Shown piece after piece: positions 1-64,000 of a stretch of 64,000 nucleotides of DNA. A program made the position numbers and the translations under genes. The DNA is from an uncultured Pirellulaceae bacterium (GTDB lineage: Bacteria; Planctomycetota; Planctomycetia; Pirellulales; Pirellulaceae): the NCBI GenBank assembly GCA_905480545.1, contig CAJQQR010000026.1, forward strand, positions 1-64,000, in the 5' to 3' direction. The notes beneath the pieces are model-generated. The model did no database searches, was not told the origin of the DNA, and saw only the letters and a program-made list of their open reading frames with translations. How positions within the stretch are numbered: the stretch's first letter is position 1; the number at the start of each line of letters is the position of its first letter.

Positions 1-370
1 CCTGATCAAAAAACTTCGATTCAAACGGATATTCTTTTTGCCAATTCTTATTCATGTTCAAGAGAAGTCGGTGGTTCGATCATTTCAAATAGAACATGTC
101 GCTCACCATCGAGTCAGAAACGATCGGATTTGGGGCGAGCAGTCTATTGCATCAATTATTTTGACACGTCATTTTATGGCTTTTGAGACGTAACCGGAAC
201 CATAGTCCGTTGAATGATTTGACTGGCAGGTCAAAATAAAACATCGCCGACTGAGCGACGGGCCTGGGGGCCAAAAGCGAAATCCCAATCCACAAAAGGC
301 TATTGAGACGGAATCAAGCACATCCTGCGAACGTTTTGCCAAACAAACTTCTACACAAGAGCTGAAAAAA
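1..370. other. Non-coding lead-in, no gene recognised
   Basis: No convincing reading frame was found in either direction; the only longer minus-strand frame runs into the start of the histidine kinase gene and looks like chance. The stretch holds one perfect inverted repeat, TTTGAC (218-223) and GTCAAA (230-235) with six bases between, about 135 bases before the kinase start. It could be an operator, but nothing identifies a regulator. Confidence 0.5.
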
Positions 371-1756
371 TTGGAATCGAACCCTACTGAATCGAGAATT
401 CCGCGTCGGGAGGTCGTCAATGCCGATTGGCTGATCAAACTGCGTTGGGTGGCTGTAATCGGTCAATTCCTGACGATCTTGACCGTGATCTCGATTTTGA
501 AAATTCAACTCGAAATCTTCTCCCTGGGCATCATTCTGTGTGTCACTGCTGTCTCCAATTTTTTTCTCGAACTTTGGCATCGTCGGTTTTTAAAGAAATT
601 TGCGGAGCACATGGCTTCGACTGAAATCAATTTAGTGCTCGGCTTGGTCATGACCCTTGATCTCCTTTCCTTGACTGCACTCCTCTATTCTTCTGGGGGA
701 CCAACCAATCCGTTCAGTTTTTTCTTTTTCGTCAACCTGTCTTTATCAGCATTTGTTTTGTCGAATCGCTGGTCCTGGTCATTAAATTTGCTCTCTGTTT
801 TCTGTTATTGCGTGTTGCTTTACAGCCACGTTGATGTTCCAGAACTTGATATTGGAGAAGCATTTGAACCGGTAAGAATCTCAGGCGAGCTAACGCTGCC
901 GCAAGCCGGAATGATCATTGCATTTACAACCTGTTCATCGGTAATCGTTTATTTTGTGACACGCCTAACTTCTGAAGTCCGATTCCAAGGCGAAGCCCTT
1001 CGCATCGCCGAAGCGCGTGAGGCCGAAACCCAAAAACTACAGGCATTGGGAACATTGGCCGCAGGAGCCGCACATGAACTTTCGACGCCATTATCTACAA
1101 TTTCAATTGTCATCAATGAGCTTCAACAATTGCTTAAGAATCGGGCGCCATCGGAACCAACCAGCCCAATTCCCAACAACTTAATCTCGAGTGAGATCCT
1201 GTCGGAGGACGTTTCCCTCATAAAAGAAGAGCTTGATCGCTGTCGTGGTATCCTCGCGAAATTGTCTGCCGATGCTGGGCAAAGTGCCGGGGAGCCACTT
1301 CAAAACCTTACGGTCAAAGACTTCGCGGAATACGTGATCTCGGAATTACCCATTACCCTTCAATATGAGATGGAGGTTTCCACGCAAGATTCAACGGAAA
1401 CGCTTACAACGCCATTGACTGCACTTGGATTCGCCATTGGTGGAATCATCAAAAACGCGTTTGATGCTCAAGCTGAATCTGCGGATTCTCGCATCAAGTT
1501 CCACTTGAAAGTTGTAAAAACGAAATTTAAAAAGGAACTTGTCTGGCAGGTTCTCGATCGCGGAACCGGTATGACGCCAAATGTTTTGCGTCGAATGCGA
1601 GAACCGTTTTTTACAACGAAGGAACCGGGCAAAGGCATGGGGCTTGGTGTCTTTTTGGCTTATTCGACAATCGAGCGACTTGGCGGACGATTAAAATATG
1701 AATCCGAACCGGGTGTAGGAACAACCGCAACGATTACGTTACCCATGGAGAACTAA
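371..1756 (+). CDS. RegB/PrrB-like redox-sensing histidine kinase
   Basis: Membrane sensor kinase of 461 residues. About six hydrophobic segments occupy residues 25-200. Between two of them lies GGPTNPF (109-115), which fits the GGxxNPF quinone-binding motif known from RegB of purple bacteria. The H-box follows with His235 in AAHELSTPL, then Cys291 in a DRCRGIL context matching the redox-active cysteine of RegB, then an N-box (Asn362), a G1 box (DRGTG, Asp396) and a G2 box (GKGMGLG, 420-426). The start is a TTG; no in-frame ATG lies nearby. In known systems the kinase reads quinone redox state and phosphorylates RegA. No response regulator is encoded next to it or elsewhere in the window, so the partner is unknown. 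Family assignment is strong because three independent motifs agree; signal and targets are inferred. Confidence 0.88.
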   Translation: MESNPTESRIPRREVVNADWLIKLRWVAVIGQFLTILTVISILKIQLEIFSLGIILCVTAVSNFFLELWHRRFLKKFAEHMASTEINLVLGLVMTLDLLSLTALLYSSGGPTNPFSFFFFVNLSLSAFVLSNRWSWSLNLLSVFCYCVLLYSHVDVPELDIGEAFEPVRISGELTLPQAGMIIAFTTCSSVIVYFVTRLTSEVRFQGEALRIAEAREAETQKLQALGTLAAGAAHELSTPLSTISIVINELQQLLKNRAPSEPTSPIPNNLISSEILSEDVSLIKEELDRCRGILAKLSADAGQSAGEPLQNLTVKDFAEYVISELPITLQYEMEVSTQDSTETLTTPLTALGFAIGGIIKNAFDAQAESADSRIKFHLKVVKTKFKKELVWQVLDRGTGMTPNVLRRMREPFFTTKEPGKGMGLGVFLAYSTIERLGGRLKYESEPGVGTTATITLPMEN

Positions 1757-1765
1757 TTGATAAAC

Positions 1766-1805
1766 AAAAAAACGCCGTCGGATCACCAAGCCCACAGCGT
1801 TTTTT
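1766..1805. terminator. Bidirectional terminator between the kinase gene and floA
   Basis: An AACGCCG arm (1771-1777) faces CAGCGTT (1795-1801) with one mismatch. An A-run lies before it (1766-1772) and a T-run after it (1800-1805), so it can end transcription on both strands between these convergent genes. Confidence 0.6.
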
Positions 1806-1840
1806 GTGTTCGTCAATTTTCTATTGGAAAGGATATGCGA

Positions 1841-2839
1841 TTAGGCGTTACCACCGCCTACCTTCAAGTTCCCTGACCGGAAAGCATGCGCCATGGCTTT
1901 GGGAACCTCGGCTTCGGCTAGAACAAACCTCGCTCGATTCGCGGCGACATTCGCAATCATTTCCTGCTCAGAGGCAATCGCCTCTGCACGTCGCTGCTCG
2001 GCAAACGCACGGGCGGCTCGTGTTTCAGCCTCCGCTTGATCCGCTTGCAAACGAGCACCGATATTGTCACCAACATCAATATCAGCAATGTCAATCGAAA
2101 CAATTTCGAAAGCAGTGTGGGCATCTAAGCCACGCTCCAAAACCGCTTTGGAAATTCGATCGGGATTTTCCAATACATCTTCGTGGAATTCAGACGAACC
2201 GATCGACGAAATAATACTTTCACCCACCCGAGCGATAATCGTCTCTTCCGTCGCGCCACCGATCAACTGTTCAAGATTGGTTCGCACCGTAACACGAGCA
2301 CGAATTTTCAATTCAACGCCATTCTTTGCAATCGCGCTCAAATAGGCTTTTCCGCTTCGTTGTGGATCGGGACAATCGATCACTTTCGGATAGACGCTGG
2401 TCTTCACTGCATCAAGCACATCGCGTCCAGCAAGGTCAATTGCTGCAGCTCGATCGAAATCCAGATCAATCCCGGCTCGCTGTGCCGCGATAATTGCGTT
2501 GATGACCTTCATCACATCACCCCCCGCAAGATAGTGAGCTTCCAAACGAGAAGTCGAAACACCATCACGCCGGCTAATGTCCAAACCTGCTTGAACCGCC
2601 ATGATCTTGGCCGTGACGATCACCAACGGCCGAACCTGCCGGAATCCCATTCCAATCAAACTGAGCAGCGTGACGTCAGCCTTAGCAAAGTACGCTTGAA
2701 TCCAGAGTTTTCCATACTTGATGAATGCGGCCACTAACGCGATAACGATCGCGAGCAGGAAGAGGATGCCGACACCGATCGCAATCCACGTCGGATCCGA
2801 CTGCACCCTTTCTAAAAAAGGTTTTTGGGCAAATAGCAT
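1841..2839 (-). CDS. floA: Flotillin-like protein FloA
   Basis: Membrane scaffold of the SPFH family, 332 residues, the usual length of bacterial FloA. A strong hydrophobic segment sits at about residues 18-40 and a weaker one near 56-76, the membrane-hairpin anchor of this family. The SPFH-type domain follows, and the last third (about 263-325) is an Ala/Glu/Arg-rich heptad-like region that in flotillins forms a coiled coil for oligomerisation. Known FloA proteins form foci in ordered membrane domains and support secretion, signalling and envelope functions. Its convergent neighbour is the RegB-like membrane kinase; a functional link is possible but not shown. Recognition is by overall sequence and is firm. 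Confidence 0.93.
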
Positions 2840-3142
2840 ATTTTTTTCCAGTAAAGCAGTTCAGCGAACTTCGGACTCATTATTTTATTTTACTGGAACG
2901 ATGAATCCTGAAAAAGTCACCGCGACCCGTAAATTGTCCGATTATTTCAAAACAATCGATCGATAAGCCCATCAATTCAACCAAATTTTCGTCGCTCGGC
3001 CCGCCGAAAACTTTTACCAGATTTCCAAACCGAACCGTTCTGCCTCAAATCCTCTGTTTCGATGACGATCACGTTTTTTTATCCTTGGTGGTTTCCTGAA
3101 AAGCTGTTCTAATCACAGTTCAGATCGAATATCAGGAACATC

Positions 3143-3646
3143 ATGACGCGACGTCTAAATCGAATTGGTCAATCTCTACCATCGTTATTCACTTTCCTAG
3201 CCTTGGTGAGTTCGTTGTTTTTGGGGTGCGCAAGTGACTCGCATGACCAAATCGCTACAGAGTTCCTTGAGGTCATGGATCGTGTCGTCTCGGTTTGTGA
3301 TCAGATTGAAGTTGGCGCATCTAGCGATCCTGAAGACCCACCCGGAAAAGAAGATGCCAAACAACTAGAGACTGCAGCGGTCACAAAATCGGCGGAAAAA
3401 ATCAAACCGCAACTTGCGGCTTTGTTGTCCGAGTTAAAAAGCCTTGAATCAAGGCTAGATTCGATTGACGACGTCGATGACGAAACCAAAACAAAACTGA
3501 GCCGGCGGTTCGAGTCTGAATTCGAATCATTGCGGCCGAAATTCTCGCGAGCAATGCAAAAACTAGAGCATCCTGCCGCAAAAAAAGTTCTCGAAACAGA
3601 AATCAAGACTTTGTCCTCTATGTTTCACGCCAAACCTCCGCGTTAA
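3143..3646 (+). CDS. Small lipoprotein of unknown function
   Basis: A 167-residue protein with a basic N-terminus, a hydrophobic stretch (about 13-28) and a lipobox ending at Cys29 (LFLGC), so it should be lipid-anchored after signal peptidase II cleavage. The mature part is strongly charged, rich in Glu, Lys, Asp and Ser, and mostly predicted helical by composition, with a heptad-like stretch from about residue 85. I recognise no domain family. The gene stands alone with non-coding DNA on both sides, about 300 bases before and 470 after, so context gives no clue. Confidence 0.65.
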   Translation: MTRRLNRIGQSLPSLFTFLALVSSLFLGCASDSHDQIATEFLEVMDRVVSVCDQIEVGASSDPEDPPGKEDAKQLETAAVTKSAEKIKPQLAALLSELKSLESRLDSIDDVDDETKTKLSRRFESEFESLRPKFSRAMQKLEHPAAKKVLETEIKTLSSMFHAKPPR

Positions 3647-4117
3647 GAACGGGTTGGTGTTTGACGAGATCTTTAACTGGGTACCATCAAATTCCGTTTC
3701 AATCCAAAGATCAACCCAAGTGTCACGATGGAACGGGCGACAAATTTGTCAAGAGATGAGTAGGCCTGCGTCCACAATTCTCAATCCGGCGAAAAATCCG
3801 AAAATCTATCGACTTTTCGTTCTTACAGCCTGAAAATCCGGGCAAAAAACCAATTTCGAATTTCTTTTGAAATAACCGGCCGGCTTTTGGCATCTAAACT
3901 AAGGCTATGGAAAGCCCATGACGTTGCTGACCGCATTCGCTAATTGTTGATATGAAAGTGAACTGTCACATTTTTTGTGATCTACTACGCCCCTAAATGA
4001 ATCCGAAATGTCAGAGTGCGACGGCGGAATGGATTTTTTTTCATTGCTGCAACTTGCCAGCAAACAGTAAAATGTGTCGGCATAATTCCCACAAGTCTCT
4101 AACAACTCAGTAAAGCA
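3647..4117. other. Intergenic stretch, no gene seen
   Basis: No coding frame with convincing composition. A short inverted repeat, TCACA (3966-3970) and TGTGA (3976-3980), lies about 140 bases before the Mla-like operon. It could be part of that operon's control region. There is no recognisable terminator for the preceding lipoprotein gene. Confidence 0.4.
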
Positions 4118-5431
4118 TTGAAAAACTTTCGAATCGTTTTCGGATTTTCATTCTGGATCGTCGTTATCCTTTCGGTCTTACTTGCGCCGATTCTGCTTTC
4201 CGAAAACCCGTGGATTCAATCATTACGAGGCGTTTCACATTATCTGCGTGCCGAACGCCAATACGTGACGGTCAATTTCGATCAGAACCTAAACATGAAG
4301 AGTGGTGACCCCATTTTTGCGGTTACCGAAAACGGCCTAAAACGAATTGGTCAGATTCTGCCAGCAAGTGACAACGCTTCGTTGGTAGCGAAGTTCACCC
4401 CGTCGGCTCGGGTCGTATTCTTCGGTGATTCACCGCCGATCACGAATGACTGTTACCTGACCATCCATCAATCTGAATCCTCGTTTGAATGGGCTTTTCA
4501 GAAACTGTTTCCTACTGCTCGTCGCCAAAAGGTGATCACCGAACTGAAAGCCACCTTTGAACTTCATCAAAAGGAAATTGTCGACGAATTTAGTCCAATC
4601 GTTTTCGATACATTGCAGGACGTCGGAAGAGTCCTACAAGAAGACCTCAGACATGCATTCGCTCAAAACCGCGAAAAACTCGCAGGAATCGCAGCGCGTT
4701 ATCAGGAAGGCTTTGTAGAAAAGCGATTGATTCCATTGGTTAAAGATGAAATTTGGCCAATTGTCGAAGCAAGATCGAAACCAGTACTCAATGAAGTCGG
4801 AAATGAGATTTGGAAGCGGGCATCACTTTGGCGGTTTGGCTGGAGATTGGTCTATGACAAATTTCCGCTCACCGATAGCAACTTGTTGCAAAAAGAATGG
4901 TCGCGTTTTGTAAAGAATGACGCGATCCCGGTACTGGAAGAACACGCTGACGATTTTTATGCGCTGGCCAAAAGCATCATGAAAGAAATCTCTGCCAATC
5001 CCGAAGTCAAACTTGCCGGAAAAGATGGTATCGACCAACTTCTGAAAGATGAAGAAATCAAATCGTTGATCAAGGAAACCTTGTGGAATATCCTTTTTCA
5101 AAACGAGCGCCTCAACCAAGTCTTTCAAGACAACTTTTCCAATACGCGAGCGTTGGCAGCCATTCGATCGACGAGCGACAAATTTGAAATCAAACTTCGA
5201 GAAATTGGTGATCAGATTTTTGGTACTTTCGAGAAAGGAATAACGCGTGAATTCGCTGGAATTCTTCGAAATCAAATCTTGCAACGTGATCAGCGATGGT
5301 TGATCCTACGCTACAAGGACAATTCCATCAAAATTGAAAACCGTTTCGATTTGGCGATCGAGATTGAAGGAAACTTCGTCCGGGAGAATGATCTCATTCC
5401 AGAATTCGTCATGGCGGAGGTCAACCCATGA
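4118..5431 (+). CDS. Membrane-anchored MCE-like component of Mla-type operon
   Basis: A 437-residue protein with one N-terminal membrane segment (about 7-28). The next 100 residues contain a stretch that resembles a divergent MCE/MlaD core: NMKSGDPIF, then ENGLKRIGQI, like the GdpV...G..iGkV pattern of that family. The rest (about 130-400) is a long, charged, mostly helical region, much longer than in MlaD, which could form a periplasmic needle or tunnel. Its stop overlaps the start of the ATPase-permease gene by four bases (ATGA), so the two are translationally coupled. That strongly suggests it is the substrate-binding or bridging part of the same lipid transporter. Translation starts at TTG; an in-frame stop 18 bases upstream leaves no earlier choice. 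The MCE assignment is inference from weak similarity and context. Confidence 0.6.
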   Translation: MKNFRIVFGFSFWIVVILSVLLAPILLSENPWIQSLRGVSHYLRAERQYVTVNFDQNLNMKSGDPIFAVTENGLKRIGQILPASDNASLVAKFTPSARVVFFGDSPPITNDCYLTIHQSESSFEWAFQKLFPTARRQKVITELKATFELHQKEIVDEFSPIVFDTLQDVGRVLQEDLRHAFAQNREKLAGIAARYQEGFVEKRLIPLVKDEIWPIVEARSKPVLNEVGNEIWKRASLWRFGWRLVYDKFPLTDSNLLQKEWSRFVKNDAIPVLEEHADDFYALAKSIMKEISANPEVKLAGKDGIDQLLKDEEIKSLIKETLWNILFQNERLNQVFQDNFSNTRALAAIRSTSDKFEIKLREIGDQIFGTFEKGITREFAGILRNQILQRDQRWLILRYKDNSIKIENRFDLAIEIEGNFVRENDLIPEFVMAEVNP

Positions 5432-7035
5432 TCGCATCAGAGGCGAATTCAAGCGAGGACATGTCTGAAGACCTTCAGGTCAAGATTGAAAATCTAGATT
5501 TAATTGCAGGAAACCGCACCCTGCTCGATAGTGCTACCGCCAGATTCGGACGCGGCAAAATCACTTTGATTGTCGGCCCAAGTGGTGTGGGAAAATCGCT
5601 TCTGCTGAAAGTCCTTTCCGGGATATTGCCTCGGGAAAAAGATGGAATCCGGTATAGCGGACAAATTAAAGTCGACGGAATCGATACCTGTGCGGGCAAC
5701 TCAGGTTTTGTTTTTCAAAATTTCGCGCTCTTTGACGAATTTTCGCCTACCGCAAACGTTCGTTTCGCGATTTCGCATCGGTCAAGCAATTCGATCAAAA
5801 CCCCAAAAGCATCTCGTCTACTAAACGACCTAAACGTTCCGACGCATGTGCCAACTTCACGATTGAGCGGTGGACAGCGTCAGCGGTTGGCGATCGCCCG
5901 CGCGTTGTCTTACGGAAAAGAAACCATTTTCTTTGACGAACCAACTGCTGGTTTGGACATTGGAACGGCAAACAAGGTCGCAGAGTTGATCGGTGACACA
6001 GCGCGTAATCACAACACAACGGCCATTGTTGTTACACATGATTATCAAGCGTTAGTTCCTATCGCGGACGAAATCTACTTCCTGGACCCAATTACCAAGT
6101 CATTGGACTTGGTCCCCAAGGAAAAATGGAGCGATCTTCCAGAGCGATTGCAAACCTTGTCCGCTACGAGTTCACAAGCCGAAGACGAGCAGGCCAAAGA
6201 GAAGCAGGGAATCGTCAATTTTTCGCTTTGCAAATTAAAACAATTCGCAATCGGCACAACCAAGTTCATTGAAGAAGCGGTTTTGTTGCCGGTTCGTTTG
6301 ATTCCGATTTGGAAAAGCCCGATTTGGGGTTTGCGATTCTTCTTCCACTTTTTCAATTTGATTACTGGGATCACCGCGATGATCTACCTGATCATTGCGG
6401 GATTGATTCTTGGATTCGTGACGACTTTCTTCGCCTTCGAATACCTGCCGTTTCGTCGATTCAGTTTGCCATTGATCCGGGAAGACATCCTTGCAGCAGT
6501 GGGCTTTGGGCTATACCGAATCGTAATTCCCGTGATTGGTACGGTGCTGATTGCAGCTCGATGTGGCAGCGCAGTCGCAGCAGATGTTGGATCCAAGGAA
6601 TACGGTCGACAGCTGGATGCGATGAGATCGTTGAACGCATCACCGAAAAAGTATCTTTTGACTAATATTTTGTACTCGTTTTTGATTGGTGCCCCGCTAC
6701 TGATTTACCTTTCGTTTCAAGCCGCTCGATGGATCAGTCTTGTTGTGTTCCTGAGCATCTTCCCCAATGAAAGTGCCGATTTTTGGCACCAGTATTTCCA
6801 TCGGCAACTCGAAATTTCGGGTAGTTTTTTTTACGTGGGTACGGATTGGGTTCTGTTTAAAGTCTTGATCTGCGGTATTGGGATCGGAGCAATCAGTTAC
6901 TCAATTGGTGCTCAATCTAAGCTTTCCTCCAACGACGTTAGCAATTCGGTAACTCGGACAACTCTTTACTCAACGATCTTTGTTCTGGCGGTTCATTTTG
7001 TTTTCGCCTTTAGTGAATTCAGCCGACTTGAATAG
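5428..7035 (+). CDS. Fused Mla-type lipid ABC transporter (MlaF ATPase + MlaE permease)
   Basis: One 535-residue chain combines two proteins normally made separately. Residues 17-240 are an ABC ATPase: Walker A GPSGVGKS (50-57), signature LSGGQ (146-150), Walker B ending FFDEPTAGLD (about 168-177) and switch His204. A polar linker (about 240-280) leads to a permease domain with several membrane segments. This carries the MlaE hallmark around residues 397-425: GSAVAADVGS, then an EYGRQLDAMRSLN segment, then SPKKYLL. Mla systems move phospholipids between inner and outer membrane. The gene overlaps its MCE-like partner by four bases. The ATG at 5428 is preferred over the one at 5461 because of that overlap. 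Domain identities are firm; transport direction and substrate are inferred from the family. Confidence 0.85.
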   Translation: MIASEANSSEDMSEDLQVKIENLDLIAGNRTLLDSATARFGRGKITLIVGPSGVGKSLLLKVLSGILPREKDGIRYSGQIKVDGIDTCAGNSGFVFQNFALFDEFSPTANVRFAISHRSSNSIKTPKASRLLNDLNVPTHVPTSRLSGGQRQRLAIARALSYGKETIFFDEPTAGLDIGTANKVAELIGDTARNHNTTAIVVTHDYQALVPIADEIYFLDPITKSLDLVPKEKWSDLPERLQTLSATSSQAEDEQAKEKQGIVNFSLCKLKQFAIGTTKFIEEAVLLPVRLIPIWKSPIWGLRFFFHFFNLITGITAMIYLIIAGLILGFVTTFFAFEYLPFRRFSLPLIREDILAAVGFGLYRIVIPVIGTVLIAARCGSAVAADVGSKEYGRQLDAMRSLNASPKKYLLTNILYSFLIGAPLLIYLSFQAARWISLVVFLSIFPNESADFWHQYFHRQLEISGSFFYVGTDWVLFKVLICGIGIGAISYSIGAQSKLSSNDVSNSVTRTTLYSTIFVLAVHFVFAFSEFSRLE

Positions 7036-7171
7036 GCGAAACGATTGGCGATCAATGATATTGAGCCACCTCACATATTGAAAAAATGCGAACAACGCCG
7101 TACGTTGAGTTGAGTCCGCTCAGATTTGCCGGGATAGACCGCGTCCAACTCATTTATTTTGCCCCTATTAA

Positions 7172-7861
7172 ATGGCTAACAACGAAGAATCACATGGCGA
7201 TCCGGTCAATGAAGTTCGTTCGCTGAGCTCAGTTCCCAAAGCCGTAGTAGGACGATTGAGTCTCTATTTGCGGGAGTTGCAAAATTTGTTACGGCAAGGA
7301 AATGACACGGTCAGTTCGACCAAACTAGGAAAGGCACTTGGCTTTTCTGATGCTCAAGTCCGAAAAGACCTCGCCTATTTTGGCCAATTTGGATATCCAG
7401 GGATCGGCTATCGGTGTGAAGAATTGGTGGCCGAAATCAAAAAAATCATGGGAACGGATCGCCATTGGGCGGTGGCATTGATTGGCTGCGGAAACTTGGG
7501 ACGAGCGTTGTTAGGCTACCGCGGATTCTTCCAGAAAGGGTTTAAAATCGCGGCAGCATTTGACGTGGATCCCTCGAAAACGGTTGGCCAATTTGAGGGC
7601 ATTCCTGTCTACGATATTGAAGAACTGGGAACGATTGCGAAGCAACATCAAATCCGACTTGCTATTCTTGCTGTTCCTGCCGCAGCAGCGAATCTTGTTG
7701 CTGAAAAGGTCGCAGCAGCAGGCATCACTGGAATCATGAACTTCGCGCCGGTAACTCTGAATTCAATTGAAGGGGTTAGCGCTGTTGGAGTCGATCTTGC
7801 GATTGAGCTTGAGCAACTTTGCTATTCTGTCGTCAAATCAAATGATAACAATTTGTCGTAA
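7172..7861 (+). CDS. rex: Redox-sensing transcriptional repressor Rex
   Basis: A 229-residue Rex protein. Residues about 22-80 form the winged helix domain, with the typical SDAQVRKDLAYFGQFG segment. A Rossmann NAD(H)-binding domain follows with GCGNLGRAL (105-113), and the C-terminal helix used in dimer exchange is present. Rex represses respiratory and fermentation genes until a rising NADH/NAD+ ratio releases it from DNA. No clear TTGTGAA-N4-TTCACAA operator was found next to the gene, so its targets lie elsewhere or use a divergent site. It follows the lipid transport operon after 136 bases and is probably transcribed on its own. Length and all motifs are normal for the family. Confidence 0.95.
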   Translation: MANNEESHGDPVNEVRSLSSVPKAVVGRLSLYLRELQNLLRQGNDTVSSTKLGKALGFSDAQVRKDLAYFGQFGYPGIGYRCEELVAEIKKIMGTDRHWAVALIGCGNLGRALLGYRGFFQKGFKIAAAFDVDPSKTVGQFEGIPVYDIEELGTIAKQHQIRLAILAVPAAAANLVAEKVAAAGITGIMNFAPVTLNSIEGVSAVGVDLAIELEQLCYSVVKSNDNNLS

Positions 7862-8420
7862 ACCTTTTGAAATTCCGGAAAACGTGTTGGTGTAGACTGC
7901 CTGCGATTTGTGAGTGAGCACAGAACCAATTTCCCAACGCATCTTCCCCGAAATTGGATTCCCAATTGATCCCTCCGTGAAGCTGCTCGGAGTTTCATCT
8001 CGCAGTTCCATGCGAGACATTTGGCCATATCTGCAATGGGATTGCACTCAAACTCGATTTCATCAGCGGCATAAACGAGGGGGCGATTGCGAACAAAATT
8101 GCGTTTTCAACATTCCCTCAAAAACTTATTTATCCTAATTTTTCGGTTCGACGGGTCATTCCAATTGCCATTAAGTGATTACGTTTATTCTGATTTTATG
8201 CGAGTTTTCCCCCTATTTGCCGGTGATTTCGCAATATATTCATTCAAAAATTTAGCCAGTCCGTATATTCCCGTAGAGGAGAGACGAAGTGGAGATCGGT
8301 GATTTCGTCTGTTTTTTGAATTTACGGTTTTGGGGATTGCTTTCGTTTGTGTTAGATTCGCGAGTACTCTCCTCTTTTGAATTACTCAATTTCGATCAAA
8401 GCTAAAAGGTGGTAGGCAGC
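7862..8420. other. Long non-coding interval between rex and the DUF1573 gene
   Basis: About 560 bases without a supportable gene. The only structured element seen is the hairpin and T-run at 8282-8317. The last 100 bases before 8421 must contain the promoter of the DUF1573 gene, but no clear -35/-10 pair stands out. Confidence 0.45.
8282..8317 (+). terminator. Terminator-like hairpin 420 bases after rex
   Basis: AGACGAA (8282-8288) pairs perfectly with TTCGTCT (8304-8310). Two further inner pairs, one of them G-U, extend the stem, and one base later a run of six T follows (8312-8317). It would end a long rex 3' tail or a separate small transcript in this interval. Confidence 0.5.
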
Positions 8421-9413
8421 ATGAAAAAAGTTACTGTTTCAACGTTAGTGCTCGCGGTTTGCCTGATTCCATCTCTGGTCTCGGCTCAAAATTACGCATT
8501 CACCCACAATCTTTTCGAGAAGAAAAGTCACGATTTCGGAACGGTGGCGAGAGCTGCTCAAATCGATTACGTGTTCGAGTTTAAGAACAACACGAAAAAC
8601 ACAATCGAGATGTCTGCCGTTAGGACATCTTGCAATTGCACGACGCCGTCAATCGAAAAAAAGGTCGTTCGACCTGGCGAGACGAGCGGAATCCGATGCA
8701 AGTTTAACACCCGTTCGTTCCTTGGGGCTCGGCGTGCGACCGTTACCGTGTCATTTGTCAAACCTTACTTTTCTGAGGTCCAACTGGAAGTCAAAGGGTA
8801 TGTCCGCCGGGACATCGTGATTCACCCTCCAGCTATCGATTTCAAAACGCTTAAAGAGGGAGTCGGTGGGTCACAAAAAGTTTCTATTGAATACGCTGGG
8901 ACAGGGAGCTGGAAAGTGGAAAGCGTAGAATCCTCCAGCCCCGATATCGAAGTTGCGTTGAAAGAAACACACCGTGGAAACTCACTTGTGGGCTACGAGC
9001 TGGTTGCCAATTTAAAACCTGGCGCTAAACCAGGTTACTTGAACAACTTTCAAATTCTTTTGAAGACCAACGATAACCGGCTGAACGAATTCCCGGTTTC
9101 AATTCTCGGCAAGGTTGAAGAAGCGATTTCAATCAGCCCAAAAATGGTTGATATGTCGATCATGAAAATGGGTGAAACGACCAGCAAAAAACTGATCATA
9201 AAGGGATCAGATGCTTTTCAAATCGTCAGCGTGAACGCAAGTGACGATCGTGTGGAAGCGAAATTCTCCGATGCCAAAAAGAAACTTCACATCGTTCCCA
9301 TCTCCATCAAATCAGGTGACCAAGTCGGCCCTTTCAAAGCAACTTTGGAAATCGTGACCGACATGGGTGGCGTAACGAAAACAATTGCGATTAGCGGCGA
9401 CGTGGTTAAATAA
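8421..9413 (+). CDS. Secreted DUF1573 domain protein
   Basis: A 330-residue exported protein. The signal peptide runs to about residue 22 (MKKVTVS, hydrophobic core, then VSAQ). The next 100 residues match DUF1573, an immunoglobulin-like fold of the ASPM/SPD-2/Hydin type: HDFGTV near the start, then SCNCTTP and the RPGETSG turn. A second and third similar beta-rich segment seem to follow. Planctomycetes encode many such proteins and their role is unknown; binding or structural roles in the envelope are plausible. The ATG at 8421 is chosen over an in-frame GTG at 8409, because AAAGGTGG lies just before it and the signal peptide begins there. It is followed by a strong terminator, so it is probably a single-gene unit. 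Confidence 0.85.
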   Translation: MKKVTVSTLVLAVCLIPSLVSAQNYAFTHNLFEKKSHDFGTVARAAQIDYVFEFKNNTKNTIEMSAVRTSCNCTTPSIEKKVVRPGETSGIRCKFNTRSFLGARRATVTVSFVKPYFSEVQLEVKGYVRRDIVIHPPAIDFKTLKEGVGGSQKVSIEYAGTGSWKVESVESSSPDIEVALKETHRGNSLVGYELVANLKPGAKPGYLNNFQILLKTNDNRLNEFPVSILGKVEEAISISPKMVDMSIMKMGETTSKKLIIKGSDAFQIVSVNASDDRVEAKFSDAKKKLHIVPISIKSGDQVGPFKATLEIVTDMGGVTKTIAISGDVVK

Positions 9414-9460
9414 ACGTTCTGCTGCACTCCCCGGAAAAGAATAAGTTAAAACATGAAAAG

Positions 9461-9485
9461 CCGACGGTTTACGTCGGTTTTTTTT
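9461..9485 (+). terminator. Rho-independent terminator after the DUF1573 gene
   Basis: Perfect six-base stem CCGACG (9461-9466) and CGTCGG (9472-9477) around a five-base loop, followed directly by eight T. It lies 48 bases after the stop codon. Confidence 0.9.
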
Positions 9486-9560
9486 ATGCAATGACCAAAC
9501 ACTTCGAATCGTTCGTTTGCAATTAGTATGTTTCGCTTGAATGAAACTCAATTTTTCATA

Positions 9561-10460
9561 TCAGTTGTACAACTTAATATCGTCGCGTGGAATTTTGAAA
9601 TAGATATCACCGACACTACCTACCGTTTCCATCGGTAGCTTCAAACGCAACTCTTTGATGTCCGTGATACCAACTCCTTCGGGCATGGAAAAAATAATGC
9701 AATCATTAATTTTCTGGTTCTTTTCTAATTTGGCGAAAGGTGTATTTCCCTGTACCCTCGAGACACCCTCATAAACTGGCATTTCACATAATCGCCCGGT
9801 CTCGTCCTGCAATGTTGCCTCTACCTCAGCATCACCTCGTTCGAATAGATTTCCATACCAACTGGTATAAACCGTTTCTTCCATCCGCTTGGTTCGCAGT
9901 TCAAGGTAAACCTGAACCACCATTTCGCTAGAATCGTGGACCTTGAAATTTTGATCCTTAACTCGCAATGGCGCATATTCAACCTTCCGGATCGCAACTT
10001 CGACCTCGCCGAGACGACCTTTCTTTTTTCCGGCAAGCAGATAATTAATTTCCGCAGGCACGTCTTTGTCCCCATCGGAAGTGTTGTCGTTGCCCTTTGA
10101 CTTTGCTACCGAATCAAGCTGCACGAGGTAAATAACTCCAGCACCTATTACAACGACGAAAACCAAAATCACCAAACCTGCGATTAGCGGACCACCCGCT
10201 TTCGAACGTTTATAGTTCAGGGCGGTCGTTGTGGTTTCATCGGGAATCGCTGGTGAACTCCCAACGTTTTGTGATGGCGATTGCAAGTGTGACGGAAGAG
10301 GCGTCTTCCCCGATGCGGCTGCCGGCGAATTCGCACCGGGCTCAACCGCAAATGTCTCTTGGCAATTTGAACAAACAACCTGCGCTTTCCAGCGTTGTGG
10401 TTGGTAATGAACGATCTGGCCGCACTCGGGACATTCCGTCTGTTCTAATGATGATGCCAT
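9561..10460 (-). CDS. Zinc-ribbon membrane protein of unknown function
   Basis: A 299-residue protein. The N-terminus carries a two-pair cysteine ribbon (Cys10, Cys13, Cys30, Cys33) of the kind many planctomycetal proteins use as a cytoplasmic zinc finger. A Pro/Ser/Ala-rich linker follows, then one membrane segment (about 88-112), then a 185-residue domain that should lie outside the cytoplasm. That domain is beta-rich and Val/Lys/Glu-rich; I do not recognise it. It resembles DUF4352-like extracellular domains in general character only. Two other proteins in this window (21748-22524 and 35076-37208) share the ribbon-linker-membrane plan but differ after it. Confidence 0.75.
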   Translation of the reverse strand: MASSLEQTECPECGQIVHYQPQRWKAQVVCSNCQETFAVEPGANSPAAASGKTPLPSHLQSPSQNVGSSPAIPDETTTTALNYKRSKAGGPLIAGLVILVFVVVIGAGVIYLVQLDSVAKSKGNDNTSDGDKDVPAEINYLLAGKKKGRLGEVEVAIRKVEYAPLRVKDQNFKVHDSSEMVVQVYLELRTKRMEETVYTSWYGNLFERGDAEVEATLQDETGRLCEMPVYEGVSRVQGNTPFAKLEKNQKINDCIIFSMPEGVGITDIKELRLKLPMETVGSVGDIYFKIPRDDIKLYN

Positions 10461-10627
10461 CGGTTGATCCTAAAAATAGTCGAATCGGGGAAGAACGTTT
10501 TGCGATCGCCCCTCAAGCTTCTACCCATTTTTGTATATTGGGCAGGAGTTGAGAAGTGGAACGGTACAGTTCCAAACGTTATCCGAAGTTCAATAAACTC
10601 GCTTTTGCCATTTAATGTTGGTTCGAA

Positions 10628-11056
10628 ATGAAAAAAATAGACTTTTTAAAGTGGTTACTTCGCGCCCACGCGTTCATGTTGCTTTTGGCGATAGCGCCCA
10701 TTTTCTTCCCCTATTCCCTGATGAATTCGATTCATGAAATGCTCGGACTGGGGGAGCTACCGTTCACACCAATCACTGAATATTTGACTCGGTCTCTCTC
10801 ACTTGTGTACGCTTTGCATGGCGCCGTTTGCTTGGTGATCACATTCGACATGAACAAGTACCTGCCCCTGATGAAAACGATTGCCGGATTTCACTTTTTG
10901 TTTGGTTTGTTTAGCACTGGAATCGATCTGCATTCTAAATTGCCAGGTTATTGGGTTGTCGGTGAGGGGCCGATGATTTCAGTCTTTGCCATTTTCGTTT
11001 ATCTTCTCGCGGGGCAATGCATCAAAGAGTCTCAAGTCGTTGTAGATTCAAAGTGA
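10628..11056 (+). CDS. Small four-helix membrane protein
   Basis: A 142-residue hydrophobic protein with four likely membrane segments (about 13-30, 52-72, 78-98 and 112-132) and short charged loops. It has no signal peptide beyond the first segment and no motif I recognise. It is divergent from the zinc-ribbon gene and convergent with the DUF218 gene, so context does not help. A coding role is likely because the frame is long, hydrophobic segments are evenly spaced and no better frame overlaps it. Confidence 0.65.
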   Translation: MKKIDFLKWLLRAHAFMLLLAIAPIFFPYSLMNSIHEMLGLGELPFTPITEYLTRSLSLVYALHGAVCLVITFDMNKYLPLMKTIAGFHFLFGLFSTGIDLHSKLPGYWVVGEGPMISVFAIFVYLLAGQCIKESQVVVDSK

Positions 11057-11139
11057 GCCTCACCGGAGGCCATGAAAATGAAGTAAGCCGCTGGGTATCC
11101 TTTTCTAAAACGTTTCAATCTGAGTTAGCGGATTGCCAA

Positions 11140-11997
11140 CTATTGCCCAACCGCCTTGGCAATCAATTCCTTCGCCAATTGCGTATTTGCCGCCATCGCA
11201 CCCGCTGACGGAATAATCGACGTTAACTTGAAATTCGGTTTGGATGAAATAAAGTTTGAAGGAATCGGCTCAGCCTTCAACTGCTTTTTTTGGGCCAATC
11301 GCATCGCTCTCGGTAAATGCCAAGCTGAAGTGATGATTCCGATCTTCTCCCCTTTATTGAAACGCTTTGCCAGTTGAGCCATCTCTTCGCTAGTGTTCCG
11401 CCCTTCAGAAAGTTCGATGCTCTTACTGGGCACTCCGGCACGGGTCAAAATTTCCATCGCTTGCTCACCGGGCGATGGAACGTCGGCCAGCGAAAGCCCC
11501 TTGATATTCGTCCCCGTGCATATCAACTTCTTCGCTTTTCCGTTTTCATACATTTGCAACGCCAGCATCACTCGATCGCCACTCGACGACAATTCAGATC
11601 GTTCGTTGCGAGAAAACTTCGTTCCGCCACCGAGCACAATGACGTAGTCGTAGACGGCTGAATCTTCAACGCGGAAACCGAAATACTGCTCCTCCAAGTT
11701 GGTCGCCACGGCGTTGGAAGCCATCTCATTTCCACACAGAGAAAATAGTAGCGTAAACACCATCGCCGTAAATCCAAGCCCACGCCGATTGTTGACCAAC
11801 AAAAAGTAAGTCAGGGTCAATAGTCCCATCCAACAAAAGCCGATCGGCATTACCAGCGCTAAAATGACTTTCTGCAAAACAATGCGTTCATTCGTCAAGT
11901 AAATTATGCCGAGGATTGATCCAAGGAAAATCAACAATAACGCCAGGTACTTTGCATTGTTCACGCTGGAACTTGCTTCATCTTGAAAACTTCTCAT
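11140..11997 (-). CDS. DUF218 (YdcF/SanA/ElyC-like) membrane protein
   Basis: A 285-residue protein with about four N-terminal membrane segments (residues 15-95), followed by a soluble DUF218 domain. That domain shows VIVLGGG near its start, an Arg-rich loop (SSSGDRVMLALQMYENGK), the CTGTN strand, and the TSAWHLPRAM segment typical of the family. E. coli relatives SanA and ElyC act on envelope integrity and on the lipid carrier of peptidoglycan or antigen synthesis; the chemistry is unsettled. The ATG start is directly followed by a polar N-terminus and then the first membrane helix. Confidence 0.82.
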   Translation of the reverse strand: MRSFQDEASSSVNNAKYLALLLIFLGSILGIIYLTNERIVLQKVILALVMPIGFCWMGLLTLTYFLLVNNRRGLGFTAMVFTLLFSLCGNEMASNAVATNLEEQYFGFRVEDSAVYDYVIVLGGGTKFSRNERSELSSSGDRVMLALQMYENGKAKKLICTGTNIKGLSLADVPSPGEQAMEILTRAGVPSKSIELSEGRNTSEEMAQLAKRFNKGEKIGIITSAWHLPRAMRLAQKKQLKAEPIPSNFISSKPNFKLTSIIPSAGAMAANTQLAKELIAKAVGQ

Positions 11998-12070
11998 TTT
12001 GCAATCCGATTTTTGTCAAGCAACTCTTGTTAGCGATATTCGGCAACTCGCCCGCGATTGTACACCAACT

Positions 12071-12096
12071 AAAAAAGCACGGACATTGCCGTGCTT
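12071..12096 (-). terminator. Terminator of the giant surface protein gene
   Basis: AAGCACGG (12075-12082) pairs perfectly with CCGTGCTT (12089-12096) around a six-base loop. Read on the minus strand, the stem is followed by a T-run (plus-strand A at 12071-12076). It lies 68 bases after the stop of the giant gene. Confidence 0.85.
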
Positions 12097-12163
12097 ATTT
12101 GGTTCAAATGAATCGTCAGGGTTCAATTTAACATGGGAACTTATCTACTTTTCAAAGTAGAAC

Positions 12164-14125
12164 CTATGGGCTCAAAACAACAGAAGGTGCAGAACTCGAT
12201 GCATCCAGAACAAATCCCAAGTCAGCAACAACGGTCAAGTTTCCACCGATTCCGGTATCTTCGATCGTGAACTTCAATCGTTTCGTTTCGAATTGGCCAC
12301 CACTATCTGTTCCGCGAGAGGCCAATGAAGTCCCGACATCTACTCGATTTCCATCGGCACCACCCTCTGATGTCAGTTCTGTCAAAACCCCAACAGCAAG
12401 AGAGTTCGTTGCTTCGTCAACCAGTTGAATTCGGTTTGCTGCTTGGAAGCGTGCAATACGACCAACATTTATCGAAACGTTGGACGCATCAACAATATCT
12501 CGTGAAACCGCATCGTTCACAATCGATTTCACACCGTTCGATTTTCCATTTGCAGCATCAACTCCTGCGTAAACACTCAAGTTTCCAACGATGTTGTAGT
12601 CAACGCTGTTGCCTTGTTCAACGAATTCAACCGAACTGTTGGGGAACCAAATCGTCAGGTTCTTCAGCGGATCCGTTTCCGTTGTGTTAATAACTGGAAC
12701 TGTCGCATTTGTCGCGATGTTACGAATACCAACACTTCGCAATGTACCATTTCCGCCACTTAATTTTTGCGTCGTCTGCACGGTTACACTGCCCTCAAAC
12801 ACGTTATTCATCACGTCTTTGCTACCATCGGCGATGAGCATCACATCTCTTCCTGAGCCATCTTGAAGGTGGTCGATCGGTACGATCGACGCGTCAACGG
12901 TGAACGTTGCATTACCACCGACCTCAATAAAATCAGTTCCCGCTCGACCTTGGGAATCAGCACCCGTTTGTCGAATTGATCCTTTTGCCAAAATATCAAA
13001 GACGCCAGTCACCGCCGAACCGTTGAGACGGGCAGCAGTGTCCTCAGTCAACTCAACATTGTTGGCATTGAAACCGACAGACCCAAAGTTCGTTGTGTTC
13101 GTTGCGTTGTCATCACCAAGGATGACGTCGCCGCCATCAAAAGAAGCACCATTTGCGACAACGATTGATGCGGTTGACTCATCGGAAATATTGCCACTCG
13201 AAACCGCAACCAATGACGTTGCAAAGTTTGAATTGGTGAAGTCGATATCGCTATCCATACTAACAGTCACATGGCCGTCAGTCCCATTTCGATTCGCCCG
13301 AACTCGCAAAGTGTCAGCGACAACATTGGCACCGCTATCGGTGCCTCGAGCAACTGCTCCACCTTGCACACCCAGTCGGATTCGATTTTCATTCGCTCCA
13401 CCTTGATTGACAAGGCTTAACCGTCCACCCACCGTGATGGAATCTCCGGCATGGTTAGCCAAAACAAGTGTATTTGCTGCGTTGGTAAACAGGTTTCCGT
13501 CAACGTTAATCGAAACACCGGATTCATCGCGAAGCGATCGAGTCTTTGCATTATCGGTGACCTTCAATCGGCCGCCGACAACTCCTGTTTCCGAATCGAC
13601 GCCCGCAAACACCGTCATGTTTCCTTCGACGTCATAGTCAATTGCGGCCCCCGTATTTTTAATCACCAACGAACTGTTCGGCGCCCATACAGTCATGTTG
13701 CTTAGACGGTCACTGGCGATTCGATTAATCGTTGGAAAGGATGCTGCATCGACGATCGCGTTGCGAACTTGAACCGATCCAAGTTGGCCATTGGCCGTGC
13801 CGGTGCCAGTGAAAGACGTACCCTGAATCACGATGTCACCACCGAATTCGTTGTTTGCCAAATCGGCATCTACACTTTGAAGATTGACACTCAAGTCTTC
13901 GACCGCGCCACTCACGCTATCGACCGTAAAGACTGAATCACCGCCAACTTCGACGAATCGAGCACCAACCAATCCCGAGACATCAAGTCCGCTTTGTTTA
14001 ATCCCACCAATCGACGTGATATCAAGAGCCCCTGTCATGGATACACCATCCAGAATGACGGCGTCGCTCTTCACTACATCTGCATTGCGACCACCCAAAC
14101 CTATTGACATTGAGGTCAGTGTGTT
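12164..14125 (-). repeat. Two C-terminal tandem copies of about 345 residues
   Basis: The segment encoded from about 14125 down to 13085 is repeated from about 13085 down to the stop codon. Matching landmarks in order are: SDAVILDGVSMTGALDI with AARLNGSAVTGVFDI; FVEVGGDSVFTVD with FIEVGGNATFTVD; LSNMTVWAPNSSLV with LKNLTIWFPNSSVE; VFAGVDSETG with VYAGVDAANG; RGTDSG with RGTDSG. The second copy ends slightly earlier. The copies have clearly diverged, so the duplication is old. Confidence 0.85.
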
Positions 14126-17100
14126 GGTTTGACCTAGCTCAACATCGTTAACAATGGACGCAACAAACGCAGCATGCCCTTCAACGGTAATGTCTACAGC
14201 ATCATTATCAGTGATATCACCTTCAGCTGTAACGAACAAGTTTCCTTTTTGCGAACCGGCGTCAACATTTACACCGACAACGTTGTTGATCGTTCCATCC
14301 GTCTGAGTAAATGTCAGATCGTCAAAATAAACGCCGAACTGGTTGCTGAGCAGGACGTTCCCATCGACATCAGCAGCGAAACTACCTGGTGTAGCAAATG
14401 AGCCAATTCGGTTATCACCAGTAAGATCAAACTCGCCAGATCCCTGGATCAATAACTCATCGGTATCAAGTAAAGCACCGATACTGGTACCGGCACCCGC
14501 CAAAGCTTGCAACATGATTTGGTCATCAGCCGAAACTTGACCTTGGATCGAAATCGACCCCCCCTCAGACTCAACAAAAAGCTTTCCGGAAATACTCGCG
14601 TTATCCAGACTGATACTGTTGAAATCAACGACTTCAGCACTCGACGCAGAAGCCACTGCCAAAACGTTCAAATCATTGTCATTTAAAGTGTCTAAGTTCG
14701 AGTCGCCAAACGTCAGGTCTATCTCGCCAGAACCAAGTGCAAAAAGTGCAGTTTCAGCGACTCTAATTTGTGCATCAGGATCTTGGGAAACATTATCATT
14801 CGATGTTGTGATTTCAAGATTACCGTCAAATAACCCTTTATCAATGTTCACGCCGAGGAACGACGTTGTATCTCCATCAATCGTGGTGTACGAATCTTTG
14901 ACGATATTTAAGTCAATCGAGTTCGTTAAGAACAAGCTTCCCAAAATATTCGTGGAGATGTTTCCAATCTCATTAGCAGCCGCCAAATCGAAGTCATCCA
15001 CACCCTCGAGCAACAACGTTCCAGCGGCAACATTGCCACTCAATTGAACAACACCACTGAATGATGAAAGCATGAATTGGTCACCGACACTGATATTGTC
15101 GTTGAGGCTAATTGCACCTAGCTCAACATCACCTGATCGGAAAAAGGCATCATTCGTGACAGTGACAGTATTGAACGTAATCGAGTTTCGATCCGCAATT
15201 TCAGCGATACCAGCCGACTCAACAACCAAAACGCTGAAGTCGTTGGTCTCCGTCGCAAACCCGAGGAGATTAATCGATCCCGCACCAACATCAAATGTCA
15301 TAAGGCCAATGACTTCGAAAATCGAATCGTTTGCCTGAGTCACGTCGCCGTTGACAACCGTAAGTGTCAAATCACCGTCAGCCGCCGCACCATTTGGAAT
15401 CACCGTCGCACCGGCGAATGTATCATCGCCGCAAACGATCGTGTCAAACACGATCGAAAATTCGTTGGTGATCGAAACATCTCCGGCGACACTAATCGCA
15501 ACAACACCAGGAACCGTCGATGTGCCAATTTGGTTCAATGCGTTGAGATCAAAGTTTCCTGTACCTGTAAGAACTAATTCGTCAGTCACCAATCGACCGG
15601 CGGGCGATTGAATGATGTCACCCACAGTGTTGATCACAATTTTCGGAGCAACAATCTCCGTTTCTATCGTCAATCCGTTCACATTCAAAACCAAAGCATT
15701 TCCGCCGGTATCAACATTGAATCCAGCGATGGTTACAATCACCCCGTCCTTTTGCAGGAATTCCAAATCTACGGTGCGTAGTCCAAATGCATTGTTGAAT
15801 TCAAAGACGCCAACAATGTCTACCGCGATCAAACCATCAACGGTTGCTGAGCCCACCTGATTGTCATGCGTCAAAAGGAAATCTCCGGTTCCTTGTAACA
15901 TCAGTGCAGGAGTCGATATCACTCCCAAGCCGCCAAGAGCATCTGGAATTTGTTCTACACCATCCCCAGATTGAAGCAGCACAATCGTTCCCGCCGTCAA
16001 ATCGCCACCGAGAAAAATGGCACCTGTTTCAGACTGCAAGCGAATCTGCTCTGTGACATCGATGGAGCCTGTCGTGAAACTGTCCCGGTCAACAATCTCT
16101 ATTTGCAGAGCAGATAAAATTGCGATGGTGGTGAAGTCATTGTCGTTAAAAGTGTCTGCGTTGCCATCGCCGAAAACGAAATCGACGCAACCAGAACCAA
16201 TATCGATCGTTACCGTACCATCAACGATAATGGGTGCATCCATAGCTTGCACAACGTCATCATTTGTCGTTGTAATCGACAAGTTATTGTCGACTGTCGA
16301 TTCAAGCGTGATTCCAGCAAGCGTCAGCAAGTCAAATGAAACCGAGCCAATTTCAAATTCTATATCGCTGGTGTAGTTGACATTCCCGTTGGAATTCATC
16401 GCGACGACGTTTACCATGTTGTTTGAGGTTAGATCAACATCTTCCTCACTTAAAACCATCAACTCAGGTGTCGTAATAGCCGCGACTTGCGAAATACCCT
16501 TATTCGATTCGAGGAATACCAGTTCCGATGCGATCGCATCAGCAATGGACAAACCATCGCCCTGCAGCCAAACGCGACGGAGGTCATTTCCCGATATTCC
16601 AACAATCGTTGTGCCGAAACTTGTGATCGAATCGGATTCCAAACCAAACTGATTCTTTAAGATTAATTCTCCGTCTTCAATATCCGCGGCAACATCACCA
16701 AATGTTCCTGCATCCCCAATCGCATTTTGAAAATCGAATACAAAGTCGCCTACGCCATCAACGATCAAACCACTTGCATCGATCGATCCACTTAACTGCG
16801 TAGCACCTAAGTTAGACTGAGCTAAAACGTTGTTCGATACGACAATGACGCCATCGAAAAACAACGGTTTTTCGTTTTGTGTTTGAAAACGAGCCGAACC
16901 GGTTGCTGAAACGTCGCCAACAATTAACTCATCTTCATCTACAAAACTAACGGTTCCGCCGCTGATGACTTCCAATCGATTCCAATTGTTGTCATTGAGC
17001 AGATTGCCCAGTTCGTCGCCAAGTTCAAGTGTTACATTTCCAGTTCCTACATCAAACTGCGTCAACTGGTCAACAATAATCGGCGCACTACTTTGTTGTG

Positions 17101-18520
17101 TGATGTTGTCGTCCGTTGTGGAAAAGACAGCATTCCCTTTTGAACCATCAAGTAGTGTTCGAACTCGTAGTGAACTTATGGAAAGCGAGCGGACACCGGT
17201 ACCAATGTCCGGAAACGTGTACGAGTTCCGTGCGATTTGCAGGTCTTCAGTGTTGTTAAACACCAAGTCACCAGTAACGTCCGCAGAGATTCGACCTGAT
17301 CGACCATTGTTATTGTCGAACAAGACATTATCGCCGTCGAGAATGAAGTCTCCTTGACCGACTAAAATTAAATCGTCGGCAATAATGATACCTTGATTCG
17401 TCTGGACAACGCCGTCACTGGCACGAAGGAAGACCTTGCCATCAACGTCAATATCACCCTGTACGCTGACGGTGCCTGCAACTGTTATCGTTCCATTCTC
17501 CGCTTCGACATACACCTGATTTCGAACTGGTGTAGCAGAGGTGTGCGTCGTAAAGTCTCCAATGGTAATGTCATTGACATCTCGAATTTCGACTTCAGCG
17601 GCCTGCAAGACTACAACTTCACCAACGAAATCGTTGTCATTAATGCCATCACCATCTCGATCACCAAACCCAAGATAGATACCGAATTGACTTGCGACAT
17701 TAGACTTCAGGAACGTTTTCCCCTGTACAATCATCGCTGCATTTCGATCGTTGATGATCTCCTGCAAGATGTCACCATTGTTCGAATTCAGCAAAACGTT
17801 TCCGCCGATTTCGAAAACGTCGTTAATTTCCATTAGGCCGTTGTTTTCAAACTCAGCATCGCCATTTATTTGAATGCGACCTAAAGTTAAGTCGTCGTTG
17901 TCGCGAATCTCAGCGATGTTCGTATCGGTAATACTTACATTTGAAAACTGGTTGTTGATTTCGCGGAGAATAACGTTGTCCGCTCCGTTGATAACCAAAC
18001 TGCCAAATTGAACGGCATCTAACGCAGCTTGGGTAATATCACCTCTGGTTGAATTGATCTGAAAATCAGGAATCGGATCGACACTCAATGCACCGAAATT
18101 AACGTTATCGAATTTTACGTCGACTCCAATTCCGTCGTCGATTCGAACCGTATTAATGTCAGTGGGGCCAAGGGCCGTCTTATTGATTCGAAGTGTCTGC
18201 GACCCACTTCCATCAATACCAACGGCAGGGTTATCTACACCTGTCCAAACGCCTTCGGCAAGGATAAACCTGTAGTGAGCCCCCGTTTCATCGATGGTAA
18301 GCCCTTCTTGAACAACCTCCGAGAAGTTATCCATTACGAGAGACTCAGTCCCCGCGGTATAAAGAAAGTCAGCCGCCAACATTTGTCGGTCTTCTAGCGT
18401 CTGAACCGTATACCGCCGCCGCATGTTTGCCTGGGCTTCTTTTTCGAGCCGAAGCTCATTGAGATTAGCAGCGTCTTTTAACCAAGTTGCAATGCGACTG
18501 AACACGTTACTACGTGACAT
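12164..18520 (-). CDS. Giant repetitive surface protein with LEDRQMLA motif
   Basis: A 2118-residue protein with no enzymatic motif. The first 35 residues are charged and rich in Arg. Then comes RYTVQTLEDRQMLAADF (37-53), a form of the LExRxLLA motif found near the N-termini of very large planctomycetal exported proteins. The rest is acidic, poor in Lys and Cys, and rich in Asp, Asn, Gly, Val and Ser, as in beta-helix or cadherin-like adhesins. Internal repeats are clear. A G-x-G-(D/E/N)-F...N-x-(I/V)-G-like unit recurs about six times (near 17340, 16740, 15875, 15550, 14985 and 14425). A unit with NDND after an acidic turn recurs about five times. Two 345-residue copies end the protein. A GGAG ribosome site lies upstream of the ATG. 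No membrane anchor is seen at the C-terminus, so attachment is unexplained. Confidence 0.85.
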   Translation of the reverse strand: MSRSNVFSRIATWLKDAANLNELRLEKEAQANMRRRYTVQTLEDRQMLAADFLYTAGTESLVMDNFSEVVQEGLTIDETGAHYRFILAEGVWTGVDNPAVGIDGSGSQTLRINKTALGPTDINTVRIDDGIGVDVKFDNVNFGALSVDPIPDFQINSTRGDITQAALDAVQFGSLVINGADNVILREINNQFSNVSITDTNIAEIRDNDDLTLGRIQINGDAEFENNGLMEINDVFEIGGNVLLNSNNGDILQEIINDRNAAMIVQGKTFLKSNVASQFGIYLGFGDRDGDGINDNDFVGEVVVLQAAEVEIRDVNDITIGDFTTHTSATPVRNQVYVEAENGTITVAGTVSVQGDIDVDGKVFLRASDGVVQTNQGIIIADDLILVGQGDFILDGDNVLFDNNNGRSGRISADVTGDLVFNNTEDLQIARNSYTFPDIGTGVRSLSISSLRVRTLLDGSKGNAVFSTTDDNITQQSSAPIIVDQLTQFDVGTGNVTLELGDELGNLLNDNNWNRLEVISGGTVSFVDEDELIVGDVSATGSARFQTQNEKPLFFDGVIVVSNNVLAQSNLGATQLSGSIDASGLIVDGVGDFVFDFQNAIGDAGTFGDVAADIEDGELILKNQFGLESDSITSFGTTIVGISGNDLRRVWLQGDGLSIADAIASELVFLESNKGISQVAAITTPELMVLSEEDVDLTSNNMVNVVAMNSNGNVNYTSDIEFEIGSVSFDLLTLAGITLESTVDNNLSITTTNDDVVQAMDAPIIVDGTVTIDIGSGCVDFVFGDGNADTFNDNDFTTIAILSALQIEIVDRDSFTTGSIDVTEQIRLQSETGAIFLGGDLTAGTIVLLQSGDGVEQIPDALGGLGVISTPALMLQGTGDFLLTHDNQVGSATVDGLIAVDIVGVFEFNNAFGLRTVDLEFLQKDGVIVTIAGFNVDTGGNALVLNVNGLTIETEIVAPKIVINTVGDIIQSPAGRLVTDELVLTGTGNFDLNALNQIGTSTVPGVVAISVAGDVSITNEFSIVFDTIVCGDDTFAGATVIPNGAAADGDLTLTVVNGDVTQANDSIFEVIGLMTFDVGAGSINLLGFATETNDFSVLVVESAGIAEIADRNSITFNTVTVTNDAFFRSGDVELGAISLNDNISVGDQFMLSSFSGVVQLSGNVAAGTLLLEGVDDFDLAAANEIGNISTNILGSLFLTNSIDLNIVKDSYTTIDGDTTSFLGVNIDKGLFDGNLEITTSNDNVSQDPDAQIRVAETALFALGSGEIDLTFGDSNLDTLNDNDLNVLAVASASSAEVVDFNSISLDNASISGKLFVESEGGSISIQGQVSADDQIMLQALAGAGTSIGALLDTDELLIQGSGEFDLTGDNRIGSFATPGSFAADVDGNVLLSNQFGVYFDDLTFTQTDGTINNVVGVNVDAGSQKGNLFVTAEGDITDNDAVDITVEGHAAFVASIVNDVELGQTNTLTSMSIGLGGRNADVVKSDAVILDGVSMTGALDITSIGGIKQSGLDVSGLVGARFVEVGGDSVFTVDSVSGAVEDLSVNLQSVDADLANNEFGGDIVIQGTSFTGTGTANGQLGSVQVRNAIVDAASFPTINRIASDRLSNMTVWAPNSSLVIKNTGAAIDYDVEGNMTVFAGVDSETGVVGGRLKVTDNAKTRSLRDESGVSINVDGNLFTNAANTLVLANHAGDSITVGGRLSLVNQGGANENRIRLGVQGGAVARGTDSGANVVADTLRVRANRNGTDGHVTVSMDSDIDFTNSNFATSLVAVSSGNISDESTASIVVANGASFDGGDVILGDDNATNTTNFGSVGFNANNVELTEDTAARLNGSAVTGVFDILAKGSIRQTGADSQGRAGTDFIEVGGNATFTVDASIVPIDHLQDGSGRDVMLIADGSKDVMNNVFEGSVTVQTTQKLSGGNGTLRSVGIRNIATNATVPVINTTETDPLKNLTIWFPNSSVEFVEQGNSVDYNIVGNLSVYAGVDAANGKSNGVKSIVNDAVSRDIVDASNVSINVGRIARFQAANRIQLVDEATNSLAVGVLTELTSEGGADGNRVDVGTSLASRGTDSGGQFETKRLKFTIEDTGIGGNLTVVADLGFVLDASSSAPSVVLSP

Positions 18521-18944
18521 CAGGAGTCTCCACAGATAATTTTATGAGTGCTGGATTTAAGGTCCATCAAAACCCATCATATTTGGCGAATTTAGAATCG
18601 CTAGATTCAAAACATACGAAATAATTGACCAAATTGAAGTAAACGGCGTTCAAATAGATCTTAAATAGAAACTGAAGGGGTCTAGTCAACCAAAATTGAA
18701 GTTCTAGGCGGGTAGGATAATTTGAGAATTAGATGCCATCTCAAAATAATGCGCGTCTCGCAAAATGACTTGGACGCGAAATCAGTGCAATAGTTTCATC
18801 TTCAATCTTTTTTGCCTGCTTCAAATTGAAGATGAACGCCGCGCAAGCCCACAAACTGCCCGTTCCATTTGACTTAAGTCTTTGTTAGAAAACAATTTGT
18901 ATAAATCACGCCTTGGCTAAAGTCAATTTTTTTCGATCCCCAAA
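18521..18944. other. Divergent control region upstream of the giant gene and the PhyH-type gene
   Basis: About 420 AT-rich bases without a gene. Promoters for both flanking genes should lie here. The one clear structure is the inverted repeat at 18795-18836. Confidence 0.5.
18795..18836. repeat. Perfect 12-bp inverted repeat
   Basis: TTCATCTTCAAT (18795-18806) and ATTGAAGATGAA (18825-18836) are perfectly complementary with 18 bases between. On the plus strand no T-run follows the stem, so it is not a standard terminator for that strand. It may be an operator or an RNA structure, about 110 bases before the dioxygenase gene. Confidence 0.6.
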
Positions 18945-19829
18945 ATGTCTCAAGACCTCTCTATTTTTCACCAGCCAATTGGCTCATTATTTAATCTGAA
19001 AGCTTCGGAAAATGACGAGAAACCACTTTTATTATCCTCCGGTCAACTCTCCCATTTCGAAACAAACGGGTTTGTAAGTGGCGTTGATTTGCTCAATCCA
19101 CCACAATTAGAGGCATTACGCGGGGAGTTAACGGAGCTGTTTGACCCGAATCATGATGGCCGAGAATTTTGGTATGAATACCACTCCAACGAATCGGGGG
19201 ATGCAAATAATGTGCTCTTTCATGCTCTTGGAGCCTGGCGAATCCGCGAAGGACTGCACGACATTTTATGGAATCCACCGTTTCTCAAGGCCGCATCGCA
19301 ACTGCTCGGCGATCAACCCGTTCGATTTTGGCACGATCAACTCTTTTGCAAACCTGCGAAACATGGTGGCGTTGTCGCTTGGCACCAGGACTACTCCTAC
19401 TGGACCCGCACCAAACCGATGCAACATTTAACCTGCTGGATCGGGCTCGACGATGCAACCGTGGACAATGGATGCCTGCAATACGTTCCTGGCAGCCACA
19501 AATGGGATTTGCTTCCGGCCACGGGACTCGCAGGTGATATGAATGCAATTCGAAAAGTTCTCACCGACGATCAATGGGAACAATTTCAAAATCCGGTCGC
19601 TATCGAATTGAAAGCGGGACAAGCTGCGTTTCATCATCCGCTTTTGATTCATGGCTCATACGCAAACCGAACCGACCGACCCCGCCGCGCAATTGTGTTG
19701 AATGTATTTGCCGACGGAACCGAATCGGATTCGGATGATGTCTTACTCAATACCGTCCCGCCGATTTCTAAAGGAAGCAAAATGGAGGGTAAGTTTTTTC
19801 CGCTGCTGTACGATCCAAATGCAAATTGA
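18945..19829 (+). CDS. Phytanoyl-CoA dioxygenase family protein
   Basis: A 294-residue Fe(II)/2-oxoglutarate-dependent dioxygenase of the PhyH family. The metal site is visible as His147 and Asp149 in WHQDYSYW and the distal His226 in [11 protein letters not shown]. An Arg-rich segment (about 235-238) supplies the likely 2-oxoglutarate carboxylate ligand. The conserved VPGSHKW stretch precedes the distal part. Such enzymes hydroxylate lipids, amino acids or small metabolites, and substrate cannot be told from sequence. Planctomycetes carry many paralogs. The gene is followed after 43 bases by a small metalloprotease-like membrane protein on the same strand and could share its transcript. Confidence 0.88.
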
Positions 19830-19872
19830 CAACTTTCGATTTGAACCCATTCCACTACAAGATTGATTACCG

Positions 19873-20346
19873 ATGATGCTTCGGAAAACTTTGAAAGTCA
19901 TCTGGGCGTCACCGAACACTTTGCTCGGCTCCTTACTGGGTCTCGTTGGAATCCTGTTTGGTGGAAAAGCACAGTTTGCAAGAGGCGCGTTCGAGTATCA
20001 CAGCGGCTTGGTTGCTTGGTTACTTCGTCGGTTTCCCAACAACGTTTGCGCGATGACTCTCGGACATTCGATTATCGGAATCGATAAAGAATCGCTAGAG
20101 GCCGCCCGTGACCATGAACACGTCCACGTTCGGCAGTATGAGCGTTGGGGTCTATTCTTTATACCTGCGTATTTTCTTTCTTCGGCTTACATGAAATACA
20201 AAGGCAAAAATCCGTATTACGATAACCACTTCGAAGTCGAAGCATACCGCATCGCTGCGGTAAACTTGCGCCGCAATTCCACCAACTCGAAAGAAGCTCG
20301 GTGTGAAAACCTCGGTTTAATCGACGGTGAGGCAAACGAATCATAG
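19873..20346 (+). CDS. Small membrane protein with HExxH zinc site
   Basis: A 157-residue protein. A hydrophobic segment near residues 14-30 is followed by a cytoplasmic or periplasmic part with HEHVH (81-85), which fits the HExxH zincin motif, and then by RQYERWG and a second hydrophobic stretch (about 93-106). A Glu-rich FEVEAYR segment (120-126) could give the third zinc ligand. This suggests a minimal membrane-embedded metalloprotease or a metal-binding relative. It is too short for a standard M48 or M50 peptidase. Two adjacent ATG codons start the frame. The LarA-like gene follows after 71 bases on the same strand. Peptidase activity is inference. Confidence 0.7.
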   Translation: MMLRKTLKVIWASPNTLLGSLLGLVGILFGGKAQFARGAFEYHSGLVAWLLRRFPNNVCAMTLGHSIIGIDKESLEAARDHEHVHVRQYERWGLFFIPAYFLSSAYMKYKGKNPYYDNHFEVEAYRIAAVNLRRNSTNSKEARCENLGLIDGEANES

Positions 20347-20417
20347 ACACGTGACACTTTGCAGCTGCTTTACAACAACAAGCTGCAACGAAAATCTAAT
20401 TACCGAAAAATGCGAAA

Positions 20418-21686
20418 ATGACAACTTACTTCTCAAAAGGCTCACCAAACACCGTAATCCACTCAGAAGAACTTGGTGAAATCATTTCGCAAGTCTTTTC
20501 TGATTTAGGCGAACGAAAAAACGTCCTGGCGTTGCCCCCTGACTTCACTCGATTCCCAAGTCGCGCTGGCGAAATCACTTGCTTGCTGCATGATCACTAC
20601 GGCGAATCAATATCCGATATCATGCCTGCGTTAGGAACCCATTTTGCGATGCCCGACTGGCAATTGGACAAGATGTTCCCCAACGTTCCCAAAGAACTGT
20701 TTCGCGTTCACGATTGGCGGAACGATGTCGTGACCATCGGAGAGGTTTCCGCCGAGTTTGTTGAACAAATGACCGAAGGCATTTGGAAAAAGCCATGGAA
20801 AGCACAGCTAAATAAACTGCTCTGGTCAAAGCAACATGATTTAATCGTATCGATCGGGCAAGTTGTCCCACACGAGGTGATCGGCATGGCCAACTACAAC
20901 AAAAATATTTTTGTGGGAACAGGCGGCGTGGATGGAATCAACGAAAGCCATTTCATTAGCGCGGCATACGGAATGGAACGCGTCATGGGCCGCGCGGACA
21001 ACCCGCTACGAAGCATCCTCAACCATGCACAAGAGCAATTTTGCCAAGACCTACCACTGTTGTTTGTGCTGACCGTCATTGGGGAAGATGAATCTGGCGA
21101 GAACGTGATTCGTGGTTTGTATATTGGTGACGATCATGATTGCTTCTACGCTGCGGCGGACCTCGCCCAAAAAGTCAACGTCAAGATCTTTGACGAGCGA
21201 CCGAAACGCGTTGTCGCCTGGCTGGACCCTGAGGAATTCCACAGCACCTGGATTGGCAATAAATCCGTCTATCGAACGCGCATGTTGATTGACGACGATG
21301 GCGAACTTACCGTCCTTGCAAAAGGCGTGAAGACGTTTGGGGAAGATCCAGAAATAGATCGTCTGATTCGAAAGTTCGGTTATCGAACTTCGCCCGAAGT
21401 CATGTCGTTCGTCGACAACAATGCCGAACTCCGCAACAACCTGTCCGCCGCCGCGCATTTGATTCACGGCTCATCAGAGAATCGCTTCAAGATCACCTAT
21501 GCCACGGAAAACATCTCAAAAGAAGAGATCGAATCGGTCGGATACAACCATGTCGATTACTCCGTTGCCGCAGAAAAATACGACTTTCAAAATTTGAAGG
21601 ATGGATGGAACGAGGACGCCGACGGAAAATTCTTTTTCGTTCGGAATCCAGCGTTAGGACTATGGGCCCATCGTTCAATGATCTAA
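20418..21686 (+). CDS. LarA-like nickel-pincer racemase/epimerase family protein
   Basis: A 422-residue protein of the LarA (DUF2088) family. LarA is the lactate racemase that uses a nickel-pincer nucleotide cofactor bound covalently to a lysine. Here ALGTH places His75 where LarA has its first catalytic His, PH at 151-152 gives the second, and Lys162 in NYNKNIFVG sits where the cofactor-binding lysine is expected. The N-terminal PPDFTRFPS matches the usual early D-x-T-R region. Family members racemise various 2-hydroxy acids, so lactate itself is not certain. No LarB, LarC or LarE cofactor genes are nearby. A second, more distant relative lies at 39181-40443. Confidence 0.82.
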   Translation: MTTYFSKGSPNTVIHSEELGEIISQVFSDLGERKNVLALPPDFTRFPSRAGEITCLLHDHYGESISDIMPALGTHFAMPDWQLDKMFPNVPKELFRVHDWRNDVVTIGEVSAEFVEQMTEGIWKKPWKAQLNKLLWSKQHDLIVSIGQVVPHEVIGMANYNKNIFVGTGGVDGINESHFISAAYGMERVMGRADNPLRSILNHAQEQFCQDLPLLFVLTVIGEDESGENVIRGLYIGDDHDCFYAAADLAQKVNVKIFDERPKRVVAWLDPEEFHSTWIGNKSVYRTRMLIDDDGELTVLAKGVKTFGEDPEIDRLIRKFGYRTSPEVMSFVDNNAELRNNLSAAAHLIHGSSENRFKITYATENISKEEIESVGYNHVDYSVAAEKYDFQNLKDGWNEDADGKFFFVRNPALGLWAHRSMI

Positions 21687-21747
21687 CGTAAAACAAAACG
21701 AATGACTAGACGCGCTCTGTGTTTTTCCATTGATCCACGTCCTTCAA

Positions 21748-22524
21748 TCAATGTCGTTTAAACCCTTCACCGACCGCTGGCTGATTCAACGTAACAATCG
21801 CCCAGATGCCAAAAGGAATCGTTACCGGAAAAAGCAAATTCAACGGAAGCACAGCGAAGATCGCACCTGTATAAGCCATCCCATAACTTCGAGTAAACTT
21901 CATGTTGTTTCCGCCAATCATGATCATTGCGGATGCCATCATGTGAATGCTCAACACAACCGCCGAAAGAATGACGTAAAACACATCAGGTTCAAACTGG
22001 TACTGGGAGTGGTAAAGAATGTAAACCATCAACCCAATGATCCCGATGGCTACTGCAATCAGATTAATCGCTGCAACGACGATCAGCCCTTGGGAAGGTC
22101 CGACCAATCGATTCTTGGCATGCTCCTGTGCGACCATTTTTCGCATTTTGAAAGATAGCGTGGTGTCCTCACCCCACGTCCCATCACCAAGCTTCTCCTC
22201 CCAACGGTCTAATCCCAATTGTTTCTCAACCAATACGTCTTTCGGCTGGGCGGTCTTATCGCCCGTCGGCTTGAAAGGATCATTCAATGTTGAGGGCGGA
22301 GCCGGCCCTTGCTGCGGCACTGGTTGCCCCTGCTGGATCACAGGCTGCGAATGCGGGGCAACGACTGGATTCGTTTGAACCGGTTGGGGAACGACAGCGG
22401 CAGGGTTTCGTTCTGGGATGTGGATGATCGCTGTACAATACGGACACTTCCCCTGTTTTCCGCCTGTCTCATCTGGTGTAATGACTTTCGCGTAACATTC
22501 CGAGCAGTGAAATTCGATTGACAT
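21748..22524 (-). CDS. Zinc-ribbon protein with C-terminal membrane helices
   Basis: A 258-residue protein. Cys7, Cys10, Cys27 and Cys30 form an N-terminal zinc ribbon. A long Pro/Gln/Val-rich linker (about 40-95) leads to a charged helical part and then four hydrophobic segments (about 145-168, 182-202, 213-230 and 232-248). It is convergent with the LarA-like gene, only 61 bases away. The plan, ribbon then low-complexity linker then membrane block, is common in planctomycetes. I recognise no function. Confidence 0.75.
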   Translation of the reverse strand: MSIEFHCSECYAKVITPDETGGKQGKCPYCTAIIHIPERNPAAVVPQPVQTNPVVAPHSQPVIQQGQPVPQQGPAPPSTLNDPFKPTGDKTAQPKDVLVEKQLGLDRWEEKLGDGTWGEDTTLSFKMRKMVAQEHAKNRLVGPSQGLIVVAAINLIAVAIGIIGLMVYILYHSQYQFEPDVFYVILSAVVLSIHMMASAMIMIGGNNMKFTRSYGMAYTGAIFAVLPLNLLFPVTIPFGIWAIVTLNQPAVGEGFKRH

Positions 22525-22820
22525 TCTTTATTGCCTACTCAATAAAAACAGGTCAGACATTCGGGACAGCTTTTGCGAAAAAAAGGAAGACAGACATCGA
22601 ATCTCGCCATCACGTGCCGGAATCACGATCTGGAATCACGTTTTATAAACATTGGCCAAAAGCAAAATTATTCAACAGCGAATCGGTCGAATTTTGGAAA
22701 AAGTGACGTTCGGGGAGTCCCAAGAATTTCCTGCAGGGCCCATTTTAACCCAACGGATTTTAACAGTTTTCAATTCAACTCGCAAAATCGGCCTGAAAAA
22801 GCTTAACAAAAAGTGGTTTA
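22525..22820. other. Intergenic region between divergent genes
   Basis: About 300 bases that must hold promoters for the zinc-ribbon gene and the helicase gene. Overlapping plus-strand frames run out of phase with the helicase and look like chance. No repeat or hairpin stands out. Confidence 0.4.
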
Positions 22821-24845
22821 TTGACGGAAAAAAAATTCAATTCACACAGGATTTTGGGGCAAGACCAATTAGTCGCCAAACGCCTGAAAAACTACGAGTA
22901 TCGCCCACAACAACTTGCCATGTCGACGGCGATTGAAAAGGCGATCCAATCGCAGCGACATTTGATCGCCGAGGCGGGTACCGGCGTCGGAAAAAGCTTT
23001 GCGTATCTGGTTCCAGCAATCCTTGAAACCGCCCAACACACCTCAGCGGATTCTACACAAAAAACGAAACCAATCATTGTTTCGACTCATACGATTTCAC
23101 TTCAGGAACAGTTGATCGAAAAGGATCTTCCGTTTCTCAACAGTGTCATTCCGCTCGAATTTTCGGCGATTTTGGTCAAGGGTCGCCGCAACTACGTTAG
23201 CCTCCGCCGAACCGAAGCAGCGTTTGCTCGTAGCGCGTCGCTCTTTGGCAATATCGAGGAAAGTGAACAACTGCACAAGATTCGCCAATGGGCAATCCAA
23301 ACGACCGACGGCTCCAAGGCAGACCTGCCGATCAATCCTTTACCAACCGTTTGGGATGAAGTCGCTAGCGACAGCGGGAACTGCATGGGTAAAAAATGCA
23401 AACACTTCAAAGACTGCTTTTACTTTCAATCGCGACGGCGCATGCAACACGCGCAAATCCTGGTTGTCAATCACGCACTCTTCTTTACCGATCTTTCACT
23501 TCGCCAATCGGGCGTCAAACTGCTTCCCGATTACGACACGGTCATTCTCGACGAAGCTCATACCGTTGAAGCCGTCGCCGGAGACCACCTTGGGATCTCG
23601 GTTACATCCGGACAAGTTGACTATGTCTTACGCAAGCTCTTCCATGATACTGCGAACAAAGGCTTGCTGGTTCATCACAATATGGTCGATGCCCAAAAAC
23701 AAGTCGTGGAATGTTACCGATTGTGCGACGCATTCTTTGGCGATCTGCTGGTCTGGCTTTCCGAGTCAAAAAACAAAGACAAGAATTCGTCGACGATTGC
23801 TCGAGTTCATCAAGCCGAAATCGTCACTAACTATCTCTCTCCTGCACTCGATAAACTTGCGGCCATGATCCGCCGTAAAGCAAGTCAGATCGAAAAGGAA
23901 GAAGAGCGGCAGGATTTGACGTCGGCCCAAGATCGAGTCGCCATGCTTTCAGACGTGATTCAGCAATGGCACAAACAGGCCGTCGAAGCGAGTGTCTATT
24001 GGCTGGAAGTTGCCTGGCGAAGAAGCTCGCCGAAAATCTCGTTGATTGCGGCTCCGATCGATGTCGGTCCAGCGCTTCGCAGCATGCTGTTCGAGCAAAC
24101 CAAAACGGTCGTGCTGACCAGCGCTACATTATCATTGAATAATGAGGGGAATTTTGATTTTTTCAAATCAAGAATAGGCCTGACGTCCACCAATACGGTT
24201 CAACTTGATTCCCCTTTCGACTACAAGAAACAGGCAAAGCTTATTTGCGTTACAGACATGCCGGATCCCAGTTCGAGCAAAAACGAATTCGAAGAAGCAA
24301 CGGCGAACGCGATCAAAAAATACATCAAACGAACGAACGGCCATGCGTTTGCATTGTTCACCAGTTACGACCTAATGCGCCGAATTGGTCAACGGATTCT
24401 CCGCTGGCTGAATGAAAATGATTATGCGTTTTACTCACAAGCTGATGGCACACCTCGCAGCATCATGCTTGAAAATTTCAAACGGAATCCACGTGGTGTA
24501 CTTTTTGGTACCGATAGCTTTTGGCAAGGTGTCGATGTGCCGGGTGAAGCGCTTCAAAACGTAATCATCACGAAGCTTCCGTTCGCCGTCCCTGATCATC
24601 CGCTTGTCGAGGCCCGTATGGAAAAAATCAAAGAGGATGGCGGAAATCCGTTTAAAGAGTATTCACTGCCTGAAGCCATCGTCAAATTTCGACAAGGATT
24701 CGGTCGACTGATTCGGACACAATCCGATAACGGAATCGTTGTCGTACTCGACCCGCGAATCAAAACGAAATTCTACGGACGGATGTTTTTAGATAGTCTT
24801 CCGGATTGCGAAGTCATCACCGAATCACTGTCGACCAAAGTCTGA
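22821..24845 (+). CDS. DinG/XPD-like ATP-dependent DNA helicase
   Basis: A 674-residue superfamily 2 helicase. Walker A is AGTGVGKS (52-59), the DEAH box is at 234-237, and C-terminal motifs include FATSYDL-like LFTSYDLMRR, GTDSFWQGVDVPG and the QGFGRLIRT motif VI. DinG enzymes unwind 5'-overhang DNA, D-loops and R-loops during replication and repair, and carry a 4Fe-4S cluster on four cysteines. Here Cys188, Cys193 and Cys199 keep the spacing of the last three. The first, expected in a KGR-x-NY-x-C context, is Ser127 (GRRNYVSLRR, codon AGC). The TTG start is preferred because the family's early ILGxxQ segment begins 10 residues in. The gene is followed by a hydrolase gene after about 150 bases. 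Confidence 0.87.
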   Translation: MTEKKFNSHRILGQDQLVAKRLKNYEYRPQQLAMSTAIEKAIQSQRHLIAEAGTGVGKSFAYLVPAILETAQHTSADSTQKTKPIIVSTHTISLQEQLIEKDLPFLNSVIPLEFSAILVKGRRNYVSLRRTEAAFARSASLFGNIEESEQLHKIRQWAIQTTDGSKADLPINPLPTVWDEVASDSGNCMGKKCKHFKDCFYFQSRRRMQHAQILVVNHALFFTDLSLRQSGVKLLPDYDTVILDEAHTVEAVAGDHLGISVTSGQVDYVLRKLFHDTANKGLLVHHNMVDAQKQVVECYRLCDAFFGDLLVWLSESKNKDKNSSTIARVHQAEIVTNYLSPALDKLAAMIRRKASQIEKEEERQDLTSAQDRVAMLSDVIQQWHKQAVEASVYWLEVAWRRSSPKISLIAAPIDVGPALRSMLFEQTKTVVLTSATLSLNNEGNFDFFKSRIGLTSTNTVQLDSPFDYKKQAKLICVTDMPDPSSSKNEFEEATANAIKKYIKRTNGHAFALFTSYDLMRRIGQRILRWLNENDYAFYSQADGTPRSIMLENFKRNPRGVLFGTDSFWQGVDVPGEALQNVIITKLPFAVPDHPLVEARMEKIKEDGGNPFKEYSLPEAIVKFRQGFGRLIRTQSDNGIVVVLDPRIKTKFYGRMFLDSLPDCEVITESLSTKV

Positions 24846-24992
24846 TCCCTATCCTGATTCTTGCAAATTCAGATCATCGTCAACCCATTCTTTTAATGCT
24901 ACGATATTTGGTTTCCGGCAAAGGAAAACAAAACGCCTAACGCACTTGCCCCATCCCAATAATCATTTTTTTCAAACCAACGCGTAACTCAA

Positions 24993-25796
24993 ATGAAAAT
25001 CATTCGGTACCAAGACTCGGAAAACAAAATCAAATTCGCAGCGGAAACAGCCAACGGAATCCTTGAGTTGGACGGGTCGATTTACGACAACCCAGTTGTG
25101 ACACCAACCATCGCTGACGTGAAAAAAATCTTGGCGCCGGTCGATCCACCAACCATTTACTGCATTGGATTAAATTACCTTTTTCATGCACAAGAAGGAG
25201 GCCTGCCGAAACCAGATTATCCAATCCTGTTCATGAAGTCACCAACAACTCTCCAAAACCCAAACGACCCAATCGAAATTCCGACGCATTTAAAAAGCGA
25301 ACAAGTCGATTTCGAATGTGAACTTGCGGTCGTCATTGGAAAGAAATGCAAAAACGTCTCCAAAGAAAACGCCCTCGATTTTGTATTGGGTTATACATGC
25401 GGACACGATGTCAGCGCTCGCGACTGGCAAATCAAATTTGGTGGATCGCAATGGTGCAAAGGCAAAACATTTGACACGTTTTGCCCGCTCGGTCCCACAC
25501 TCGTCACCACGGATGAAATCACCAACCCCAACGACCTCAAGATCAAGACGATCCTCAACGGCGAAATCATGCAAGACTGGAACACCAATGATATGATTTT
25601 TGATGTCCCAACGCTTATCGAATTCCTAAGCGGAAGCACAACACTAATGCCTGGAACTGTCATTCTAACGGGAACGCCTCACGGTGTTGGGCTTGCCCGG
25701 AAACCGCCGGTTTATCTCCAAAATGAAGATACCGTCACGATTGAAATCGAAAAAATTGGTTCGTTGACCAATCCAGTGATTGACGAACCAACTTGA
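24993..25796 (+). CDS. Fumarylacetoacetate hydrolase family protein
   Basis: A 267-residue protein of the FAH/FAHD superfamily. The divalent metal is held by Glu108 and Glu110 in DFECELAVVIG and by Asp139 in GHDVSARDWQ. The conserved LTGTPHGVG loop (235-243) is present. Relatives include fumarylpyruvate hydrolase, oxaloacetate decarboxylase FAHD1 and enzymes of aromatic and sugar-acid breakdown; the exact substrate cannot be assigned. It is convergent with the ThuA gene, 25 bases apart. Length and motifs are complete. Confidence 0.86.
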   Translation: MKIIRYQDSENKIKFAAETANGILELDGSIYDNPVVTPTIADVKKILAPVDPPTIYCIGLNYLFHAQEGGLPKPDYPILFMKSPTTLQNPNDPIEIPTHLKSEQVDFECELAVVIGKKCKNVSKENALDFVLGYTCGHDVSARDWQIKFGGSQWCKGKTFDTFCPLGPTLVTTDEITNPNDLKIKTILNGEIMQDWNTNDMIFDVPTLIEFLSGSTTLMPGTVILTGTPHGVGLARKPPVYLQNEDTVTIEIEKIGSLTNPVIDEPT

Positions 25797-25821
25797 TGCC
25801 CTATTCGTGGTTCTCAACGAA

Positions 25822-26730
25822 TCAGTCTGTTGAAACATCGACCTCGATTGGCGTTGCATCAGCCGCGAGGTCACCCATCGCGTACTGAAAACCGGCCAGA
25901 TAATGCTCAAGCACCATCGGATTCCAATAGATCTCTTCGCGATGACCAAGTGAGCAATAAAATGTCCGGCCATCCCCATATTTTGAAATCCAGCTGATCG
26001 GGTAAAAGTTGTCTTTGCGATTTCCTTTTTTGGTTCCGTCCCAAGTCGATTTTAGGCTAAGCAACATTCGACGATCTTTTGGGTTAGCGGTGTCGTTTCG
26101 AAACTGGTAAATCTCATCCTTAATCGTGAATCCTTTTCCGCCAAAGACTTTCGTAAGCGGATGATTCGCATCGAGGATTCTTACCGGCACATCCATATGC
26201 CACGGATGACTGACGAAAGCACCGCCCATCATATCGTTGTATTCTTTCCAATTTTTATAGGTATCGGTAGCGGAATGTGTTCCGGCAATTCCCTTGCCAG
26301 ACTTAAGAAAATCGACCAGTGATTTTTTCAAGCGGGCCTCGCGTTCTGCACTCCCCTCCCCTTTTGATTTAAAAATTTCTCCTGTCGTGTTGACCATGAT
26401 AACAAGATCGAACTCTTTGAGACGTTCCGGTTCGAAGATCGATTCATCCTCGGTATGCGTCGCCGTGAATGCACCCGTTTTCTCACCGAGCATCGTCAGC
26501 GACTTTACGCCAACCGAGATTGAGCTATGGCGAAAACCTGCCGTTTTGGAAAACAAAAGGACCTTGCGAGGTTGCTTAGGTTTCGTTGGTGCCTTGTCTG
26601 GAAGTGCCTCTCTGATTTTGGCGATCTCTTGCTCAGTGACCTCTCGAAGCTGCGCGAACGAAACGTGATTCGAGAAACAAAGAATCGTAGCGACTATCGT
26701 AAACAACCGGATTGAGTAGTGGTGCATCAA
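25822..26730 (-). CDS. Secreted ThuA-domain protein
   Basis: A 302-residue exported protein. The signal peptide covers about residues 1-26 (VSFAQ cleavage region). The mature part from about 55 is a ThuA-like domain of class I glutamine amidotransferase fold: KVLLFSKTAGFRH, LVIMVNTTGE, GIAGTHSATDT and the late GRTFYCSLGHRE segment. No catalytic Cys is seen in the nucleophile position, where GTHS occurs, as usual for ThuA. Proteins of this kind are abundant in planctomycetes, often near sugar-degradation genes; trehalose use is the original name only. It is divergent from purN. Confidence 0.87.
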   Translation of the reverse strand: MMHHYSIRLFTIVATILCFSNHVSFAQLREVTEQEIAKIREALPDKAPTKPKQPRKVLLFSKTAGFRHSSISVGVKSLTMLGEKTGAFTATHTEDESIFEPERLKEFDLVIMVNTTGEIFKSKGEGSAEREARLKKSLVDFLKSGKGIAGTHSATDTYKNWKEYNDMMGGAFVSHPWHMDVPVRILDANHPLTKVFGGKGFTIKDEIYQFRNDTANPKDRRMLLSLKSTWDGTKKGNRKDNFYPISWISKYGDGRTFYCSLGHREEIYWNPMVLEHYLAGFQYAMGDLAADATPIEVDVSTD

Positions 26731-26841
26731 ATAACCTCGTTGGAAATGTGGTGAGTCCGTTTCAGGCGGGGTGACAACCCGTCCATTTTATCAGAAATTA
26801 TGAGGAAGGATGTATTTACTTTTTTTTGAACGGTTTCCGGA

Positions 26842-27444
26842 TTGCCCACTTCAAAATTTCAAATCGCTGTCTTGATTTCGGGCGGTGGCACGACACTCAA
26901 AAACTTGATCACTCACATTGATCAGGGCAAATTGCCCGTCGAAATTGCGTTGGTCGTTTCCAGCAATCCAAATGCGGCCGGCATTGCCTTCGCTGACAAA
27001 TACAACATTCCTGTGCGTACCGCAACGAAAACGAAGTCGCTGACCGATGCCCAGTATTGTGAACAAGTCTTTGGTCCCATCCGTGAAACCGGCGTGGACC
27101 TCGTCGTCATGGGTGGATTTCTAAAACATGTCCTAATTCCCGATGACTTTACCGAACGGGTCATCAACATTCATCCGAGTCTCATTCCCGCGTTTGCCGG
27201 ACAAGGTTTTTACGGCCTGCGGGTTCATCAAGCCGTCATCGCAAAAGGCTGTCGCGTTTCCGGTTGTACTGTTCACTACGTCGACAACGAATTCGACCAT
27301 GGGCCCATTATTGCTCAGCGTGCTGTTGATGTATCAGCGAACGACAGTGCAGAGACTTTACAGAAAAAAGTCTTCGACGTTGAATGCGAGTTGCTTCCGG
27401 ACGTGATACGACAAATTGCGGAGGCATCAGCTCAAGTTGGTTGA
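26842..27444 (+). CDS. purN: Phosphoribosylglycinamide formyltransferase
   Basis: A 200-residue GAR transformylase, third step of purine synthesis, moving formyl from 10-formyltetrahydrofolate to glycinamide ribonucleotide. The substrate loop SGGGTTLKNL (13-22) and the catalytic trio are present: Asn109 and His111 in INIHPSLIP, and Asp152 in FDHGPII. The usual GLHTH-like stretch is changed to FYGLRVHQAV but keeps the His. Translation starts at TTG, 26842, since no ATG lies earlier. The stop codon directly abuts the 17-bp tandem array. Confidence 0.92.
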   Translation: MPTSKFQIAVLISGGGTTLKNLITHIDQGKLPVEIALVVSSNPNAAGIAFADKYNIPVRTATKTKSLTDAQYCEQVFGPIRETGVDLVVMGGFLKHVLIPDDFTERVINIHPSLIPAFAGQGFYGLRVHQAVIAKGCRVSGCTVHYVDNEFDHGPIIAQRAVDVSANDSAETLQKKVFDVECELLPDVIRQIAEASAQVG

Positions 27445-27533
27445 ACAACGTTTTGAGTTAAACAACGTTTTGAGTTAAACAACGTCTTGAGTTAAACAAC
27501 GTCTTGAGTTGAGCAACGTTTTGAGTTGAGCAA
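27445..27533. repeat. 17-bp tandem repeat array, five copies plus a fragment
   Basis: Units start at 27445, 27462, 27479, 27496 and 27513, with a four-base start of a sixth at 27530. The unit is ACAACGTTTTGAGTTAA; copies differ at only one to three positions. The array begins one base after the purN stop and ends two bases before the mqnE stop, so it fills the gap between two convergent genes. No spacer sequences occur, so it is not CRISPR. Confidence 0.95.
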
Positions 27534-27535
27534 TA

Positions 27536-28681
27536 TCATGCCAATTCTGGAATCTTTTCGCCAACCGTCCACTTCTTTGGATCGGCTTTATCGCGAATCA
27601 CTTTGCGGTAAAGTGTATCCCGTTCGACGGGTTCACGACCAGCTTCGCGGATCAATTCTTCCATGCGTTCGACCGTCAAAAGCTCAGGCGTCGTCGCACC
27701 CGCGTCATGGTAGATCAACTCATGTCGGACAGTCCCGTCAATATCATCTGCACCGAACGACAATGCTGTTTGAGCGGTGCCAATCCCAAGCATGATCCAA
27801 TACGCTTTCATGTGGGCAATGTTGTCCAGCATCAAGCGACTGATCGCCATCGTTCGCAAATCCATAACCGCGGTCGGTTTCTTAATATCTGAAAGGCCGG
27901 TGTTCTCTGGATGAAACGCCAGCGGAATGAACGTTTGGAAACCGCCCGTTTCGTCTTGCAACTCACGAAGGCGGATTAGGTGATCAATTCGATGGAAAGG
28001 CTTTTCGATGTGTCCGTACAACATCGTGCAGTTCGATCGAATTCCCATTTCGTGAGCAGCCCGATGGATGTCAAACCACGCTTTCGTTTCGGCTTTGTGT
28101 TCGCAAATTTTGTCGCGAACTTCGGGATGAAAGATCTCTGCACCACCACCTGGTAAACTGCCGAGCCCAGCATCGAGCAGCTCTTGTAAAATTTCCTTGA
28201 TTGACCGCTTCGTCAGAAATTCAAACCAATTGACTTCGACCGGCGTCCAAGCCTTGAGATGCAGACTGGGGTGGTTTTCAGTCAAAATCTGCAAGATATC
28301 GCGGTACCATTCAAACTTTTTTTGATGATGCAATCCGCCGACGATATGCATCTCCGTGCAGCCATTGTCGACGGCCTCCTGGCCTCTGGCGATGATTTGC
28401 TCGTCGGACATGACGTAGCTTTTTTCGCTACGCAGATCGGCTCGAAACGCACAGAATGTACATCGATAAACGCACACATTTGTGGGATTCAAATGCGTAT
28501 TGATGTTGTAATAGCCGACGTTGCCATTGATTCTTTCCCTGACGAGATTTGCCAACTGCCCAAGATCGTTGACCGGAATGTCGGGCTCGTACATCAAAAT
28601 GCCGTCGTCCAAAGACAATCGTTCGCCGGCTTCAACTTTGTTTCGAATCTCTTTCAGCTTTGGATCGGTCGTCAAAATCAT
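27536..28681 (-). CDS. mqnE: Aminofutalosine synthase MqnE
   Basis: A 381-residue radical SAM enzyme of the futalosine route to menaquinone. It joins 3-enolpyruvylbenzoate and SAM-derived adenosyl to give aminofutalosine. The iron-sulfur motif is Cys70-x3-Cys74-x2-Cys77 within TNVCVYRCTFCAF. Family landmarks follow: MHIVGGLHHQKKFEWY, LPGGGAEIF, NCTMLYGHIE and FIPLAFHPENT. This shows that the organism makes menaquinone by the futalosine pathway, which fits planctomycetes. Other mqn genes are not in the window. It is convergent with purN, only the tandem array between. Confidence 0.93.
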   Translation of the reverse strand: MILTTDPKLKEIRNKVEAGERLSLDDGILMYEPDIPVNDLGQLANLVRERINGNVGYYNINTHLNPTNVCVYRCTFCAFRADLRSEKSYVMSDEQIIARGQEAVDNGCTEMHIVGGLHHQKKFEWYRDILQILTENHPSLHLKAWTPVEVNWFEFLTKRSIKEILQELLDAGLGSLPGGGAEIFHPEVRDKICEHKAETKAWFDIHRAAHEMGIRSNCTMLYGHIEKPFHRIDHLIRLRELQDETGGFQTFIPLAFHPENTGLSDIKKPTAVMDLRTMAISRLMLDNIAHMKAYWIMLGIGTAQTALSFGADDIDGTVRHELIYHDAGATTPELLTVERMEELIREAGREPVERDTLYRKVIRDKADPKKWTVGEKIPELA

Positions 28682-28974
28682 TGATATCTACGGAAAAAAG
28701 TGGGAAATGTAGTGAAAGGACCGCACGTTTTGTGACCAAATTAACTTTGACGTGATCAGCCCGAGATGGCTTTCGTCATTTACAAAAAGCCGGTGTTCAG
28801 GAGAATTCACGAGTCTAAATGCTCGATAGCAAAATGTCCATGATGACATTTCCCCCAAAAAGGCTTATCCTAATTGCCCAAACTAACCTCTGGCGTTCAG
28901 AAATGGCTCACTTTCAATTCTGTGTCGTCGTTCTTCAATCTGGCCCAAACGGCCCATTGCAATTTCAATTTTAA

Positions 28975-30192
28975 ATGGCAAAGCGTAAAGTCAAACGAAT
29001 CAAAAAAGTTGTAAAACGTTCCGTCCGCGAGTCCGTTTCAAAGGCGGCAGTATCAAAAAATGCTGCTTCAAAAAAGGAAACGCCGCCGGTGAACCTGACG
29101 CAAAAAGACAAAAAGACGTTGACGTCGATCGTTGGACTTGCCGACAGTGTCGCAAAAACGGCGAAGGGCGGTCGTGCTCCCAACGTCGACATTCCCTCCC
29201 GAAGCCTTTCCAACGTGCGATTTAACAAAACGCAAAAAATCGTGGAAATGGGAGGCAATAAAAACAAGCGAGAACTGTTCAATCTTTCTCAAGCCAAAAG
29301 CTTTATGCAAACCGTCCTGGTTGGAAGCGGCTGTAAGAAGCTGATTGAGCAAGGAAAGACGACCAGCATTCGAGGCTTGTATTACATGCTCAAGCATAAA
29401 ATTGGTCAAACCAAAGAAAATACTTTTGAAGAGCAAAGCGATTGCGATCCCATCATTGAGGACGTCGAGGTGACGCTTGACTCCTTGCGTGAGGAACTGC
29501 ATTTGTATGCGTCGAATCGCGGCAACATGATGGGCGACATAACGTTGATCGACAACGGTGTCGAACTCAATTGCAGCCGGGTCGGCCGAAACGGTTATAG
29601 CATTCCGTCAATCGTTGAACCAGAAATGGTTCAATTTGGCAAAACGAAAGCAAAGTTTATCCTGCATGTGGAAAAGGACACCGTGTTCAGCCGTTTCGTC
29701 GAGGATGAATTCTGGAAAAAACACAACTGCCTGTTGACGCATGGTAGTGGGCAGCCTCCACGAGGGGTGCGGCGTCTGTTAAATCGGATGCACAAAGAAC
29801 TAAAACTACCCATCTATTGCCTGCTTGATAATGATCCGTGGGGCTATTACATCTACAGCGTGATCAAACAGGGATCCATCAACCTTGCTTATGAATCACA
29901 GAGAATGGCAATTCCAGCGGCACGGTTTATGGGGTTACGAAGCAAAGATTACGATCGCTGTGGACTGTCATCCAGCGTGCAAATCAAGCTGAGCGACACT
30001 GACAAAAAGCGCGCAAAACAAATCGCGAGCTACCCGTGGTTTGAGAACAAAAAGCCATGGCAAAAGGAGATCGACATAATGATCAGCAATGACTTTAAAC
30101 TGGAGGTCGAGGCATTGATTAGCCTTGATATCAGTTATGTGACCGAAGAATATGTCCCAACCCGATTGCAAGATCGCGACTTCTTGGATTAA
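28975..30192 (+). CDS. top6A: DNA topoisomerase VI subunit A
   Basis: A 405-residue Spo11/TopoVI-A protein. A Lys-rich tail (1-35) precedes the domain. The winged-helix active site is TSIRGLYYML, with Tyr137 the likely DNA-linking residue (second Tyr by comparison with Spo11). The Toprim domain supplies Glu223 (HVEKDTVFSR) and the acidic pair Asp275 and Asp277 in LLDNDPWGYYIYSV. The later GLRSKDY segment also fits. The A2B2 enzyme relaxes and decatenates DNA with ATP bound by subunit B. Topo VI is mainly archaeal and plant, but is known from some bacteria. No subunit B gene is adjacent. The sigma-factor gene follows after 83 bases. Confidence 0.9.
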   Translation: MAKRKVKRIKKVVKRSVRESVSKAAVSKNAASKKETPPVNLTQKDKKTLTSIVGLADSVAKTAKGGRAPNVDIPSRSLSNVRFNKTQKIVEMGGNKNKRELFNLSQAKSFMQTVLVGSGCKKLIEQGKTTSIRGLYYMLKHKIGQTKENTFEEQSDCDPIIEDVEVTLDSLREELHLYASNRGNMMGDITLIDNGVELNCSRVGRNGYSIPSIVEPEMVQFGKTKAKFILHVEKDTVFSRFVEDEFWKKHNCLLTHGSGQPPRGVRRLLNRMHKELKLPIYCLLDNDPWGYYIYSVIKQGSINLAYESQRMAIPAARFMGLRSKDYDRCGLSSSVQIKLSDTDKKRAKQIASYPWFENKKPWQKEIDIMISNDFKLEVEALISLDISYVTEEYVPTRLQDRDFLD

Positions 30193-30275
30193 TAGCTGCT
30201 TCATGACCTGCACGCACAGAGCGTCAAATACGATATTGAAGGGACATTCCACTGCAAATATGTTAACTTGCTGAG

Positions 30276-30893
30276 ATGAGCGGATCACAAGACAAAGCAG
30301 ATGCTGCAGCGACTGACGGCGATGCGGCAAAAGAAATTGACCATGAATTTGGAAAGCGTATCGATAACTTTCGGTCGTATCTCAACTTAATGGCTCGGAT
30401 GCAAATGGATAGGCGTTTGCAAAGCAAAATGGATGCATCAGACCTCGTCCAGCAAACAATGCTTCAGGCCCACCGAGCTCAGAACAATTACGAAGGCAGC
30501 TCAGATAAACAATTAGCGGGCTGGCTTCGACAAATATTAGCGAGGAACGTTTACCACGCGACGCGGGATTTCCAACGCGACAAGCGGGATGTCCGCAACG
30601 AGCGTTCCATCGAAAACGCAATGGACAATTCGGCGGCTCGCGTCGAAGCATGGCTCAAATCTGATCAAACTTCACCAGATGCGAAAGCCGCAAAAAACGA
30701 ACAGGTGTTAATGCTTGCGGGTTCCCTCGATGCGTTAGACGAAGCGAAACGAACCGCGGTTGAATTGCATTACTTGCAAGGCTGGAAATTAGTAGAAATC
30801 GCAGAACACATGGAACGCAGTGTGTCAGGTGTCGCGGGCTTAGTCCATCGCGGATTGAAGGAACTAAAACAGATTATGGCATCTGAAGAATAG
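30276..30893 (+). CDS. ECF-type RNA polymerase sigma factor
   Basis: A 205-residue sigma-70 family protein. Region 2 spans about residues 30-100, with the core-binding DASDLVQQTMLQAHRA stretch. Region 4 covers about 140-200, with the helix-turn-helix LVEIAEHMERSVSGVAGLVHRGLKEL. The pattern matches the expanded planctomycetal sigma factors that often sit next to Ser/Thr kinase genes; here no kinase follows, and no anti-sigma gene is seen. It is convergent with the DUF58 gene. Its target genes are unknown. Confidence 0.9.
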   Translation: MSGSQDKADAAATDGDAAKEIDHEFGKRIDNFRSYLNLMARMQMDRRLQSKMDASDLVQQTMLQAHRAQNNYEGSSDKQLAGWLRQILARNVYHATRDFQRDKRDVRNERSIENAMDNSAARVEAWLKSDQTSPDAKAAKNEQVLMLAGSLDALDEAKRTAVELHYLQGWKLVEIAEHMERSVSGVAGLVHRGLKELKQIMASEE

Positions 30894-30945
30894 AGAAAAA
30901 CCATAGCCAAAAATCGCGAGTCGGGCACTGACTTTCGCAATCGGT

Positions 30946-31848
30946 TCATCTCAATATTTTTCGCAAGACCGATGCAATATTCATATCGGTTGTGATCTGC
31001 TGAAATTGAATATTCTGCTTTTGGCAAAATCGCGTAATCATATTTGTGCTGTTCTCTACCACTTTTTGATAAGCTTTTCGAAGCGCGACCGGATCGATCA
31101 TCACGGACAAATCAGATTCCATACCTTTCATTTGAACGGGCTGAGAAATATCGAATTCCAGTTCCGCCCGATCCAGAGTTTGCAACAAAATCACCTGATG
31201 CTTCCGATGGCAGAGCGTTTCCATTCCAGCCGCGAGTGACTCGAAATCGTCAAAACAATCACTTACGACGACCACCACCCCGCGTTTTCGAGCTTCGACA
31301 GCGACCTCCGCTAAGCTTGATCTAAAATCCGTTTTTACGACACTACTCTTCGTTTGACCGTGCTGACTTTCACCTGATAACGTTTCAATCATATTGGTGA
31401 GATTCTCTTTTTGATCGCTTGGTCGGACGATTTTTTTCACCACATCTGCAAATGTGACCAACGCCATCGCGTCGCGTTGGTTCAACACCAACCACGCCAA
31501 AGTCACACCAAAACAACAGGCATAATCATATTTGGAAAAAACGGCGTTTGCACTTTTGAAATGCATGCTTGGACTCTGATCAACAACCAACCAACAGCAA
31601 AGATTGGTTTCATCTTCGTACTGCTTGACGTGGACGTTGTCGGTTCGCGCAAACACTTTCCAATCGACGTATCGCATATCGTCTCCTGGCACGTACTCGC
31701 GATGCTGCGAAAATTCGACGGAATTGCCTTGAAACGGACTGCGGTGCATTCCTGTCACCAGCCCGTCAACGATCGTTGATGCCCGCAGCCGCAAATCCTT
31801 GAACTCACTGAGCGTTTTTGGATCCAAATAAGTTGGGGAGGAGTCCAT
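30946..31848 (-). CDS. DUF58 protein with von Willebrand-like fold
   Basis: A 300-residue protein, if started at the ATG at 31848; an upstream ATG at 31890 would add 14 polar residues. The family core QHREYVPGDDMRYVDWKVFART and the MIDAS-like DQSPSM segment are present. DUF58 proteins pair with MoxR ATPases, which are thought to act as chaperones that insert metals or assemble complexes on them. The start lies inside the end of the MoxR gene (44-base overlap), so the pair is coupled. It is the last gene of a four-gene minus-strand unit. Confidence 0.9.
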   Translation of the reverse strand: MDSSPTYLDPKTLSEFKDLRLRASTIVDGLVTGMHRSPFQGNSVEFSQHREYVPGDDMRYVDWKVFARTDNVHVKQYEDETNLCCWLVVDQSPSMHFKSANAVFSKYDYACCFGVTLAWLVLNQRDAMALVTFADVVKKIVRPSDQKENLTNMIETLSGESQHGQTKSSVVKTDFRSSLAEVAVEARKRGVVVVVSDCFDDFESLAAGMETLCHRKHQVILLQTLDRAELEFDISQPVQMKGMESDLSVMIDPVALRKAYQKVVENSTNMITRFCQKQNIQFQQITTDMNIASVLRKILR

Positions 31849-32848
31849 GTGATTTGAATCCTGATTCTTTTGTCGTTTCTTCGACGACATGTTTGATGAT
31901 ATCCCGCGACGTCACGTTGTCCGCATCCGCAGAAAAATTGGTTCGAATCCGATGCGACAAAACTGATTCACAAACCGCCTGAATATCCCCTTCGTCGACG
32001 GCAAACTTTCCGTGGATTGCTGCTCGAGCCTTTCCGGCAATCAATAGATTTTGGCCACCGCGTGGCCCGGCTCCCCACGTCACATATTTCTTCACCATTT
32101 CGGATGTTGATTCCAACTGTGGCCGTGTCTTGCGAGTTAACTTCAACGCATACTCCCCGATGTGCGACGCGACAGGAACTTGCCTTACAACGCGAATCAG
32201 CTCTAAAAGTTCATCTTTTTCCATGACCACGTCAAGCTTTTCATCCAAACCAGATGTGGTATTCAATATGACCTCCAACTCTTCAGCTTCAGTCGGATAG
32301 TCAACCGACACTTGAAACATAAATCGATCGAGCTGAGCTTCAGGAAGAGGATAAGTTCCTTCTTGTTCGATTGGGTTTTGAGTCGCCAAAACAAAAAACG
32401 GATTAGGCAAGGAGTGTTTTGTTCCCGCGGCGGTAACCTGTTTTTCCTGCATCGCTTCTAATAACGCAGCCTGTGTCTTGGGCGGCGTGCGATTAATTTC
32501 GTCGGCAAGAATAAGATTGGCAAAAATTGGGCCATTCACAAATTTAAAAACTCGCTCACCGGTGGAGCGATCTTCCTGAATAACCTCTGTCCCAGTTATA
32601 TCAGACGGCATTAAATCCGGAGTAAACTGCACGCGACTGAAACGGAGATCAAGCACTTGCGAAAGAGAACGGACCAATAAGGTTTTTGCCAAACCAGGAA
32701 CGCCCACGAGCAAACAATGACCACCAGCGAAGAGCCCAATCAGGAGCTTTTCGATCGTGTCCTCTTGACCGATTACTACTTTTGCCAATTCGTTTTTCAA
32801 ATTCAACGACAACTGGTGAAGTCTTTGAATTTTTTCAACGTCGTCCAT
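31805..32848 (-). CDS. MoxR-family AAA+ ATPase
   Basis: A MoxR ATPase of 347 residues from the ATG at 32848; a GTG at 32911 would add 21 weakly conserved residues but would touch the upstream stop exactly. Walker A is GVPGLAKT, Walker B LILADEINRTPP, sensor 1 ATQNPIEQEGTYPLPEAQLDRF. These all match MoxR. It is expected to remodel or activate a partner together with the DUF58 protein encoded directly downstream. The position between the propeller protein and DUF58 suggests a role in assembling the surface proteins of this operon, but that is inference. Confidence 0.92.
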   Translation of the reverse strand: MDDVEKIQRLHQLSLNLKNELAKVVIGQEDTIEKLLIGLFAGGHCLLVGVPGLAKTLLVRSLSQVLDLRFSRVQFTPDLMPSDITGTEVIQEDRSTGERVFKFVNGPIFANLILADEINRTPPKTQAALLEAMQEKQVTAAGTKHSLPNPFFVLATQNPIEQEGTYPLPEAQLDRFMFQVSVDYPTEAEELEVILNTTSGLDEKLDVVMEKDELLELIRVVRQVPVASHIGEYALKLTRKTRPQLESTSEMVKKYVTWGAGPRGGQNLLIAGKARAAIHGKFAVDEGDIQAVCESVLSHRIRTNFSADADNVTSRDIIKHVVEETTKESGFKSHGLLPNLFGSKNAQ

Positions 32849-32911
32849 TCCATCTTTCTTTGTATGAATCTCGGATGACCCGTCCACCGAATTCGACCAT
32901 TCCCCAAACAC

Positions 32912-35050
32912 CTATTCGCCAAACGCGAACAAACGATCTTCAGTTGCGATCAACATGATACCGTTTGCGATCATCAAGTTGCCACCGGTCATCTGCCGCA
33001 TCTTCAAGTCAATAATCTTTGAAAGCCGAGGGGATTTTGAGTTCGTTAACTCTGATGAAAAAACAAAAATACGATCCCGTGTCGGCCAGTAGACCCATTT
33101 ATCCGAGATCACCCCCTGCCCCATTCCGCGAGGCGAAGGGAGGCCGAATGAATTGTATCCAACATTCGAACCCATGGGAAAAGCAGCGTCGACTACGCCG
33201 GTCTTGATGCTAAGCCAAAACAGTTGGTCACCACTTACCAACAAATGCGAATCTGTCTGGCCAAGTACATGGGCCGTCCGATTCAATTGCGTTTTCCAAA
33301 GATTAACTCCAGTCAACAAATCAAAACAATAAATAAAATCTGAGTCGGTGGGTGCGACAAATAACTTACCCGATTTTTCCAAACAATAACTCTGCTGTCG
33401 TGGCGTTTCTTCACGAAACATCTTTTGTGTTTCAAATCGATCACGAGGATAATCTGCAACCCACTCAACCGCCCCGTTTTGTGCATTTAAACAACCGACA
33501 AATCCAGACGCTGCTACGACAATCCGATTTCGGAATTTGTGAACACGAACGTTACTAACCTCATCGGCTATGGCTTGGCCTGCGGTATTTCCAGATCCCA
33601 GTTCGGTCAACCAAGCCCTCTTCGGTTGTGAAAGTCGATTCGATGGACTGAGCTCTAAACACTCGACAAACAATTGCGAGACCGAGTTATCGCGATACGA
33701 CTTTCGTTTTAACGCGAATAGCTTGCCATTTGAAAACAGCGGCGTGGACTCAAATTCGATTCTCGAATCTTCATTTGAAACCGGAAAGCCCGGCAAGCTT
33801 CGACCACCACGACGCAAGTTCAAGCCAATCAAGTAACTTCGGTTACGAGTGACAGAATCATTCCGATAGGTTGTTCTGGAATCACCCATTCGGGCAAATA
33901 ATTTCCCATCGGAAATTACGACATCAAACCGAGGATTTCCTATTTTTTGGCGACTGGTTTCTACGGTTTCATTTTTCAATAAAGTCTCCCAAATCACCTC
34001 CTCATCACCATCGAAACTTTCAGTCGAACGTTTGTAGACTTGATGCTCATCGCACCAATACGCAGCGCCGGAAAACATCTTTACGGTGGTTGTAATCGAT
34101 TGGGACGCACCATCACTTACCGATGAATAGGCCTGAAAGGTTGGCGATTTTGATTTAGAAATTGCGTTGATCGGATTTACCCAAATCGGGCGGCCCTTGA
34201 TATCAACCGGTTGGCGATCCGATACCCTCTGAGACAAAGAATCATTTCGCCCCAACGTTGAGGTCATAAGCACTCGTTCACGAGCGAAAACTTCATCCAG
34301 TTTTCGAAACGGCAACTCTGATTCACCAAGTACGTTGAATCGAGAATTTGCGTAATTCAATTTTAAATACTTCAACTTCTGGTCCGCCGTTGCCATGTCA
34401 TTCGCAAACAACGAAGCAAACATCGAATTCGCCATCAAGTCCATTGGTGACAAATTCGAATCGGGATATCGAAGCAACGACCTCACCGGAAAGTTGGGAT
34501 CATGAATCAACGAATCCCACAACTCCATTGCCGAATAAAATTCGCCGCTTTCGAAATGAAACTTGGCCAACAGATCCGCTGCTTCATCACCGATTTGGCT
34601 GTGGAAATATTTACTTACAACTCCCTGCAAAGCTTCTGAGTCACGAGCTTGTTTCGCCGCTCGATACATCAAATTTGCTTCGGCGTCGATCAATTCACGA
34701 TACTTCACGTAAGCCTCGGGAAAAGCAACTTTCCAGGATGATAACTCCAGATCCAAAAACCTTTTTGCTGGTAAAAACAATCGGCAATTGTTTTTGGTTT
34801 TGTCCACAACCCGAAAAAAACCTCGGATGTCACTACTGTGAAAATCGACTGCGGCCTTTGCCGCAGCATCAAATGCCTGGTTGCGAACCAATTCGTTGAT
34901 CCGCAAAACTTCTCCGACATTGGCGAGTTCGATTTGTTTTCCGTCAACAAACTCAACTTCTTGAGATCGCAATGCCTGCGTATCCAAAATCAAAAACGCA
35001 AAAAGCAGGGAATGCAAAAGGAGACCATTGCTGTTCAAGGTGATTTTCAT
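32912..35050 (-). CDS. Secreted PQQ-type propeller protein
   Basis: A secreted protein of 712 residues from the ATG at 35050, chosen because a good signal peptide starts there (to about the LRSQE cleavage region). ATGs at 35098 and 35104 would overlap the upstream gene. The first half (about 30-250) is helical, TPR-like, with alternating Ala and aromatic positions. The second half is a beta-propeller of PQQ/BamB type: blades such as VVAASGFVGCLNAQNGAVEWVA, then IYCFDLLTGVNLWKTQL and LFWLSIKTGVVDAAF. No catalytic residues can be named. The role is likely protein binding in the envelope. It lies between the squalene-repeat gene and moxR in one operon. Confidence 0.78.
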   Translation of the reverse strand: MKITLNSNGLLLHSLLFAFLILDTQALRSQEVEFVDGKQIELANVGEVLRINELVRNQAFDAAAKAAVDFHSSDIRGFFRVVDKTKNNCRLFLPAKRFLDLELSSWKVAFPEAYVKYRELIDAEANLMYRAAKQARDSEALQGVVSKYFHSQIGDEAADLLAKFHFESGEFYSAMELWDSLIHDPNFPVRSLLRYPDSNLSPMDLMANSMFASLFANDMATADQKLKYLKLNYANSRFNVLGESELPFRKLDEVFARERVLMTSTLGRNDSLSQRVSDRQPVDIKGRPIWVNPINAISKSKSPTFQAYSSVSDGASQSITTTVKMFSGAAYWCDEHQVYKRSTESFDGDEEVIWETLLKNETVETSRQKIGNPRFDVVISDGKLFARMGDSRTTYRNDSVTRNRSYLIGLNLRRGGRSLPGFPVSNEDSRIEFESTPLFSNGKLFALKRKSYRDNSVSQLFVECLELSPSNRLSQPKRAWLTELGSGNTAGQAIADEVSNVRVHKFRNRIVVAASGFVGCLNAQNGAVEWVADYPRDRFETQKMFREETPRQQSYCLEKSGKLFVAPTDSDFIYCFDLLTGVNLWKTQLNRTAHVLGQTDSHLLVSGDQLFWLSIKTGVVDAAFPMGSNVGYNSFGLPSPRGMGQGVISDKWVYWPTRDRIFVFSSELTNSKSPRLSKIIDLKMRQMTGGNLMIANGIMLIATEDRLFAFGE

Positions 35051-35075
35051 ATTGGACACAGCGTTATCAACTCTT

Positions 35076-37208
35076 TTATTCAACCGAAACAGATTCATCT
35101 GCATCGATATCGATTTGCTTGAACAACGGAAGATGGCGGTAGTAGACTTCCAAAGTACAAACCGCTAACGATGTCGAATAGATACGGCCACCCTGATTCC
35201 CCCACGCAAAACGGTCGGCATCGAAACTTCCTGCATAATTCCCTGTGGTTCGCTGGAGTGGAACCAGCATTTTCTGCATTTGCGAATTCCATTTTTTCCA
35301 TTCCTCACCGCCATAGTGGTGAAAGAATTGCGTTGCGTAATAAATATAATAGAGGTTATATTCGCCGCCTTCTTTTTTAGATGGCGGAGCATTATTCAAT
35401 AGATGCTCTGTAGCAATTTTCAAACGCACATCATCTCGCTTCCAGCCCAGATAAATTCGGCAAAGCAAGGCTTCGGCGGTCATCGCAGGCGAAAAGTCAG
35501 ATCCACGATAGTATCGATATCGTGTTCCCGCCGGAAAGTTATTCGACTTTCGGTTTCCCATCGAGTCCAGAAAATCGCTGGCATACAGAATGGTTTTCCG
35601 CGGAACATCGAGTCCCAGTTGGGGCAAAAGCGCACTTTGCAACGCCATCATTTGCCAACCCGTAACACTCGTATCCCCAAGGGTTCCTGGATTGTACCTC
35701 CAACCGCCCCGGTTTGAACGTCTGTTGGTGATGTGCTGTGAGCCGACGATAAAGTCGATCGCTTTTTGTGCAGGGAGTCGGAATTGCTCATCACCTGACA
35801 ACGCGTAGGCTTCCACCAATACGATGGCACCTTGACCGTGAGCGTACATCCCAACATTGCTCTTCAAACGACCACGCAAATCGCCTGAATTTGAATCTTG
35901 ATGCTCGATCATCCACCGAAGACCTTTCGCTACCGTCGATTTATAGCGGCCAACCTCATGCGTTTGCCCAGCACCCAAGAACGGCAGAAGTGCTAAAGCC
36001 GTCCCTGCCATGTCACCACGATTATTTTTTCGATAATGATATTTGTACTCGTTAAGACTCCAACTTCCATCTGAGTTTTGAACTTGAGCCAACCAACGAA
36101 GCCCACGAGCAACTGCGGCTTCGGTCACCGACGTGCCTCCCTCTTTCTTCAACATTTCGACTCGCAGCCGTGGATCGCGAGCAACGAATCGAGCCGATTG
36201 CCCTTGATTCGTTGTGAGACTCCGTTTGACATCATTCAAATCAGGCAATTGTGTTTGCGGGTCGTCATCCACTCGAAGTTCTTTTGCATCCTGATCCGCC
36301 TTGAGAATCGATTCACGGACATCCGCATCGGCCAAGTCTGCGTCGCGTGGAACGGGTGCTTCAAAATCCAGATCCTGTTCAGCTTTAGCGACCGTGATTT
36401 CCCCCCCCTCTTCATCTACGACAGAGATTGCGGTTGAGAGCGTGATCGAATCATCTTTTGATTCCAGAAGATGATCGAAGTACAACATTAATAAGATAAT
36501 GATCAGAATCAGGTGCAACAAAAAACTGATCAACCAAGCCGGAGTCATCCGAAACGTCTCTCGCATGCGAGCAATCGTTGAACGTCGCTCACGCATGCGC
36601 CGGATTCTCTCCAGTGGCGTTGCATCACCAGCGGACTTCCTTCGACGTTTGTTTCGGCTGATATGTCTTGGAGCTGGCGGCTTCGTCCTCGATGCTGGTT
36701 CGGATTGAGGCGCAACCGACGGCGAAACAGTTTCACGGACAGGAGCCATTCTGTTTGGCTGAATCGCGGCTTTTTTCGGAGGCTCCTTCTCCTGCAGCAA
36801 CCGCTCGACGGCTTCCTCTTGTTCTCGCGTCAATTGAATGCGAGCTCCACATTGCCAACAGTCTGCCGTCAACAACCACATCCGAACCGACATCGGCGCT
36901 GAACATTGTGGACAAGCACAAAAAAGCGAATTTCCTTCAACCCAAATTTTACCCGTCGCCGTTTCGATCGTCAGTCGAATGCTCTCACCGGTATCCTGCT
37001 GCGAAAGCCGCTTGGTTGAGACATCGTCCATTGCGACGTTCGACTTGTATTTTTGATCCACCATCGGAAGTGGTGACGTCGAATTGAGAGACATGACCAC
37101 AGGCTGTGCTTCAGATTCTGCAGAACCTCTTGTACCAACTGCGTGCTGTAAACGCGCGTCGTCTCCAGATTCATCATGAAGAGAATAGATGGTCGGGTAT
37201 CTCGCCAC
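35076..37208 (-). CDS. Zinc-ribbon membrane protein with squalene-cyclase-like repeats
   Basis: A 710-residue protein from a GTG start; an ATG at 37094 is an alternative. A cysteine ribbon (CACPQC and CWQC) lies at about residues 98-121. Polar and basic stretches follow, then one membrane segment (about 222-243). The extracellular half (about 355-690) consists of alpha-alpha barrel repeats of the prenyltransferase/squalene oxidase type: LRWLAQVQNSDGSW, GLRWMIEHQDSNSG, AIDFIVGSQ and GGWRYNPG. No DxDD catalytic motif of squalene-hopene cyclase is seen, so enzymatic activity is doubtful. Planctomycetes often place such proteins near MoxR/DUF58 genes. First gene of the unit. Confidence 0.82.
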   Translation of the reverse strand: MARYPTIYSLHDESGDDARLQHAVGTRGSAESEAQPVVMSLNSTSPLPMVDQKYKSNVAMDDVSTKRLSQQDTGESIRLTIETATGKIWVEGNSLFCACPQCSAPMSVRMWLLTADCWQCGARIQLTREQEEAVERLLQEKEPPKKAAIQPNRMAPVRETVSPSVAPQSEPASRTKPPAPRHISRNKRRRKSAGDATPLERIRRMRERRSTIARMRETFRMTPAWLISFLLHLILIIILLMLYFDHLLESKDDSITLSTAISVVDEEGGEITVAKAEQDLDFEAPVPRDADLADADVRESILKADQDAKELRVDDDPQTQLPDLNDVKRSLTTNQGQSARFVARDPRLRVEMLKKEGGTSVTEAAVARGLRWLAQVQNSDGSWSLNEYKYHYRKNNRGDMAGTALALLPFLGAGQTHEVGRYKSTVAKGLRWMIEHQDSNSGDLRGRLKSNVGMYAHGQGAIVLVEAYALSGDEQFRLPAQKAIDFIVGSQHITNRRSNRGGWRYNPGTLGDTSVTGWQMMALQSALLPQLGLDVPRKTILYASDFLDSMGNRKSNNFPAGTRYRYYRGSDFSPAMTAEALLCRIYLGWKRDDVRLKIATEHLLNNAPPSKKEGGEYNLYYIYYATQFFHHYGGEEWKKWNSQMQKMLVPLQRTTGNYAGSFDADRFAWGNQGGRIYSTSLAVCTLEVYYRHLPLFKQIDIDADESVSVE

Positions 37209-37533
37209 TGGATTTTGCCTGTTGCCTCAATTGCTGATTCGCTCGATTATAAAGCAATTCGTGGATTGTTGAACAAATTAGAGTTTTTATGAACATTTAA
37301 CGTAAAAGTCACGTTTTGGTTCATTTCGACATCCGTTCAAAAGAATCACCGTTCGGAATCCCAAAACGCCGGTAGTTGCCGTGCCTTTAACCTCTATTGG
37401 TTAAAATATAGGGTTGCCACCCACAGCTTTTTTCGGTCCAACTAAGGCATATGCTGGCCAATAAATCTTATACGTCTAACGTCATTAGATTCTCACTTGC
37501 CAGGTTCCCATTCATTAAATTGCGTCAGACAAC
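37209..37533. promoter_or_regulatory. Divergent control region with perfect 7-bp palindrome
   Basis: The 325 bases between the four-gene operon and the FG-GAP lipoprotein gene. TTTAACC (37386-37392) and GGTTAAA (37399-37405) form a perfect palindrome with six bases between, about halfway between the two starts. It looks like a transcription factor site. No gene is seen here. Confidence 0.5.
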
Positions 37534-39120
37534 GTGAGCCAAAAAACTCTAAAGCAAAACTGGAAACTCGCGTCGCGATCATTCGCCGCTTGGATCTTAA
37601 CCATTTCACTCGTTGGATGCGGAACGCCTCCCAAACCAAATGACGATTCTGGAGTGGCTGACCCGGCAAAAGATAAAATTGCCAAGTACTTTCTCGATCG
37701 TGAAGTTTCGGAAGTCAGCGTCAAAAAAATCGAAGCCTTTTGCGGTGATTGTCATGGCATGCCACGCGTCGCTAGTTTTCCGATCACACATTGGCGAAAA
37801 GAAGTAGAACGCGGGTTCGAATTCTACAACATGTCTGGACGCAGTGATTTAGCGCCTCCAAATCTCTATGACACAATTGCCTATTTCACACAAAAAGCCG
37901 AATCCGAAGAAACATTTTTCGAAAAAGTGAATGCCGTGGCCGCGAGTCAGGAGCTGAAGAAGATATTCACCGTTGATCCAACCGATCAAAAAGAGGACTC
38001 GGGCATCGCCAATATCTTGTTCACAGATATTCGATCAGGGGACAACAGTTCGAAGGTCTTTCTAACGAGCGACATGGTTTCTGGAAAGGTCCGAATCGCC
38101 CACCCTGATTCGGCCACCCCACAAAAAGAACTGCTTACGGGAAAAGCACCGGTAAATGCAACCGTTTGTGACATCGATCAAGATGGAAATACTGATGTGA
38201 TCGTTTCCGATTTGGGCATGTATAAAGCGACCGACTCCACTCGGGGATCTATCACGTTACTTCATGCGAAAGATGATGGATTTGAGAAAGTTGTATTGCG
38301 GGAAAACATCGGGCGTGTTTGCCAGACGGTAGTCGCCGATTTCGACAACGATGGAAAGTCCGATATCCTAGTCGGTGAATTCGGCTATTTTTTTAACGGC
38401 TGCATCTCGTTGATGAGACGAACGGGAGACGGATTCCAGAAATCAAATTTTACAACGGAAGTGATTGACAGGCGGCATGGCGTCGTGCGGATCGTCCCTC
38501 ATGATTTCGACCAAGATGGTGATATCGATTTTGCTGCCGCAATTGCGCAGGAATTCGAGACGGTCGAAATCTTCATTAATGATGGTAACGGGAACTTCAC
38601 GCGAAACAAGATATTCCAAGCTGACTTTCCCAGTTACGGAACCAGCGGCATCGTCCTAATCGATTTGGACAAGGACGGCGATCAAGACGTGCTATACACA
38701 AACGGCGACACTTTCGATTCATCATTGCCAAAAGATTATCATTCGATTCAGTGGTTGGAGAATCAATCATCGGCAGATCGCAGCGAAATTAAATTCCAAC
38801 ATCATCACATCACCCATATGCCCGGTGTGCATTGTGCGAAAGCCGCAGATTTTGATCAGGATGGTGACTTAGACATTGTGGCATGTGCCTTCATGCAGCC
38901 GATTGCCGAGGCCAAAAATTATGATTCGATTGTGTATCTGGAAAATAATGGAGGGCAACATTTCAGCAAATATTCGATCGAAAAAAACAACTCGCTTTAT
39001 CCAAATTTAGAAATCGGCGACTTTGATGAGAATGGAAAAACTGATTTCGTTGTCGGCACCGCATCAATGATCGCTCCGTCCAAAAAACAACAACCGCTTA
39101 AGATCTACTGGAACAAATAA
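37534..39120 (+). CDS. FG-GAP repeat lipoprotein with heme motif
   Basis: A 528-residue lipoprotein. The signal ends in a lipobox at LVGCG (Cys29). A heme-binding CGDCH sits at about residues 70-74, in an AFCGDCHGMP context with a distant Met, so a short cytochrome c-like segment precedes the propeller. From about 140 onward come six to seven FG-GAP/VCBS repeats, each with an Asp-rich calcium loop: DIDQDGNTD, DFDNDGKSD, DFDQDGDID, DLDKDGDQD, DFDQDGDLD and DFDENGKTD. Such propellers bind ligands or other proteins. The start is GTG at 37534. A role in extracellular electron transfer or sugar sensing is possible but unproven. Confidence 0.82.
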   Translation: MSQKTLKQNWKLASRSFAAWILTISLVGCGTPPKPNDDSGVADPAKDKIAKYFLDREVSEVSVKKIEAFCGDCHGMPRVASFPITHWRKEVERGFEFYNMSGRSDLAPPNLYDTIAYFTQKAESEETFFEKVNAVAASQELKKIFTVDPTDQKEDSGIANILFTDIRSGDNSSKVFLTSDMVSGKVRIAHPDSATPQKELLTGKAPVNATVCDIDQDGNTDVIVSDLGMYKATDSTRGSITLLHAKDDGFEKVVLRENIGRVCQTVVADFDNDGKSDILVGEFGYFFNGCISLMRRTGDGFQKSNFTTEVIDRRHGVVRIVPHDFDQDGDIDFAAAIAQEFETVEIFINDGNGNFTRNKIFQADFPSYGTSGIVLIDLDKDGDQDVLYTNGDTFDSSLPKDYHSIQWLENQSSADRSEIKFQHHHITHMPGVHCAKAADFDQDGDLDIVACAFMQPIAEAKNYDSIVYLENNGGQHFSKYSIEKNNSLYPNLEIGDFDENGKTDFVVGTASMIAPSKKQQPLKIYWNK

Positions 39121-39180
39121 ACCACCCAAAGTCATGGAAAAAAACATTAGATCGTCGAAGCGATCCGCGACCGTGGTCGG

Positions 39181-40443
39181 CTAGGTCAAATTTCCATCTT
39201 CATCGAACGGCAAGTTTGTCGGTTCCGTCAAAATTTTTAAATCATCACGCTGCTTTGCTGATTCATAGAAGTATTCTGAACAATACAACTCAGTAATGTG
39301 CAGCGTATTTTTGATCCACATTACCTTGGCCGACGTCGCGTCGCAGAACCCAACTGTGTTCAAAGCTTGATCGATGATTTCCTTGTCGGTCGCAAAATCA
39401 ATCGGCGACATCGCCGCAGTAACGTGCCCAGCAGTCAAGCAATTGATCCTCGTTGTTTCGACATTCATCGCTTCAAGCGCAGTGGTACGACAAAACTCCG
39501 CCATCCCGATTCCGGTTGCATTCCCGTGTGTCGCCTCAGTTAAACCGCGGACTGCAATCCGTTTGATTTTGGGGAATTCATGATCGGCCGGAAAATGATC
39601 ATAATACTTTCTGCCGATAATATTTGTGTCCATTCCAGCTCCACTGATCTCTTTGCCAATTTCATCAATGATCAACAAATCAGCCTGGTCAAACGGAAGT
39701 TTCGGCATTTGCGCCGTTGCCAATTCCAAGAGCTCTTCTTCTCGAGATTCGATCTTATCAGGAGCGACCATTTCGATGTGCGAAGTTTCTTCAAACGCAT
39801 TTTCAACAATCCCAATTCCGCACAAGATATTGCATTTATCGATCACCTCGCGAGCTACACTGCGGACAATAGTATCAAACGTGTAGTCCTTGATTGCCTT
39901 GTGATAAACTTTCGCACCTTCATGCTTGCCCAACCCGATTAGCATCATTTTCATCAGGCCACTTTGAATCGGACCAGTGAAATCGGTATGCGGTTTAATC
40001 CTTCCACAAACAATCACATAGTCAGCTTGAGATGCCTCCTTATCAAAGTGGACGGGAAAACCTTCATTGGCTTGGCAAACAGTAATTGTTTCCATTGAAG
40101 ATCTAATTTCGCATTGGCAAAAGTCTTCGGTAATTCCGTAATTCTTAAGCACAGCGGTCTGCCCATCAGCGGTTCCACCACCGTGACTTCCCATGGCCGG
40201 AACGATGAACGGAATGCCATTCAACTTCTTCACATTGCTAGCAATCGCCTTGATTATTTTCGCGATGTTGGAAATACCACGACTACCGGCAGAAATCGCA
40301 ACCGATTTCCCAGCGAGGTCAGGGAGGTAATTTCCATTGGAAAATTCACGATCAATTGCCGCGACGGCGTCATCTTCACGCGAATCATCGAATTGCTGGC
40401 GGATTTTAAAAATTTTCAGCTCGTCCGAAATGGGATCAATCAT
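39181..40443 (-). CDS. Second LarA-related (DUF2088) protein
   Basis: A 420-residue protein related to the LarA nickel-pincer family but distant from the one at 20418-21686. The core shows AMGSHGGGT (likely first His), DYVIVCGRIKPHTDFTGPIQSGLMKMMLIGLGKH (likely second His and the lysine), and GKEISGAGMDTNIIGRKYY later. This pattern defines a group of DUF2088 proteins annotated only as lactate racemase domain. Substrate and whether it carries the nickel cofactor are unknown. It stands alone between the FG-GAP and glycosyltransferase genes and is convergent with the former. Confidence 0.75.
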   Translation of the reverse strand: MIDPISDELKIFKIRQQFDDSREDDAVAAIDREFSNGNYLPDLAGKSVAISAGSRGISNIAKIIKAIASNVKKLNGIPFIVPAMGSHGGGTADGQTAVLKNYGITEDFCQCEIRSSMETITVCQANEGFPVHFDKEASQADYVIVCGRIKPHTDFTGPIQSGLMKMMLIGLGKHEGAKVYHKAIKDYTFDTIVRSVAREVIDKCNILCGIGIVENAFEETSHIEMVAPDKIESREEELLELATAQMPKLPFDQADLLIIDEIGKEISGAGMDTNIIGRKYYDHFPADHEFPKIKRIAVRGLTEATHGNATGIGMAEFCRTTALEAMNVETTRINCLTAGHVTAAMSPIDFATDKEIIDQALNTVGFCDATSAKVMWIKNTLHITELYCSEYFYESAKQRDDLKILTEPTNLPFDEDGNLT

Positions 40444-40638
40444 TGTCGTTTTTCTAATCGTTATCTTTTACCGTGTTGTTCTGATTTCAAGTTCAACTTG
40501 TGCTGCGAAATCCCTATTTCCACTGATTCAATGGACTCGGACTTACCGATTCTAATTTCAGAGTTGGTCGGAATCGAACCCCGATCGATCTCTTGATTCC
40601 AATTTCATGGTCAACCAAGTCGTGGATTTATCGTTCTC

Positions 40639-41616
40639 ATGCCACAACTTTCGATAGTCATTCCATTCACAGATGATACAGAGCGATTTGAATCGACTCT
40701 CGTTTCTGTTTTGGAGAATCGCCCCGCCAGTTGCGAAATCATTGTAACTCATGCAGGAAACTACTCCGACCCATACAATCTTGCGAGCGAAGTTCACTTC
40801 GTTGAAATCGCGGATAATACGTCGTCTCAAAAGGCGCGAGGGTCAAGCACAGATCGCCTTGGCGCCCATTTAGCGGCCGCGGTTGAGCGAGCATCATCGC
40901 CGATTCTGCATTTGCTTGGTTGTGGTGTAAAAGTCAATCACGGTTGGTGTGACAATATTGCAGAAGATTTTGACGATCCATGCATTGGCTCTGTCTGCCC
41001 GATCATCAAAGATGACAAGGAAAACGTTCTTTGCGTTGGCATCGAAAACACACTCTTCTACAAAAATCGTTTTGTCGGAGCAGGGAAATTTGCCGCAGAG
41101 ATCGACGCAGAGTATCAGAACCCGATCGGTCCCCATCAGGTTGCTGGTTTTTATAGTGTTGAAGCAATCAGCCAAGTCGATTGCTTGCAAGATTTTGGCG
41201 AAACCAGTTTTGGTCTGGAATTGGCACTAACCCTTGAGGCGATTGGTTTCGAAACCAAGGTCAATACGTCCGCAAAAATCTCTGCAGATGATGGATTTAA
41301 CTTCGACGCAGTGAGCGGAAACGATTCCCAGTCTGCGATTTGGCGATTTGCAGGATCCCTTGGTTTCATTCAGGGATTCATGCTGGCATGCGGAGCAATC
41401 GTTAAGGATTTGATCACAACGCCATTTTCTTCCAAATCCCGGGCGTCGCTTCTTGGCCGACTCTCAAAATTCGTTTCATGGCATGACGCAGTTTCGTTCC
41501 GCGACTTCGCCGATCAAGCACCTGGCCCTCAATCCAATCGAATCAGCTTCCAAGATGCCCAAAAGGAACTCCCCTTGAGCGGCATGGACTACTCATCGGA
41601 GAGACGAGCGGCTTAA
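40639..41616 (+). CDS. Family 2 glycosyltransferase-like protein
   Basis: A 325-residue protein. The first 100 residues follow a GT-A fold: LSIVIPFTDDTERFESTLVSVLENR, then EIIVTH, then an Ala-rich segment ending in SPILHLLGCGVKV, where GT2 enzymes have the metal-binding D-x-D. Here that triad is absent (LGCGVKV), so the enzyme may be inactive or use another ligand. The middle has a PHQVAGFYSV segment like acceptor loops of GT2. C-terminal residues are hydrophobic and basic. No other cell-surface sugar genes adjoin. Family membership is likely, activity uncertain. Confidence 0.65.
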   Translation: MPQLSIVIPFTDDTERFESTLVSVLENRPASCEIIVTHAGNYSDPYNLASEVHFVEIADNTSSQKARGSSTDRLGAHLAAAVERASSPILHLLGCGVKVNHGWCDNIAEDFDDPCIGSVCPIIKDDKENVLCVGIENTLFYKNRFVGAGKFAAEIDAEYQNPIGPHQVAGFYSVEAISQVDCLQDFGETSFGLELALTLEAIGFETKVNTSAKISADDGFNFDAVSGNDSQSAIWRFAGSLGFIQGFMLACGAIVKDLITTPFSSKSRASLLGRLSKFVSWHDAVSFRDFADQAPGPQSNRISFQDAQKELPLSGMDYSSERRAA

Positions 41617-41801
41617 GTCCACTCGATTGGTAAGCGTCTATGGCTTGCTTCAGGGGCTTGCTTCAGGGGCATTTGCCGACGCAATCCAAGTGGCAGGATG
41701 ATGCTTTTTGAAAAAAACGGATGAAACCCCCGCCATCCCTTCCCACGATCTTGATTCAGGCTCTCAGGCTTGAAGGTGCAAACGCCGAGAAACGAAAAAA
41801 A

Positions 41802-41827
41802 GCCGCCCAAACGATGGCGGCCTTTTT
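41802..41827 (+). terminator. Rho-independent terminator after the glycosyltransferase-like gene
   Basis: GCCGCC (41802-41807) pairs with GGCGGC (41816-41821) around an eight-base loop, followed by C and then five T (41823-41827). It separates the upstream gene from the candidate RNA beginning near 41890. Confidence 0.88.
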
Positions 41828-41877
41828 CATATAAAACGACTAGCTCGTAATTTCCAAACACGAAAATTTCGAACAGG

Positions 41878-41883
41878 TATAAT
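41878..41883 (+). promoter_or_regulatory. Perfect -10 box TATAAT
   Basis: TATAAT at 41878-41883, 50 bases after a strong terminator. The -35 position has only weak matches (near 41855). It predicts a transcript starting around 41890, which is the start of the structured region. Confidence 0.55.
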
Positions 41884-41887
41884 AGTT

Positions 41888-42027
41888 TGGAGAGATGAGC
41901 GGGCTAACCCTGAACGGCGGATAGAGAGAAGAGATAAGAACTTTGGGCTATTATGCCCGCTCACGCTGCAAATAGAACGCAATATCTGTGCCAAAAGTTG
42001 TGGACTCTCAACAACGACGTTTTTTCG
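41888..42027 (+). ncRNA. Candidate structured small RNA or leader upstream of rlmKL
   Basis: Non-coding by frame analysis. TGAGCGGGC (41896-41904) pairs perfectly with GCCCGCTCA (41955-41963), and inside them TAACCC/GGGCTA can continue the stem with one mismatch. A second small stem, GTTGT and ACAAC near 41996-42016, is followed after four bases by TTTTTT (42021-42026), like a terminator. A TATAAT box precedes the start. The layout fits a separate RNA of about 135 bases, or a 5' leader controlling the rRNA methyltransferase. I do not recognise a known RNA family; 6S RNA was considered, and similarity is too slight. Confidence 0.5.
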
Positions 42028-42083
42028 TCGAATTTCAATTTTCTCCTTAAAATAAAATCTCAATTTGAGAACGGCGTCCATTT

Positions 42084-44552
42084 GTGAGTCAGTACCAACT
42101 AATTGCCACCTGTGCCTTTGGTCTAGAATCGGTCGTCAAACGCGAACTCAAGAACCTTGGAATCGACGCCAAGGGACTTCAACCAGGCTGGGTCGGATTC
42201 ACTGGAGACGAGAGCACGATCGCGTTAACCAATCTGAATCTGCGGAGTGCGGACCGGGTTCTCATCGAAGTCGCCCATTTTGAAGCCAAAGACTTTGACC
42301 AGCTGTTTGAGACAACGAAGTACTTACGTTGGGCGGATTTCGTTCCAGTCGACGGAAAATTTCCGGTCAAAGGCCGTTCCATCAAATCGCAGCTTTCCAG
42401 TGTTCCAGCTTGTCAACGAAGCGTCAAACGTGCGATCGCAGAGAGTTTGCAATCGTCGCATGGAACCAACACACTGCCGGAATCTGGTGCCCTATATCAA
42501 ATCGAAATCGCCCTCCGCGATGATCTTGCTCGGCTGACGATCGACACAACGGGCCCCAGCCTCCACAAGCGGGGCTACCGAACACTCGTTGGCGAAGCTC
42601 CTCTCAAAGAAACACTCGCCGCGGCGTTGGTTTTGCTTTCGGTTTGGAAACCAAGCCGCCCGCTGATTGATCCGTTTTGTGGAAGCGGAACCATTCCAAT
42701 CGAAGCTGCGATGATCGCCAAAAAGATCCCGCCCGGGCTTTATCGAAAGTTCTCTGCTGAATCATGGCAAGATTTTCCCGGAAAGATCTGGAGCGACTAT
42801 CGAAAGCAATTTCGCGAAGTGGTCGAAGAGAATCGCAATTCCGAAATCGAACCGATCATCGGTAATGATATCGACCCTGAGGCCATTTCGTTAGCGAGGT
42901 ACCATGCCAACCGTGTCGGGCTTAAATCGGAAATCCATTTCCAACAAGCCGCTTTCGAGGATCTGCGCAGCAAAAAAGAATACGGCTGCGTGATCACCAA
43001 CCCGCCCTACGGCGAGCGACTGAAAGAATCCGATCTAACCAAATTTTATAAATCGCTCCCGCAAACGCTTCAGCGACTTCCGACTTGGTCGCACTTTATC
43101 CTCACTGGCATGCCGCGATTCGAAGCCGTCATTCAACAGAGCGCAACACGCCGCCGAAAGCTTTACAACGGTCGAATCGAGTGCATGTACTATCAGTATT
43201 TGGGACCGCGTCCTGACAAACGTTTATCAGATAAAAACGATAAACATGACGTCGCTTCGGAAGACACCAGCTCGCTGCCTGCCACAAACGATGAACACAA
43301 CGGTCAATCTTCGGAACTGCAATCAGACCACTCGCAATTAGACCACTCGCAATCTCGCGAAACGCCACTCAACTACACGCATGTCATTCATGCTGCGGCT
43401 CTGCCGGCGAGTTTGCAAAACATACACAGCGAGCAACCTGCAGCAAACGAGGTCGAATCAAATGGCGATAGTCAGATGGGTTCGCCGCAATTAACTCCAA
43501 GCGAAACAACTTCAAGCGAACTAACTTCAAGCGAACTAACTGCACCCACACCCGAAAAAGAAAAAGAGAAAGAGAAACCGATTTCTATTTTTGGTGGAGT
43601 CACTGACAAAACAAGTGAGCAAGCCGAATTGTTTGTCAGCCGTTTAACCAAACGGGCAAGGCATCTACGTCGGTGGCCCAAAAAAGGAATCACTTGTTAT
43701 CGACTTTACGAACGTGACATTCCGGAACTCCCCTTCGTTGTCGACATCTACGAAGACAACTTGCACATTGTCGAATTCGAGCGACCGCACGATCGCAGCA
43801 TTGGTCAGCACGCAGCTTGGCAAGAACTGATGTGCAAAACGGCGGCAAAAACGTTGAACATCGATATCGCCAACGTTCACTTCAAAGCCAAAAACCGTCA
43901 GCGCAAAAAGACCCAGCACGAAAAACTTGGCGAAGTCAAATCGGAGATCATCGTTAACGAAGGTGGTTTGCAGTTCATCGTGAACCTTTCCGATTACGTT
44001 GACACCGGACTCTTTCTCGACCATCGAATTGCCCGCGACAAAGTCCGTAGCGAAGCGAAAGGCAAACGTGTCCTAAATCTATTCGGATACACCGGGGCGT
44101 TTTCCGTTTACGCAGCCGATGGCGGCGCGATGTCGATCGCCCATATCGATCTTTCCAATACCTATGTCGATTGGGCCAAGAAAAACATGAGCATCAATCG
44201 GTTTCACGGACCGAGCTTTGTTTTCGAATCGGGTGATGCGATGGAGTATTTGGAAAAGCTTCCCGAACAACCGATATTCGATCTGGCGGTGATCGATCCT
44301 CCTACGTTTTCTAACAGTAAGAAGACAGATGAGGTTTGGGAAGTTCAAAAGCAACATGTGAAGTTACTTACCGAAGCATCGAAGCGGATGAGCTCCGACG
44401 GCGTCATTTATTTTTCCACGAATTATCGTACGTTCAAATTGGACACTGAAAATCTTCCACCATTTAAAAACATCCGCAACATTAGCAACCAAACGGTCCC
44501 CGAAGACTTCCGCAACAAACGCATTCACCAATGCTGGCGAATCGAAATGTAA
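42084..44552 (+). CDS. rlmL: Fused 23S rRNA methyltransferase RlmKL
   Basis: An 822-residue enzyme combining RlmL and RlmK, which in E. coli methylate G2445 (N2) and G2069 (N7) of 23S rRNA. Residues about 50-155 are a THUMP RNA-binding domain. The N-terminal methyltransferase follows, with the DPFCGSGT motif and the catalytic TNPPYGERL. The C-terminal methyltransferase shows NLFGYTGAFSVYAA and VIDPPTFSNSKK. Between the two lies a low-complexity, Ser/Glu/Gln/His-rich insertion of about 125 residues with repeated peptides (for example TSSELTSSELT and EKEKEKEK). E. coli RlmKL has 702 residues, so the insert explains the extra length. GTG start. Confidence 0.92.
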   Translation: MSQYQLIATCAFGLESVVKRELKNLGIDAKGLQPGWVGFTGDESTIALTNLNLRSADRVLIEVAHFEAKDFDQLFETTKYLRWADFVPVDGKFPVKGRSIKSQLSSVPACQRSVKRAIAESLQSSHGTNTLPESGALYQIEIALRDDLARLTIDTTGPSLHKRGYRTLVGEAPLKETLAAALVLLSVWKPSRPLIDPFCGSGTIPIEAAMIAKKIPPGLYRKFSAESWQDFPGKIWSDYRKQFREVVEENRNSEIEPIIGNDIDPEAISLARYHANRVGLKSEIHFQQAAFEDLRSKKEYGCVITNPPYGERLKESDLTKFYKSLPQTLQRLPTWSHFILTGMPRFEAVIQQSATRRRKLYNGRIECMYYQYLGPRPDKRLSDKNDKHDVASEDTSSLPATNDEHNGQSSELQSDHSQLDHSQSRETPLNYTHVIHAAALPASLQNIHSEQPAANEVESNGDSQMGSPQLTPSETTSSELTSSELTAPTPEKEKEKEKPISIFGGVTDKTSEQAELFVSRLTKRARHLRRWPKKGITCYRLYERDIPELPFVVDIYEDNLHIVEFERPHDRSIGQHAAWQELMCKTAAKTLNIDIANVHFKAKNRQRKKTQHEKLGEVKSEIIVNEGGLQFIVNLSDYVDTGLFLDHRIARDKVRSEAKGKRVLNLFGYTGAFSVYAADGGAMSIAHIDLSNTYVDWAKKNMSINRFHGPSFVFESGDAMEYLEKLPEQPIFDLAVIDPPTFSNSKKTDEVWEVQKQHVKLLTEASKRMSSDGVIYFSTNYRTFKLDTENLPPFKNIRNISNQTVPEDFRNKRIHQCWRIEM

Positions 44553-44582
44553 AGCACGACTCAAACGCGATTCGATTTTTCG

Positions 44583-44860
44583 TCAGATCAAGAATCGCGG
44601 GGCGGTGCCCACGCGGTACACAAAAACGGACCGCACCAGGGCTGTTAAACCGCTTGCCCTGGTTTGGAAAACCACCGGAACTGGTTTTGTTAAATTGCCT
44701 GCCCTGATCTTGTTAAACTGCGTGCCCAACGGGCCGCGAATCAGAACACGATCCGTCAAAGCACAATCCGTCAAATAAAAACGGACCGATCACCCAAACT
44801 GATCAAGAATCGCGGAAACGTGCCCAGCCGGTTGAACAAAAAAACACCAACCCAAGATCG
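44583..44860. repeat. Intergenic block of short direct repeats
   Basis: GATCAAGAATCGCGG occurs at 44586-44600 and 44801-44815. AAAAACGGACCG occurs at 44622-44633 and 44778-44789. TGTTAAAyyGCnTGCCC occurs three times, at 44643, 44688 and 44711. The block has no coding frame and is richer in repeats than any other intergenic region here. Confidence 0.75.
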
Positions 44861-44923
44861 ATGTTAATCGGTGATTACACAGGTTAAAATAAAGCCTTAT
44901 CAACACCCTTTCTGATGTAGACG

Positions 44924-47602
44924 ATGTTCAACCAAAGATCGCAAGCGTTTTCGCTTTTCACATTTCTTGTTTTCGTGCTTTCTCATCAAGCGATTCTCTT
45001 TTCCCAAATCGACAAACCTGAATCGCTTATCGATGGCTTGTCCATCGAGCTTTTTTCCTCTGAACCCGATATCGTCACACCAACGGGAATCGCCGTCGAC
45101 AAAAACGGCCGCGTGTTTTGTATCGAAAGCCATACGCATTTTCGCCCAAAGGATTACGCCGGTCCGAAAACGGATCGGATACGAATCTACGACGATACCA
45201 ACGGTGATGGAAAAGCGGACAAGGTCACCAACTTTTTCGAAGGTTCAACCGCGACGATGAACATGGCGTTCGCGCCGGACGGATCGCTATATGTCGCATC
45301 GCGATCACAGATTTTTCGATTGCGTGACAAAAACAATGACGACAAGGCGGACGAAAACACGATCATCATCGATCTGCAGACCAAAGGCGATTATCCCCAC
45401 AACGGCTTGTCCGGATTGGCGTTTGATGAAGTGGGAAAGATGTATTTCGGATTTGGAGAGAATCTTGGGGTCGATTACAAACTGATCGGTACGGACGGGA
45501 CGACCCTGTCTGGCGGCGGCGAAGGCGGCAACATCTATTCCTGCGATCTGGAGGGCAAGAAACTCAAACGAATCGCGACTGGATTTTGGAATCCATTCGG
45601 TTTGTCATTCGACAAAGTCGGCAATCTGTTTGCGATCGATAACGATCCAGATTGGCGCCCACCCTGCCGACTTTTGCATATCGTTGAAGGAGGCGATTAC
45701 GGTTACCGATTTTCACTTGGACGTCGCGGCACCCACCCGTTTACCGCCTGGTTCGGTGAACTTCCTGGAACACTGGGATTGGTTTCCGGAACAGGAGAAG
45801 CTCCCAGCGGTATCCTTCGTTACGATCCAATGTCCAAATCGAAAAACGAATCGGTCATGCTATCCACATCATGGGGTTTGCATTCGATCGAACGCTTCAA
45901 TCTGAACCCGAGCGGCGCGACGTTCACTTCCAAACCAGAAACGATCATCAAAGGGGGAAAAGACTTTCGACCGGTTGGAATTGCATCCGCACCAGACGGA
46001 ACCATCTACATTAGCGATTGGTGCAAACGGTCTTATGAACTTCATGGTCATGGCCGCATTTGGAAATTGAGTTACAAGTCAAAAGAAAACCCCGCCCCCC
46101 TAACCAAACTCTCAAATGCTTATCCTTTCGACGACACTGACGTTTCCAACCGCCAACGCGCCGCGGCGGTTTTAAAACCACAGTTGATTGACTTTCCAAA
46201 GGCTATCCAAGCCGCTTTATCGCCACTCGAAAAAGCGACTTTGATTCGCAGAAGTAACAAAACAATCAACACGCTTCTTGTGATTAGTTTCCTGAGCGAT
46301 AACGATCCGTACGTTCAACAAGCGGCACGATTCGCACTTGCGAAATCGCTTTCCAACAAACAGCTTGTGAATCTCAAGCTTCCCGCCAATGCAAAGCAAA
46401 GGCTTGGCCTCGCATTGTTGATGCGTGAACGTTCTGATGATCCACAAGTTGAAGCACGCGTCGCAGAATTGCTTGCGGATGAAGATCCGGAAATTCGATT
46501 CGTGGCAATTCGCTGGATTGGCGAAAAACGGCTAGAGCCATTCGTTGGAAAATTGGAAATCGAAATGAAGACTCGACCACTGACCGGTCGACTGTTTGAG
46601 TCGTATCTCGCTGCGATTGATTTAATCAACAATAACCGCCCGGGCTCTGAATTTGAAAAAGCGGAAGCCAACATTTTGGCTGAAATCTTGACGAGCAAGG
46701 CGACATCGCCCGAGACGTTGATCGTCGCATTGCGGAAACTCCAAAGTGTCAGCTGGCGAGACAGTTTCAACAACAATCATCCAAAATTGAATTTAAAGCT
46801 GCTACGAAATCTTCTTGATGCGGAATCGAAAAACGTGGTTCGAGAAGTCATCCAAACAATTCGTGGAATTGGGAACAGCGAATCCAAAACACTCATTCGC
46901 GAAATTGCAAACGACCGAAAGAAGTTTGGCGAGAACACGATCGAAGCGATCATTGGACTCGATCCTGTTAACGAAGTGGATCGCAAATTGCTCTTAGAAC
47001 TTTGTATGGAAGATTCCAAATTGGGCCAAACTGCAGTTCAGTCGATGTTGAATTCAGATTTGTCATCAACAGAGCGAGAAAGCATCCAACGGTCTGCTTT
47101 GCCATCAGCGGCAAGATTGCTGAAAGTAGAAAAACTACGGTCCAAAACATTTGAATTGACATCAACCGTTCAATCGAAGTTAGCTTCTGCGGACGCCGAC
47201 GCTGGGCGACGGATCTTCTTCAACAGTCGATTCGGGCAATGTGCCAAATGCCACCAAGTCGATGGACGAGGCGGAAACGTTGGTCCCGATTTATCCAACA
47301 TTTCCAATATGGCGTTGGGCCGATTGCTTGAATCGATCGTGGAGCCAAGCAAAGAAATCGCTCCACGGCATACACCGATTTTGATTGAAACGTATGACGG
47401 CAAATCTTTCTCAGGCGTTTTGTATGCCGAGCGAGGCGAAGAAATAACGTACGCGGATTCCAATGGCAAATTGATCAAGGTCCGTTTTGACGATATCGAA
47501 CGATCAAAGCCGCAGACCAAATCGATCATGCCAGAGGGGTTGCTTGAGCGAATGACCGTCGATGAGGTCGCGGACTTGGCGAAGTATCTGCTAAAGAGAT
47601 AA
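44924..47602 (+). CDS. PVC-type heme-binding propeller protein
   Basis: An 892-residue exported protein in three parts. After a signal peptide (about 1-27), residues 35-390 form an NHL/glucose-dehydrogenase-like propeller: GLSIELFSSEPDIVTPTGIAV, ATMNMAFAPDGSLYVASRS, NPFGLSFDKVGN. Residues about 410-740 are HEAT-like helical repeats. A c-type cytochrome ends it, with heme-binding CAKCH at about 772-776 in a QCAKCHQVDGRGGNVGPDLS context, then the C-terminal EIAPRHTP region of planctomycetal heme-binding domains. Such proteins are thought to oxidise sugars and pass electrons on. The substrate is not known. It lies near the sulfatase and other cytochrome genes. Confidence 0.87.
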   Translation: MFNQRSQAFSLFTFLVFVLSHQAILFSQIDKPESLIDGLSIELFSSEPDIVTPTGIAVDKNGRVFCIESHTHFRPKDYAGPKTDRIRIYDDTNGDGKADKVTNFFEGSTATMNMAFAPDGSLYVASRSQIFRLRDKNNDDKADENTIIIDLQTKGDYPHNGLSGLAFDEVGKMYFGFGENLGVDYKLIGTDGTTLSGGGEGGNIYSCDLEGKKLKRIATGFWNPFGLSFDKVGNLFAIDNDPDWRPPCRLLHIVEGGDYGYRFSLGRRGTHPFTAWFGELPGTLGLVSGTGEAPSGILRYDPMSKSKNESVMLSTSWGLHSIERFNLNPSGATFTSKPETIIKGGKDFRPVGIASAPDGTIYISDWCKRSYELHGHGRIWKLSYKSKENPAPLTKLSNAYPFDDTDVSNRQRAAAVLKPQLIDFPKAIQAALSPLEKATLIRRSNKTINTLLVISFLSDNDPYVQQAARFALAKSLSNKQLVNLKLPANAKQRLGLALLMRERSDDPQVEARVAELLADEDPEIRFVAIRWIGEKRLEPFVGKLEIEMKTRPLTGRLFESYLAAIDLINNNRPGSEFEKAEANILAEILTSKATSPETLIVALRKLQSVSWRDSFNNNHPKLNLKLLRNLLDAESKNVVREVIQTIRGIGNSESKTLIREIANDRKKFGENTIEAIIGLDPVNEVDRKLLLELCMEDSKLGQTAVQSMLNSDLSSTERESIQRSALPSAARLLKVEKLRSKTFELTSTVQSKLASADADAGRRIFFNSRFGQCAKCHQVDGRGGNVGPDLSNISNMALGRLLESIVEPSKEIAPRHTPILIETYDGKSFSGVLYAERGEEITYADSNGKLIKVRFDDIERSKPQTKSIMPEGLLERMTVDEVADLAKYLLKR

Positions 47603-47723
47603 CGCATTCTTTGACGGTCACTTTTTGCATCGAGCTTTTGAATCCAATGGAAATTTGGCACAACCTGCTCGAAATTGTTTGAGTTTGGAATTAGGATAGC
47701 TTCGTCAACTTTTGAGGATTTCG

Positions 47724-49244
47724 ATGAAAAACAAAACCCCCGCCTTCGTTATTGCGTTTGCAACATTACTTGCTTTTTACTCTACCCATGTGAGTGGTAA
47801 TGAACCGAAAAGCATTGAACCGACAAACATTGAGACCTCGACTCGATCGACAGCAGATTCAAAGCTGCCGAATATCATCTTCATCATGGCTGACGATTTG
47901 GGGTACAACGAAGTGGGCTGTTACGGTCAGAAAATCATCAAAACGCCCAGCATCGACCGAATCGCAAACCAGGGCATTCGTTTTACTCAGTTTTACGCGG
48001 GACAGGCAGTTTGTGCTCCGTCGCGATGCGTTCTGATGACCGGCAAGCACACGGGTCATTCTTACATTCGAAATAACGGTGACCCGAAACATCTTCAGCA
48101 TTTGAAAACAAAATTCGGCTGGGAGTATCCTGGGCAGAACCCGATTCCTGATTCGGAATTGACGATCGCCGAGATTTTGAAAGAACAAGGTTATGCAACT
48201 GCTGCCGCTGGAAAATGGGGACTTGGACATTTTGGCACTACTGGTGACCCGAACAAACAAGGTTTCGATCTTTTCTACGGTTTCAACTGCCAGCGTCACG
48301 CCCATAACCATTACCCAAAATTCCTTTGGCGAAACAACAAAAAAGAAATCCAACCCGGCAACGATCGAACGCTGAAAGGCGAAACCTATTCGCAGGACCA
48401 ATTTGTCGAAGTTGGCAAAGAGTTTATTCGTGCAAACAAAAGCAAACCATTTTTTCTTTACTTACCGTTTGCCGTCCCACATCTTTCGATTCAGGTCCCG
48501 GACTCATCCGTTGACGAATATCGCGACTCAGTGAAAGAAGAAGAATACAAACACAAGGGTTATTTGCAGCATCCATTCCCACGGGCAGGGTACGCCGGGA
48601 TGGTGACTCATATGGATCGAGGGATCGGCGAAATTCTCGATTTGCTGGATGAACTGAAGATCGCTGAAAACACGCTTGTGATCTTCACTTCAGACAATGG
48701 ACCGACTTACGATCGGCTTGGAGGAAGCGATTCTGATTTCTTCCAAAGCGCTGGACCGTTCCGTGGTTTTAAGGGCTCACTTTACGAAGGTGGTATTCGA
48801 GTCCCCATGGTTGCAAGATGGCCGGGGCGAATCAAACCGAATTCCGTTTCGGATCATGTTTCTGCATTTTGGGATGTCATGCCAACGCTATGCGACGTGG
48901 TGAAAACCGAAACACCAAATGACATCGATGGTTTAAGCTTGATGCCAACCTTGCTGGGTCAAACCGCTGAGCAAAAGAAGCACGAGTACTTATATTGGGA
49001 ATTCCCTTCATATGGCGGTCAGCAAGCGATGCGAACCGAGCGTTGGAAAGCGATTCGGCAGAACATGAGTAGGAAGGAAAATCTTGACCCACTCAAGATC
49101 GAGCTTTACGACTTAGCTGCAGATCCAAGTGAATCAAATGATGTTTCGGCTGAGCACCCAGAAGTGGTGGCCGATTTCGCCGCCAAAATGAAAACAGCTC
49201 GCGTACCAAACGAGCTGTTTAAATTCAAAGCCATCGAGAAATAA
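47724..49244 (+). CDS. Secreted sulfatase (alkaline-phosphatase fold)
   Basis: A 506-residue exported sulfatase. The ATG at 47724 has GAGG seven bases before it; the longer frame would begin at a TTG at 47712. A signal peptide covers about residues 1-25. Metal-binding Asp57-Asp58 lie in [10 protein letters not shown]. The formylglycine site is Cys97 in [11 protein letters not shown], the C-x-P-S-R type matured by FGE or an anaerobic enzyme. The TSDNGP segment gives further metal ligands. It should cleave sulfate esters of marine polysaccharides; the exact ester is not predictable. No sulfatase-maturing gene lies in the window. Confidence 0.93.
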
Positions 49245-49323
49245 AAAGACAAGTGCATAAAACAGACGTTTGAGACGGAACGACTGGATCTTCAATCCAA
49301 GCAGGCCGTCTTCACGCCTGGTC

Positions 49324-49911
49324 TTATCGCTGTTTACGTTTTTTCTTTTCCTTTTTCACCTCTTTGTTTTTTTCGATTCGGCCAAACATGTGACCGCCAA
49401 CTTTATCGTGGTTCCACGTCCCAGCGTATTTGCCTTCGGAGAAAATCACTTTGGCTCCGAATGATCCTGATCCAACCAGTGGAATCTTCAAATCGGATAT
49501 CGAAATCATAGGCGTCTCACCAGCCCACTCAACGGGTAAAACCAATGGCACGGTAACGTCTATTTTTCCGTACTTAATTTTTGCATTGATGACCCAGTAG
49601 TTACTTTCGTCTGTCTTTTTGACACTGGTGATAACATACTCTTCTTCCATAAACTTGCCGCCTCGGCCGTCCACGGTAAACGTCCCAATCAGTTTGACAT
49701 TCTTCATATCCTCAGTGAACTTGGCGAAAAGCTCTTCTTGAGTCATCTTCGTTTTTACGTCTTCATCATCGGTCGATGTCGTGCGACTGGCCTGTTCAGT
49801 GGACAACACCACTGTCGCCGATGTGTTTGCACCAGAATCCTGAGCAAAACCGAATGAAACGAAAAAGCAGGATGACGTGAAAACTAGTCCGAAGGCAAAA
49901 GCGTGCCTCAT
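49324..49911 (-). CDS. Small secreted protein with basic tail
   Basis: A 195-residue protein with a signal peptide (about 1-24, FGFAQ). A Thr/Ser-rich linker follows, then a 120-residue beta-rich domain with KYAGTWNHDKVGGHMFG near its end, as in small lipocalin- or calycin-like folds. The last 15 residues are almost all Lys, Arg and Glu. I recognise no family. It is convergent with the sulfatase gene, 79 bases apart. Confidence 0.7.
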   Translation of the reverse strand: MRHAFAFGLVFTSSCFFVSFGFAQDSGANTSATVVLSTEQASRTTSTDDEDVKTKMTQEELFAKFTEDMKNVKLIGTFTVDGRGGKFMEEEYVITSVKKTDESNYWVINAKIKYGKIDVTVPLVLPVEWAGETPMISISDLKIPLVGSGSFGAKVIFSEGKYAGTWNHDKVGGHMFGRIEKNKEVKKEKKKRKQR

Positions 49912-50179
49912 ATTTATACTCCGATATTTTATTGATTCGTTTCGTCGTCTTCGGGGTTGAGCCGAACTAAGTCAACGACTGGAACGAAGAACCCGTTTCT
50001 ACATTCCACTTATTCTACGTAAAAATATGAAGAGAGTTTGTTCACCGAATTCTTGACATCGGGAACAAGTCACATAGGCTACCTTAGAATGTGAACGCAC
50101 GAATCTTGGCTGGATTCGAATGGAGACTTGAAACAACGTAAACGCCACGCCCGCGAGCCTACAGTTTTTGAGTCACTGG

Positions 50180-51583
50180 CTATTGTTGAATAGCTTGTTG
50201 GTTTCGCATCGCCAGACGGAAGTTCCCTTTTAGGACCTCTCCATTTCGAAACACAAAGAATTCGATAGGGCTGCCCGAATAAACGCCGTTTTGCTCGATG
50301 ATGTAGGCGATGTGCCCAAGCGTCGTCGTTTCCCATTCGTGAATTCCCAACAAAACGTCGCCGGGTTGGATATTCTGCGAATTCGCCTGGCTGCCGGATC
50401 GAACTTGATCCACCAAAAGACCGCCCCGATACTTCGACGTAATTCGTTTGAATTGAGTCGAAGGAATTTCTTTTAGCTTAAACCCGAAGCGATTCCAAAC
50501 TTTTGCTTCCAAGGTGTTGCTTGACTTGTCTGGCGCGGTTTGTGAAGAAACCAAAGGAGATTCAATCTGTAAAGTTTTCGTTCCTCGACGAACTTGCAAG
50601 GAAACAACATCTTCAGAGGTTTTGCCGATCAACGCTCGCTCTAGATCCAACGCCTTCGAGACTCGCTTACCATCGATGGACGTGATTTCATCTCCCTCGT
50701 AAACCTCAAGTCCATCAGTTGAATCCCTAACGATCAGCCTTGGATCATCCAGTTTGAAATCTGTAGCAGCGACAATTGGGAGCTTTACGTTCTCGCGATT
50801 TTCTTTCTTGATCAATCCCGCGACGATTTCCATTGCAGGATTAACCGGTATCGTGAAGCCAATGCTTTGAGCTCCCATGCGAACAGCGACGTTGATTCCG
50901 ATCATCTCGCCATCAATATTAATCAAAGGACCTCCGGAATTTCCAGGATTAATCGCCGCATCCGTTTGAATCAAGTTGTAGTAGGTCTGCTCATCGCTGA
51001 CTTCGACCGTTCGGTTGACTTCGCTGATGATTCCACGGGTGATGGAATCCTTGTACCCGTAAGCATTCCCAATTGCGATAACAGTCTCTCCAAGCATTAG
51101 ATCGCTGGATGTACCACAAGGGATCACTGGCAACGGCTTGCTCGTTTCAATCTTGATCACCGCAAGATCGGTCCGAGGATCGTGAGCAACAAGTCTGGCC
51201 GTCGTCATCGTTTTGTCCGCAAGCGTGACCCGGATTGTGGCAACACCTTCCACAACATGAAAGTTGGTAACGATGTATCCGCGTTCATCAATAATGACAC
51301 CGGTTCCCATTCCGTTGACTTTTCGGAATCGATCACGAGAACCATAGGGCGCATCGTCATCTCGGATCGTCTTGCGACCGTTGATGTTGACAACGGAGGG
51401 ACGCGTTCGCTTTACGGCCCGGACGATTGGCGTCTCTCGATTGGAGTAGTTTTCATCCACCCCCAATGCGGCGGTAGTACCGAGCATTGCCAGCATGCAT
51501 ACGCATTGGGTGAGGAAACCGGATGGCAAACGAGATGGGGTTGGACAAAGAGGCATTGGCGCGGAGGAGAACCCATTAATCAA
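50180..51583 (-). CDS. HtrA/DegP-type serine protease with PDZ domain
   Basis: A 467-residue periplasmic protease. After an N-terminal export signal (hydrophobic core about 22-41) comes a trypsin-like domain with triad His109 (TNFHVVEG), Asp139 (DPRTDLAV) and Ser216 (NPGNSGGPL). A PDZ-like domain covers about 280-350 (EGDEITSIDGKRV), and a second, weaker one about 380-450 (QPGDVLLGIHEW). HtrA proteases degrade or refold damaged envelope proteins. The gene is divergent from glgC and stands alone. All catalytic residues are present. Confidence 0.92.
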   Translation of the reverse strand: MINGFSSAPMPLCPTPSRLPSGFLTQCVCMLAMLGTTAALGVDENYSNRETPIVRAVKRTRPSVVNINGRKTIRDDDAPYGSRDRFRKVNGMGTGVIIDERGYIVTNFHVVEGVATIRVTLADKTMTTARLVAHDPRTDLAVIKIETSKPLPVIPCGTSSDLMLGETVIAIGNAYGYKDSITRGIISEVNRTVEVSDEQTYYNLIQTDAAINPGNSGGPLINIDGEMIGINVAVRMGAQSIGFTIPVNPAMEIVAGLIKKENRENVKLPIVAATDFKLDDPRLIVRDSTDGLEVYEGDEITSIDGKRVSKALDLERALIGKTSEDVVSLQVRRGTKTLQIESPLVSSQTAPDKSSNTLEAKVWNRFGFKLKEIPSTQFKRITSKYRGGLLVDQVRSGSQANSQNIQPGDVLLGIHEWETTTLGHIAYIIEQNGVYSGSPIEFFVFRNGEVLKGNFRLAMRNQQAIQQ

Positions 51584-51951
51584 TTATTTCGAGCCTAATG
51601 GCATAAGAGGGTAGATCGGTTTTGTCCAATTTATTGCGTTAGTCATTGCAGCTGTTGGCCATACAGATTACCGAACATGAACGTCCAACAAAGTCAATTG
51701 ATAAGCTGTAACAGCGATTCCTGTTTTGCCGCGATCTCATTGTTAAGCTGTAGCGATTCGGTCCATCTTCAGGGATGCGCCAAGCATTCCTTTTACGGCA
51801 AAAGACGGGATTATCAGCCCCATCCATTTTCTCGTGGGCTTTGATCGCGCGTCTTAGAGTGATATCTTCAATAGCATTGAAGCTTGGATCGCGCTGCGAG
51901 ACACCCGCGCGAAAGACACTCACTTGAATTGAATAACATCGCAGGTCTTTT
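51584..51951. promoter_or_regulatory. Divergent control region between htrA-like gene and glgC
   Basis: About 370 bases without a gene. A 17-base palindrome, CTTCAAT (51866-51872), three bases, ATTGAAG (51876-51882), lies 70 bases before the glgC start. Two copies of TAAGCTGTA followed by GCGATTC occur near 51703 and 51752. Either could bind a regulator. Confidence 0.5.
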
Positions 51952-53223
51952 ATGAAAAATGTAGTTGCAATCGTATTAGGTGGCGGACGTGGAACGCGAT
52001 TGTCACCTTTGACCTCGATTCGATCAAAGCCAGCGGTGCCACTAGCCGGGAAGTATCGTTTAATTGACATCCCCATTTCCAATTGCCTCAACAGTGGAAT
52101 CAACAAGATTTATGTTCTAACGCAATTCTTGTCGGTCAGCCTGCATAGCCACATTCGAAGGACTTATTCGTTCGATTCTTTTAACGGCGGATTTGTCGAA
52201 ATTCTTGCCGCTCAACAAACGATGAACAGCGGGACTGATTGGTTCGAAGGAACCGCGGATGCGGTACGGAAAACGTTGGACCATATCGATGACAACGGCG
52301 TGGATTACGTCGCGATTCTTTCTGGCGACCAGCTTTATCGGATGGATTTCGAAAAGATGCTCGAAACCCATCAAAAGTGGAACGCGGACGTGACCATCGC
52401 TGCGCTGCCCGTTAGTTCCGACGATGCCAAGTCATTTGGTGTGATGCGACTTGATGAAGATGACAATGTGCTAGGCTTTCTGGAGAAACCACAGCGTCAA
52501 GAAGAACTAGATCTTGTCAAAAACAGTCCTGAATGGATGGCGGCCCGTGGACTCGGTGGTGATGATCGTGATTGCCTTGCCAGCATGGGAATCTATATCT
52601 TCAACCGCGAGACTCTGTTTGATGTCCTAACCAAAACGACGTATACGGATTTTGGAAAAGAAGTTTTTCCCGCGGCGATTCGTGCACGAACCGTCAAAAT
52701 GCATTTATTCGATGGATACTGGGAAGACATCGGAACGATTCGTTCATTTTATGAAGCGAACCTTAGCCTGACCAAGAAAAACCCTCCGTTCGAATTCTCG
52801 TCACCGGAAGGGCCAATCTATTCGCGTGCTCGGTTTTTGCCACCGACGAAATTAGGCGATTGCCAAATCAAAGAGAGCTTGATCGCCGACGGCTGTGAAA
52901 TTGCCGACGGATGTGTGATTGAAAATAGCGTTATCGGCTTGAGAACTAAAATCGAAAGTGGCACGACGATTCGAAATTCAATTTTGATGGGTGCCGACTT
53001 TTTTGAATATGATTTGGAGCCACAAGAGATTCAGCTTGGGATCGGTGCGAATTCGCTGATCGACCAAGCCATTGTGGACAAAAACTGCCGCATTGGCTCT
53101 AACGTCAAAATTGCTGGTGGAGAAATGGAAGACTCGGAATCTGCCGATGGATTCTGCACATATAGAGATGGCATTGCCGTCATCGCCAAAGAAGCCGTCA
53201 TTCCCTCAAACTGGACGAACTAG
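51952..53223 (+). CDS. glgC: Glucose-1-phosphate adenylyltransferase
   Basis: A 423-residue ADP-glucose pyrophosphorylase, the first committed enzyme of glycogen synthesis. The nucleotide loop LGGGRGTRLSPLT, the KPAVPLAGKYRLIDIPISNC stretch with the allosteric lysine, the ILSGDQLYRMD substrate loop and the FLEKP segment are all present. The C-terminal left-handed beta-helix supplies allosteric control in the family. Length is normal. No other glycogen genes are adjacent. Confidence 0.95.
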   Translation: MKNVVAIVLGGGRGTRLSPLTSIRSKPAVPLAGKYRLIDIPISNCLNSGINKIYVLTQFLSVSLHSHIRRTYSFDSFNGGFVEILAAQQTMNSGTDWFEGTADAVRKTLDHIDDNGVDYVAILSGDQLYRMDFEKMLETHQKWNADVTIAALPVSSDDAKSFGVMRLDEDDNVLGFLEKPQRQEELDLVKNSPEWMAARGLGGDDRDCLASMGIYIFNRETLFDVLTKTTYTDFGKEVFPAAIRARTVKMHLFDGYWEDIGTIRSFYEANLSLTKKNPPFEFSSPEGPIYSRARFLPPTKLGDCQIKESLIADGCEIADGCVIENSVIGLRTKIESGTTIRNSILMGADFFEYDLEPQEIQLGIGANSLIDQAIVDKNCRIGSNVKIAGGEMEDSESADGFCTYRDGIAVIAKEAVIPSNWTN

Positions 53224-53339
53224 GCCTTGTCTCAAAAGGATGCCTGATCTTTTGGAGGAACAGTTGATTCCCCAATGTGCTTTGTTGGAGAGGGGAAGAT
53301 TCCTTTTTATAGTCAGTCAAAGCCTGTCGTTCAACACTC

Positions 53340-54437
53340 TTAATCAAAGCGTCGGAAGAAGTTAACGATCGTTCCCTCAACGAAAGAAGTGCTTCCGAAC
53401 GCCGTGTTGAAATCTTGAAGCCGTCGCTCAGGTGAATAGGGCTGGAAGGGTTTCAGCTTGTTCAATCGTTTCATATAGCTGACATAGGCGTGAGGATTCG
53501 TTTCCATTAAGAAAAACGTCAAGGCCCATGCACTGCTGTACGCTTCTTCTGTTTTTTTGTCAAACATTCGATTACCAATTACCAAGTCGCCGACCCAACC
53601 CGATCTACGCTTGTTCAGAATGTTCTTTTTGAAATGTTGATAGAGCTCTTTGTTGATCCGGTCGGATTGCTGTGGGTATCTCAATGAGTTCCAAACGCCC
53701 TTGGCTTCGAACATCGTTCCAAGCCCTTCGGCAACCCATCGGGGCGTATCGCCGAACCGGCTATGAATGCCACAATTGAAAGCGGATTGATGAGCGATTT
53801 CATGCACAATCGTCTCGAAATTTCGCGACGCTTCCCTTGACGCGGACCGATCGTACATCATGACGCGATTCGAATTGATCGAATAATATCCAACAACCTG
53901 CCGGGCCAAGTCTTCGTTGTTCTTTTTCGCGTACTGATCGAATTCACTTCGGCTTCCAAACACAATCGCCACAAACGGGTATGTTTTTTTGGCGATTGGA
54001 ATTTGCCGACTCTCGAAGTAGGCACGAAAAGAGTTGTAGGTTTCCTGAATTTTGTTGGGCCAGTCGTTACCTTGTCCCAAAGGATGAACCACCAAATAAT
54101 CTTGCGTGATCGAGATCTGGTATCGATCCCCAAACTCTGCTTTTAATTTTTTTTCAAAGGAAGATTTCGAAAAGACGAATTTCAAATCTGACCTTTTGGT
54201 GAAACCTTTGACATCTTTAAATTCGATCTGCTCAAATTTTCCATACGCAGTTAACAGGAAAACTTTGTGATCATCCCAAACCAGAGGCGTGCCCGTAATG
54301 CTTCGGGAAACGGTTTGTATCGCAAAGGTTCCTTTCGACACGGATCTCTGGGCAGATACCTCTTTTGCGGAAAACACCATCAGCAGTATGCAAATCGCCA
54401 TACTGCGGGCGGACAATGGGAGGCATCGATTCGACAT
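53340..54437 (-). CDS. Secreted DUF1570 protein, peptidase-like
   Basis: A 365-residue exported protein with a signal peptide of about 29 residues (VSAQ). The C-terminal half holds a zincin site: His212-Glu213-x2-His216 in VHEIAHQSAF and Glu237 in WVAEGLGTMFEAKG, arranged as in gluzincins. This is the DUF1570 pattern common in planctomycetes. The protein is probably a metallopeptidase or a relative, acting outside the cytoplasm. Substrate unknown. It is convergent with glgC. Confidence 0.85.
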   Translation of the reverse strand: MSNRCLPLSARSMAICILLMVFSAKEVSAQRSVSKGTFAIQTVSRSITGTPLVWDDHKVFLLTAYGKFEQIEFKDVKGFTKRSDLKFVFSKSSFEKKLKAEFGDRYQISITQDYLVVHPLGQGNDWPNKIQETYNSFRAYFESRQIPIAKKTYPFVAIVFGSRSEFDQYAKKNNEDLARQVVGYYSINSNRVMMYDRSASREASRNFETIVHEIAHQSAFNCGIHSRFGDTPRWVAEGLGTMFEAKGVWNSLRYPQQSDRINKELYQHFKKNILNKRRSGWVGDLVIGNRMFDKKTEEAYSSAWALTFFLMETNPHAYVSYMKRLNKLKPFQPYSPERRLQDFNTAFGSTSFVEGTIVNFFRRFD

Positions 54438-54732
54438 TTTGCGATTGTTTGATTCGACGATTGAAGCGAAACAGAAAAAACGATGTCAAAACCTACGTTA
54501 ATTCAGTGGAACACGCCGATGTGTTACCGGGATTGGCAATGCCATCCAAAATGAATGAGCCAAATATCCGGAGATTAACGGTGAAAACGATTCTATCGCT
54601 TCAAATTTCGCATTGAGTTCTGATCGGATGCCGCTACCACGGTTTGCCTAAAACCCAATCTGGTAGACCACAAACTCACAGAACCGACCGGCCAAGAGTC
54701 GAATCGACAGGTGCCCAGTCATCCGTTTGACA

Positions 54733-56034
54733 CTACGATGTAAGGGCGACATTTCCTGTCGAGTCTCCGAGACGCTTCGTCTCTGCACCCATCGCTTGAA
54801 GCAAGGAGACCCAAAGGTTCGCAACGGGAGTACCTTTTTCCTCGCGACGATGGAAGTTCGTCTGAATCATCCCTCCCGCTTTCCCAGCGATAACGATCGG
54901 AAGATCCGAATAGACATGGGTCTTGCCGCTGCTCAGTCCCGATCCGAACAGGAACATCGATTGATCAAGTAAGGTGGAATCGCCTTCTTTGATTTGGCTC
55001 ATTTTCTCCACGAGCACGCGAAACTGCTCGATATGGTAACGATCGAGTTTCGCCAAGTCCGCTTGGATCTTAGGATCGCCCTGCCCATGCGTCATGGAGT
55101 GGTGCACAATCGGTTTGTCGAAGAGTCCCTGAACGATTTGCGGGGCTCCCCAACGTTCTGGAGCAACCATCAGCGATGCGACCCGAGTCATATCGGTCTG
55201 AAAAGCTAGGATCATTAAATCGCCCATTAACTGAATGTACTCGTCACGATCAAGTTCAAACCAAGGCTCGATGGGTGATTGTAGTTTCAAGCGGTTGATC
55301 GAGTCCTGTTTCCGGTGCACACGTTGAATCTGCAGTTCGACCGTTCGGACAGACTCCATGTACTCCTTCAGTTTCTGTTGGTCTTCTCGCCCCAAGTCGT
55401 TAACCAAAGATCGAGCGTCTTCCTGGACCAAATCAAGGACACTTGCATGCTGCCGATGTTCCTTGACCTGAAAGAGTCGCTCAAAGACTTTTCGCGGGTC
55501 TCGCATCGATTTCGCGACGTGCCCATGTCCGTACCACGAAATGTTGTCGAAATAAACCGACTCACGATTGTCTCGATACGGATTGCAGCTTAGCTCAAGG
55601 GAGCGGAATGGCGTCGATTGTCCTATCTGATCCGCGATCAATTGGTCGATTGTTCGTTTCAACGGATATCCAGCTGGAGATAATTCGTCCGGAGCAGCGC
55701 TGCTGAGCCAACAGGTTGACGCCTGGGCATGCCCATCGGTACCAGAGACTTTAATCCGATCCAAACCGGAGAAAACAGAGATATGCTTTTTGACTGATGT
55801 AAGTGGCTGAAGCGTTTCACTCAGGGCGAAATCTGCACCGGTACTTTGCAGATGCCAAGCCGATTGCACGACGCCATTGGGCACATAAAAAAAAGCCGCC
55901 CGTTGAATCGTGCGTGGCAATTCACTTCCGCTGGCGGAACGTGGAGACATAAGATTCAAACAAGGGAGAGAAACGGCCGCTCCCGCACCACGTAAAAATC
56001 TCCGGCGAGAAATGGTTTTGTTTTTCAAAATCAT
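54733..56034 (-). CDS. DUF1552 protein with Tat signal
   Basis: A 433-residue protein from the ATG at 56034; a TTG at 56046 is less likely. A twin-arginine signal, SRRRFLRGAG, lies near the N-terminus, so it should be exported folded. The rest matches DUF1552: FYVPNGVV, FSGLDRIKVSG, GLSSGKTHVYSDLPIVIAG and other stretches. This family is a fixed partner of DUF1592-type cytochrome proteins in planctomycetes, as here, with the partner gene 89 bases upstream on the same strand. Function unknown; a role in a secreted redox complex is inferred from pairing. Confidence 0.92.
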   Translation of the reverse strand: MILKNKTISRRRFLRGAGAAVSLPCLNLMSPRSASGSELPRTIQRAAFFYVPNGVVQSAWHLQSTGADFALSETLQPLTSVKKHISVFSGLDRIKVSGTDGHAQASTCWLSSAAPDELSPAGYPLKRTIDQLIADQIGQSTPFRSLELSCNPYRDNRESVYFDNISWYGHGHVAKSMRDPRKVFERLFQVKEHRQHASVLDLVQEDARSLVNDLGREDQQKLKEYMESVRTVELQIQRVHRKQDSINRLKLQSPIEPWFELDRDEYIQLMGDLMILAFQTDMTRVASLMVAPERWGAPQIVQGLFDKPIVHHSMTHGQGDPKIQADLAKLDRYHIEQFRVLVEKMSQIKEGDSTLLDQSMFLFGSGLSSGKTHVYSDLPIVIAGKAGGMIQTNFHRREEKGTPVANLWVSLLQAMGAETKRLGDSTGNVALTS

Positions 56035-56123
56035 GAGTCGTTTCAACGAAAAATAAAATAACGCAAATTGAATTTTATCAAATACGGACCACCAAGTACG
56101 GATTCGACATCACCATTGGAAAC

Positions 56124-58718
56124 TCACTGCCGGTGATTCGCTTTGTGGCGAAAAGGAAAACTTCTTACCACTTCGCTGACAACTCTCGAGAACCGACCTC
56201 GATCCGCTATCACGTTCCGAACGATTTTGTTCACAGCAGGTTTATCCGACACGTCCAATTTTCGACCTAACGCGTAGGAGAGAAGGTGTTCTGAAAAAGC
56301 CCGAGTAAAAATTTCTGGATGTTCCACAAGCACCTTCTTGAATTCAACGATGTCCTTAAATTCGTGCTCGCCAAAAAGTTTTCCACTGGTATTGATTTTT
56401 AAACCCGATCGATATTGATCCCGCCAACGCCCCACCGCATCATAGTTTTCCAAAACAAACCCAAGTGGGTCGATTTTCGCATGGCATGAGGCGCAGCTCG
56501 GATTGATTTGATGCTGTTTGAGTCGTTGCCGCAACGTCAGGCCCTTAGCTTCAATCACATCATCATCTGCTTCAATCTCGGGTACCGCGTCCGGAGGTGG
56601 AGGAGGAGGCTGATTCAGGATGACACCTGCAACCCACGCGCCTCGTGTGATCGGACTGGTTCGCAGTGGTGAAGAGGTCATCGTCATGACCGCCGCAGAT
56701 GTAATCACACCTCCTTCACGACGCGATGGCAATTTTCGCCGCAAGAACTGCTGCTGGTTTGTGTTAAACCGATTCACAATCGATTTGTCATTGAACGGAA
56801 TCTTATCTCGATACCAAGATTGCAATTCGTCACTACGGTAAGCGTAAGACGAATCAATCAGGTCCATGATCGAACTGTCTTCCACCATCACACTTTCGAA
56901 TAGTAGCAACGGTTCGACCATCATTTGCAAGCCGAACTTCCAGTACTCGCAGCCGATGCGTGAATAATATTTGGCAAAGCGTTGATCATCGGGAACGGAG
57001 GTGATCAACTGGTCCAACCGCAACCATTGCCTGGCAAAGTTTTCTGAGAGCGATTTGCTTTTTGGCGAAAGCAACATGTTATGCACCTGAGCTTCGAGAA
57101 CGGCGGGATCCGACAATTTGCCAGATTCAGCAAGTTCCAATAAAGTTTGATCGGGAATGCTACTCCAGAGGAAAAAGGATAGACGACTCGCCAATTCGAA
57201 GTCGTTGAGTGGAGCGTACTTTTGATCTCGCTGCGCCGTCTCGACGATAAAGAGAAACTTTGGCGAAGCCAAGATCGCCGCCACGACGCTTTTCATGGAA
57301 TGGCTAAAGGACTGAGATTCGGCGTATCGATCACGGAAGAAACGCACGTAGCGGTCCAAGGTTGCGGCATCGATAGGCCGGCGAAACGCCCTAAAAAGGA
57401 GTATTTGCAGCCGCGATTTGGCCTTCATCGTCACCAACTTCAGACGGTCTGCCTCCGAAAGGTTGCGAGGAATCTCCAACTGAAATAATGTTACATAGTC
57501 TTGGCAATAATCAGCAAAATTCGGGCTATCCACGATCGATCGAGCAAGCTTCAAGAACGTCTCTAACATCAATGGTGAAATACTCAGCTCACGCCCCCGA
57601 TTGTTAAAGCCGTGTTCGGCTTGCAGATCCATGGCAAAAGGAACAACGCCCTGAAGCAATTTCTGTTCAATTTGATTTTTGCCTAACGCTCGATTTCCGA
57701 TTCGAACTTGATCCGGCAAAAAACCGAGTGATGGTTGAAAATAAGGAAAACCAGCACGAATCACTCGTTCCGGAAGCGGATAGAGATCGCTCCGAAGACT
57801 CAAGAGATCGACCACGGCATTGTTGTACTCCAGACGATTTAATCGCCGCATCACAACAACCGGCAATCGACTCGATTCTTGCAGCTGGTCATCAATCAAA
57901 TCACTCAGAAAAAGGATTGCTTGTTGCCGGCTCTCGGCCCCCGGTTGTGGTTCGTCTTCGGGTGGCATCTCACGCTGTCGGAGTGCACTGACAATTTTCT
58001 GGGTTAGCTTCAAGTCGGCGGCAAAATCATTTACGGACTGAAGCGAAGTCAGATCGAGTTCTGCTTCCTGCTTATCCGTGCCATGGCATCGAACGCAAGA
58101 ATTTCTGACAAAGCTTTTTAAATCCGTCCACGCCCAACGTGATGCTGCTCTCGGCGGCCTGATTGAAGACTCCACCTTCTTGGGATTCTGATCGATCAAT
58201 TGCAGGGAATCGAGGCCCATTAAAAAACGACCTTTCTCCCGAAAGGGTTTCGCTTTCGGATGAGAATCGATTAGCTCCAAGCGAAGCTGATGGAGGCCTT
58301 GGCTGAGATCAAACTCACCCAACTTGATCAGGTCCGCCAATGCAACTCGATTAGAATAGAGATCAATTTCCGAAATTTTTTTGTCGTCCATCAACAAGCG
58401 AAACCTACCGTAATCGGGAGCTTTCGTGAGCTGGATTAGAACTTGGTATCGACTCTTGGCAGGGACATAAAACCTTAAATGACATGATTCGCCGATTTTG
58501 CCATCCCAAAGCAAATGCGCGTCATTACTCCAGCCATTACCAAAGCTTCGCATGGATTGGACTCGAGCTGGCTTGGAGTATTGAAAATGAAACTCTCCCT
58601 CGTAGACGCCGTTGATGGGAACGGGCAAACGGGGTTTTCGTTCCTGGGCGAATACCGCTGAGTTCAGTGTTGCCAGAAGAACAAAGATCGTGAAATAGAA
58701 ATGCTGCAAGTAGATCAT
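56124..58718 (-). CDS. DUF1592-type planctomycetal cytochrome protein
   Basis: An 864-residue exported protein. A signal peptide (about 1-24) precedes a carbohydrate-binding-like segment (about 40-180). A heme site CVRCH lies at about 208-212, followed by DUF1587 (RRLNRLEYNNAVVDLL), DUF1592 and DUF1595-like stretches in the middle, DUF1588 (RGAWVAGVILNQPPPPPP) and DUF1585 at the end, with a second CASCH. The domain order is typical of the family. It is co-transcribed with the DUF1552 gene. Enzymatic role unknown; electron transfer linked to polysaccharide use is often suggested but unproven. Confidence 0.93.
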   Translation of the reverse strand: MIYLQHFYFTIFVLLATLNSAVFAQERKPRLPVPINGVYEGEFHFQYSKPARVQSMRSFGNGWSNDAHLLWDGKIGESCHLRFYVPAKSRYQVLIQLTKAPDYGRFRLLMDDKKISEIDLYSNRVALADLIKLGEFDLSQGLHQLRLELIDSHPKAKPFREKGRFLMGLDSLQLIDQNPKKVESSIRPPRAASRWAWTDLKSFVRNSCVRCHGTDKQEAELDLTSLQSVNDFAADLKLTQKIVSALRQREMPPEDEPQPGAESRQQAILFLSDLIDDQLQESSRLPVVVMRRLNRLEYNNAVVDLLSLRSDLYPLPERVIRAGFPYFQPSLGFLPDQVRIGNRALGKNQIEQKLLQGVVPFAMDLQAEHGFNNRGRELSISPLMLETFLKLARSIVDSPNFADYCQDYVTLFQLEIPRNLSEADRLKLVTMKAKSRLQILLFRAFRRPIDAATLDRYVRFFRDRYAESQSFSHSMKSVVAAILASPKFLFIVETAQRDQKYAPLNDFELASRLSFFLWSSIPDQTLLELAESGKLSDPAVLEAQVHNMLLSPKSKSLSENFARQWLRLDQLITSVPDDQRFAKYYSRIGCEYWKFGLQMMVEPLLLFESVMVEDSSIMDLIDSSYAYRSDELQSWYRDKIPFNDKSIVNRFNTNQQQFLRRKLPSRREGGVITSAAVMTMTSSPLRTSPITRGAWVAGVILNQPPPPPPDAVPEIEADDDVIEAKGLTLRQRLKQHQINPSCASCHAKIDPLGFVLENYDAVGRWRDQYRSGLKINTSGKLFGEHEFKDIVEFKKVLVEHPEIFTRAFSEHLLSYALGRKLDVSDKPAVNKIVRNVIADRGRFSRVVSEVVRSFPFRHKANHRQ

Positions 58719-59033
58719 AATCTCAAGTGTAACCGATCAGAAATCCATAAGGAAACTCGATCCAGGAAAGTTCGCCGTGGTTCATTTTCCAGAATTTGTG
58801 AAGCCGTTACATCTGGGCAGTACTTTGGGCCATAAAGGCCATCTCGCTTTTTTCTTCGTGAAAAATGCTAAAACTCGTTTTGCTATTTTTAGGGAGGGCA
58901 TCACTTGGAAGCAAGAAACTCGTGCCGATCGATATGGCCGCTCAGTTTCCGGAGAAGACGCCGGCGTGCAGCAGTGTTACTCCATTTGGAAATCGAGTCT
59001 AGAATAGAAGTAACAAACCTCTGGAGAGTAACA
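58719..59033. other. Intergenic region between divergent genes
   Basis: About 315 bases with no gene I can support. The open frame that runs into it from the downstream gene has poor composition and lacks a start with a ribosome site; the real start is taken as 59034. No repeat seen. Confidence 0.45.
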
Positions 59034-60440
59034 GTGCTATCGATTCTTTCGATTCAAATGATGCGATTGAGTCTTATCGGGCTTGTGATAGTGGCATGCC
59101 TGAATCCAAAACGATGCTCGGCGATTTCCCCGCCCAATCCTGCACCTGCTTTACAAGAGCGTTCTATCGAATTCGAAAAACAGCTTCAAGACTTTATTTT
59201 GCAACTGGATGAAACGGATACGAAATCAGAGCGGGACCAAATCATCAAGCTAATCGAAACGCACATTGATAAAGCAACGCAAGCTCAAGCCGTTTTGGCA
59301 ATCAATATGTTGTCGAATCCACCAAACGGAATGCGGAATCAAACCAAATTACTTTTGACCCAAATCAAGAGGGATTTAGAGGTCAAGCTTAACGCGAAAG
59401 AGACGAAAGAAACGCTAGTCACTCTTCAAGGCACCTACTCGCTCAGCGAAGTCCTCGCCAAATTGACGGAGCAGACCGATGTGGAATTTAAACTTGCGTT
59501 TCAACCCGATGAAACACGCAATCGATTCTCCTTGATGAACACTCCTTTCTGGTCTGCACTCGATCAGGCTCTCGATAAGTTTCAAACTACGGTGTCTGAC
59601 CTTCCACTGAATTCTTCCACCGAAACAAACGGCCTCGTAATCAAACGACGAATTCAAGCATCACCAACCCGTGTCGGATCGGCAAATTATTTTGGCATCA
59701 TTCGGGGTGAAGTTCGGTCCTTTCAATCAATTCGAAATTTTAAAAACAAATCTCTCAACGTCGATAAATTAACCGTGCAACTCGCGTGGTTACCGTCATT
59801 TCAACCCTACAAATTCAGCTTGGATATGGCCAGTATCAAAGGTGTGGATAGTAATGGCGAAAAGTTGGATGTCGCGTCATCGGAAAAGCAAACGTTCAAT
59901 CTTCCAATTGGAAAACAGGACGTTAAGCTCACGATCCCATTGCAGCAGATTCGCAGAACCGCCGATTCAATCCAATCACTTTCTGGAAATCTTGAACTTT
60001 CCATTCCTACTGGAAATGAAAGTTTTGAATTCGCAGATCTTCAAAATCTCACGTCAGCTACGGCAATTCGAAAGGCAAACACGGTCCTGACGATGGAGAG
60101 TTTTGAGGCGACAACAGCAGCACGACGCGACAAAAAATCAGGCGAGAAAATTGGACTCTACTCTGCCAAAATAAGCTATGCCGTCTCCGATTCGGGAGAT
60201 GCGTTTGAATCTCACAATGGTTGGATGTTTCGTCGTCAAGTTTTCATCGTTGATAAAAACAAACGAAAGATTTTGCCAAAAAGAAGTTTGACCCTTAGCC
60301 AACAGTCCAACAAAATTGGCTTCGATTTTTTATTCGAGTTACCAGACGGGCCGCAGGGGTGCAAATTCGTTTACGTGGCTCCCACATCGATTCGCAATGT
60401 CCCGATCCAATTCGATTTTCGTGACATTGAGTTACGTTAG
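59034..60440 (+). CDS. Secreted protein of unknown function, partner of parvulin gene
   Basis: A 468-residue protein from GTG 59034, chosen because GGAGAG lies seven bases before it and a signal sequence begins there (cleavage expected around RCSAIS). Residues about 40-110 are helical and charged. A segment near 120-190, with LQGTYSLSEVLAKLTEQTDVEF and LDQALDKF, resembles the short secretin/TonB (STN)-like domain that planctomycetal proteins often carry. The rest is beta-rich with no recognised family. The parvulin gene follows after 17 bases, so both are likely one operon. Possibly an envelope protein assembled with help from that isomerase. Confidence 0.75.
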   Translation: MLSILSIQMMRLSLIGLVIVACLNPKRCSAISPPNPAPALQERSIEFEKQLQDFILQLDETDTKSERDQIIKLIETHIDKATQAQAVLAINMLSNPPNGMRNQTKLLLTQIKRDLEVKLNAKETKETLVTLQGTYSLSEVLAKLTEQTDVEFKLAFQPDETRNRFSLMNTPFWSALDQALDKFQTTVSDLPLNSSTETNGLVIKRRIQASPTRVGSANYFGIIRGEVRSFQSIRNFKNKSLNVDKLTVQLAWLPSFQPYKFSLDMASIKGVDSNGEKLDVASSEKQTFNLPIGKQDVKLTIPLQQIRRTADSIQSLSGNLELSIPTGNESFEFADLQNLTSATAIRKANTVLTMESFEATTAARRDKKSGEKIGLYSAKISYAVSDSGDAFESHNGWMFRRQVFIVDKNKRKILPKRSLTLSQQSNKIGFDFLFELPDGPQGCKFVYVAPTSIRNVPIQFDFRDIELR

Positions 60441-60457
60441 AGCCCAAGGGTAGTTTT

Positions 60458-61468
60458 ATGATTTCAACAATTCACCAAATAGCATGTCGCATACGTTCAC
60501 CCCATTTTTGTCTATTGGTGATGTTACTGGCGTTTGTTTTTGTTTCTGTCAGCGGTGGACAGGAGCAGTCCGACAACAACCCAGTTGCGGCATTTGTTGA
60601 TGACCAACCAATTTTGGTCTCAAGACTGCAACTTCAAGTCGATTTGGTACTAACCAAGACGCCCGCAACCGGTCGCAAGTTGGAAATCATTAAGGCACAA
60701 GTCCTGGAGGAAAACATTAAGCAACGGCTGGTCAATCTTTACCTTCAGAATTCGAAATTCAAAGCCACCGATTCAGAAATCCAGTTACAGTTGGGCAACG
60801 TCAAAAAAGATATCGCAGCACAGAAATCAACATTGGACAAGTTTCTGAAGCAACGCGGGATCACCGAAAAACAACTCATTCAGTCGATCGGATGGGATTT
60901 GGCATGGGCAAAATATGTGGACAATTTCCTGACAGACACCAATCTTCAGAAATACTTTGATCAGAACAGACGAAGATTCGATGGCACGCAACTTCGTGTC
61001 GCTCACATTCTTTTTAAACCTGAGGATATCAACGACTCCAAGTCATGGGACAAAGCGTTCGCCGATGCGAAATCCGTTTTTGCGGATATCGAAAAAGGCA
61101 AGATCGACTTTGAAAAAGCCGTTGTTCAGTTCTCTTCTGGCGCTACCAAAATCAACAATGGTGAATTGGGTTGGATTGGATGGCGAGGCCCGATGGCCAG
61201 AGAATTTACAATTTCTTCTTTTCAATTAAAACCAGACCAAATCTCTGTGCCAACGCGATCCGGGTTCGGCTTCCATCTCATCAAACTGTTGGAAGAAAAG
61301 CCAGGTACGATCAAAATGACGGACATTCGGCCACAAGTTGCTCAGCAGGTCAAACGATACCTTTTCGATTTCGTCGGAAACAACCAAGCCAAGAAGTCAA
61401 AGATTCAATTCACCGGAAAATCCCCTTACTTCGAATTCGGCACAAAGATACTTGTGGTTCCGAAGTAA
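60458..61468 (+). CDS. Parvulin-type peptidyl-prolyl isomerase (SurA-like)
   Basis: A 336-residue exported chaperone-isomerase. A hydrophobic N-terminus (about 17-33) serves as signal. Residues about 45-165 form the SurA-like helical chaperone domain: AAFVDDQPILVSRLQLQVDLVL. A parvulin domain follows at about 180-290: LRVAHILFKPED, INNGELGWIGWRGPMA, and SGFGFHLIKLLEEKPG. It should help fold outer-membrane or surface proteins in the periplasm. It is coupled to the upstream secreted protein gene (17-base gap). Confidence 0.9.
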   Translation: MISTIHQIACRIRSPHFCLLVMLLAFVFVSVSGGQEQSDNNPVAAFVDDQPILVSRLQLQVDLVLTKTPATGRKLEIIKAQVLEENIKQRLVNLYLQNSKFKATDSEIQLQLGNVKKDIAAQKSTLDKFLKQRGITEKQLIQSIGWDLAWAKYVDNFLTDTNLQKYFDQNRRRFDGTQLRVAHILFKPEDINDSKSWDKAFADAKSVFADIEKGKIDFEKAVVQFSSGATKINNGELGWIGWRGPMAREFTISSFQLKPDQISVPTRSGFGFHLIKLLEEKPGTIKMTDIRPQVAQQVKRYLFDFVGNNQAKKSKIQFTGKSPYFEFGTKILVVPK

Positions 61469-61483
61469 GGGAGCGGAATTCAT

Positions 61484-61510
61484 AAGGGAGCGGCCGAAAT
61501 CGCTTTCCTT
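61484..61510. terminator. Hairpin between convergent genes
   Basis: AAGGGAGCG (61484-61492) pairs with CGCTTTCCTT (61501-61510) with one bulge and one G-T pair. It lies just after the parvulin stop and before the selenoprotein stop. No T-run follows, so termination is uncertain. The same AAGGGAGCGG also occurs 17 bases upstream. Confidence 0.35.
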
Positions 61511-61523
61511 AACCGCCGACCTC

Positions 61524-62690
61524 TCAATTTTTCAGGTAGCCATCCAACCAACCGCGAGATGCCTGTGGCGGAATGGGGTCAGCAACATCTTTGCCGTCAG
61601 CCAAAGTAAATGATATACCGAGCGGAAACTTTCCCTTGGGGGCATTCTTCGTGTACGTGCCTTCACCGAAAAACTTACCCAAAGCGATCACGTCAAATCG
61701 GGTGATCATTCCATCCGATGTTTTCACATATCCGTAGAAGTCACAATCAAAAGTCCGTGAACCATCACGTGTAGAGAGCGATGCGTTGCCGGTGAGCTTT
61801 CCGTTTTCAAGTTTCATGTTGATGCTCTTGATTTCATCATCGCGCCACATAGGCGGTTCACCTCGCGTGTTATCGACCAAATGAAATCGGGCGATGCGCC
61901 GTTGCACTTTTGCCGGTATAACACCGTTGACGATCGACTCGTGCTCCTTATTTGTCAGCCAAAGATTATCTCGTGAAAGCGAGGATTGAAAAATCTTTTG
62001 CCACTTGTTGTCAGTGGGTTCGTACCCATCAAGAACTCGGGCTTGCACGCGAACCACCAAGCCACCTTTGGGAAGAACTGGATGATAACGGCGATCTATT
62101 TTTTCTGGCTTAATCGAATCAACATTCGTCGGTTTGAATTTTGCCAGCGACTCCGCAATGAACTTCTTGATCCGCTCGGGACTTCGATGGTTGGTGTATC
62201 CCAGGTACTTTCCGTCAGGCGTCGCGATATAGAGCCCTTGGGTCGTTCCACCATTCGATCCGTCACCACGAGGACTATCCTTCGCAATTCCTCGATAAAA
62301 ATCTCCCTCTGTGTCTTTTTGACGCCGTTGATACGCTTGATCGATCGCAACCGATACAAATTTTGTTTGTAGTGTTTTGATGATTTCGGCATCTGCGAAT
62401 GTCGACTCACGGTCGAGCACTCCGTTATTTCACGTACAACCAAGCGGGTGACCGTCCATTGCCCAAATAAAAATTGGCTTCTGTGATTTTGCTGCACTGT
62501 TCTGTGCGTTCAGCAACGAAATCTCCCATGGAATCTGACGCCAAGGTTCATCGGCGGAAGTTTGCAAGGATTGATGAAGCTGCTGAAACTTCTCTTCGTT
62601 CAATTCATCCGTCGCATTGGCAGATTGAACCACGATTGCGACAACGAAAAAAAACCAAACAGGACGATAAAAACTGAGTCGATGTTGCAT
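61524..62690 (-). CDS. Thioredoxin-like selenoprotein with C-x-U motif
   Basis: A 388-residue exported protein, if the single in-frame TGA (62430-62432) is read as selenocysteine. The frame continues without shift on both sides. From the ATG at 62690 a signal peptide (to about SANA, residue 25) is followed by a thioredoxin-like segment: KPIFIWAMDGHPLGCT, Sec87, NNGVLDRESTFADAEI, then FVSVAIDQ. The strand, turn and helix order matches thioredoxin folds, with Cys85-Thr-Sec87 where CxxC normally lies. A SECIS-like hairpin follows the TGA. Residues about 170-388 are a second, beta-rich domain I do not recognise. Upstream ATGs at 62705 and 62714 are possible. A rhodanese gene ends 50 bases before. 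Normal reading would give only a 94-residue or shorter fragment. Confidence 0.85.
62397..62422 (-). promoter_or_regulatory. Bacterial SECIS-like hairpin for selenocysteine insertion
   Basis: Read on the minus strand, seven bases after the TGA comes GAGTG (62422-62418), a bulged C (62417), TCGAC (62416-62412), the loop CGTGA (62411-62407), then GTCGA and CATTC down to 62397. All ten positions pair (one G-U). The apical loop starts 19 bases after the TGA and has G as second base. Known bacterial SECIS elements show a G in the first two loop bases and similar distance. Confidence 0.82.
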
Positions 62691-62740
62691 CTCAAAACTA
62701 TCCATTAAAAACATGGGTTATAGGGTGTGGACAACCAATC

Positions 62741-63157
62741 TTAATTGTCTTTCTTCGATTGTTTCGATTCCGCTTTTTCGAAACCATTTTTGACCAACTC
62801 ATCAAAACCTGCTTTGATCGGTCGCACATCATAGCCAAGGGATTTCAGTTTTTTCGCAGCTTTCAAAGCACGCATGCCAGCCTTGCAGTGACAATAAACG
62901 ATTAATTCATCATTCGGCAATGCATCAATTTTCTTACGGGGTGACGCGAAACGAAGCTTACTCCAGGAAACGAGTTTCGCGTCCTTTAGGTGCCCAGCAT
63001 CCCATTCTTTCTTTTCGCGGACATCCACAAGAACAGCCTTTTTCATTTTCATGTTTTTCTGAATTTGCTCGAAGGTGTCCTCCGTATGTTTTAGATCGTC
63101 ATTGGATATGACTGGTTGCAATAAAACGGAGAGCAGTAAAGTTGAAATCGTGAACAT
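62741..63157 (-). CDS. Secreted single-domain rhodanese
   Basis: A 138-residue exported protein. A short signal sequence (about 1-18) precedes a rhodanese domain: VLVDVREKKEWDAGHLKDAKLVSW, then the active-site loop with catalytic Cys in CKAGMR, preceded by another Cys (YCHCKAGMRA), and LKSLGYDVRPIKAGFDEL. Rhodaneses carry sulfur, and some carry selenium, as a persulfide on this cysteine. The tail is Lys-rich. It is 50 bases upstream of the selenoprotein on the same strand and is probably co-transcribed. The functional link is inference. Confidence 0.88.
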   Translation of the reverse strand: MFTISTLLLSVLLQPVISNDDLKHTEDTFEQIQKNMKMKKAVLVDVREKKEWDAGHLKDAKLVSWSKLRFASPRKKIDALPNDELIVYCHCKAGMRALKAAKKLKSLGYDVRPIKAGFDELVKNGFEKAESKQSKKDN

Positions 63158-63284
63158 CGGATTTTTTGAGAACTGAAGAGTTAAATTCGAAAATTAGAAC
63201 CGGCCCAGCCCAAAAGCTGGCGCTACGCTACTATCGAATTCTACCCGAACCCATTCTGCGAATCCAATTCCTCGACTCAGAACT

Positions 63285-63560
63285 CTAGCTTTTGACTCTA
63301 CCCACGATCAAAAGTAGAAGAATGGCGCCTGCCGTACCGGTCACAATGGCACCAATGAGTTCACCACCGATTGTTATGCCCAAGACTCCGAACACAACCG
63401 AGCCAACCAGTCCACCCAGAATCCCCACGACAATATTTCCCGTGATTCCGAATCCGGAGCCTTTCATCAACTTTCCCGCCAGAAACCCGCAAACCGCACC
63501 GATCATCACCGCGCTCACAATACCACCAAAATGGAAGGCACCAAATAGAATTGGCAACAT
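63285..63560 (-). CDS. GlsB/YeaQ/YmgE family membrane protein
   Basis: A 91-residue, very hydrophobic, Gly-rich protein with three membrane segments (about 12-30, 40-62 and 67-87). The pattern AGKLMKGSGFGITGNIVVGILGGLVGS is that of the GlsB/YeaQ/YmgE (transglycosylase-associated) family, induced by general stress in several bacteria. Molecular role unknown. It stands between the rhodanese gene and the edge gene on the same strand, about 125 bases from the former. Confidence 0.9.
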   Translation of the reverse strand: MLPILFGAFHFGGIVSAVMIGAVCGFLAGKLMKGSGFGITGNIVVGILGGLVGSVVFGVLGITIGGELIGAIVTGTAGAILLLLIVGRVKS

Positions 63561-63716
63561 GTTCTAGCCTTTGAAAAAAGGAGGCGTGAAAAAAAGATTT
63601 GAATCCGCAAATGGTTCAAAGTCCAACGCAAACGGAATAACGACTCCGAAAAGTTGGTTTTAGCAGAGAAAACGGGTGCGGGCTCTCGTCCGTATCGAAA
63701 CAAAAAATCCGTCCGG

Positions 63717-63986
63717 TTACTTCGAGATACTTGCAACGTATCCCGATGCAGTCCCTTCGTCCAGAAAGAACTCGGCCCATATGGGCAAATGCAGTGAGAT
63801 TTTGCGGGCATCTTCGACCGAAAGATTATGTTTGGTAAGAAAATCAACAACGCCGGCACGTCCGGTGAATTCAGACGTTGCTTGAACTGGAAATGAGATG
63901 TTACTCAGCTGCCGTTGACCCAATAAGTCCGTGGCGTCTTGCGTAATCACGAAGTCACATCCGGGAAGCGTTTTCATATTGTGCAT
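63717..63986 (-). CDS. Unrecognised protein at window edge, possibly truncated
   Basis: An 89-residue frame ending at 63717. The ATG at 63986 may be internal, since no stop lies between it and the window end 14 bases on; the true start may be outside. The sequence is of mixed composition (Asp, Leu, Val and Ser), without membrane segments or motifs I recognise. The frame is coding-like, with no better frame overlapping it. Confidence 0.5.
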   Translation of the reverse strand: MHNMKTLPGCDFVITQDATDLLGQRQLSNISFPVQATSEFTGRAGVVDFLTKHNLSVEDARKISLHLPIWAEFFLDEGTASGYVASISK

Positions 63987-64000
63987 CGAGATCGAATTTT

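Follow-up and report, generated by a model that had tools for sequence, protein, structure and literature searches.

Two adjacent genes on the forward strand were studied in a stretch of 64,000 nucleotides from an uncultured Pirellulaceae bacterium (contig CAJQQR010000026.1 of assembly GCA_905480545.1), referred to below as the window. The downstream gene encodes a fused ABC ATPase and permease, and the upstream gene a protein that will be called the partner (Table 1). Both open reading frames were confirmed at the coordinates given by an earlier, sequence-only reading of this DNA, which had also described the two genes as coupled. The overlap of four bases, ATGA, between the stop codon of the first and the start codon of the second agrees with that description and suggests translational coupling, insofar as this can be judged from the letters alone. 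A four-base overlap is found in 21 of 35 relatives, for which the starts were chosen mechanically. Clustering of the open reading frames around 45 loci revealed no third gene family at a fixed position; once antisense and overlapping frames of both genes were set aside, the next commonest family beside the pair was present at 11 of the 45 loci.

Table 1. Features of the gene pair, in positions of the window, with residue numbers of the encoded proteins.
Feature	Position	Strand	Basis
Partner CDS, 437 aa, MCE protein with inserted helical hairpin (predicted)	4118..5431	+	TTG start
N-terminal hydrophobic helix, residues 2-26, putative single inner-membrane anchor	4121..4195	+	AlphaFold helix, hydropathy
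MCE barrel strands 1-5 (predicted), residues 48-118	4259..4471	+	AlphaFold, VIA-align to LetB/MlaD, hhalign
Helical insertion at the position of the beta5-beta6 pore-lining loop, residues 120-392	4475..5293	+	Models, length, co-variation
Most conserved, aromatic-rich segment, residues 231-250, IWKRASLWRFGWRLVYDKFP	4808..4867	+	Beside hairpin fold
C-terminal barrel strands (predicted), beta6 393-399 and beta7 415-420	5294..5377	+	AlphaFold, VIA-align
Stop/start overlap ATGA, four bases	5428..5431	+	Sequence
Fused MlaF-MlaE CDS, 535 aa	5428..7035	+	ATG start
ABC ATPase domain, residues 17-219	5476..6084	+	Pfam, motifs
MlaE permease domain, residues 313-527	6364..7008	+	PF02405 over cut-off

The presence of MlaF and MlaE in one chain, as the sequence-only reading had it, is clear from the Pfam matches to ABC_tran (8.7e-22, residues 36-174) and MlaE (1.1e-22, residues 313-527), which share a single open frame. 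The score of the fusion for PF02405 is 81-83 bits against a curated cut-off of 22.5, which qualifies it as an MlaE permease. All the ATPase motifs are intact, namely GPSGVGKS, LSGGQ, FFDEP and H204, which we take to be the Walker A, the signature, the Walker B and the H-loop, respectively, and the key residues are invariant across 32 aligned fusions. The top PDB sequence rows for the ATPase (6ic4_I, 6z5u_K and 7d06_B) are labelled just 'ABC transporter ATP-binding protein', while the titles of entries 6z5u and 7d06 read MlaBDEF/MlaFEDB. With intact motifs and its nearest solved relatives among Mla ATPases, the domain can be assigned to the MlaF type.

The partner was more difficult to identify. 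Searches against Pfam, NCBIfam and the PDB sequences returned nothing above chance and, for this reason, sequence libraries alone could not place it. At E<=10 it matched no Pfam family, PF02470 included, and the curated cut-off of PF02470 was not met; this family was also absent among those matched by any of 14 partner members. The profile search with the MCE family that had been proposed as a check was, therefore, negative for PF02470 and positive for a profile-profile comparison with 31 planctomycete MCE domains. The latter gave an hhalign score of 33.3 (probability 79), compared with a best value of 14.75 among 146 column shuffles (150 were made, of which 146 were scored) and 10.5 for the reversed control. 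The match is limited to strands 1-3 (41 columns), with the C-terminal strands outside it, and slices of the partner profile past residue 81 score at background. A detectable sequence relationship to the MCE superfamily exists for strands 1-3 only. Together with the MCE proteins that top the fold comparison described below, this score confirms the faint MCE-like core that had been noticed in the upstream protein.

The AlphaFold model of the window partner, obtained with 43 sequences, has a mean pLDDT of 85.8 and a pTM of 0.55. It places the membrane helix, the five strands, the helices (residues 123-386) and the two last strands in the order given in Table 1, and K2 and R5, which lie at the start of the membrane helix, suggest that the N-terminus is inside, although this orientation is inferred. 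The order of elements is the same in the model of the homologue L037 (29% identity, pLDDT 89.1, pTM 0.59), in which beta6 spans residues 386-392 and beta7 residues 402-406. Foldseek alone found nothing at E<=0.001 for either model, and its list for L037 was headed by coiled coils. VIA-align was then run on the top 1000 structures from Foldseek. With the window model, MCE proteins (LetB, MlaD and Mce1, Z 8.3-9.2) fill the first 16 rows without exception, and PqiB is at rank 19; the model aligns to 6v0c with a Z of 9.2 and an rmsd of 2.4 over 82 residues (model range 47..421), and to MlaD 5uw8_C with a Z of 9.1 and an rmsd of 3.1 over 91 of 101 residues (range 44..421). With the L037 model, LetB/YebT take the first eight rows (Z 8.5-9.8, rmsd 2.1-2.9 over 82-99 residues), with the aligned range extending from 46-48 to 407-410. 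The best rows of both models are LetB/MlaD, with Z 9.1-9.8 and an rmsd of 2.1-3.1 Å over 82-99 residues.

In the top rows, a model range from about 46 to about 421 (or about 409) is matched to one contiguous MCE domain of about 100 residues. The fact that the range is split in the models and contiguous in the MCE domain means that the C-terminal strands occupy the positions of the last MCE strands. The partner, thus, appears in these predictions to be an MCE protein with a split barrel, which has its first five strands at the N-terminus and strands 6-7 at the C-terminus. A seven-stranded MCE barrel is found in two predicted models and in no solved structure, given that the partner has no solved relative, and the placement of the helices relative to the barrel is uncertain because the pTM values are modest. 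The structure prediction proposed for the upstream protein has, in this way, returned an MCE fold with LetB and MlaD as best matches and, together with the domains of the fusion, it bears out the proposed half-transporter in which MlaF and MlaE are fused and the partner is of the MCE type.

The sequence-only reading had also counted about 270 residues of helix in the partner. This number stands, and what had to be corrected is the position: in the models, the helices are inserted within the MCE domain, at the site of the pore-lining loop. Because the last two barrel strands are C-terminal, the helical stretch is inserted and does not form a tail. In known MCE proteins, the loop that lines the pore joins beta5 to beta6 and has 5-27 residues (PMC8420772), a shortness that the partner does not share: with the strands positioned from the models, the beta5-beta6 spacing is 273 residues in 38 of 43 aligned members. 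The length is nearly fixed in a larger set of 131 non-redundant homologues (194 before a 90% filter, Neff 117), where the core of the insertion, residues 123-386 of the window protein, is 264 long in 96 of the 131 and 263-265 in 124 of them. The lengths of the N-terminal barrel (69-104) and the C-terminal tail (42-109) vary freely in the first 43 members. No C-terminal membrane barrel was predicted in the partner, and the Veillonella-type layout, in which a complete MCE domain is followed by a C-terminal helix and a beta-barrel, does not apply, given that the helix lies between strands 5 and 6 in both models.

Mean-field co-variation in the 131 sequences revealed an antiparallel band between the limbs 123-239 and 254-386, centred on i+j=500. 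This band was equalled by 1 of 400 block-shuffled nulls, while the best parallel band was equalled by 83 of 400, and of the 31 pairs at or above 4 s.d., 13 have an i+j of 493-511, against an expectation of 4.4. Given that the 495-511 band was picked after the top pairs had been seen, the maximum over all bands was also used, with an observed value of 9.95 versus a null maximum of 7.02 in 500 permutations; the figure of 1 in 400 block-shuffled nulls likewise refers to this maximum. The centre of the band puts the fold of the hairpin at about residue 250, adjoining residues 231-250, which hold the two highest conservation blocks (mean information of 3.43 and 3.39 bits) and include invariant columns; the next conserved block, residues 381-390, lies just ahead of beta6. 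Both long helices are amphipathic, with a period of 3.78-3.98 and an amphipathicity above that of all 300 shuffles. An antiparallel hairpin folded near residue 250 is, therefore, supported by the co-variation, which cannot tell contacts within a subunit from contacts between subunits.

The fusion lies directly downstream of the partner at 35 of the 44 loci of relatives. Two of the remaining nine loci reach the contig end; the fused frame of L041 has an internal stop, and the fusion is cut at the contig end in L045 and L046. As far as we recognise the names of their records, the 44 partner homologues presumably all belong to planctomycetes or Pirellulales; the cultured Rubripirellula obstinata and Rhodopirellula maiorica are among them. 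The partner is present in 14 of 60 relatives. In a set of 20 genomes, a high-identity fusion was found in all 14 that carry the partner, three of them with the fusion in pieces (G014, G045 and G046), and in none of the 6 that lack it. Within the order, 13 of 146 genomes contain the partner and the same 13 carry a fused permease with a high score (353-448 bits, ahead of 71.5 for the next best). In six of these 13 genomes, the two genes lie on separate contigs, which means that the link between them goes beyond mere neighbourhood. Across the phylum, the partner occurs in 41 of 392 genomes and a fused permease of 245 bits or more, counted as strong, in 38, with 37 genomes in common. Genomes G313, G338 and G491, which are 79-84% complete, have the partner without a strong fusion; the adjacent fusion scores 153 bits in G362 and starts at the contig end in G308. 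In the family to which the window belongs, the partner was found in 113 of 241 genomes. The survey of planctomycetes that the sequence-only reading had called for has, thus, resulted in near-perfect co-occurrence. The outcome that would have refuted it, a fold unrelated to MCE without conservation beside the fusion gene, did not occur, and its suggestion of a distinct planctomycetal design is borne out.

More divergent fused permeases, scoring 83-175 bits in open frames of a length over 500, were found in a further 31 genomes of the phylum among the matches listed, and 20 regions were inspected, comprising 19 of these second-tier fusions and G308. In eight regions, the upstream gene has a layout similar to that of the partner, with a membrane helix, MCE-like strands, a long helix and then a hydrophobic C-terminal strand. 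The residues between the strand motifs, whose positions were picked by eye, number 219 in L098, 218 in L101 and L117, 258 in L106, 308 in L107, and 249 in each of L111, L112 and L113. The insertion is, then, near-constant within the two divergent families that were sampled three times, and the families have values of about 218, 249, 258 and 308. Four of the 20 regions (L108, L109, L114 and L115) have a classical double-MCE protein directly upstream (MCE profile E of 6.5e-17 to 1.9e-22). In L104 and L105, no MCE similarity was detected in the upstream gene, and L099, L100, L102, L103, L110 and L116 have no such upstream gene or no room for one. This indicates that the place beside fused MlaFE is taken by an MCE protein in most cases but not in all. 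In a tree of the MlaE domain, the fusions whose partner is a classical double-MCE protein are placed beside the group of split MlaE with a support of 0.89, a hint that the fusion may have preceded the insertion. This reading of the tree is not relied on because the outgroup is partial and the neighbouring support is low (0.66).

A classical system is found in most of the same genomes. Contig C291 of the window genome contains ordinary split MlaE, MlaF and MlaD, in that order, and 12 of the 13 genomes of the order with the fusion also have an ordinary, low-scoring MlaE, which makes the fusion a second system alongside the classical one. The absence of MlaA and MlaC near the locus, already remarked upon in the sequence-only reading, extends to whole genomes: neither MlaA (PF04333) nor MlaC (PF05494) was matched in the four genomes searched, including that of the window, whereas both families were matched in the E. 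coli control. For the window genome this absence is not proof, because the assembly is 88% complete. A six-component Mla pathway with MlaA and MlaC was not found.

The reading that we favour, with a probability of roughly 0.64, is a self-contained envelope lipid transporter of two genes, with a needle that arises from the MCE pore loop. It starts from what has been observed, namely the gene fusion, the MCE fold and the position of the insertion in the models, the co-variation of the hairpin, its fixed length and the co-occurrence of the two genes; the hexamer, the span, the tip at the outer membrane, the lipid substrate, transport and its direction are inferred. The fused half-transporter, with the ATPase followed by the permease, would dimerise to give a 2+2 ABC core. 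The partner would be anchored in the inner membrane and place its MCE ring on the periplasmic face of this core, with the pore-lining loop replaced by a helical hairpin of about 270 residues. The chain would run outward along two helices of about 50 residues each, turn at about residue 250 beside the conserved aromatic WRFGWRxxYD, and come back to complete the same barrel. The first limb, with about 102 helical residues, would be about 15 nm long if each residue adds 0.15 nm, which is arithmetic and not a measurement. To our knowledge, MCE proteins with solved assemblies are hexamers, and the contrast with hexameric MlaD drawn by the sequence-only reading is conjecture. In a hexamer, six hairpins would rise from the rim of the pore to form a tunnel or groove for lipids, which might pass between the limbs, from or to an aromatic tip near the outer membrane at one end and the cavity of the MlaE permease at the other, powered by ATP and without any need for MlaA or MlaC. 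The ring, the contact of the tip, the lipid and the direction are inferred by analogy with MlaFEDB and Mce1, as described in PMC7790496 and PMC9882608.

The path of the chain beyond the ring is where two other explanations depart from this one. The helices might run outward only, as in Mce1 and the MlaD of Veillonella, and end at the outer membrane in a small distal barrel made of the C-terminal strands. Strands 6-7 would then be missing from the MCE ring, and AlphaFold would have folded them back because only a monomer was modelled. Such a wrong fold-back is the main risk to barrel closure by the C-terminal strands. Models of a monomer, here with pTM 0.55-0.59, cannot show a hexamer, and long MlaDs that lack a barrel can finish in a mini-barrel of six strands to which each subunit gives one (PMC10665443). 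The co-variation of residues 45-120 does not decide the matter, since for the strongest pairs the best windows are near 313 and 343 and not at the C-terminal strands, and by mean score residues 398-403 and 412-416 led, which gaps may have caused. In both models, nonetheless, it is the C-terminal strands that complete the MCE barrel, with an rmsd to LetB/MlaD of 2.1-3.1 Å for the best rows, and the antiparallel band at residue 250 requires the limbs to be side by side, within or between subunits. The co-variation of the hairpin argues against a wrong fold-back without proving that the barrel is closed, and its independence from AlphaFold is incomplete, as the two share part of the sequences. 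Helices that only run outward are, on balance, considered unlikely.

The hairpin could also return to the neighbouring subunit, with strands 6-7 completing the next MCE barrel in a domain-swapped ring. The MCE domain of Mce4A from M. tuberculosis was crystallised with beta6-beta7 exchanged between monomers, as stated in PMC8420772, and co-variation is blind to such an exchange; still, no direct evidence for it was found and the monomer models are self-closed, which leaves the swap with only a slim chance. Nor does the hairpin have to conduct lipids. It could be a scaffold or regulatory arm that contacts, for example, peptidoglycan or an outer-membrane protein, while lipids exit laterally. No contact with lipid has been shown, and conservation is focused at the tip and just ahead of beta6, as in a docking arm, but the fixed length and the amphipathic helices fit packed helices that line a shared structure, and we hold this role to be very doubtful. 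A more specific version of the needle from the pore loop has, in our view, about an even chance: a second MCE tunnel architecture in which six pore loops become 15-nm hairpins, with twelve limbs continuous with the pore, a homodimeric fused MlaFE and an aromatic gate at the outer membrane, next to the classical system with a long MlaD.

The pair resembles the MlaFED(B) systems of E. coli, P. aeruginosa and A. baumannii in its MlaF-type ATPase, its MlaE permease and an MCE partner with one N-terminal membrane helix. It differs from them in that ATPase and permease are fused instead of separate, the partner is outside PF02470, no MlaB is visible in the operon and neither MlaA nor MlaC was found in the genome. 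The pore loop of MlaD has 6 residues (PMC8420772), compared with an insertion of about 270 residues in the partner. LetB is among the best structural matches of the partner barrel, and in LetB and PqiB of E. coli the pore-lining loops help to form the tunnel; these proteins, however, have stacked MCE domains, loops of 7-27 residues and the non-ABC partners LetA and PqiA in the inner membrane. Half-transporters of the ABCG type also have the ATPase followed by the permease in one chain that dimerises, although they have no MCE partner and the permease of the fusion is of the MlaE family. The MCE tunnels known so far consist of stacked rings or of C-terminal helices. According to PMC10665443, the transenvelope MlaD of Veillonella parvula and the long MlaDs of the PVC group share with the partner an MCE domain, a long helix and the absence of MlaA and MlaC, whereas their helices follow the MCE domain instead of interrupting it, and their MlaE and MlaF are separate genes. 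Mce1 of mycobacteria (PMC9882608) likewise has an MCE ring on an ABC core and a long helical needle, but it is a heterohexamer with separate YrbE and MceG and a C-terminal needle to which each subunit contributes one helix chain.

A literature search, which returned mostly listings and passages, contained no recognisable description of a fused MlaFE or of a helical insertion in an MCE pore loop, and the layout of a fused motor and channel with a ring partner that carries a pore-loop hairpin was not found described. The survey that reports barrel-less MlaDs in the PVC group used PF02470 (PMC10665443) and would miss partners such as this one, which do not match that family. The same source suggests that a bridge without MlaA and MlaC can work, the example being the long MlaD of Veillonella. 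How lipids get across the periplasm has yet to be settled, and a needle that grows from the pore loop would, if true, be an independent design for doing so. Since the system is compact, with two genes and two chains, its reconstitution with few parts may be possible, and the pair is spread through a phylum whose envelope is unusual.

The classical mlaE-mlaF-mlaD set was also found in the window's own genome, on contig C291 (L059). The MlaD frame of this contig comprises only 206 aa, compared with approximately 360-490 aa in a single frame in the relatives. Given that an A and G run is followed by an apparent continuation in a different frame near L059:1980, the break is likely an assembly frameshift. 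In the relative's locus that carries the partner and the fused MlaFE (L041), the fused gene has a stop inside the frame after 260 residues and the similarity goes on beyond it, which is perhaps a consequence of a sequencing error or of a pseudogene.

The FloA-like gene is found two genes upstream of the operon, on the opposite strand. The Rex-like regulator gene was not a conserved neighbour in the clustering of the ORFs around 45 loci.

Genes flanking the operon in the window
Feature	Position	Strand	Remarks
Flotillin-like FloA, membrane-domain protein	1841-2839	-	PF12127, 1.1e-127
Rex-like regulator, DNA-binding and CoA-binding	7172-7861	+	immediately downstream of operon

Among the regions with divergent MlaFE fusions, L098, L101, L103, and L117 contain, upstream of the operon, a gene that by eye only resembles a V-type ATPase E-like stalk subunit. 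In L108, L109, L114, and L115, the fused MlaFE lies directly downstream of a gene for a double-MCE protein, which has an extra C-terminal domain of unknown kind. In L104 and L105, the fused MlaFE is adjoined by a protein of 559-591 aa with a single hydrophobic stretch in the middle of the chain. MCE similarity was not detected in this protein, which is a different partner of the fused MlaFE.

Follow-up and report, generated by a model that had tools for sequence, protein, structure and literature searches.

The single in-frame TGA of a minus-strand gene in an uncultured Pirellulaceae bacterium appears to specify selenocysteine, and we consider it very likely (probability of about 0.88) that the product is an exported selenoprotein in which UGA is decoded through a hairpin with the loop CGUGA, Sec95 and Cys93 carry out thioredoxin-type redox chemistry and a C-terminal domain provides recognition, a reading inferred from sequence comparison and a predicted fold. 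The window, i.e. the whole stretch of DNA analyzed, comprises 64,000 nucleotides, and within it the minus-strand frame 62714–61524 (396 codons) is open throughout save for this TGA at 62432–62430. A sequence-only reading had singled out the split frame, with a Cys two residues upstream of the TGA and a hairpin starting seven bases 3' of it, and all of these elements are present. The residues flanking the TGA are GHPLGCT-U-NNGVLDRESTF, with Sec95 encoded at 62430–62432 (minus strand) and Cys93, which in the C-x-U motif is probably the resolving residue, at 62436–62438 (minus strand). The expectation that automatic callers would cut the gene also held, as standard gene calling returns two ORFs, 62430–62714 and 61524–62420.

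The gene is best placed at 61524–62690 (minus strand, stop TGA 61526–61524), the frame itself being open from 62714; ATG 62690 is the better start codon because it yields both a signal peptide and a length matching that of the relatives. The putative signal peptide (MQHRLSFYRPVWFFFVVAIVVQSANA, 62613–62690, minus strand) has clear n, h and c regions and an inferred cleavage site ANA|T, all read from the window protein by eye without a predictor, and hydrophobic N-termini are also found in homologs. Export, as proposed earlier, is inferred from this N-terminal sequence and is supported to that extent. Upstream and in the same direction lies a single-domain, exported-looking rhodanese (62741–63157, minus strand), an adjacency seen only in this genus. 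We rejected an operon argument based on this gene or on the downstream PPIase, since neither neighbor is conserved past the genus. Only one other TGA-split frame of comparable size occurs in the window, at 40594 (plus strand), with parts 40114–40596 and 40639–41616 (both plus strand); as a selenoprotein it was ruled out, its first part being largely antisense to the gene 39181–40443.

The conservation of the TGA was assessed across 163 homologous domains from Planctomycetota and Verrucomicrobiota, which represent all loci collected and include some genes fetched twice; deduplication left 121 distinct TGA members. The codon at the Sec column is TGA in 150 of the 163 domains, and neither TAA nor TAG occurs there in any of them; the remainder consists of six Ser, one Asp, one Pro, one remote Cys and four gaps. 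A protein search found homologs in 25 of 117 related genomes, with the TGA kept down to about 25% identity, and a profile search of the phylum gave matches in 160 of 392 sampled genomes when looser remote matches are included. When 84,980 species were scanned with a single genome each, 133 relatives came up, those with names being mostly Planctomycetota and Verrucomicrobiota. No relatives were found among the phages, plasmids and viral contigs searched. The frame 3' of the TGA shows no sign of the decay that would have spoken against the gene, retaining 41–67% identity across genera. The C-x-U motif proved typical but not obligatory: Cys stands at position -2 in 109 of the 121 members, other upstream positions (-1, -3, -4 or -5) carry it in nine, and three have no upstream Cys. 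When homologs were inspected for Cys or TGA, nearly all had TGA, and Cys at the Sec column was absent from the core family, occurring only among remote thioredoxin-like relatives.

The Ser replacements in six homologs imply that some members can dispense with Sec. In L165–L170 and L201, Ser takes the place of Sec and the upstream Cys is lost too (e.g. GHPLGSTSKAG), making these natural loss-of-Sec variants. A further locus, L041 (G061:C102), retains only an N-terminal part of a family gene, lacks the Sec region and is probably a decayed copy.

The hairpin 3' of the TGA had been described as a ten-pair stem, and only its inner half withstood comparison. Numbered from the T of the TGA, positions 17–21 pair with 27–31 around the loop 22–26, and the outer pairs join 11–15 with 32–36; in the window this corresponds to an apical hairpin at 62402–62416 (minus strand; 5-bp helix 62416–62412 with 62406–62402, loop CGUGA 62411–62407) within an extended hairpin at 62397–62422 (minus strand). 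Across 94 distinct sequences, 98.9% of the inner-helix cells are paired, compensatory changes on both sides are found at four of the five inner pairs (e.g. C-G to G-C and C-G to T-A), and sliding the partner strand by 1–3 bases lowers the inner pairing to 9–40%. The outer five pairs form in the window sequence, but at 67% paired they do not exceed slid controls, and we rejected them as a conserved stem. Nearly all sequences have CGUGA or CGUGC as the loop, and the Arg codon within it is CGT in 99 of the 121 members, whatever their hairpin class, against a background of 19% of Arg codons and against 7 of 99 and 18 of 97 at two other invariant Arg columns. A set in which the codon was CGT in 102 of 102 sequences had been chosen by that codon and is not counted as evidence.

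This hairpin, which we term class A, fits the published bSECIS rule of a G in the first two loop positions, a spacing of 16–37 nucleotides and an upper stem of 4–16 bp (PMC13188914), in that the loop CGUGA lies 18 nucleotides past the TGA on a 5-bp helix with covariation support. By itself a hairpin of this kind is weak evidence, because 7% of all TGA triplets in the window have a minimal SECIS-like hairpin after them and the fold energy here is unremarkable (the single-sequence fold is no better than shuffles, z = -0.9, and was not used). It is the conserved TGA column, the compensatory changes in the inner helix and the constrained loop codon that place the split beyond chance. An Rfam search of the region gave no match, as is to be expected given that bacterial SECIS elements do not form one family. 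Around 20 members carry a different hairpin, in many cases CCAG(A/G)C...GTCTGG, which encodes a Val-Trp pair; this second class includes L149, L152, L154–L163, L175 and L176, and the Val-Trp pair is present in many of their proteins, a coincidence which suggests that the RNA element has shaped the protein sequence.

The genome, which is 88% complete, contains the Sec machinery whose absence would have told against the reading: a tRNA-Sec with anticodon TCA and profile matches to SelB (379 bits), SelA (584 bits) and SelD (266 bits, within a 737-residue ORF). The search of this genome used families and profiles and did not extend to the complete selenoproteome. Among the 117 relatives, SelA is above cut-off in 23 of the 25 family genomes versus 49 of the 92 others (Fisher p = 3.5e-4, uncorrected for kinship), and both family genomes without SelA above cut-off have tRNA-Sec. 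At seven Rhodopirellula/Rubripirellula-type loci, the clustering places the gene as the convergent neighbor of an oxidoreductase-SelD fusion; model matches at the linked loci confirm SelD for L094 and L108, with SelA also confirmed for L094, and in one further genome SelA lies about 3 kb from the family gene. The gene neighborhood is not conserved outside one clade, and so does not indicate partners or substrate.

An AlphaFold2 model built with 71 sequences (pLDDT 88.7, pTM 0.86) predicts a thioredoxin-like domain at residues 54–195 (62130–62555, minus strand), which bears out the earlier assignment: in a VIA search, residues 54–195 match the DsbD-type C-terminal domain 3f9u with Z = 13.0 (r.m.s.d. 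2.8, 118 residues aligned), followed by AGR3 (12.5), ERp19 (11.9) and DsbH (10.7), with rank 50 at Z = 6.1. A thioredoxin fold is thus predicted for the N-terminal half of the mature protein, and in the model Sec95 immediately precedes helix 96–103, the first helix to follow the active-site strand. Residues 205–396 (61527–62102, minus strand) form a beta-rich C-terminal domain with a conserved RFHLVDNTRGEPPMW motif and no clear known fold. Folded alone, this domain gave a best VIA Z of 6.3, which is at background level, and therefore no fold is assigned, although this does not prove a new one; it has no Pfam hit, and a PDB sequence search with the family profile returned only a chance match. 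Every match to the C-terminal domain in the 117 relatives lies inside a family gene, 3' of the TGA-bearing domain, and in those genomes it was never found without that thioredoxin-like domain upstream.

These data bear directly on other explanations of the TGA. The simplest would take it as an ordinary stop separating two genes in one frame, a short exported peptide and an ORF starting at GTG 62420, which are exactly the two ORFs that automatic calling returns. We find this scarcely credible, as 150 homologous domains hold both halves in frame around TGA and never around another stop, the division would fall within the fold at the N-terminus of a thioredoxin helix, the C-terminal domain never stands alone in 117 genomes, and the covariation 3' of the TGA acts at the RNA level. 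Nor do we attach any but the slightest weight to readthrough that inserts Trp or another near-cognate amino acid, or to TGA being a sense codon here. The frame would indeed be open under such a code, yet tRNA-Sec, SelA, SelB and SelD are all present, TGA still terminates this gene and others, and the position is that of the thioredoxin active-site nucleophile, occupied by Cys in remote relatives.

Two further possibilities accept Sec. Membership of a described selenoprotein family, of the VPGUxxT or Trx7/PDZ type, seems improbable: some members give weak profile matches over the thioredoxin domain (best E values 0.0006 and 0.0025), which amount to 13–18 bits among the matches listed where the curated cut-offs stand at 275 and 300, the motif and downstream domain differ, and neither model picks up the window protein even at E = 1. 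An unlikely explanation, though one deserving more consideration, is that Sec is not engaged in thioredoxin-type redox chemistry and instead binds a metal or a selenium or sulfur species, or that the family stores or senses selenium. Such a role would suit the shifted or absent partner Cys of 12 of 121 members, the rhodanese gene immediately upstream in this genus and the unknown kind of the C-terminal domain; the thioredoxin fold, the classical nucleophile position of Sec and the Cys at -2 in the other 109 members speak for redox chemistry, as does the observation that many uncharacterized selenoproteins have thiol oxidoreductases as homologs and are presumed to act in redox chemistry (PMC13188914).

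On the preferred reading, of an exported thioredoxin-like selenoprotein, we hold with high confidence that UGA 62432–62430 is decoded as Sec, a conclusion drawn from sequence in the absence of selenium or protein-level data, and the hairpin with apical loop CGUGA would specify this decoding. Judging from its position in the fold, Sec95 would attack an oxidized substrate (a disulfide, a peroxide or similar), and on the same grounds Cys93 may resolve it as a Cys-x-Sec selenenylsulfide, which a periplasmic thiol/disulfide relay is inferred to re-reduce. Because Cys93 is not universal, the resolving step may differ between members or call for an external thiol. The family-specific C-terminal domain may bind the substrate or a partner, and its strict linkage to the thioredoxin-like domain makes it a reasonable candidate for recognition.

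Beyond the core family, remote relatives align Cys with Sec forms, as in QVCLGGRATRG versus ECULGGRILRG and LSCANSR versus LCUTNAR, and because of these Cys forms the absence of Cys homologs can be claimed for the core family alone. Several of these relatives, L187 (1129–1980, minus strand), L211, L188 (685–1704, minus strand) and L192 (1291–2349, plus strand), are TGA-containing thioredoxin-like proteins with the motifs ECULGGRILRG and (L)CUTNAR or TUTNAA, and L185, L186, L193 and L203 hold Cys counterparts. In the proteins of this group that were scanned, no NCBIfam model attains its cut-off, and they are probably further uncatalogued selenoprotein subfamilies. In addition, L037, L038, L039 and L040 are planctomycete paralogs with adjacent Cys and Sec (RCU), and L037, L038 and L040 have a GC-rich version of the family hairpin (GCCGCC-CGTGA-GG).

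We think it probable that the core proteins form a large uncatalogued planctomycete and verrucomicrobial family that has essentially always Sec and never Cys, with Ser where Sec is lost, that has been missed by Cys/Sec pairing, and that belongs to a wider thioredoxin-like superfamily of GCTU, RCU, CULGGR and CUTNA types. Discovery of bacterial selenoproteins leans on pairing a TGA with a Cys homolog, and even a common Sec protein can escape it; the absence of core Cys forms fits the statement made for deep-Sep that selenoproteins without Cys homologs may be filtered out (PMC12013277). The family presents a case in which Cys does not seem able to take the place of Sec, and natural Ser variants exist for comparison. 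Public annotation has probably split its genes into two, and at least one genome record that is complete, CP036526.1 (strain K23_9), contains the family.

The view that the protein is undescribed holds against the resources consulted. In the members that were scored, every NCBIfam 20.0 and Pfam model stays below its cut-off, the whole alignment gives weak matches only, and no such family appears among the 119 prokaryotic ones listed in a May 2026 review of selenoproteins (PMC13188914). The family is thus absent from NCBIfam 20.0, Pfam and that catalogue; an earlier listing is not excluded, as only open-access literature was covered, without NCBI nr. A 2016 planctomycete genome paper lists Rhodopirellula selenoprotein candidates in its supplement (PMC4807772), and an earlier mention there is not excluded.

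Comparison with known systems underlines both kinship and difference. The VPGUxxT family thioredoxin-like (seleno)proteins (NF041383/NF041382) share a thioredoxin-like domain with Sec and weak similarity to some members, whereas the present family has the motif GCTUNNG and another C-terminal domain; NF041383 scores only 13–18 bits among the matches listed (cut-off 275) and leaves the window protein unmatched. The Trx7/PDZ selenoprotein NF041199 resembles it in a Thioredoxin_7-like domain with a Cys preceding Sec but has a CxxU motif and a PDZ domain, and two distant paralogs reach 13–17 bits against its cut-off of 300. The closest curated domain models, PF03190 (Thioredox_DsbH, DUF255) and PF13899 (Thioredoxin_7), have the same helix-start active site and thioredoxin fold but CxxC active sites, and the PF03190 score of 16.5 bits is below the gathering cut-off of 27. 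DsbH, the DsbD C-terminal domain, AGR3 and ERp19 (TXNDC12) are similar in the predicted fold of residues 54–195 (VIA Z 10.7–13.0) and differ in having 10–17% identity, no Sec and no such C-terminal domain. The Brachyspira selenoprotein Sec.1 (PF13192; PMC5330540) is likewise a thioredoxin-like protein with a CxU motif, but it is a small Thioredoxin_3 protein with Sec in an N-terminal extension, and Cys homologs of it exist.
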